Positions 1-32,587 of a stretch of 32,587 nt of DNA are shown here, one piece after another. Made by a program: the position numbers and the translations under genes. The notes under the pieces were generated by a model. It was not told the DNA's origin, ran no database searches, and saw only the letters and a program-made list of their open reading frames with translations. The stretch comes from Chromatiaceae bacterium (GTDB lineage: Bacteria > Pseudomonadota > Gammaproteobacteria > Chromatiales > Chromatiaceae): NCBI GenBank assembly GCA_024639005.1, contig JAHEJD010000026.1:1-32587 (forward strand), read 5' to 3'. Positions within the stretch are counted from its first letter, which is position 1, and the number at the start of each line of letters is the position of its first letter.

Positions 1-5
1 GGATA

Positions 6-1484
6 ATGCCCGAAAACAGTAAAGGCCAATCCCTCAATGCCGTGACCGTGATGCTGGTGCTCGCCGATCCAGCGTCGCACGACTACCTGCAAAACATCCT
101 GCAATTCATCGATTGCGGTGTGCATGTCCCAGAGTCCCCGCAGGATCTGAAACGTCTGGTGCAGCACTTCAGCGACCGTTCGACCAGCGTGTTCCTCAGC
201 GCCCAGCTCCCGGACCAGGATCGCTCGGCCTATCTCAGCGCTATCGGGGAGTGTGATCCGCGACCTGCGCTGATCCAGGTCCAGGAGCGCGGCGGCGATG
301 ACATGTTGGTCAGCGGTGACGTCCTGGGCACGCTCAGCATGCCCAGCCATTACGATGCCATCACTGCGCTGCTGCACAAGGCCCAGGTCTACGCCGAGTC
401 GCAGCGCCAGGGGGAGTCACCGCGACGTCCGCTGGAACTCTTCCGCAGCCTGTCAGGCAACAGTCGCGCAACCCGCGGCATCAACAAAATGATCGAACAG
501 GTCGCGGATTCGGATGCGACGGTGTTGATCCTGGGCGAGTCCGGTACGGGCAAAGAGGTGGTAGCACGCAAGCTGCACTATCACTCCAAGCGGCGCGGCC
601 GACCCTTCGTACCGGTCAACTGCGGGGCGATTCCCGGCGATCTGTTGGAGAGCGAGCTGTTCGGCCACGAAAAGGGTGCCTTTACCGGCGCCATCACGGC
701 GCGTCAGGGCCGCTTCGAACTCGCGGAGGGCGGCACGCTGTTCCTGGACGAGATCGGCGACATGAGTCTGCACATGCAGGTCAAGCTGCTGCGCGTACTG
801 CAGGAACGCACCTTTGAGCGTGTCGGGAGCAACAAGACCATCCACTGCAATGTGCGCATCATTGCGGCGACCCACCGCGACCTTGAGCAGGCCATAAAGC
901 AGAACAACTTCCGCGAAGACCTGTACTACCGTCTGAATGTCTTCCCAATCGATGTCCCACCGCTACGCGAGCGCGTCGAGGATATCCCGGTGCTGGTCAA
1001 TGATCTGATCCAACGCATCGAACACGAGAAGCGGGGATCGGTGCGCCTGACGCCGGCCGCGGTCACTGCACTCACCCATTACCGCTGGGCGGGCAATGTG
1101 CGTGAGCTGGCCAACCTGATCGAGCGCCTGGCGATCCTCTATCCCTACGGGGTCGTCGACGTCGCCGATCTGCCGGAGAAGTTTCGCGTCGGAATTCCGG
1201 TGACGCTGGTCGAGACGGCAGTCGAGGACGATGTGCTGCCGGTTATCAGTACGCATGGTGACCAGCCAAACACCGTTTCCAGTATGCCAAGGCTGCCCGC
1301 CGAGGGGATCGACCTGAAGCTGCACCTCGCGAATATGGAGCAGAGCCTGATCCGCCAGGCGCTGGAGGAGGCCAACGGGGTGGTGGCGCATGCGGCAAAG
1401 AAACTCAGGATGCGCCGAACCACCCTGGTCGAGAAACTGCGCAAGTACGGTCTGCAGCGCGGGCAGGAACTGACGGGCCTTTGA
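6..1484 (+). CDS. fleQ: Flagellar master regulator FleQ (sigma-54 enhancer-binding protein)
   Basis: Transcriptional activator of early flagellar genes that works with RpoN. The 492-residue protein has an atypical N-terminal receiver-like domain (about 1-135) with no obvious phospho-acceptor Asp, as in known FleQ. The AAA+ domain has Walker A GESGTGKE (177-184), the sigma-54 contact loop GAFTGA (224-229) and Walker B around 242-249. A C-terminal Fis-type helix-turn-helix lies at about 445-485. LFRS (145-148) and an Arg just after Walker A (R188) match residues described for c-di-GMP binding in Pseudomonas FleQ. The order fleQ-fleS-fleR-fliE is the classic one. The ATG lies only 5 bases from the window edge, so its ribosome binding site and promoter cannot be seen. 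Length and N-terminal sequence fit a complete protein. FlrA is the Vibrio name for the same family. Confidence 0.93.
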
Positions 1485-1537
1485 CGCAATCGTTTCTGTC
1501 CTAAGCTAACCGTTTGTTTATAAAATAATTATTATTG

Positions 1538-1553
1538 TGGCACATGATTTGCT
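1538..1553 (+). promoter_or_regulatory. Sigma-54 (-24/-12) promoter of fleSR
   Basis: The sequence TGGCACATGATTTGCT matches the RpoN consensus TGGCAC-N5-TTGCW at every defined base. The GG (1539-1540) and GC (1551-1552) are separated by exactly 10 bases. It lies 41 bases before the fleS start, downstream of an AT-rich stretch (1515-1537) that contrasts with the GC-rich surroundings. FleQ is the expected activator, by analogy with Pseudomonas. Confidence 0.9.
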
Positions 1554-1594
1554 GAGTCTGTCCCAGAACCGCAGGAAGGACAGGAATCGGCCAC

Positions 1595-2797
1595 ATGGGC
1601 AAACCGCAGACGACACGCGTAGACCACGACCCGCGCGACCTTGAACAGGCATTCGGGGTCTTCAATGAGCTGTCGGAACGCCTGACCACGGCCTACGGGC
1701 AACTCGAAGGTCGGGTCGCCGATCTTACCCAGGAGCTGGCCCGGGCGCGCCGCGAGCGCCTCGCAGAACGCGCCCAGAAAGAACACCTCGCCGATCAGCT
1801 CGGTGTGCTGCTCGAGGCGCTGCCGGCGGCCATCGTTCTGATCGATGTGCGCGATCGCGTGGACCGCTTCAATCCTGCCGCTGAACAACTCTTTCCAGGT
1901 CTGGCCTGGGGTAGGCGTTGGCGTGAAATCAAGCAGGAGGTGGTTGCCGCCGAGCCGACTCCGGGTGATTGGCGTCTGCACGATGGGCGTCGCGTGAGCG
2001 TGTCGCAGCGCCCGTTAAACGACCGCGGCCGTATCCTTGTCGTGGTCGACATGACCGACGAACGGCGTCTCGAGGAACGGGTCGAGCGCCAGAACCGGCT
2101 CAGTGCCATGGGCGAGATGGCCGCGCAGCTGGCCCATCAGGTGCGCACCCCGTTGTCGACCGCGGTGCTCTACGCCGGTCAGCTCGCGAAGGGCAACCTC
2201 AGCGCCATGCAACGTCGCCAGTTCAGTGAAAAACTGCGTGAGGGTCTACGTCATACTGAGAATTTGGTGCGGGAGATGCTCGCCTTCAGTCGCGGCGGCA
2301 ATTTCTCCAACCAACCGATCCGTCTCAGCGATACCTTGCACACCGCAATTGCGGGTCTGCAGCCGCGTCTGCGCCAGCTCGATGCGCGACTCGACCTCGA
2401 TCTCGAGGACGGTGACGACAGTCTGCTGGCCGGCAACCTCGATGCACTGGCCGGTGCATTCAGCAACCTCATCGATAACGCGCTGGATCACGGTGGGCGC
2501 GGGGTGAGGGTCAGGATCTCCGCCTGCCGCGCCGCCGATGCCATCCTGTGCCTGCGCGTCGATGACGACGGCCCGGGTATCGACCCATTGGTGCTGGCGC
2601 GCATTTTCGATCCCTTCTTCACGACCCGCGAGCGCGGCACCGGCCTCGGACTGGCTGTGGTCCAGGCGGTGGTACTCGAGCACGGCGGCGGCCTGCGTGT
2701 CGGTGAATCGGCACTTGGCGGCGCCTGTTTCGAGGTACAGCTGCCGCGGCTCGAGGGCTGCGGAATCAATAAGATAACGACGAGGAAGCAAGCCTAA
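1595..2797 (+). CDS. fleS: Flagellar sensor histidine kinase FleS
   Basis: Soluble two-component kinase that phosphorylates FleR to activate mid-class flagellar genes. The 400 residues contain an N-terminal coiled-coil/linker (about 15-70) and a PAS-like segment (about 65-155). The HisKA dimerisation helix carries the phospho-acceptor in AHQVRTPL (H181). The HATPase domain has an N box (SNLIDNALDHGG, about 290-301), a G1 box (DDDGPGID, about 322) and a G2 box (GTGLGLAV, about 348). No membrane segment is visible, so it probably senses a cytoplasmic cue such as basal-body assembly. An AGGA ribosome site (1582-1585) lies 9 bases before the ATG. The stop overlaps the fleR start by one base (TAATG), indicating translational coupling. 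Confidence 0.92.
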   Translation: MGKPQTTRVDHDPRDLEQAFGVFNELSERLTTAYGQLEGRVADLTQELARARRERLAERAQKEHLADQLGVLLEALPAAIVLIDVRDRVDRFNPAAEQLFPGLAWGRRWREIKQEVVAAEPTPGDWRLHDGRRVSVSQRPLNDRGRILVVVDMTDERRLEERVERQNRLSAMGEMAAQLAHQVRTPLSTAVLYAGQLAKGNLSAMQRRQFSEKLREGLRHTENLVREMLAFSRGGNFSNQPIRLSDTLHTAIAGLQPRLRQLDARLDLDLEDGDDSLLAGNLDALAGAFSNLIDNALDHGGRGVRVRISACRAADAILCLRVDDDGPGIDPLVLARIFDPFFTTRERGTGLGLAVVQAVVLEHGGGLRVGESALGGACFEVQLPRLEGCGINKITTRKQA

Positions 2798-4155
2798 TGA
2801 ATCCTTCACGAATTTTGGTGGTCGAAGATGACGGCGCTCTCGCGCAGGCGTTGACCGACACCTTGCAGCTATCGGGCTACGAGGTCGTCAACGCTACGGA
2901 TGGCGAGCAGGCCCTGGCCAAACTGGATCATGACCAGGTCGATATGGTGTTGACCGATGTGCAGATGCGACCGATGGACGGACGCGCGCTGCTGCGCAGT
3001 CTGCGCACCCGATTTCAGGAGCTGCCGGTACTCGTGATGACCGCCTACGGCACCGTCGAACAGGCGGTCGAGGCGATGAAACTGGGTGCCGTCGACTATC
3101 TCGCCAAACCCTTCGAGGTCGATGACCTGTTGGCAAAGGTCGAGCGCTATCTGCCCTACCGACATCACGAGAGCGGGCAGATGGTGGCCGAGGATCTGCG
3201 TACCCGGGAGCTGGTCGAACTCGCCTCTCGGGTGGCGGCCAGTGACGCGACGGTGATGATTGGCGGCGAGTCAGGTTGCGGTAAAGAGGTCTTGGCCCGA
3301 TTCATCCACGGCCGCTCGCCGCGCAGGGATGGGTCCTTCATTGCGATCAACTGCGCGGCAATTCCGGACAATATGCTCGAGGCGGTCTTGTTCGGCTATG
3401 AAAAGGGCGCCTTCACCGGCGCGGTGCGCGCCAGCGCCGGTAAGTTCGAGCAGGCGCAGGGCGGGACACTGCTGCTCGATGAGATCTCGGAGATGAGTCT
3501 GCCGCTGCAGGCCAAGTTGCTGCGTGTCCTGCAGGAGCGCGAGGTCGAACGTCTCGGCGGGCGGGAGATCATCCAGCTCGACGTGCGTGTGCTGGCTACC
3601 TCCAACCGTCACCTGAGAGAGGAGGTTGCCGCCGGTCGATTCCGCGAAGACCTGTTCTATCGCCTGAATGTCTTTCCGTTGACGCTGCCGCCGCTGCGCG
3701 AGCGTCCGCGCGACATCCTGCCGCTGGCGCGGCATCTGATGCAGCGTCACCTGCGGGGCGGCGAAGTCTTGCCGCCTTTTGCACCCGAGGCGGAGGCGCG
3801 CCTGCTGTCCCATCATTGGCCTGGCAATGTGCGCGAGCTCGACAACCTGATGCAGCGCGCGCTGATCCTGAGCGACGGCGAGCACATCGGTGCCGCGGAC
3901 ATCCACTTCGAGATTGTCGATGGCGCGGCGCCCATGGCCGCCATGCCCTCAGCGCCGACAATTGGCGATGAACCCGGCGGCAGCCGGCGTCTCAGCAACG
4001 ATCTGCGCAATGTAGAGGAGCAGATGATCCTGGATGCCCTGCGCAGCGGCAATGGCAGTCGCAAACAGGCAGCGGAGATCCTCGGTATCAGCCCGCGCAC
4101 CCTGCGCTACAAGCTGCAGAGGCTGCGTGCGGCAGGCGTCTCGATACCGCGCTGA
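2797..4155 (+). CDS. fleR: Flagellar response regulator FleR (sigma-54 activator)
   Basis: Response regulator partnered with FleS. It activates the RpoN-dependent promoters of the fliE operon and other mid-class genes. In its 452 residues the receiver domain has acidic pocket D11/D12, phospho-acceptor D54, T83 region and K104. The AAA+ domain has Walker A GESGCGKE (157-164), GAFTGA (204-209) and Walker B ending LLLDE (about 225-229). A Fis-type helix-turn-helix (about 418-443, with the motif SPRTLRYKL) ends the protein. The usual ESELFG before GAFTGA is replaced by EAVLFG. It is translationally coupled to fleS by a 1-base overlap. A sigma-54 promoter for fliE begins 3 bases after its stop. 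FlrC is the Vibrio name. Confidence 0.93.
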   Translation: MNPSRILVVEDDGALAQALTDTLQLSGYEVVNATDGEQALAKLDHDQVDMVLTDVQMRPMDGRALLRSLRTRFQELPVLVMTAYGTVEQAVEAMKLGAVDYLAKPFEVDDLLAKVERYLPYRHHESGQMVAEDLRTRELVELASRVAASDATVMIGGESGCGKEVLARFIHGRSPRRDGSFIAINCAAIPDNMLEAVLFGYEKGAFTGAVRASAGKFEQAQGGTLLLDEISEMSLPLQAKLLRVLQEREVERLGGREIIQLDVRVLATSNRHLREEVAAGRFREDLFYRLNVFPLTLPPLRERPRDILPLARHLMQRHLRGGEVLPPFAPEAEARLLSHHWPGNVRELDNLMQRALILSDGEHIGAADIHFEIVDGAAPMAAMPSAPTIGDEPGGSRRLSNDLRNVEEQMILDALRSGNGSRKQAAEILGISPRTLRYKLQRLRAAGVSIPR

Positions 4156-4157
4156 AT

Positions 4158-4173
4158 TGGCGCGAAACCTGCA
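4158..4173 (+). promoter_or_regulatory. Sigma-54 (-24/-12) promoter of fliEFGHIJ
   Basis: TGGCGCGAAACCTGCA fits the RpoN consensus (TGGC at -24, TGCA at -12). GG is at 4159-4160 and GC at 4171-4172, with exactly 10 bases between. It starts 3 bases after the fleR stop and 60 bases before the fliE ATG. Predicted transcription start is near 4184. FleR is the expected activator, from known Pseudomonas/Vibrio hierarchies. Confidence 0.82.
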
Positions 4174-4233
4174 TCTTCTTGCCGGGCGGCAACGGCGCGT
4201 CAGAAAACCGAACACAGTGACAGGGTCAGCATC

Positions 4234-4548
4234 ATGAGTACTCCAGAAATCAACCAGGTCTTGGCACAGATGCGGGTCGTTCGGGCCCAGGCGATGGAGG
4301 GTGCGGCGATCGGCGAGACGCCACAGGGCGATTTCCAGGACCTGCTCAAGCGCTCCGTAGATGCCGTCAACGACACCCAACAGCATGCCAGTGCAATGCG
4401 CTCCTCGTTTGAGCGTGGCGACGAGAACATCGATCTCGCACAGGTGATGATCGCAGCGCAGAAATCCAGTGTGTCCTTCCAGGCCATGGTCGAGGTCAGG
4501 AACAAACTGGTCGAGGCCTACAAAGATGTAATGAACATGCCGGTCTGA
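4234..4548 (+). CDS. fliE: Flagellar hook-basal body protein FliE
   Basis: Small adaptor at the junction of the MS ring and the proximal rod, itself exported by the flagellar type III machine. The 104 residues match the family length. The conserved C-terminal half (from about residue 40: DLLKRSVDAVN, then DLAQVMIAAQKSS, FQAMVEVRNKLVEAYKDVMNMPV) is highly characteristic and predicted helical. It is the first gene of the fliEFGHIJ run and sits directly downstream of the sigma-54 promoter. The Shine-Dalgarno signal is weak. The 47-base gap to fliF contains a run of eight A residues (4561-4568) and nothing else I can interpret. Confidence 0.93.
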   Translation: MSTPEINQVLAQMRVVRAQAMEGAAIGETPQGDFQDLLKRSVDAVNDTQQHASAMRSSFERGDENIDLAQVMIAAQKSSVSFQAMVEVRNKLVEAYKDVMNMPV

Positions 4549-4595
4549 TCCTCGGTAGCCAAAAAAAACGTCGCGCAAACAGTGGATAGATAGAG

Positions 4596-6287
4596 ATGGC
4601 CGAAGCGAGCAATTCCAGCAATCTTCCGACAGCAGACCTGGCAGGTGGAATGCCTGGCCTGGTCGACAATCCCTGGCTACGTCAGATTGCGGTGATGGTC
4701 GGTATCGCGGCCAGCGTTGCGCTCGGCGTCGCGGTGGTGCTGTGGTCACAGGCGCCCAACTATGCGCCGCTGTATGGCAACCTGACAGAAAAAGACGCCA
4801 GCCAGGTGATGGAGGCCTTGCAGCAGGCCGGTGTCGATTTCCGCGTCGACGAGGCCAGCGGCATGATGCTGGTCCCCTCGGGCAAGCTGAAGGAAATCCG
4901 AATGCAACTGGCGGGCCAGGGTCTGCCCAACAGCGTCGGCATGGGCTTTGAGATATTGCAGCAGGACACCGGCTTCGGCACCAGCCAACTGGTGGAGAAG
5001 GCGCGTCATCAACAAGCGCTGCAGGGCGAGCTGGCACGCACTATCACGACCATAGGTGCGGTGCAGAGCGCCCGCGTTCATCTGGCGATCCCGAAGCAGT
5101 CGGTTTTTGTGCGCAAACGCCAGCCGCCGAGCGCCTCGGTTGCGGTAAGACTGCACAACGGCCGGGCGCTCGAAGACGGCCAGGTCGAGGCGATCGTGCA
5201 TCTGGTGGCGTCCAGCGTACCGGAGCTCGAGACCGGCCGGATAACCGTCGTGGATCAAAAGGGGCGACTGCTCAGCGGCAATTCGGACAGCCGAGAGATG
5301 AAGCTGTCGGCGACGCAGTTTGAGCACACCCGACGCATCGAGGAACACTACCGTGACCGGGTCGAGAGACTGCTGGCACCGATCGTCGGACGCGACAAAG
5401 TACGCGCGCAGGTCACCGCCGATGTCGATTTCACCGTGACCGAAAAGACCCAGGAGCGCTATAACCCGGATCAGCCGGCGTTGCGCAGTGAACAGATCAG
5501 CGAGGAACAGAGCGGCGATGGCGGTATCGGAGGTATACCCGGCGCGCTGAGCAATCAGCCGCCGGCAGCCGGCAATGCGCCGCAGAAGGCCGCGGGCGCC
5601 ACCACTGGCGGCGGATTGAATGAGTCGTCCAACAGTACCCGCCAGGCAACCCGTAACTACGAACTCGACCGCGTGATCAGCCACACGCGTATGGCACCCA
5701 TCAGTCTGCGGCGTCTGTCTGTCGCGGTCGTGGTGGACGACATCAGCACTGCAGCGGTGGACGGCAGCGTGAATGTGCGCGAACGCACTCCGGAAGAGAT
5801 TGAACGCCTGACTGAATTGGTGCGCGAGGCCGTCGGCTTCGATGCGCGGCGTGGCGACAGCGTGCGCGTGATGAACAGCTCTTTCCTCAGCCCGGAGCCG
5901 ATCGCCGAGCTGCCGGCGATACCCGTGTGGGAGCAGGACTGGTTCCTCGAAACCATCAAACAGGCCGGTGGGCTGCTGTTGGTTCTGCTACTGATCTTCT
6001 TCGTCCTCAAGCCAACCATGAAACGCCTGACGGCGACGCATGCAGAGCTCGCGGCTGAGACGGCCGGTGGCGGCGGGGCGCGAATCGAGGGCCCCGTGGC
6101 AGAGGGCGCGACGGCCGACGCGTCGGGCAAGGAATCCATGTTGCTCGGCAATGACGGTGAGCCCATGCGTCTGCCCGGTGCGGCCAGGTACGAAAACGTC
6201 ATGGATGCGGCACGTCAGCTGGTAGACGAGGATCCGAAGCGGGTTGCCCAGCTCGTCAAGAGCTGGATGGGTGAGGAAGTCGCCTGA
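4596..6287 (+). CDS. fliF: Flagellar MS-ring protein FliF
   Basis: Forms the MS ring in the inner membrane, the base on which the rotor and export gate assemble. The 563-residue protein has a first transmembrane helix at about residues 30-51. The periplasmic ring-building domains follow, starting with the YscJ/FliF-like region containing LYGNLTEKDASQVMEAL. A low-complexity Gly/Ala/Pro-rich segment (about 305-345) is typical of FliF. The second transmembrane helix is at about 453-473. The cytoplasmic tail carries the conserved FliG-binding end (ARQLVDEDPKRVAQLVKSWM). The ribosome site before ATG 4596 is poor. It ends one base before the fliG start (TGAGATG). Confidence 0.95.
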   Translation: MAEASNSSNLPTADLAGGMPGLVDNPWLRQIAVMVGIAASVALGVAVVLWSQAPNYAPLYGNLTEKDASQVMEALQQAGVDFRVDEASGMMLVPSGKLKEIRMQLAGQGLPNSVGMGFEILQQDTGFGTSQLVEKARHQQALQGELARTITTIGAVQSARVHLAIPKQSVFVRKRQPPSASVAVRLHNGRALEDGQVEAIVHLVASSVPELETGRITVVDQKGRLLSGNSDSREMKLSATQFEHTRRIEEHYRDRVERLLAPIVGRDKVRAQVTADVDFTVTEKTQERYNPDQPALRSEQISEEQSGDGGIGGIPGALSNQPPAAGNAPQKAAGATTGGGLNESSNSTRQATRNYELDRVISHTRMAPISLRRLSVAVVVDDISTAAVDGSVNVRERTPEEIERLTELVREAVGFDARRGDSVRVMNSSFLSPEPIAELPAIPVWEQDWFLETIKQAGGLLLVLLLIFFVLKPTMKRLTATHAELAAETAGGGGARIEGPVAEGATADASGKESMLLGNDGEPMRLPGAARYENVMDAARQLVDEDPKRVAQLVKSWMGEEVA

Positions 6288-6288
6288 G

Positions 6289-7314
6289 ATGGAAGACAAT
6301 GCGGGTACGCCAGCCCTGAAGAAGCTCAATGGTCTGGATCGCTCGGCCCTGCTGATGCTGGGCCTCGGTGAAAAGCATGCCGCAGAGATCCTGCGCCACA
6401 TGGGGCCAAGAGAGGTACAGGAGATCGGGCTGGCGATGGCCGGTCTAAAGCAGGTTACCAACTCCCAGATGGAGCTGGTGATGCAGAATTTCGTTGACAC
6501 CATTGGTGAACAGACATCACTGGGCATGGGGTCGGACGATTACATCCGCGGGATGCTCACGTCGGCGCTTGGTGTCGACAAGGCGAGCGGCGTTATCGAT
6601 CGCATCCTGCTGGGCAGGAACAGCAAGGGGCTCGAGCAGCTGAAGTGGATGGATCCACGCGCCGTCGCCGAACTGATCCGACTCGAACATCCGCAGATCA
6701 TTGCTATCGTGATGTCGTTTCTGGATCCGGATCAGGCGGCCAATGTATTGGCAGAGTTTTCCGAGCAGGTGCGCACCGATGTAATCATGCGCGTAGCGAC
6801 CTTGGACGGCATCCAGCCGGCCGCGCTGCAAGAGCTCGACGAGATCCTCGAGAAGCAGTTCTGTGGCGGCAACAACGTCAAGTCCTCGTCGATGGGCGGG
6901 GTGAAGAAGGCCGCCGATATTCTGAACTTTGTCGATGGCGCCATCGAGAGCCGGGTGATCGAGCAGATCAACGAGAGCGACGAAGAGCTGTCGCAACAGA
7001 TTCAGGACAATATGTTCGTGTTCGAGAACCTGATTGACGTGGATGACCGCGGTATGCAGACGCTGCTGCGTGAGGTCGTCTCCGATCAGCTGCTGCTGGC
7101 CCTGCGCGGCGCCCCCGATGCGCTGCGCGACAAAATCTTCAAGAACATGTCTTCGCGTGCGGCCGAGATGCTCAAAGACGACCTGGAGGCCGCACCACCG
7201 GCCAAGCTGAGCGACGTCGAGGCCTCGCAGAAGGAGATCCTCACGGTGGCGCGCCGCCTGGCGGACGCCGGCGAAATCAATCTGGGCGGCAGTGGCGGCG
7301 AAGAGTTCATCTAG
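6289..7314 (+). CDS. fliG: Flagellar motor switch protein FliG
   Basis: Rotor protein that couples FliF to the C-ring and interacts with the stator for torque and direction. I chose ATG 6289 (341 aa, family about 330-340). It has GAGGAAG (6273-6279) 9 bases upstream and the protein then begins MEDNAGTPALKKLNGLDRSA, as expected. An in-frame ATG at 6244 lies inside fliF and would add 15 atypical residues. Visible landmarks are the N-terminal FliF-binding domain (LLMLGLGEKHAAEILRHM), the middle-domain EHPQ motif with FLDPDQAA, and the C-terminal torque helix with alternating charges (DRGMQTLLREV, LRDKIFKNMSSRAAEML). Confidence 0.95.
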   Translation: MEDNAGTPALKKLNGLDRSALLMLGLGEKHAAEILRHMGPREVQEIGLAMAGLKQVTNSQMELVMQNFVDTIGEQTSLGMGSDDYIRGMLTSALGVDKASGVIDRILLGRNSKGLEQLKWMDPRAVAELIRLEHPQIIAIVMSFLDPDQAANVLAEFSEQVRTDVIMRVATLDGIQPAALQELDEILEKQFCGGNNVKSSSMGGVKKAADILNFVDGAIESRVIEQINESDEELSQQIQDNMFVFENLIDVDDRGMQTLLREVVSDQLLLALRGAPDALRDKIFKNMSSRAAEMLKDDLEAAPPAKLSDVEASQKEILTVARRLADAGEINLGGSGGEEFI

Positions 7315-7323
7315 GGCGGTGGC

Positions 7324-8013
7324 ATGAACAAACCAAAAGCCGGGGCCGGACAGGTGATACGCGGCGAGGAGGCCGAGGTCACGCAATGGCAACCGCCGCA
7401 TGTGCGAAAGCGCGGCCAGGGGCCGCTAGACGAGTCGCCGGGTCTGCTGACTGCGGCGCAGCTCGATGAAATCCGCAGGGCAGCCCAGGCCGAGGGTTTC
7501 GAGCAGGGCCGCAAAGAGGGTCTGGCCTACGGCCATCGCGAGGGCCTCGAAGAGGGACGGATTGAGATCCGGGCGAAGTTAGAGCGCCTGGACGAGATTT
7601 TGCAGGTCTTGGACAAGCCGTTCGAGCAGCTGGACCAACAGGTGGAGAACGAAATTGTCACGCTGGTGATCAGCATGGTACGCCAGCTGATCCGACGTGA
7701 GGTCAAGCTGGATCCGGGTCAGATCGTTGGCGTCGTGCGTGAGGCCTTGGGAATTCTGCCGATCAGCTCGCGTAACATCCGGGTCGTGCTGCACCCCGAA
7801 GATGCAGGGCTGGTGCGCGAGGCCTATGTCCTCGGTGAGCACGATCAAAAATGGCAGATTACCGAGGATCCGGTGATTCAGCGGGGCGGCTGCCGCATTC
7901 ACACCGATACCTCGCAGATCGATGCGACCTTGGACTCTCGCCTGAGTAGCCTGATCGCACCATTGCTTGCGGGTGAGCGTCTTCGGGACAGCGAAGAGGT
8001 AGAGGCATCGTGA
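7324..8013 (+). CDS. fliH: Flagellar export ATPase regulator FliH
   Basis: Cytoplasmic stalk protein that binds the FliI ATPase and tethers it to the export gate/C-ring. It is related to the peripheral stalk of F/V-ATPases. It has 229 residues. After a proline/charged N-terminal stretch there is an uninterrupted run of six glycines spaced every four residues (G58, G62, G66, G70, G74, G78), the GxxxG helix repeat typical of FliH. The C-terminal domain (about 110-225) contains [17 protein letters not shown] and the RGGCRIHT motif before the final helix. ATG 7324 is preceded by a GGGCGG-like ribosome site. The stop overlaps the fliI GTG start by 4 bases (GTGA). Confidence 0.92.
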
Positions 8014-9386
8014 CGGCTGAGCTCGATCGCAATCCCATCTGGGCCGGTCGCATTCGAGGCCTCGGCGAGCGTCTGAGCGGTGGACGCGGCCTGGTCGTCG
8101 AAGGCAAATTGACCCGGATGGTCGGCCTGACACTCGAGGCAGTGGGTTGTCGTGCCGCGATAGGTGGCCGATGCGATGTGATCAATGCGGCCGGTGAACG
8201 CGTCGAGGCGGAGGTGGTGGGCTTCGCCGGAGAAAGTCTGTACCTGATGTCAACCGGCGATATCCGCGGCCTCGAGCCCGATGCCCGCGTCGTCCCGACC
8301 GGGCGGGTCAGTGAGGCGGCGGTGGGCGAGGAGCTCCTCGGCCGGATAATCGACGGCAGCGGCAGGCCTCTGGATGGCAAGGGCCTGCTGCACGCTGACG
8401 AGCGCCGGCCGCTGAACGGCGGCTATATAAATCCGCTGGCCCGGGCGCCGATTCGTGAGCCGCTGGATGTCGGTATCCGCGCGATCAATTCGCTGCTCAG
8501 CGTCGGTCGCGGCCAGCGCCTGGGCCTGTTCGCCGGGTCTGGCGTTGGCAAGTCGGTGCTACTCGGCATGATGACCCGCTACACCGATGCCGATGTGGTG
8601 GTGGTCGGGCTGATTGGGGAACGTGGCCGTGAGGTCAAGGAGTTCGTCGACAATATCCTCGGCGAAGAGGGACTGCGGCGTGCGGTCGTGGTCGCCGTAC
8701 CGGCGGATCAGCCGCCGTTGCGTCGCATGCACGGTGCCATGCTCGCCACCGCGATCGCCGAGCACTTCCGCGACCAGGGCAAGAATGTCCTGCTGCTGAT
8801 GGATTCACTGACCCGCTTCGCCCAGGCGCAGCGCGAGATTGGCCTGGCGATCAACGAGCCGCCGGCAACCAAGGGCTATCCGCCGTCGGTGTTCGCCAAG
8901 CTGCCGCAATTGGTCGAGCGCGCCGGTAACGGCGACCACGGCGGCGGCTCGATAACTGCCTTTTATACTGTGTTGACCGAGGGCGACGACCAGAACGACC
9001 CGATTGCTGATGCCGCACGGGCGATCCTCGATGGACATATCGTACTGTCGCGCCGTCTTGCCGATTCGGGTCAATATCCGGCGATCGATATCGAGGCCTC
9101 GGTGAGCCGCGCGATGAACGAGATCACGGATGTCGCGCACCAGCGTGCCGCGCGCGAGTTCAAACAGCTCTACAGCCTCTATCAGCAGAATCAGGATCTG
9201 ATCTCCGTGGGCGCCTATGAAGTTGGTTCCAATGATCAGATCGATCTGGCCATCGGCGCCATGCCCTCGTTGCGTGAGTTTCTGCACCAGGACATGCATG
9301 TCCGACTCGATCTGCACGAGAGCCTGGATGATCTGTTGACGCTGTTTCCGCAGGACAATCTGCCGACAAACGCGGCGGCAGGGTAG
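8010..9386 (+). CDS. fliI: Flagellum-specific export ATPase FliI
   Basis: Hexameric ATPase of the flagellar type III export apparatus, homologous to the catalytic subunits of F/V-ATPases. It uses ATP to unfold and release export substrates and chaperones. The 458 residues match the family. Walker A is GSGVGKS with K181, the Walker B region is [16 protein letters not shown], and the type III ATPase segment [18 protein letters not shown] is present. The start is GTG at 8010, overlapping the fliH stop, which indicates coupled translation. The next ATG candidates fall within conserved sequence. The stop abuts the fliJ ATG directly. Confidence 0.96.
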
Positions 9387-9821
9387 ATGGTCATGGTGCC
9401 TTCCAAGCGTTTCAAACCCATCCAGAAGATCACATCGCAGCGCGAACGCAAGGCCGCGGCGGCGCTGGGTGAATCGCTACAGCAGCGCAACGCGGCAAAG
9501 CAGCGCCTCGACGAACTCCGTGCCTATCACAGCGAATACCTGGAGCGGTTTGCGCGCGCGACCAGTGACGGACTCTCGAGCAGTCAAGTCCTGGAGTATC
9601 AGGCGTTCATCGGCAAACTCGAGGCCGCAATCTCCCAGCAGGAGGAGGTCGTCATCCAATCGCAGCAAGACTGTGATTCGAGCAAGGCGCAATGGCGCGG
9701 CCGCTACACCAAATCCAAAGCGGTGCAAAACGCCGTCGAGCGGATGCGCGAGACCGAACGCAAGGGCAAGCAAAGGACCGAGCAGTCCGAGTCCGATGAG
9801 CGCGCACAGCGCAAGCGTTGA
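9387..9821 (+). CDS. fliJ: Flagellar export chaperone/central stalk FliJ
   Basis: Small coiled-coil protein that inserts into the FliI ring like a gamma-type stalk and escorts export chaperones. The 144 residues are almost entirely charged, heptad-like helix. The N-terminus SKRFKPIQKI and the Lys/Arg/Gln-rich C-terminus are typical. Sequence conservation in this family is low, so position right after fliI is part of the evidence. Two starts are possible: ATG 9387 immediately after the fliI stop, or ATG 9393 (MVPSKRF...). Neither has a strong ribosome site, and coupling to fliI is likely. It appears to be the last gene of the fliE operon. Confidence 0.88.
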   Translation: MVMVPSKRFKPIQKITSQRERKAAAALGESLQQRNAAKQRLDELRAYHSEYLERFARATSDGLSSSQVLEYQAFIGKLEAAISQQEEVVIQSQQDCDSSKAQWRGRYTKSKAVQNAVERMRETERKGKQRTEQSESDERAQRKR

Positions 9822-9865
9822 ACGCCTAGCCTGAAGATCTCACCCGTTCTCGAGATGCGGCTGCT

Positions 9866-9889
9866 AGACTCGCGATTCGACGTGAGTCT
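9866..9889 (+). terminator. Hairpin after fliJ, possible operon end
   Basis: A 9-bp inverted repeat, AGACTCGCG / CGTGAGTCT (one G-T wobble), flanks a 6-base loop 45 bases after fliJ. No T-tract follows directly (the first is TTTT at 9907-9910), so it is not a textbook intrinsic terminator. It could instead be a processing or regulatory hairpin. The rest of 9822-9961 holds nothing I can name apart from a GAGAGGA ribosome site before the next gene. Confidence 0.4.
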
Positions 9890-9961
9890 CGGTCGTGCGC
9901 GGATCATTTTGCCGGGCTGTCAATGGCCGCGCTCGACACCGCTGCATTGAGAGGACCGATC

Positions 9962-10975
9962 ATGAAGGCCGTTGGTTATCACGAAGCGCTCCCAATCACC
10001 GATGCCAGGTCGTTGTTGGATCTGGATCTGCCGGATCCGAGGCCCAGTGCACGCGATCTGCTGGTTGAGGTAAAGGCGGTCTCGGTCAATCCGGTGGATA
10101 CGAAGGTACGGCGGAACACCGCGCCGCCGCCGGGCGAGACCCAGGTGCTCGGATGGGATGCCAGTGGCGTGGTGCTCGAGACCGGTGCCGAGGTCGCCTT
10201 GTTTCACCCGGGTGACCCAGTCTGGTACGCGGGATCCAAGGTCCGGCCGGGAACCAATTCGGCGCTGCACCTGGTCGATGAGCGCATCGTCGGTGCGAAG
10301 CCCAGATCACTCGACTATGCGCAGGCCGCGGCGCTGCCGCTGACCAGCATTACTGCCTGGGAGCTGCTGTTCGAGCGTCTCGCTGTTCCACCCGGCAAGG
10401 CATGCAGTGACGATACGTTGTTGATCATCGGTGCGGCGGGCGGCGTCGGTTCCGTGTTGACGCAGCTGGCGCGTCGGCTAACCGGTTTGCGGGTGATCGG
10501 GACCGCCTCGCGCCCCGAGACCGTAAACTGGGTGCGCGCGCTGGGCGCGCACGAGGTGATCGATCACCGCCGGCCGTTGACGCAAGAGCTCGCGCGGATC
10601 GGTATCCCCCAGGTGACCCATGTCGCCAGCCTCACAAAAACAGATCTGCATTTCCCCGAGATCGTCGAGGCCCTTGCGCCGCAAGGCAGGTTGGCATTGA
10701 TCGACGATCCGGAGCCGATCGATGTCCGCCGGCTGAAGCCGAAGAGTATCTCGCTGCACTGGGAGCTGATGTTCACGCGTTCGATGTTCGAGACGCCGGA
10801 CATGATTGCCCAGCACCGCCTGCTGACAGAGATGGCCGAACTGGTGGATGCGGGTATGATCCGCACCACCGTCTCCGATCATTTCGGAGCGATCAATGCC
10901 GAAAATCTCAAGCGCGCCCATGCGCTGATCGAGAGTGGTCAATCCAGGGGCAAGATCGTACTCGAGGGATTTTGA
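9962..10975 (+). CDS. Zinc-type alcohol dehydrogenase-like protein (MDR superfamily)
   Basis: NAD(P)H-dependent medium-chain reductase/dehydrogenase with a GroES-like N-terminal domain (about 25-140) and a Rossmann domain whose nucleotide loop is GAAGGVGSVLTQLARR (about 157-172). The opening MKAVGYHEALPI and the segment VSVNPVDTKVRRN are characteristic of the 'adh_fam_1' group (about 335 aa), which resembles quinone oxidoreductases. I see no clear structural-zinc cysteine cluster, so zinc use is doubtful despite the family name. The start at 9962 (337 aa) is chosen because GAGAGGA lies just upstream and the family begins there. An in-frame ATG at 9923 would add 13 unrelated residues. The substrate is unknown. 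It is probably a single-gene unit, ending only 27 bases from the convergent ATPase operon. Confidence 0.82.
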   Translation: MKAVGYHEALPITDARSLLDLDLPDPRPSARDLLVEVKAVSVNPVDTKVRRNTAPPPGETQVLGWDASGVVLETGAEVALFHPGDPVWYAGSKVRPGTNSALHLVDERIVGAKPRSLDYAQAAALPLTSITAWELLFERLAVPPGKACSDDTLLIIGAAGGVGSVLTQLARRLTGLRVIGTASRPETVNWVRALGAHEVIDHRRPLTQELARIGIPQVTHVASLTKTDLHFPEIVEALAPQGRLALIDDPEPIDVRRLKPKSISLHWELMFTRSMFETPDMIAQHRLLTEMAELVDAGMIRTTVSDHFGAINAENLKRAHALIESGQSRGKIVLEGF

Positions 10976-11002
10976 GTCGCGGGTTAACCTGTAAATGGCG
11001 GC

Positions 11003-11632
11003 TCATGTGCGCTTTTTGACGCCGGCATCACGCAAGCGCTTGATCTGGAACAGCGTTCCGCGCTCTTCTTCCTCGAGCGACTCGGCGATCTGTTTGATCA
11101 CCTTCCGGTATGAGGGGATGATGTTGTACTTGAGTGCGTTGACGCGCTTTTGTGCCTTGCGCTGTTCGCTGATCAGGCGGTGCAGTGCCATCTCCACCGC
11201 GGCGAGCTCAGCGAGGTGCACCGCCGCCTGAGCGAACGAATGTCGCGCCTCGTCGAAGCTGGGGTCGGTGCCGAGCAGGCCGACCGGCTGCGGTGCGACC
11301 ACTGTGGCTTCGACCGAGGGGTACTGCACGCCCAATGCGCGCCGCGGCAGGACCTTCATGCTGGTCGACGGCGTAGCCCCGAGCGTCGCCTGGGCGATGC
11401 TGCGGTCACCCATGCGCAGCTGCGCAATCGCCAGCCAGCGATAGGCCTTGCGCAGTGCGGCATGGGCAGTGCCTTTTTCCCCCTGGTATTCCTTGATGTG
11501 CTGGTAGACAAGCCGGGTCAGCAGTTCGCGCTTGCGCTCGAGCAGCGCGTGCCCATTTTCGAGGAAACGCACCTGTTTGCGCAGGTTAAGCAGCGCGCTC
11601 TTCGTCGGGGCGGTGCGCAGGCGAGCACTCAC
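11003..11632 (-). CDS. atpD: V/A-type ATPase subunit D (central stalk)
   Basis: Central rotor stalk of the V/A-type ATPase, equivalent to F-type gamma, inserted into the A3B3 hexamer. The 209 residues are of usual length. The N-terminal helix (TKSALLNLRKQVRFLENGHALLERKRELL) and C-terminal helix (QRKAQKRVNALKYNIIPSYRKVIKQI) form the conserved antiparallel coiled coil. The middle region (about 75-140) is variable. It is the last gene of the operon and its ATG overlaps the subunit B stop by 4 bases. No strong terminator is visible in the 27 bases separating it from the convergent dehydrogenase gene. The symbol follows V/A usage and should not be confused with F-type atpD (beta). Confidence 0.93.
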   Translation of the reverse strand: MSARLRTAPTKSALLNLRKQVRFLENGHALLERKRELLTRLVYQHIKEYQGEKGTAHAALRKAYRWLAIAQLRMGDRSIAQATLGATPSTSMKVLPRRALGVQYPSVEATVVAPQPVGLLGTDPSFDEARHSFAQAAVHLAELAAVEMALHRLISEQRKAQKRVNALKYNIIPSYRKVIKQIAESLEEEERGTLFQIKRLRDAGVKKRT

Positions 11633-13017
11633 GCTGCCTTCTCTCCGCTGCGGTGATAATGCGCCAGGTCGAGCTCGCTGACACGTGTCAGCGCCTCGCG
11701 CGGGAAGCGCGACAGCAACTGCCAGGCCAGGTTTAGGGTCTCGATGATGCTGCGGTTCTCGTCTTCACCCTGGCCGACGAAATGCGCATCGAAGTCTTTG
11801 GCAAATTCCAGGTACCGTTGATCACGCGCCGAGAGCTCCTCGGCGCCGATAATCGAGGCCAGGTTGCGTGACTCCTGAGCCTTCGCATAGAGCGCGTAGA
11901 GTTGATTGGCGACCCGCGGATGGTCGTCGCGCGTGTCGTCCTTGCCGATGCCGTCTTTCATTAGGCGCGACAAGGATGGAGCGATGTCCACCGGCGGGTA
12001 GACGCCCTGGTTGTTGAGCTCGCGTGACAATACGATCTGGCCTTCAGTGATGTAGCCGGTAAGGTCGGGGATCGGGTGGGTGATGTCGTCCGACGGCATC
12101 GATACCACTGGCACCATGGTCACCGAGCCATGGCGATTGCGGATGCGCCCGGAGCGCTCGTAGATCTCCGCCAGGTCCGAATACAGATATCCCGGATATC
12201 CTTTACGGGCAGGCACGTCACCCTTGGCGGTCGCGACTTCGCGCAGCGCCTCGGCGTAATGGGTCATGTCGGTCATCACCACCAGCACATGGCGGTCCAG
12301 ATCGAATGCCAGATATTCCGCGGCGGTAAGCGCGACGCGCGGCAGGGCGAGGCGCTCGACGGGCGGGTCGTCGGCGTGATTGATAAACATCACAACATTG
12401 CCGAGTACTCCCGAGTCGGAGAAAGACTCCCGGAAGAAACGCGCGTCGGTGTAGGACACGCCCATCGCCGCGAACACGATCGCGAAGTTGCTGGCCTCGC
12501 CCGGTAGACGCGCCTGACGCACGATCTGTGCGGCCAGCCGATTGTGCGGTAGCCCCGAGGCGGAGAAAATCGGGAGCTTTTGACCGCGCACCAATGAGTT
12601 CAGGCCGTCGATGGTCGAGATGCCCGTCTGGATGAATTCACGCGGATAGTTGCGTGCGGCCGGGTTAATCGCCGAGCCACTGATGCCGCGCGCCTCGCCG
12701 TCGACGATCGGCGGACGACCATCACGCGCTTCGCCAATGCCATTGAACACGCGGCCGAGTAGGCCTGGGCTAACGGTCAGCGAGAGCGGCTGGTCGAGGA
12801 AACGCACCCAGGTATTGTCCAGGTCGAGGTCATCAGTACCCTCGAACACCTGGATCAGGACTTCCTGTTCTGCGGCGAGGATGACCTGGCCGTTGCGTTT
12901 GCGGCCCCGGTGATCGCGGATGCGCACCCGGTCGCCGAAAGCAACCTTCTCCACCCCCTTGACGATTAGCAGGCCGCCCTGAGCGGCGTAGGCGCGCCGG
13001 TACTCGACATTGCTCAT
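11629..13017 (-). CDS. atpB: V/A-type ATPase subunit B (non-catalytic)
   Basis: Non-catalytic nucleotide-site subunit that alternates with A in the A3B3 head. The 462-residue protein has the B-subunit signature: in place of a P-loop it reads SASGLPHNRLAAQI, and it carries the conserved stretches FIQTGISTIDGLNSLVRGQKLP, VVMTDMTHYAEALREVA and KGYPGYLYSDLAEIYERSGR. PSLSRLMKDGIG is also diagnostic. Start and stop each overlap the neighbouring ATPase genes by 4 bases, so production is probably coupled to subunit A for equal stoichiometry. The symbol follows V/A usage, not F-type. Confidence 0.96.
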   Translation of the reverse strand: MSNVEYRRAYAAQGGLLIVKGVEKVAFGDRVRIRDHRGRKRNGQVILAAEQEVLIQVFEGTDDLDLDNTWVRFLDQPLSLTVSPGLLGRVFNGIGEARDGRPPIVDGEARGISGSAINPAARNYPREFIQTGISTIDGLNSLVRGQKLPIFSASGLPHNRLAAQIVRQARLPGEASNFAIVFAAMGVSYTDARFFRESFSDSGVLGNVVMFINHADDPPVERLALPRVALTAAEYLAFDLDRHVLVVMTDMTHYAEALREVATAKGDVPARKGYPGYLYSDLAEIYERSGRIRNRHGSVTMVPVVSMPSDDITHPIPDLTGYITEGQIVLSRELNNQGVYPPVDIAPSLSRLMKDGIGKDDTRDDHPRVANQLYALYAKAQESRNLASIIGAEELSARDQRYLEFAKDFDAHFVGQGEDENRSIIETLNLAWQLLSRFPREALTRVSELDLAHYHRSGEKAA

Positions 13018-14810
13018 GAGGCGGTCTCCTGACTCGAGGCATACTCGCTTTGCAGACCGGCGAGCGCCTCATAGACCTCGCCCGCGAATTCGGCGAGCTG
13101 GTCGATCTCGTCACTGCGCCAGGTCGACTTGGCGCGGCGTATCCGGGCCATCACCGGATGCTCGGCGAGTTCCTGCACCGGGGCGCCCAGCGCAATCAGT
13201 TCCTTGCCGCGATCGAATACCTGCATCACCAGTTCCAGCAGCTCGAACTGTTTGTTCGGTGAACAATAGCTGTCGGCATCATCGAGCGCGCTCTGCTGCA
13301 GCACCGCCTCCTTGATCAATGCGGCGCCCTCGAGCTCCCAGCGCTGCGCCGGGGACAGGGCCTCGGGGCCTACCAGGTTGACGATGCGCGACAGTTCAGC
13401 GTCGCGCGCCAACAGCGACAGCGCCTCGGTGCGGCGCTTGCTCCAGGCGCCGCTGATCTGTTGCGCCCACCAGCCGGCCGCGACCGGCACGTCTTGCGAG
13501 AAGCTGTCGACCCAGTCGACCGAGGGGTAGTGTCGCGCATCGGCCAGTTCCTTGGACAGCGCCCAGAAGGTGCCGATGATCTCCTTGGTATGGCTGGTGA
13601 CGGGTTCGGAGAAGTCGCCCCCGGGGGGGGATACGGCACCGATGAGGGTAACTGAACCGCGTGCGCCGTCGAGCGTCTCGACCCGGCCTGCACGCTCGTA
13701 GACGGCGGCCAGGCGCGAGCCGAGGTAGGCCGGGTAACCCTCTTCGACAGGCATATGACCGAGTCGTCCAGCGACCTCACGCAGCGCCTCGGCCCAGCGC
13801 GATGTGGAGTCAGCGAGCATAACCACGTCGTATCCCTGGTCGCGGAAATACTCCGCCATGGTCATACCGACGTAGATCGAGGCCTCGCGGGCGACCACGG
13901 GCATGTTCGACGTGTTGGCAACCAGCAGTGTGCGTTCCATCATGCCGCGCCCGCTGTGCGGGTCCTTCAGCTTTGGAAAGCTCTCCAGCACGTCTACCAG
14001 TTCGTTGCCGCGCTCGCCGCAGCCAACATAGATCACGATATCGGCATTCGACCAGCGCGCGACCTGCTGCTGTACCATCGTCTTGCCGGCGCCAAATGGC
14101 CCTGGCACCGCGCCCTTGCCACCCTTCAACAGCGGGAAGAAGGTGTCTAGGATGCGCTGCCCGGTAATCAGCGGCTCCACGCCATGGTCGCGCTGCCCAT
14201 ACGGACGGGGCACGCGCACCGGCCAGCGGTGAAACAGTTTCAGCTTGTGCACATCGCCCTTGGCGTTACGCACCTGGGCGATCGTCTTATCGAGGCGATA
14301 CCTGCCGGCCGGGACGAGATCGATCAGGTCGCCGCGCACGGTCGGCGGCACCAGGATGTGGTGCTCGATCGTCTCGGTCTCCTGCACCGAACCGAGACGT
14401 GCCCCCGGGCCTATCCGGCTGCCCGGCTCGAGCCCGTCGCGCGGTACGAACGGCCATTCGCGGCTGCGGTCGAGAGAATCGATGCGCAGTCCGCGCGGGA
14501 TGTTGTCGCCGGTCTGTTTGGCGATTTCATCGAGTGGACGCTGAACGCCGTCGAAGATGCCTTGCAGCAGGCCCGGGCCGAGCTCGACGGTGAGTGGATG
14601 GCCGAGGCCCTCGATCACCTCACCCGGGCGCAGACCCTCGGTCGATTCGTAGGCCTGAACGACGGCGTCATCGCCCTCCAGCGCGATGATCTCGCCGACG
14701 ATGTCGAGGCCGCCGATACGCACCTGTTCCCCATTGCGCCCGCCCGGCAGATGGATGCGCAGAATGGGTCCGTTGATCTCGCGGATATGGCCACCGCGTG
14801 CATCGCTCAT
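13014..14810 (-). CDS. atpA: V/A-type ATPase catalytic subunit A
   Basis: Catalytic ATP-hydrolysing/synthesising subunit of the V/A-type rotary ATPase, on the cytoplasmic side. The 598 residues include the Walker A GPFGAGKT (237-244, K243) and the catalytic-Glu region VGCGERGNELVDVL. The 'non-homologous' bulge (about 110-190), which distinguishes V/A subunit A from F-type beta, is present. The conserved AVSPPGGDFSEPVT follows. The last is encoded by a C8/G5 homopolymer palindrome on the coding strand (13618-13630), yet the frame is intact. The upstream Glu-rich subunit E gene overlaps it by 4 bases, as does subunit B downstream. Confidence 0.97.
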   Translation of the reverse strand: MSDARGGHIREINGPILRIHLPGGRNGEQVRIGGLDIVGEIIALEGDDAVVQAYESTEGLRPGEVIEGLGHPLTVELGPGLLQGIFDGVQRPLDEIAKQTGDNIPRGLRIDSLDRSREWPFVPRDGLEPGSRIGPGARLGSVQETETIEHHILVPPTVRGDLIDLVPAGRYRLDKTIAQVRNAKGDVHKLKLFHRWPVRVPRPYGQRDHGVEPLITGQRILDTFFPLLKGGKGAVPGPFGAGKTMVQQQVARWSNADIVIYVGCGERGNELVDVLESFPKLKDPHSGRGMMERTLLVANTSNMPVVAREASIYVGMTMAEYFRDQGYDVVMLADSTSRWAEALREVAGRLGHMPVEEGYPAYLGSRLAAVYERAGRVETLDGARGSVTLIGAVSPPGGDFSEPVTSHTKEIIGTFWALSKELADARHYPSVDWVDSFSQDVPVAAGWWAQQISGAWSKRRTEALSLLARDAELSRIVNLVGPEALSPAQRWELEGAALIKEAVLQQSALDDADSYCSPNKQFELLELVMQVFDRGKELIALGAPVQELAEHPVMARIRRAKSTWRSDEIDQLAEFAGEVYEALAGLQSEYASSQETAS

Positions 14811-15469
14811 TGCGGGCCTCCGTCGCGGGCGCTGGCGTGGATATCGGCCGGGAACAGTTGCTGCAGGATCACCCGCTGCACGTCGGCCTCGAGGCGCGCC
14901 AGTCTGCCCTCGAAGCGATTGTCGACCTGCGCGTTGTTGTCCAGGCTGCGCAGTTTGAGGCCGCCGCTGCCCCAGGTCGGCTTGTCGGACAGGGCGATGT
15001 GGCGGTCAGGGGTCGCCTCGGCGACCAGCGTTGGCCATTCGGCGGCCAGCCAGTTGAGGTCCTCGGCGTTGGCCTCGGCGGTCAATTCGCCGGCCGGAAG
15101 CACGCTGGCCGCGTCACGGATCATCTCCACCAGCCAGGCATGGTAGGCGGGACGGTCAGCGCGCAGCGCCTGCATGCTCTGCGCAAGGCGCGCCTCTACG
15201 GTCTGCACCAGTTCCCAGCGCAGTTGATCGAGACGTGCCTGCATCTTGAGCTCGCTGGCCTGGGTGACGCGGCGGAAATGTCGTTCGGCCTCCGCCTTGG
15301 CCACCAAGACCTCACGCTCCTCGGCCAGTTGCAGGCGCTCTGCGGTATCGCGCAGAATTGTGTCGCGCTGCCGACTGGCCTTGTCGTGGAACTCCTGCGC
15401 CAGTTCCTCGGCGCGGGTCATAATCGCCTTTTCCAGGGCCTCCAGCTGGTTCTGTCCGGACTGACTCAT
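14807..15469 (-). CDS. atpE: V/A-type ATPase subunit E (peripheral stalk)
   Basis: Peripheral stator stalk subunit that pairs with subunit G/H and holds the head against the membrane I subunit. It has 220 residues. The long charged N-terminal helix (about 1-105, with ALEKAIMTRAEELAQEFHDKA) precedes a compact C-terminal domain (about 115-215). Similarity in this family is low. Identification rests on helix pattern, length and position between subunits F and A. It overlaps both neighbours by 4 bases. It is structurally analogous to FliH, encoded about 7 kb away in this window. The symbol follows V/A usage. Confidence 0.82.
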   Translation of the reverse strand: MSQSGQNQLEALEKAIMTRAEELAQEFHDKASRQRDTILRDTAERLQLAEEREVLVAKAEAERHFRRVTQASELKMQARLDQLRWELVQTVEARLAQSMQALRADRPAYHAWLVEMIRDAASVLPAGELTAEANAEDLNWLAAEWPTLVAEATPDRHIALSDKPTWGSGGLKLRSLDNNAQVDNRFEGRLARLEADVQRVILQQLFPADIHASARDGGPQ

Positions 15470-15789
15470 GGGCTGTCTCCGTCCAGGCCGAGCAATTGTT
15501 GAATGCGGTCGTCGATCGCGCTGTGCATCTGTTCGGGCCGGGTGAGCGGCGGCACCTGGGTCAGCAGTATCCGTCCGCCCTCGCGCCGTACTTCCTCCAG
15601 TCGTCGGCTTTCCGACGCGGCCAGCGCCTGATCGATCACGACGAATGCCGGGGTGCGTGTCGCAAGAAGCTCTGAGAGCAGCTGATCCAGCTGCGCCGCG
15701 TCGGCATCCGGGAATACCTCGAACCCGGCGAGGCGAAACCCCGTCGCCAGTGAGGCGTCGCCGAGAAACAGTTGACGTGTCTGATCCAT
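15466..15789 (-). CDS. atpF: V/A-type ATPase subunit F
   Basis: Small rotor-associated subunit that binds subunit D and modulates ATPase coupling. The 107 residues begin with a Rossmann-like segment (FLGDASLATGFRLAGFEVF) followed by FVVIDQALA. This is the usual F-subunit layout in which a receiver-like alpha/beta domain opens with a glycine-rich 'ATGFRLAG' motif. The C-terminal tail (about 80-107) is the helix expected to contact D. The gene lies 5 bases after subunit K and overlaps subunit E by 4 bases. Family assignment is firm from the motif and context. Confidence 0.86.
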   Translation of the reverse strand: MDQTRQLFLGDASLATGFRLAGFEVFPDADAAQLDQLLSELLATRTPAFVVIDQALAASESRRLEEVRREGGRILLTQVPPLTRPEQMHSAIDDRIQQLLGLDGDSP

Positions 15790-15794
15790 GTGGA

Positions 15795-18158
<2,364 letters not shown>

Positions 18159-18162
<4 letters not shown>

Positions 18163-19193
18163 GCGGCTGCCTCTTGCAGGGGGTCTAGCGCCTGTGCGAG
18201 CACGTCGTCGCCGAGGCCGCGTACACGGGCATGCACAATCGAATACAGACTGGTGATCTCACCGTGCCGCAATACCAGATAGGCCAATACGCTGCTCAGC
18301 GCCGAGGGGCTGCGAAGCATCGCGCGCTGCGCATGGTTGAACAGATCGTCGCGCATCGCGGCCTCGATCAGGGTGATCTCTTCGGGCATCTCACGATGGC
18401 TCAACAGATTCTTCGGCAGCTGTCGCAGCGCGTCGCCGAGCGTGTCCGCCTGCAACATCTGCTGCAGCAGGGATCGGTTCAGCACCCGCCCGCCGTCGAT
18501 GGCCAGATACAGCACCTCGCTGGGCTGCAGGCCGTAGTTGAATCGATAGCGCAGACTCCACACCAGGTTGTGGCGGTCGACGAAGCGGCCGATCAGATCG
18601 AGGGTCTCGGTACGGTCGTCACCCTCCAGCTGCTGGGCACGATGGCTGAGATCGCTGTAGAACTGCTGGTCGAGCGTCGCGTCGAGCAGAAACGGATCGG
18701 GGCGTTCCTCGTACTGCCGCAATGCCTGGGTTGCGAGCCGCCGATAGCGGGTCTTCTGCAGTTGGCGCAGTAGCTCCGGAATGCTGTCCGTATTGAGGAG
18801 CCGTTCATGATCAAGACTGAGGAATCCCGGCAACTCGAACAGGCTTTGTTCGATCTGTTCGTTGGGCAGCTGGCCGATCTTGCCGCGCACCAAGGCCTTG
18901 ATATTCAGCAGCTCGTAGCGGCTGGCCCACTGTGTCAACAGACGCCGCGCCGGCCCTGCGAGTGGCCGCAGCAGCGCGCTGAGTTCATCCAGCCAGGTCT
19001 GCATCAGGGCACGTTCAAATGCCGCCAGACGGGTGGCGTCGTTGCCCGCCGTGACGGCATCGAAACCGGTGTGCTTGGCCAGCTCGTCAAGCGGCATCTG
19101 TGCCAGGGCGGCGAGCTTCTCCCTGCCCAGCAGATTGGCGCGCATTATCGCCAGCCGGGTGCGTAGATATGCCTGATTGGCCAGTTTATTCAC
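18159..19193 (-). CDS. atpC: V/A-type ATPase subunit C (d-type socket)
   Basis: Funnel-shaped socket that sits on the K ring and connects it to the D/F central stalk. The protein has 344 residues, all alpha-helical with no membrane segment. The family pattern is recognisable in the opening YLRTRLAIMRANLLGREKLAAL, in the segment RYELLNIKALVRGKIGQL and in WSLRYRFNYGLQPSEVLYLAIDGG. Low-identity family, but length and its place between G and I in the operon are decisive. It overlaps both neighbours by 4 bases. The symbol follows V/A usage. Confidence 0.86.
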
Positions 19194-19519
19194 GGTAGAT
19201 CTGCCGGGCGGCCGCCGAGCAGTTCGCGAAAGGCGGCCTCGAGGGCCGCGTCTTCATGCGTCTCGGCCGCATCTCGCAACTGGGTCAGCCGTTCCTGAAA
19301 GCGCCGCTCCATCTCCGCCACTGTCTGCTGAGCGCGCTGATCGGACTTCTCCAGAAAGGCCGAATGCAGTTCCGGCACGCGGGCCGCGAAGCGCTCTTCC
19401 TGCTGACGGGCCTCATGCAGCGTGCTCTGCACCAGGCGTTCGCTCTCAGTCTGCGCTTTCTCGACCAGTTTGCTGGCGGCGCTCTCTGCGGCCAACAGAT
19501 GCTTGAGGGTGTCTTCCAT
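19190..19519 (-). CDS. V/A-type ATPase subunit G/H (peripheral stalk)
   Basis: Small peripheral-stalk partner of subunit E. The 109 residues are a single charged amphipathic helix (KHLLAAESAASKLVEKAQTESERLV...), rich in Glu, Arg, Ala and Gln with heptad spacing, as in V/A G/H subunits. It is the first gene of the nine-gene operon and its stop overlaps the subunit C start by 4 bases. The ribosome site is weak, and a perfect 8-bp inverted repeat begins 9 bases before the ATG. Because coiled coils match many families, the call depends largely on position. Confidence 0.8.
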   Translation of the reverse strand: MEDTLKHLLAAESAASKLVEKAQTESERLVQSTLHEARQQEERFAARVPELHSAFLEKSDQRAQQTVAEMERRFQERLTQLRDAAETHEDAALEAAFRELLGGRPADLP

Positions 19520-19528
19520 GGCCAGTTT

Positions 19529-19563
19529 GCATGCTCGGGCTGGAGAACAGAATTAGCATGCAG
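19529..19563. repeat. Inverted repeat in the leader of the ATPase operon
   Basis: TGCATGCT (19529-19536) and AGCATGCA (19556-19563) form a perfect 8-bp inverted repeat with 19 bases between. Each arm also contains the self-palindrome GCATGC. It begins 9 bases upstream of the subunit G ATG. It could be an operator for a dimeric regulator or an RNA hairpin near the ribosome site. I found no convincing sigma-70 promoter in the rest of 19520-19638. Confidence 0.5.
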
Positions 19564-19638
19564 TGTAATCATGGCGAGTCATAGATACCGCCCACAAGCG
19601 GCCTTTCATTGACTTGCATCATCGTCGGACTCCGGTCA

Positions 19639-20022
19639 TCAGGCGGTGTCGGTGGCGAGCATCAACGCGAGTGCCGCGCGCCGCTCCTCGGCGATCAAGA
19701 TATTGTAAGTCCGGCAGGCCGCCGCGTTGTCCATCACCTCAAAGCCGATGCCGAGGTCCATCAAGGTGCCGAAGATCGCGAGATCGGGGAACATCTGGCG
19801 CTCTCCAGTCCCCAGGATCAGCACCTCGGGCCGGTGCTCGATGATCGGTCCAAAGTCGGACCCGCGCAGTGTGCCCGCGTCGTTCGGCCCCCACTCCGCC
19901 AACAGGTGATGCGGCATCACGATCAGACTGCGGGAGTAGTGGCGGTCTCTGATCTGCACCCGGCCGGGCGCATAGCTCTTGATAACGTTGACGCCACTGG
20001 CGTTGTCGAGGGCTATTTTCAT
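19639..20022 (-). CDS. Mth938-domain (DUF498) protein
   Basis: Small soluble protein of 127 residues in the Mth938/NDUFAF3-like family, whose eukaryotic member helps assemble respiratory complex I. The bacterial function is not established. Family landmarks are IKSYAPGRVQIRDRHYSRSLIV near the start, the central VLILGTGERQMFP and the later GIGFEVMDNAAACRTYNIL with its 'TYN' turn. No signal peptide or membrane segment is visible. It is transcribed in the same direction as the ATPase operon with a 119-base gap, so the two are probably separate units. It is divergent from the aminotransferase gene. In other proteobacteria such genes often stand next to unrelated neighbours, so context says little. 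Confidence 0.85.
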   Translation of the reverse strand: MKIALDNASGVNVIKSYAPGRVQIRDRHYSRSLIVMPHHLLAEWGPNDAGTLRGSDFGPIIEHRPEVLILGTGERQMFPDLAIFGTLMDLGIGFEVMDNAAACRTYNILIAEERRAALALMLATDTA

Positions 20023-20090
20023 CGCTGGCTCCCAATACCGTCGATCACCCGTCCCGGATTCGGCGACCTTGGCCTAATCGATTAATTTCA

Positions 20091-20120
20091 TTGACATTTT
20101 AATCGCCATTCCTGTAGCTT
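20091..20120 (+). promoter_or_regulatory. Candidate sigma-70 promoter for the alaC-hom-thrC group
   Basis: A perfect -35 box TTGACA (20091-20096) is followed after 18 bases by TAGCTT (20115-20120) as a weak -10. It lies in an unusually AT-rich stretch (20080-20105) between two divergent genes and about 42 bases before the chosen start codon. The weak -10 limits confidence. Confidence 0.45.
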
Positions 20121-20161
20121 ACACGGCTTATTTCGGCCCCTTTCCGCACTCGAGGTTGCCC

Positions 20162-21379
20162 GTGTCATCGCCGGAGATGGAAGACTTCCACAGAATCAAA
20201 CGCTTGCCGCCTTACGTATTCGCAATCGTGAACGACCTCAAGGCAGCGGCGCGGGCGCGCGGAGAGGATATTATAGACTTCGGCATGGGCAATCCTGATC
20301 AGCCGACGCCCAAGCATATCGTGGACAAGCTGGTGGAGGCTGCACGGCGCCCGGGCACCAATCGTTACTCGGTCTCGCGTGGCGTGCCGCGGCTGCGCCG
20401 CGCGATCTGCAATTGGTACAAGGCCCAATTCGACGTGACGCTCGACCCGGACACCCAGGCGATTGTCACTATCGGTTCGAAGGAAGGCCTGGCGCATCTG
20501 GCGCTGGCCTGCATGGGACCGGGAGACTCGGTGCTGGTGCCCAACCCGGCCTATCCGATCCACCCGTATGGCTTCATCATTGCCGGCGCAGACGTCCGCC
20601 ATGTGCCCATGACGCCGGAGCATGACTTTTTCGAGGAGCTGCAAAAGGCAATCGAAGAGTCCTGGCCGCGACCGAAGATGCTGGTAGTCAATTTCCCCGG
20701 CAACCCGACCACCCAGTGTGTCGACCTCGCGTTTTTCGAACGCGTCATCGAGATCGCCAGGGCACACAATATCTGGGTGGTGCATGATCTGGCCTATGCG
20801 GCGATTTCATTCGATGGCTATAAGGCCCCGTCGATTCTTCAGGTCGCAGGCGCTGAGGATATCGCCGTCGAATTCTATTCGATGTCCAAGACCTATAGCA
20901 TGCCCGGGTGGCGGGTAGGTTTTATGGTCGGGAACAAGACCCTGGTAGCGGCGCTGGCTAAGATCAAGTCCTATCTCGATTACGGGATGTTCACGCCGAT
21001 CCAGGTGGCTGCGATCGCTGCGCTGGAAGGCCCACAGGACTGTGTCGACGAGATCCGTGACATGTATCAGCGGCGTCGCGATGTCCTGTGTGACGGCCTG
21101 AATGCGATGGGCTGGACGGTGCAGAGACCCAAGGCGACCATGTTCGTGTGGGCGCCGATACCCGAACCCTATCGGCAGATGGGCTCCCTGGAGTTTTGCA
21201 AGAAGCTGCTGCAGGAGGCGAAGGTGGCGGTCGCGCCGGGTATCGGTTTCGGCTCCTACGGTGAGGATCACGTCCGCTTCGGCCTGATCGAAAATGAACA
21301 TCGTACTCGCCAGGCGCTGCGGGGCATCAAAGAGATGTTCCGTCGCGATGGCGTCAATGATCTGGTCGGCCAAGCGTGA
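20162..21379 (+). CDS. alaC: AlaC-type pyridoxal-phosphate aminotransferase
   Basis: Class I/II aminotransferase, probably glutamate-pyruvate (alanine) transaminase. In this setting a role in aspartate-family amino-acid supply is also possible. The chosen GTG start at 20162 (405 aa) has CGAGG six bases upstream. The TTG at 20156 overlaps that site and the ATG at 20177 has no spacing to its GGAG. The start of the mature sequence, [19 protein letters not shown], is typical of AlaC. The PLP lysine is K243 in [15 protein letters not shown], and the substrate-site motif [10 protein letters not shown] precedes it. It ends about 50 bases before hom, consistent with co-transcription. LL-diaminopimelate aminotransferase-like and aspartate transaminase activities are the alternatives. 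Confidence 0.85.
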
Positions 21380-21429
21380 GCGGTGTGCGATCGGTTGGCT
21401 ATTGAGCGAAAGACTGGGAGTAGAGAGGC

Positions 21430-22740
21430 GTGGATCCTGTAAGAGTCGGCCTGCTGGGCCTTGGTACCGTCGGTGGCGGCGCCCTCAACGTACTGGTGCG
21501 GAATGCGGCAGAGATCGCGCGGCGCGCGGGGCGGGGGATCGTCGTTGCGCACGCGGCGGCCCGCGAGTATGACGCCGACGGCCTCGAGGGGCTGGATCAG
21601 GTCGAGGTCTGCGACGACGCCTTTGCCGTGGTCGACAATCCGAAGGTCGACATCGTCGTCGAACTGATCGGGGGCTACTCGCCGGCGCGCGAGCTGGTGC
21701 TCAGGGCGATTGACAACGGCAAGCATGTGGTGACCGCCAACAAGGCCCTGATCGCACTGCACGGCAACGAGATCTTCGCGGCGGCTCAGGCGAAGGGTGT
21801 GACCGTAGCCTTCGAGGCCGCAGTCGCCGGCGGCATCCCGATCATCAAGGCCCTGCGCGAGGGACTCGCAGCCAACCATATCGATTGGATCGCCGGCATC
21901 ATCAACGGCACCGGCAACTTCATCCTCACCGAGATGAAAGACAAGGGCCGCGACTTTGTGGAGGTATTGGCTGAGGCGCAGGCACTCGGCTATGCAGAGG
22001 CCGACCCCACTTTCGACGTGGAGGGGATCGACGCGGCGCACAAGCTGACGATCCTGGCATCGCTGGCCTTTGGTATCCCTTTGCAATTCGACAAGTGCTA
22101 TACCGAGGGCATCAGCCGGATCGAGCCGCAGGACGTGGCCTATGCCGAACAGTTCGGTTACCGCATCAAGCACCTCGGCGTTACCCGGCGTACCGACAAG
22201 GGTATCGAGCTGCGCGTCCATCCTACGCTGATTCCGCACAGCCGCCTGATCGCCAACGTCAACGGCGTGATGAACGCAGTGCTGGTGCAGGGGGATGCAG
22301 TGGGTCCGACCCTTTACTACGGCGCCGGGGCCGGCTCGCTGCCAACCGCCTCGGCCGTCGTCGCCGACATCATCGACGTGACGCGCACGCTAACCACCGA
22401 TCCTGAAAATCGCGTGCCACACCTGGCATTCCAGCCGGGTGAGTTATCCGATCTGTCGGTCGTGTCGGTGGACGAGGTGAAGACAGCCTACTATCTGCGC
22501 ATGACCGCGGTGGACAGGCCGGGCGTCGTGGCGGCGGTGGCCGGGATCCTCGCCGACGCCGACATCAGCATCGAGGCTATTCAGCAGAAGCAGCCGCCCG
22601 AGGGCGAGACCGAGGTGCCGCTGGTGATGCTGACGCACCGGGTGCGAGAGCGTCAGATGAACGCGGCGATCGAAAAGATCGAGTCGTTAGACGCCGTGGC
22701 CGGCGCGGTCACCCGCATCCGCGTCGAGCAGCTCAAGTGA
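21430..22740 (+). CDS. hom: Homoserine dehydrogenase
   Basis: Reduces aspartate semialdehyde to homoserine with NAD(P)H, the branch point to threonine and methionine. The monofunctional 436-residue form has an N-terminal Rossmann domain (VGLLGLGTVGGG, about 5-16) and the active-site region ANKALIALHG. The catalytic-domain signature AAVAGGIPIIKAL runs into GIINGTGNFILTEM. A C-terminal ACT domain (about 352-434, MTAVDRPGVVAAVAGIL) is probably the threonine feedback site. The GTG start has GGGAG (21416-21420) nine bases upstream. It is not fused to an aspartokinase, unlike E. coli ThrA. Four bases separate it from the next gene. Confidence 0.96.
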   Translation: MDPVRVGLLGLGTVGGGALNVLVRNAAEIARRAGRGIVVAHAAAREYDADGLEGLDQVEVCDDAFAVVDNPKVDIVVELIGGYSPARELVLRAIDNGKHVVTANKALIALHGNEIFAAAQAKGVTVAFEAAVAGGIPIIKALREGLAANHIDWIAGIINGTGNFILTEMKDKGRDFVEVLAEAQALGYAEADPTFDVEGIDAAHKLTILASLAFGIPLQFDKCYTEGISRIEPQDVAYAEQFGYRIKHLGVTRRTDKGIELRVHPTLIPHSRLIANVNGVMNAVLVQGDAVGPTLYYGAGAGSLPTASAVVADIIDVTRTLTTDPENRVPHLAFQPGELSDLSVVSVDEVKTAYYLRMTAVDRPGVVAAVAGILADADISIEAIQQKQPPEGETEVPLVMLTHRVRERQMNAAIEKIESLDAVAGAVTRIRVEQLK

Positions 22741-22744
22741 CGGT

Positions 22745-23740
22745 TTGATCCGCCACCTGTTCGTGCCTGGCCTGCTCGGCCCCATGCCGGGAGTCGAGCG
22801 CAATGGGCGGCAGGGCTTGCCGCAACTGGAGGTGCTGCTGGCGCGCGCCGACCGCCTCGTCGAGCCGGTCGGCTACGCGGGGGGATTGTTTGCGCTGTTC
22901 GGCATTGACACGCCGGTCGCGGCCGACCTGCCCACTGCCGCGGTGAGTTTCCTCGGTGATACCGGCGAGGCCCCGGTGGGGTTTCTGTTGCACGCCGATC
23001 CCGTCCAGCTGATTCCCGACCGGGACTGCCTGCTGGCCTTCGATCTGAACGACGATCCGCTCGATGGCGACGAGGTCGCCCGGCTGGTCGAGGTCTTCAA
23101 TGCCCATTTCAGCGACGACGGCATCCGCCTCTTCGGCAGCCGTGCCGGCCATCTCTACCTGCGTTGCGATCTGCCTCCGTCGATTCAGACGCACCCACTG
23201 TCGGCGGTGATCGGGCGCAATCTTTACCGCTTGCTGCCCGAGGGTGACGACCGGCAACGGTGGCGGGGTCTGCTCAACGAGACCCAGATGCTGTGCCATG
23301 CCCTGGAATTCAACCACGAACGCGAGGCCCAGTGTCGGCCGACCCTGGGCGGTCTTTGGTTCAGCGGCGGTGGCAGCCTGCCGCCAGAGGGACAGAGCCC
23401 CGTGGCCCGGCTGGTCGGCGACGGCGTCCTGCCACGCGGGCTGCTGGCGCTGCGACCCGGCGTCGATGGAGATGAACTGGTCATCGAGGACGCACTGGGC
23501 CGGGCGGTGACGCGCGTCGATCAAGGGGGCTGGCTGCGAGCACTCGCCGAACTCGAGGAGCGCATGCCGGACCTGCTGCAAGGCTGCGACGAACTGTATG
23601 TCCATCCCGGTAACGGGACCGTTTACCGCTGGTTCCCGAGGTTGGCTTGGCGCGCGTGGCGCAGGAAGCGGCCCCTGTTCGAGTACCTGGACGCCAACCC
23701 GGAGGCGCCTGGCGGTCCCGCTGTCGACAAAGGGTTATAA
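22745..23740 (+). CDS. COG4255-type conserved protein (often labelled phosphoglycerate mutase)
   Basis: A 331-residue soluble protein of unknown function. It resembles a proteobacterial family that databases variously name 'phosphoglycerate mutase' or 'RpfE-type regulatory protein'. I see no metal-binding or phosphatase motif that would prove mutase activity. Landmarks are the start IRHLFVPGLLG, the motifs LHADPVQLIPDRD and FNAHF, the region LPEGDDRQRWRGLLNETQM, and the glycine-rich LWFSGGGSLP. The start is a TTG four bases after the hom stop with no clear ribosome site, so coupling to hom is likely and the start is uncertain. Its last codons contain a possible -10 element for thrC. A side role in threonine or one-carbon metabolism is only a guess from location. 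Confidence 0.72.
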   Translation: MIRHLFVPGLLGPMPGVERNGRQGLPQLEVLLARADRLVEPVGYAGGLFALFGIDTPVAADLPTAAVSFLGDTGEAPVGFLLHADPVQLIPDRDCLLAFDLNDDPLDGDEVARLVEVFNAHFSDDGIRLFGSRAGHLYLRCDLPPSIQTHPLSAVIGRNLYRLLPEGDDRQRWRGLLNETQMLCHALEFNHEREAQCRPTLGGLWFSGGGSLPPEGQSPVARLVGDGVLPRGLLALRPGVDGDELVIEDALGRAVTRVDQGGWLRALAELEERMPDLLQGCDELYVHPGNGTVYRWFPRLAWRAWRRKRPLFEYLDANPEAPGGPAVDKGL

Positions 23741-23741
23741 T
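23736..23741 (+). promoter_or_regulatory. Perfect -10 box before thrC
   Basis: TATAAT overlaps the stop codon of the preceding gene and would place a transcription start about 25 bases before the thrC ATG. No good -35 is visible at the right distance (GGTCCC at 23714-23719), so it may be inactive or need an activator. Confidence 0.3.
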
Positions 23742-23772
23742 CCCGCGCTTTGTTGGGTTCACGGCGCGCGCC

Positions 23773-25245
23773 ATGCTTTTCATCGAAACCCGGGGCAACG
23801 ATGGCAGTCGCCCGTCATCCGTCACCTTTTCCGAGGCGATTCTCAGCCCGTTGTGCTCTTTCGGCGGGCTCTACGTGCCCGAAAGCCTGCCAAGGCTGGG
23901 TGAACCCTTCCTCCAAGCGCACCTGGACAGTGACTACAAGACGCTGGCGCGCGCCGTGCTCACCGCCTTCGAACTGGATATCGACCAAGCGGTGATCGAC
24001 CGCGCCCTGGACCTGTACGACGGCTTCGATGACCCGTCGCACCCAGTGCCGGTGGTGCGCGTACGCGATGATCTGTTCGTCGCCGAGCTCTATCGCGGGC
24101 CTACCAGGGCCTTCAAGGACATGGCCCTGCAGCCCTTCGGCGTGGTGCTGTCCAGCCTGGCCAAGGCCCGAGACGAGCGCTACCTGATCCTCGCAGCGAC
24201 CAGTGGCGATACCGGGCCGGCGACGCTGGAAACCTTCAAGGACCGCCCGAATGTAAAGGTGGCCTGTCTTTACCCCGATGGTGGAACGTCGGACGTGCAG
24301 CGTCTGCAGATGGTGACCGCGGATGCGCCGAACCTGAAGGTGATCGGCATCCACGGCGATTTCGACGACGCGCAGTCCGCGCTCAAGACCCTGTTGTCGT
24401 CCGATTCGTTCCAGGCCCGGCTGCGCGAACGTCACACCCACCTGTCCGCCGCCAACTCGGTCAATTTCGGCCGCATCATCTTCCAGCAGATCTACCACAT
24501 CCACAGTTACCTTGAACTGGTGCGCCAGGGTGCGATTGGGCTCGGCGACAGGGTTTACCTGAACGTACCCAGCGGCAATTTCGGCAATGCGCTGGGTGGC
24601 TACTACGCGATGAAGATGGGGCTGCCGGTGGAGAAGATACTGATCTCCTCGAACAGCAACAACGTACTGACCGAGCTCATTCGCATCGGGCGTTACGATA
24701 TAAGCGGCCGCAAAGTGATCGCGACCAGATCGCCGGCCATGGACATCCTCAAGTCGTCGAACGTCGAGCGCGTACTCTACGACCTGTTCGGTGCGCGGCG
24801 CACACGCGAGCTGATGGCCGCACTGGACGAGCGTCGGCACTACCAGTTGACCGGTGAGGAGCTGGCTTCGCTACAGGCCGTGTTTGCCGCCGACTACGCC
24901 GACGATGCGGAGATAGATGCCTGCATCCGTGAGACCTTCCGCGATCACGGTTACCTGATGGACCCGCACACCGCGATCTGCTTCAAGACCCACGCCAGTT
25001 GCCGCGACAAGTCGCTGCCGGACATCGTCTATTCCACTGCGGAATGGACCAAGTTCTCGCCGACTATCGCGCACGCGCTGACCGGCGAGGTGGACAGCCA
25101 CGACATCGATGCCCTGAAATCGATTTCCGCCACCGCCGATACGCCGATCCCGCCAATGATCGGGGCCCTGTTCGACAGGCCGGTCGCGCAGGATGCCGTG
25201 ATCGACAAAGAGGATATCGAGCAGGTAGTGCTGGCGTTCATCTGA
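23773..25245 (+). CDS. thrC: Threonine synthase
   Basis: Converts O-phosphohomoserine to threonine with pyridoxal phosphate. It is the long (class 2, E. coli/yeast-like) form at 490 residues. The reading frame is open further upstream (an ATG at 23647), but the family begins at ATG 23773 (MLFIETRGND) and the extra sequence overlaps the preceding gene. The N-terminal motif SFGGLYVPESLP is diagnostic. The PLP lysine is K115 in RAFKDMALQPFG, the phosphate-binding loop is AATSGDTGPATL, and SGNFGNALGGYYA follows. The matching homoserine kinase (thrB) is not in this window. The gene faces the sugar-epimerase gene convergently. Confidence 0.96.
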   Translation: MLFIETRGNDGSRPSSVTFSEAILSPLCSFGGLYVPESLPRLGEPFLQAHLDSDYKTLARAVLTAFELDIDQAVIDRALDLYDGFDDPSHPVPVVRVRDDLFVAELYRGPTRAFKDMALQPFGVVLSSLAKARDERYLILAATSGDTGPATLETFKDRPNVKVACLYPDGGTSDVQRLQMVTADAPNLKVIGIHGDFDDAQSALKTLLSSDSFQARLRERHTHLSAANSVNFGRIIFQQIYHIHSYLELVRQGAIGLGDRVYLNVPSGNFGNALGGYYAMKMGLPVEKILISSNSNNVLTELIRIGRYDISGRKVIATRSPAMDILKSSNVERVLYDLFGARRTRELMAALDERRHYQLTGEELASLQAVFAADYADDAEIDACIRETFRDHGYLMDPHTAICFKTHASCRDKSLPDIVYSTAEWTKFSPTIAHALTGEVDSHDIDALKSISATADTPIPPMIGALFDRPVAQDAVIDKEDIEQVVLAFI

Positions 25246-25276
25246 CGCAGCCGCGCGGTGCCTTTGGCGTCGGGAA

Positions 25277-25318
25277 GGCCTGCGCCGGCGGTCCCTTCAG
25301 GCGCCGCCTTTACAGGCC
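25277..25318. terminator. Putative bidirectional terminator between thrC and epimerase
   Basis: Nested inverted repeats lie in the 80-base convergent gap. The outer arms are GGCCTG (25277-25282) and CAGGCC (25313-25318). The inner arms are GGCGG (25287-25291) and CCGCC (25304-25308). The symmetric position between two converging genes suits a two-way terminator, but there is no long T-tract on either side. Confidence 0.4.
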
Positions 25319-25325
25319 CTGCAAT

Positions 25326-26333
25326 TCAGACCCTGTAGTAGTCGCGGTACCAGGCGACGAAGTTGGCGACGCCTTCCTCGACGGAGGTGGCGGGCTTATA
25401 GTCAAGGTCGGCGACCAGATCCTCGACGTTTGCATAGGTGTCGGGGACGTCGCCCGGCTGCAGCGGCAGCAGCTCCTTTTCGGCGGTCATGCCGAGGCAT
25501 TTTTCCAGCGTCTCGATGTAGTGCATCAGCTCGACCGGGTTATTGTTGCCAATATTATAGAGTCGGTACGGCGCGCGACTGGTCGCCGAGTCCGGCGTAT
25601 CGCCGTTCCAGTCCGGGTTAGGGTGCGCCGGCCGATCGAGCACGCGGATCACGCCCTCTACGATGTCGTCGATGTATGTGAAATCACGCCGGTGCCGACC
25701 ATAGTTGAATACCGGAATGGATTCCCCGGCCAGGATGTTCTTGGTGAATTTGAACAGCGCCATGTCCGGCCTTCCCCAGGGGCCGTACACGGTGAAGAAG
25801 CGGAGTCCGGTGGTAGGTATGCCATACAAGTGGCTGTACGCATGCGCCATCAATTCATTGGCCTTCTTGGTGGCGGCGTACAGGCTCACCGGATGGTCGA
25901 CGTTATCGTGCACCGAGAATGGCATATTGGTGTTCGATCCGTACACAGAGCTGGACGAGGCGTACACTAGGTGTTCTACGCGGTGATTCCTGCATCCCTG
26001 CAGGATATTGCCAAAGCCGACCAGGTTGCTGTCGATGTAGGCGTCGGGATTCTCGATCGAATAGCGGACGCCTGCCTGTGCGGCGAGATTGATCACACGC
26101 TGCGGCTGGTGGTCGGCGAAGGCCTTGGCCATCGCAGCACGGTCTTCGATGCGTGCGCGTATGTCGCTGTAGTTGGGATGGTCACGGGTGCGTGCGAGCC
26201 GCGCCTCCTTCAGCGTCACGTCGTAATAAGGGTCGAGACAGTCGACGCCGATGACTTCATCGCCACGCTCCAACAGGCGCAGCGCGAGTTCAGAACCAAT
26301 AAAGCCGGCGCTTCCGGTGATCAAAACACGCAT
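25326..26333 (-). CDS. UDP-glucuronate 4-epimerase-like NAD-dependent epimerase
   Basis: Short-chain extended dehydrogenase that probably interconverts UDP-glucuronate (or a related UDP-uronate) and its galacto form for polysaccharide synthesis. The 335 residues show the NAD loop GSAGFIG (7-13), active-site Ser region SSSSVYG (126-132) and the YxxxK pair Y152/K156 in [27 protein letters not shown] and [17 protein letters not shown] are typical of the LspL/Cap1J group rather than of WbpP/TviC. The gene follows the UDP-sugar dehydrogenase by 21 bases on the same strand, a natural pair because the dehydrogenase makes the uronate substrate. Confidence 0.85.
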
Positions 26334-26354
26334 GATGGGGATTCCGTCGTTGGT

Positions 26355-27626
26355 CTAGAGTCGGCCGTCGGTAGCGGATGCCGGGAACAGGTATTTGACA
26401 TCAAACAGGACCGCATCGGCGGCGCCGAATTCACGAATCTTGTCGACGCCGAGATCGACAAACTGACGATGCCCGACGGCTAAAACGAACGCATTGTAGG
26501 CACCGCTTTCAGGCTGGGAAATCGGGGTGATGCCGTATTCCCGCTCGGCGTCAGGGCCGTTGACCCAGGGATCCCAGACGTCCACCTGCATCCCATAGCT
26601 CTGGAGCTCATCGATGATGTCGATGACCCGGGTGTTGCGCAGGTCCGGGCAGTTCTCCTTGAACGTCAGTCCCATGATCAAGGCCCGGCCGCCGTTTACC
26701 ATCAAGCCTCGCTGCAGCATCAGTTTGACTACGCTGCTCGCGACGTGGGAACCCATGCCATCATTGATCCGCCGGCCGGCCAGGATCATGGCCGGGTGGT
26801 AACCGATCGCCTGCGCCTTGTGCGTCAGGTAGTAGGGATCGACGCCGATGCAGTGGCCGCCGACCAGGCCGGGGCGAAACGGTAGAAAATTCCATTTCGT
26901 GCCAGCCGCCTGGAGCACCTCTTCGGTGTCGATACCCAGTTTGCCGAAGATCAGCGAGAGTTCGTTGACCAGCGCGATGTTCACATCGCGCTGGGTGTTT
27001 TCGATGACCTTTGCCGCCTCGGCCACCTTGATGGAACTCGCCTTGTGCGTGCCGGCAATGATGATGCTGGCGTATAGCGCGTCGACGAAATCGGCGATCT
27101 CGGGCGTCGAGCCCGAGGTCACCTTCTTTATCGAAGTGACACGATGTTCCTTATCGCCCGGGTTGATGCGTTCCGGGCTGTAGCCGGCGAAAAAGTCCCG
27201 ATTGAAGACCAGGTGAGACTCCTGTTCGATGATCGGGATACAGTCTTCTTCGGTCGCCCCAGGGTAGACTGTGGACTCATAAATGACTACGTCGCCCGGC
27301 GCGATGGTCTTGCCGACCGCTCGGCTGGCGGCGATCAGCGGCCGCAGGTCCGGGGTCTTGTAGCCGTCGATCGGGGTTGGCACTGTCACGATATAGACGT
27401 TGCAGTCACGCAGATCATCCAGCTGGTCGGTGAATTTCATGGAGACGGCAGCCATTTCCGTCGGCTCTACTTCTAAAGAACTGTCCCTTCCCTGCCGCAA
27501 TTCCGTTATGCGCGGGACGCTGATATCGTACCCAGTGACAGGAAATTTCTTCGCGAACTCGACGGCGAGTGGCAGGCCGACGTATCCAAGCCCGATGACG
27601 GCAATTTTTACGTCTTGAAGGTCCAT
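26355..27626 (-). CDS. UDP-sugar 6-dehydrogenase (TviB/WbpA-like)
   Basis: Oxidises the C6 hydroxyl of a UDP-hexose to the uronic acid. The sequence resembles the TviB group (UDP-N-acetyl-hexosamine 6-dehydrogenase) more than classic UDP-glucose dehydrogenase, but substrate cannot be fixed by eye. The Rossmann loop is [12 protein letters not shown], the [13 protein letters not shown] motif marks the central part, and the catalytic Cys is C259 in [13 protein letters not shown] start at ATG 27626 (423 aa), with AAGGTG 8 bases upstream. A GTG nine bases earlier sits almost on that ribosome site. With the epimerase it forms a two-gene unit divergent from the sugar transferase gene. If the substrate is an acetamido sugar, the epimerase partner would need matching specificity. 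Confidence 0.86.
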
Positions 27627-27658
27627 GGGGCGCACACCTTGCTGGGTCTCTGTAGTGC

Positions 27659-27674
27659 CGGGCGCAGGCGCCCG
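27659..27674. repeat. Near-perfect palindrome in divergent intergenic region
   Basis: CGGGCGC and GCGCCCG flank a 2-base centre in the gap between the UDP-sugar dehydrogenase and the sugar transferase. A second small repeat, CGCG-N8-CGCG around AATAATAA, follows at once (27678-27693). Either could be an operator. I saw no convincing sigma-54 promoter in 27627-27828 on either strand and only weak sigma-70-like boxes. Confidence 0.35.
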
Positions 27675-27828
27675 CGACGCGCGAATAATAACGCGGCCGA
27701 CGGGTCGAAGCGAGGCGGTTTAGGGGGAAACGTGATGGCGGTATGCATTATGCGACCAATCTCTTGATGGACACGATCCGCTCTGTCAGTCTTCGCGCGC
27801 CCGTCGGTCCGCGAGATTCCTCACGCCC

Positions 27829-29220
27829 ATGATGATCCGGCTTTTCGGACACTATGTATCCAAGCTTTACCTGCTGCTCGGCGTCGCCGAGTTCGTGATT
27901 ATCTTTTATTCTATGGTGGCGGGTTACTACATGCGGTTCTCGATCGCCGGCATGTCCGTAGGGGCGCTACCCGAGACCCTGTCCTATACGGCGATGGCTT
28001 ACGCCGGTGCGATGTTGATATCCATGATCTCCGTCGGCCTTTACCAGCGGGGTCTGCCCTTTAGCGCCGGATTGCTGGTACGTATAGGGCTGAGTTTCCT
28101 GATCGCCAATGTGGTGATGAGTGCAGTCTTCTACACCTTTCCCGATCTGGCGGTGTGGCGCGGCGTCATGGCCTTCGCGATGCTGTTCACCTTCGCTGGC
28201 GTGCTGGGCCTGCGCACGCTGTTCTTCCGCCTCACCCATGCCGAGCAGCAGTCCAATACCGTGCTGGTACTCGGAACGGGTCGCCAGGCACAGATGATTG
28301 CCGATCTGGAGCCGCAGCAACCCGGCTTCAGGGTCGTTGGTTTTATCCCGGTGAACGAACAAGAGACCGATATCCCGGCTGAACGCTGGTTGCCGCATGA
28401 TCGTCGGTTATCCGATCTTGTCCTCGATCATGAGGTCGACGAGATCGTCATCGCCCCAGACGACCGACGTCTGCGTCTGCCGGTCGACGAGATACTCGAT
28501 TGCAAGATGTCAGGAACTATGGTGCTGGATCTGCTCAGTTTCTTCGAGAAGGAGACCTCCAGGATTAAGCTCGATGTGCTGCAGCCCAGCTGGATTTTTT
28601 TCTCGGACGGTTTTCACTTGGGCGGTCTTGCGCAGTACTCGAAACGCGTCCTGGACCTGACCGTGGCCAGTATCATTTTCCTGATCACCTGGCCGCTGAT
28701 GCTGCTGGTGACGCTGGCAATCCTGATCGAGAGCGGGGGCCGCGGCCCAGTCTTGTTTCATCAGGTGCGGGTTGGACTCAACGGCAAAGAGTTTCAGGTG
28801 CACAAGTTTCGCAGTATGCGAACCGATGCGGAGGCCGACGGCGTGGCGCGCTGGGCGACCAAGAACGATACTCGGATTACCCGGGTCGGGGCGATGATCC
28901 GTAGAACGCGCCTCGACGAGCTGCCGCAGGTATTCAATGTGCTGCTGGGTGAGATGAGCCTGGTAGGACCGCGACCCGAGCGGCCGGAGTTCGTGGAGCA
29001 ATTGGGCAAGGAGATCCCCTTCTATAACGAACGCCATCGTGTCAAGCCCGGCTTGACCGGTTGGGCGCAGTTATCCTATCCCTATGGCGCAACGATCGAA
29101 GATGCGCGTCACAAACTGGAATTCGATCTGTACTATGTGAAAAACGCGAGCGCCTTTCTGGATTTGATCATCCTGCTCGAGACTGTGGAGGTGGTGCTGT
29201 GGGGTAAGGGTGCGCACTAG
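27829..29220 (+). CDS. EpsB-like membrane sugar transferase, PEP-CTERM-associated type
   Basis: Initiating phosphoglycosyl transferase that loads the first sugar phosphate onto undecaprenyl phosphate for exopolysaccharide. The 463 residues follow the TIGR03013-type plan. Four N-terminal membrane helices (about 10-130) precede a Rossmann-like domain (VLVLGTGRQAQMIADLE, about 145-260). A fifth helix at about 280-305 leads into the bacterial sugar transferase domain. Its landmarks are KFRSMRTDAE, the catalytic RLDELPQVFNVL, MSLVGPRPERPEFV and PGLTGWAQ. Tandem ATGs (27829 and 27832) leave the exact start open and the ribosome site is weak. It is followed by prsK, the arrangement seen in XrtA exopolysaccharide loci. 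Confidence 0.9.
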   Translation: MMIRLFGHYVSKLYLLLGVAEFVIIFYSMVAGYYMRFSIAGMSVGALPETLSYTAMAYAGAMLISMISVGLYQRGLPFSAGLLVRIGLSFLIANVVMSAVFYTFPDLAVWRGVMAFAMLFTFAGVLGLRTLFFRLTHAEQQSNTVLVLGTGRQAQMIADLEPQQPGFRVVGFIPVNEQETDIPAERWLPHDRRLSDLVLDHEVDEIVIAPDDRRLRLPVDEILDCKMSGTMVLDLLSFFEKETSRIKLDVLQPSWIFFSDGFHLGGLAQYSKRVLDLTVASIIFLITWPLMLLVTLAILIESGGRGPVLFHQVRVGLNGKEFQVHKFRSMRTDAEADGVARWATKNDTRITRVGAMIRRTRLDELPQVFNVLLGEMSLVGPRPERPEFVEQLGKEIPFYNERHRVKPGLTGWAQLSYPYGATIEDARHKLEFDLYYVKNASAFLDLIILLETVEVVLWGKGAH

Positions 29221-29300
29221 ACCATGCTGCATCGCAGCCCGACGCACTGTACGGCCGCCCGGTCGCGCGCCGGCACCCGATCGCGGAGGTCCGTGACCGC

Positions 29301-31418
29301 ATGGTGAGCGAACTCGCATTTTACGGCTATGGCGTCGCCGGCCTCGCATTCTTCGTTCTTTTCCTGATCTTGCTGACCGGGTGGCGCGGACGCTTTCAGG
29401 GCACGCAGTTTCTGCTGGCGGTCGGCGGCTCCTGCGCCTGGGCGCTGGCCGCTGCGCTGCAGGCCGGCTTTGCCGTCCCCGGGCTCGACCTGGTGTGGGC
29501 GGCCGAGGTGGTGCGCAACCTGCTGTGGATCTTCTTTCTGCTGCACGTGCTCAAGCCCTTCGCCGAAGGCAGCGCGCTCTACAGCCGCCTGCTCGGCTAT
29601 GTGCGGCTGGCCTGTTTGACCCTCGGCCTGGTGATGCTGGCGATGTTGGTGGATGTGCCGGCGGTGATCGAGGATATACGGCCGGCTGCAATGCAGCGGG
29701 AGTTCTCGCTGGTCGGGCAGCTGCTGTTTGCCGTGCTCGGTATGGCCCTGGTGGAACAGTTATTCCGCAACACGCCCATCGAACAACGTTGGGGGATCAA
29801 ATACCTGTGCTTCGGTCTGGGTGTGATGTTCGCCTTCGACTTCTATCTCTACACCGATGCGCTGCTGTTCCATCGCCTGGACGCCGCGATCTGGTCGGCG
29901 CGTGGGTTTGTCACCGTCATCGCCGTACCGATGATTGCCGTCACCGCGGCGCGCAATCCCGACTGGAGTCTGCCGGTATTCCTATCACGCCGCATGGTGC
30001 TGCATTCGACGACCCTGTTCAGCGCCGGGCTCTACATGTTGTTGATGGCCCTTGCGGGTTACTACATCAAACTCTACGGCGGAGAATGGGGCGGTGTGCT
30101 GCAGATCGCCTTCCTGTTCGGTGCGCTTATCGTGTTGGTGGCCCTGTTGTTCTCGGGTCAGTTCAGGGCACGCACCAAGGTCTTTTTCAACAAGCATTTC
30201 TTCAGTTACCGCTACGATTACCGGGAAGAATGGCTGCGTGTCATCGGACTGTTGGCCGGCAGGCGGGTCGCGATGCCGCTTCACGAGCGGGCCATTTGGG
30301 CCCTGGCCGAGATCGTCGAGAGTTCGGGGGGTCTGTTATGGCTGCGGAATGACAAGGGGGACTACCGATTCAAGGCGCGATTCAACGCCCAGTACGTCGT
30401 CGACGCGACGATTCCGGCGGCAGAGCCCATGGTGCCATTCATGGAGAATCAGCGCTGGGTCATCAACGTCGACGAACTGCGCACCGCGCCGGATGTCTAT
30501 GGTGACCTTCCGCTACCGACCTGGGTGCTCGACAATGCCGATGCCTGGCTGATCGTGCCGTTGATGCATGAAGAACGGCTGCTGGGTTTCGTGATGCTTT
30601 TGCAGCCTCGCGCGCCGCAGTCGATCAATTGGGAGAACCTCGACCTGCTCAAGACCGTCGGTATGCAGGCGGCAAGCTACCTGGCGCTCAATCAGGCAGC
30701 TGAGGCCTTGGCCGAGGCCAGACAGTTCGAGGGTTTCAACCGGCTATCCGCGTTCGTTATCCACGATCTCAAGAATCTCATTGCCCAGCTATCGCTGGTG
30801 GCCACGAATGCGGCCCGGCACAAACACAATCCCGCGTTTATCGACGATGCGGTGGGTACCATCGAGAATGCAGTGAATAAGATGAACCGTCTGATGGCGC
30901 AACTGAAGAGCGCCGATGTCACCGGCGCACGCCGGCGTATCAACCTGCTGGCAGAACTCCAGGACGTGGTGTTAGCGAAGTCCAACAGCGAACCCGTGCC
31001 GGTTCTCAACGCGCAGGTGAACGATGCCTATGTGCTCGCCGAGCCGGACCGTTTGTCTGCGGTGCTCGGTCATGTGGTACAGAATGCGCAGGATGCCACG
31101 CCGCCGGATGGCCGTGTCGAGCTCCTACTGCGCGTATCCGGTGACCAGGCTATAGTGGAGATCCGCGATACCGGGAGCGGGATGGATGCGGAGTTCATCA
31201 AGACGCGGCTGTTCCGGCCATTCGATTCGACAAAGGGTCTCACCGGCATGGGAATCGGCGCCTATGAGTGTCGCGAGGTGATTTCGGCGCTCGGCGGTCA
31301 GGTGAAGGTGGAGAGCACACCGGGTCGCGGTACCGTATTTCGTATCCTGCTGCCCTTGGATGAGCAGCAGGCTTCCGGGTTGGGTGAGCAGCGAGTGGCG
31401 ATTGAGAAGGATCGATAG
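29301..31418 (+). CDS. prsK: PEP-CTERM system membrane histidine kinase PrsK
   Basis: Sensor kinase found with exosortase/PEP-CTERM exopolysaccharide systems and thought to act on PrsR. The protein has 705 residues. About nine hydrophobic helices occupy residues 5-285, with no large periplasmic loop. A GAF-like domain (about 320-465) follows. The H box is unusual, FVIHDLKNLIAQLSL with phospho-acceptor H488. The HATPase domain shows N box HVVQNAQDATP, G1 DTGSGMD and G2 GMGIGAYECREVI. The membrane part without a sensor loop suggests sensing of a membrane or lipid-linked signal, which is inference. GGAGG (29285-29289) lies 11 bases before the ATG. It ends 3 bases before the prsR start, so the two are co-transcribed. 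Confidence 0.9.
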   Translation: MVSELAFYGYGVAGLAFFVLFLILLTGWRGRFQGTQFLLAVGGSCAWALAAALQAGFAVPGLDLVWAAEVVRNLLWIFFLLHVLKPFAEGSALYSRLLGYVRLACLTLGLVMLAMLVDVPAVIEDIRPAAMQREFSLVGQLLFAVLGMALVEQLFRNTPIEQRWGIKYLCFGLGVMFAFDFYLYTDALLFHRLDAAIWSARGFVTVIAVPMIAVTAARNPDWSLPVFLSRRMVLHSTTLFSAGLYMLLMALAGYYIKLYGGEWGGVLQIAFLFGALIVLVALLFSGQFRARTKVFFNKHFFSYRYDYREEWLRVIGLLAGRRVAMPLHERAIWALAEIVESSGGLLWLRNDKGDYRFKARFNAQYVVDATIPAAEPMVPFMENQRWVINVDELRTAPDVYGDLPLPTWVLDNADAWLIVPLMHEERLLGFVMLLQPRAPQSINWENLDLLKTVGMQAASYLALNQAAEALAEARQFEGFNRLSAFVIHDLKNLIAQLSLVATNAARHKHNPAFIDDAVGTIENAVNKMNRLMAQLKSADVTGARRRINLLAELQDVVLAKSNSEPVPVLNAQVNDAYVLAEPDRLSAVLGHVVQNAQDATPPDGRVELLLRVSGDQAIVEIRDTGSGMDAEFIKTRLFRPFDSTKGLTGMGIGAYECREVISALGGQVKVESTPGRGTVFRILLPLDEQQASGLGEQRVAIEKDR

Positions 31419-31421
31419 ACA

Positions 31422-32587
31422 GTGACTGAAACCAAACACGCGCTCTTGGTCGTTGAAGACGATCCAGGGCTGCAGAGCCAGTTGAAATGGAGCTTCGAAG
31501 ACTTCGACGTCGAGGTCGCGGAGAACCGCGAGGAAGCCATTGCGCGCCTGCGCAGATTGGAGCCGGCAGTGGTGACACTGGATCTCGGTCTGCCGCCGGA
31601 TCCGGGTGGTGTCAGCGAAGGTTTTGCCGTACTCGAGGAAATCCTCACGCTGGCGCCTGATACCAAGGTGATTGTAGTCACCGGCCACAACGATCGAACC
31701 AATGCGCTGCGCGCTATTGCGATGGGCGCATACGACTTCTACGAAAAGCCCATCGATCCCGAGCTGCTCAGTTTTACGATCAAGCGCGCCTCGCGTTTGT
31801 TTCAGATCGAGCAGGAGAATCGCCGTTTGCAGACAGTACATGGCACTTCCGTCTTGGAAGGGTTGATCGCGTCGAGCCCGGAGATGCTCAAGGTGTGTCG
31901 CACCGTTGAGAAACTGGCACCGACCGATGTCTCCACACTGATCCTCGGCGAGAGCGGCACAGGTAAGGAGGTGCTGGTCAAGGCACTGCATAAGCTGAGC
32001 GAACGCCACGACAAACGTCTGGTGGCCATCAACTGTGCCGCGATCCCCGAGGCGCTGCTGGAGAGCGAATTATTCGGCTACGAGAAGGGCGCATTCACGG
32101 GCGCGGCAAAGACGACCCAGGGCAAGATAGAGGTCGCCAACGGCGGCATCCTGTTTCTCGACGAGGTCGGTGATCTGCCGCAGCCACTGCAGGCCAAGTT
32201 GCTGCGGTTCCTGCAGGAGCGTGTCATCGAGCGTATCGGCGGACGCAGCGAGATACCGGTCGATGTGCGCGTGATCTGCGCGACGCACCGTGACCTGCCC
32301 GAGCAGATCCAGGCTGGCGAGTTTCGCGAAGACCTCTATTACCGGATCAACGAGGCGACAATCCGCGTGCCGCCGCTGCGCGAGCGCCAAGGTGACAGCC
32401 TGCTGCTCGCCCGCGCGTTCCTGGAAAGACACGCTGTGGAACTCAAGCGACCAATCAAGGGCTTTTCGCCGCAGGCCATCGAGGCTATCGAGACCCACGA
32501 CTGGCCGGGGAACGTGCGCGAGCTTGAGAATCGCATAAAGCGGGCGGTAATCATGGCCGACGGCACACAGGTCTCGCTCGAGGATCT
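31422..32587 (+). CDS. prsR: PEP-CTERM response regulator PrsR (sigma-54 activator), 3' truncated by window
   Basis: Sigma-54-dependent response regulator that is the partner of PrsK and is expected to switch on PEP-CTERM and exopolysaccharide genes. The frame is open from GTG 31422 to the window end (388 full codons). AGAAGGA (31405-31411) lies 10 bases upstream. The receiver domain has D13/D14, phospho-acceptor D54 and a PrsR-typical stretched loop after it ([14 protein letters not shown]), then VTGHND and YEKP. The AAA+ domain has [23 protein letters not shown] and [11 protein letters not shown]. The visible part stops after the sensor-2 region [16 protein letters not shown], so the C-terminal helix-turn-helix and stop are off the edge. 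Confidence 0.9.

Follow-up and report, generated by a model that had tools for sequence, protein, structure and literature searches.

The open reading frame directly behind the homoserine dehydrogenase gene in the 32,587-nucleotide stretch of Chromatiaceae DNA analysed here (the window) encodes a protein of 331 amino acids that, judging by sequence profiles and modelling, has the fold of archaeal-type cofactor-independent phosphoglycerate mutases (apgM) and no phosphatase-type active site. It is unlikely to be the missing homoserine kinase (HSK). The preferred reading, to which we give about an even chance, is a non-catalytic pseudoenzyme of the apgM fold with a retained cap, distinct from HSK and acting as an accessory protein or regulator of the threonine branch.

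Genomic locus

The gene and its neighbours are arranged as follows:

20156..21379, + strand: aat, class I/II aminotransferase, upstream of hom; NF006033 (alanine transaminase family), 747.2 bits, over the cut-off
21430..22740, + strand: hom, homoserine dehydrogenase with an ACT domain; NF004976, 584.7 bits, over the cut-off; PF00742, PF03447 and PF01842
22745..23740, + strand: gene under study, TTG start, 331 aa
23773..25245, + strand: thrC, threonine synthase of the long type with Thr_synth_N; TIGR00260, 260.6 bits, over the cut-off; PF14821 and PF00291

The preliminary description had placed the gene 4 bases past hom and 32 before thrC, with a TTG start and apparent coupling to hom; the ORF coordinates agree, the linkage to hom and thrC is tight, and both neighbours score above the cut-offs of their family models. 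The 32-nt gap is counted to the thrC ATG at 23773, which was read from the sequence (MLFIETRGNDG...); the program-made ORF list gives a longer frame with a TTG start at 23647. A scan of positions 20000–25500 found no sigma-70-like promoter sites, and five terminator-like sites versus 3.2 expected.

Comparison with the same-genus genome G003 gave a pN of 0.143 and a pS of 0.434, and the gene is under purifying selection in this pair; these values, together with relatives in 182 of 281 Gammaproteobacteria, identify the ORF as a real gene. The pN of hom and thrC in the same pair is 0.063 and 0.061, so that the protein under study changes about twice as fast. Named records with close relatives belong to Chromatiaceae, Sedimenticola, Thiocapsa and similar bacteria; the family label we take, like the preliminary description, to be COG4255, and its proteins presumably carry the database name 'phosphoglycerate mutase'.

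Homology and predicted fold

Searches with the window protein alone revealed no match to Pfam at E ≤ 10, none to PHROGs and only a weak NCBIfam match to apgM (NF003242, residues 105–213, E 0.0011, 18 bits with a cut-off of 426); the ThrB (GHMP), thrB_alt (APH-like) and ThrH profiles were absent from its NCBIfam matches at E ≤ 1. When the 33 members of a family alignment were searched at E ≤ 0.01, NF003242 matched 32 (best 4e-13), TIGR02535 matched 31 and TIGR00306 matched 26. Profile–profile comparison (hhalign) of the family with apgM relatives gave E 3.1e-17 over 282 columns, and 1.6e-22 and 8e-26 in global mode. Family alignment A1 leaves out the fragments L023 and L031, the overlong frame L029 and duplicates; six of the family hits lacking a locus were supplied from larger stretches, and G010 and G043 were left out. 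Family alignment A3 leaves out six of 80 loci (L130, L135, L140, L141, L152 and L162).

AlphaFold2 modelling based on 75 rows yielded a structure with a pLDDT of 91.9 and a pTM of 0.89. The solved structures most similar to the model were 2zkt (Z 16.8 over 286 residues, rmsd 5.3) and 3kd8 (Z 14.3), with phosphopentomutases next in the list (Z about 8.5–8.8 over about 145 residues), and Foldseek found 3idd at E 2.9e-08; a PDB sequence search with the family profile placed 2zkt at E 0.47, amid chance matches to apolipoproteins. Sequence profile and predicted fold show the gene product to be homologous to the archaeal-type phosphoglycerate mutase apgM over its full length. The alkaline-phosphatase-superfamily fold raised in the preliminary description is the one predicted. 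The lineage of the protein is that of apgM, from which the proposed homoserine kinase ThrB2 (TIGR02535) also comes.

Conserved residues and the putative active site

In enzymes of the superfamily, the first metal-ligand Asp follows strand 1, the nucleophile is a Ser or Thr with which the next helix begins, and further Asp and His ligands lie in the C-terminal part. Two stretches of the gene are relevant here:

22766..22768, + strand: codon 8, which encodes Pro and pairs with apgM's first metal-ligand Asp in the global profile alignment (V-P-G, apgM L-D-G)
23279..23374, + strand: best conserved stretch of the family alignment, residues 179–210, E-x-Q-M-L ... N-x-x-R-E ... W-x-x-G-x-G

Pro occupies residue 8 in 32 of 33 and in 74 of 75 family rows. 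No Ser or Thr reaches 50% at positions 43–47 of the family alignments, the nucleophile column being placed by secondary structure, and residues 243–296 contain no conserved His, with D259 as the only conserved acid or His, in a C-terminal half where the local and global alignments disagree and the alignment is uncertain. PF01676 (Metalloenzyme) matched none of the 33 family members at E ≤ 0.1; two true apgM relatives, used as a control, matched it at 78 and 126 bits, and true apgM relatives retain site residues, e.g., D-G-L-G-D, P-D-x-x-x-H and D-H-x-T. This argues that the active site of the alkaline phosphatase superfamily has been lost throughout the family. The preliminary description had seen no catalytic motif behind the 'phosphoglycerate mutase' label, and the alignments support it in this; the metal ligands that it suggested looking for are not conserved.

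Most of the conserved residues fall in the cap half (D92, D94, E110, N119, H121, W137, Y138, W173, N178, E179, Q181, N190, R193 and W205), and the stretch 179–210 is, by profile alignment, the counterpart of apgM HPVN-R ... G-x-G. All 75 rows share E179, M182, L183 and W205; D92, H121, Q181, N190 and R193 are each above 85%. The strong conservation of D92, D94, E110, H121, E179 and Q181 could reflect a different active site, and the protein might then be an enzyme of another reaction, with D92, D94, H121, E179, Q181, N190 and R193 as a candidate new site in the cap. PhpG (NF038358), an apgM-family protein whose name refers to a different transfer reaction and which three of the 33 members match weakly, offers a parallel; the twofold faster evolution of the protein relative to hom and thrC speaks against such an enzyme, which we consider unlikely.

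Homoserine kinases in the assembly

The window's assembly is 95.8% complete and consists of 155 contigs. TIGR00191 (thrB) gave only a partial match of 27.8 bits there, and the ORF concerned is ispE by its score of 272.5 bits; TIGR00938 (thrB_alt) and TIGR02137 (thrH) gave no match at E ≤ 0.001. The statement in the preliminary description that thrB is missing held true for the models used; the absence is likely rather than proven because the assembly is 95.8% complete.

The assembly also contains an apgM-like ORF (C155:48636-49718) scoring 315 bits with apgM and 170 bits with TIGR02535. It was considered as HSK and rejected on the strength of these scores and of the two 2-phosphoglycerate-kinase-like ORFs that it adjoins; it is a possible HSK for this one genome, and its kind, found in only six of 281 genomes, does not explain a class-wide gap. 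As a separate observation, the region C155:43.6-49.7 kb (L036:3658-9719) has the two kinase-like ORFs (NF008994, 274 and 247 bits; NF003259, 268 and 260 bits; all below the cut-off) directly before the apgM-like ORF, which is cut by the contig end; this suggests that a Chromatiaceae-like genome has 2-phosphoglycerate chemistry of the archaeal type.

Distribution among Gammaproteobacteria

The co-occurrence of the gene and HSK was assessed in 281 gammaproteobacterial genomes, sampled evenly across the class, with one profile search per gene. The gene family was found in 182 genomes, thrB in 16, thrB_alt in 108, thrH in 25, TIGR02535-like genes in 6 and thrC in 241; HSK was called at E ≤ 1e-25 (thrB, thrB_alt) or 1e-30 (thrH), and these fixed thresholds mean that weaker true HSKs can be missed and a few paralogues may be included. 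Gene and HSK occur together in 96 of the 281 genomes, the gene only in 86, HSK only in 49 and neither in 50 (p = 0.62); among the 241 thrC-positive genomes the gene is present in 96/141 with HSK (68%) versus 77/100 without (77%, p = 0.15), the Fisher p-values being indicative only, since the sampled genomes are kin. The remaining thrC-positive genomes without the gene comprise 45 with HSK and 23 without. Occurrence complementary to other HSKs, the criterion applied to ThrB2, is not seen in these proportions: the gene shows no replacement pattern because it is neither near-universal in HSK-negative nor rare in HSK-positive genomes.

A second family profile was run on fourteen of the 23 double-negative genomes, which again proved gene-negative. 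The same result was obtained with this profile for the same-genus genome G008 and for G027 (both 99% complete, scored for the gene only); G013, G025 and G033 were also gene-negative, but are 69–84% complete, and G001 and G017 carry fragments of the gene at contig ends.

These counts bear on the alternative that the gene is itself the missing HSK, an apgM descendant like ThrB2/TIGR02535 with a rebuilt, non-canonical site that phosphorylates homoserine. Its location between hom and thrC in the window's genus, the lack of thrB, thrB_alt and thrH in its own genome, its presence in 77 of the 100 HSK-less thrC-positive genomes and the distant kinship of its family with TIGR02535 are all consistent with this explanation, as is the requirement for the TIGR02535 protein BT2402 for growth without threonine, given in excerpts of the source (PMC7311316). 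The same excerpts report that an E. coli thrB mutant was not rescued by BT2402 itself, and the window protein scores 14.5 bits with TIGR02535, where the cut-off is 446.3. Along with the lost ligands and nucleophile, the retention of the gene in 96 of 141 genomes possessing a true HSK, its occurrence in the same operon position in genomes of this kind, its absence from G008 and the 23 thrC-positive genomes lacking both the gene and the searched HSK types make this explanation very unlikely. The preliminary description had suggested that the gene could supply the missing step between Hom and ThrC; the absence of thrB, the linkage, the apgM lineage and the fold stand, and the HSK role is not supported.

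The HSK gap of these bacteria is a real one: 100 of the 241 thrC-positive genomes have no thrB, thrB_alt or thrH at the thresholds used, which implies an unrecognised homoserine kinase.

Conservation of gene order

The recurrent order in relatives is aat-hom-thrC-gene-recJ-prfB-lysS, with aat kept as the upstream member of the run aat-hom-(thrC)-gene; the usual position of the gene is between thrC and recJ, and in the window lineage it lies directly behind hom. Among 60 loci with flanks of about 4 kb, chosen by their rank in score (about 31 to 95 among the 182 positives) and not drawn at random, recJ is a neighbour in 39 and threonine genes in 33. Threonine genes are adjacent in 16/32 HSK-positive versus 17/28 HSK-negative loci of this set, and recJ in 19/32 versus 20/28. 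In 28/48 HSK-positive and 26/51 HSK-negative genomes, counting the 99 with both coordinates listed, thrC is on the same strand as the gene and no more than 700 bp away. The placement of the gene beside thrC or recJ is independent of HSK status, and the same neighbours in both groups mark the gene as part of an old thr-recJ cluster, regardless of the HSK of a genome.

Whether the gene serves threonine synthesis at all is uncertain, because recJ is as frequent a neighbour (39/60 versus 33/60). Perhaps the function is tied to recJ or to the prfB-lysS side rather than to threonine, and the place behind hom in the window is left over from the ancestral arrangement; in line with this, recJ is also present in 23 of the 30 loci with flanks of 1.5 kb, and the gene-recJ pair is kept in several genomes with no hom or thrC nearby. 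The named loci nearest to the window, 80 in number, point the other way, hom and/or thrC standing beside the gene in 51 and recJ, mostly gone, in 5, and we regard a function of this kind as doubtful.

Several features of individual loci can be added. Threonine synthase in the window's genus (23773-25245, L091-L094) is of the long type with Thr_synth_N and follows the gene; most relatives have a short thrC that precedes the gene, which we read as a replacement of thrC in the operon of the window's genus. One gammaproteobacterial MAG (L106) has two hom-like ORFs in tandem before the gene, which may reflect splitting or duplication of hom. Long open frames met in the family search raised the possibility that the gene is fused with thrC or recJ; in the two genomes compared by eye, G086 and G134, the frames differ from that of thrC, and no fusion was shown.

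Proposed role

On the preferred reading, that of a non-catalytic apgM-fold pseudoenzyme, the protein descends from an archaeal-type cofactor-independent phosphoglycerate mutase, as its profile and predicted fold show. At the level of conserved residues, the superfamily's nucleophile and two-metal site have been lost, and the cap half, roughly residues 80–215, with most of the conserved residues, has been retained. The gene is an old and widespread gammaproteobacterial one, with the usual order given above. The retained cap may bind a partner protein or a small metabolite, probably a phosphorylated one, and the protein would assist or regulate the threonine branch without catalysis; it would not phosphorylate homoserine, and O-phosphohomoserine would come from a kinase outside all the models used. 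It is highly improbable that the cap half serves as a homoserine- or phosphohomoserine-binding subunit lending specificity to a promiscuous, as yet unrecognised kinase; if it did, the HSK of many thrC-positive Gammaproteobacteria without a known HSK would be a two-part enzyme that includes a pseudoenzyme.

TIGR02535 has been proposed as HSK by GapMind, where, according to excerpts, ThrB was of low confidence in 29 of 148 prototrophs and TIGR02535 was present in 15 of those (PMC7311316), and ThrB2 is described as complementary to thrB in gut bacteria in excerpts of another study (PMC9026213). HSK is given as missing in the quoted parts of papers on Methylococcus capsulatus (PMC517821), the acidophilic ammonia oxidiser Ca. 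Nitrosacidococcus tergens (PMC8115276) and vesicomyid clam symbionts (PMC2642828). Searches of the open-access literature found no mention of COG4255 and nothing related on an association of recJ, thrC and phosphoglycerate mutase; for a threonine-linked phosphoglycerate mutase pseudoenzyme, titles and the beginnings of abstracts included none on the gene's family.

The data argue that both the name 'phosphoglycerate mutase' and the guess of a homoserine kinase are wrong for this family. The HSK gap, met before in single-genome papers, now has a number, namely the 100 of 241 thrC-positive Gammaproteobacteria without the three known HSK types; the missing HSK is the larger question to which the present findings point. 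Such a pseudoenzyme, widespread and encoded in a biosynthetic operon, is also a tractable candidate for metabolite sensing.

Comparison with known systems

The apgM-like protein of C155 in the same assembly belongs to a homologous fold family and, unlike the gene product, keeps the Asp, D..H and D-H motifs; its ORF also differs from the gene in standing beside two 2-phosphoglycerate-kinase-like genes. ThrB2 (TIGR02535; BT2402) shares the superfamily and lineage, and its genes lie near threonine genes in many genomes. Adjacency to threonine genes, the other criterion applied to ThrB2, is found in the window and in 33 of the 60 loci, equally in genomes with HSK; the gene product is far below the TIGR02535 cut-off and has lost the catalytic residues, and its gene is not complementary to thrB-type kinases, whereas 278 of 300 ThrB2 genomes are without thrB in excerpts of the gut study (PMC9026213). 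With respect to archaeal-type apgM (TIGR00306, NF003242, PF10143; 2zkt, 3kd8/3idd), the gene product is shorter (331 versus about 400 aa) and devoid of the metal ligands and nucleophile, PF01676 being undetected in the 33 members, but the two have in common the whole-length fold, the sequence profile and the N-x-x-R and G-x-G motifs of the cap.
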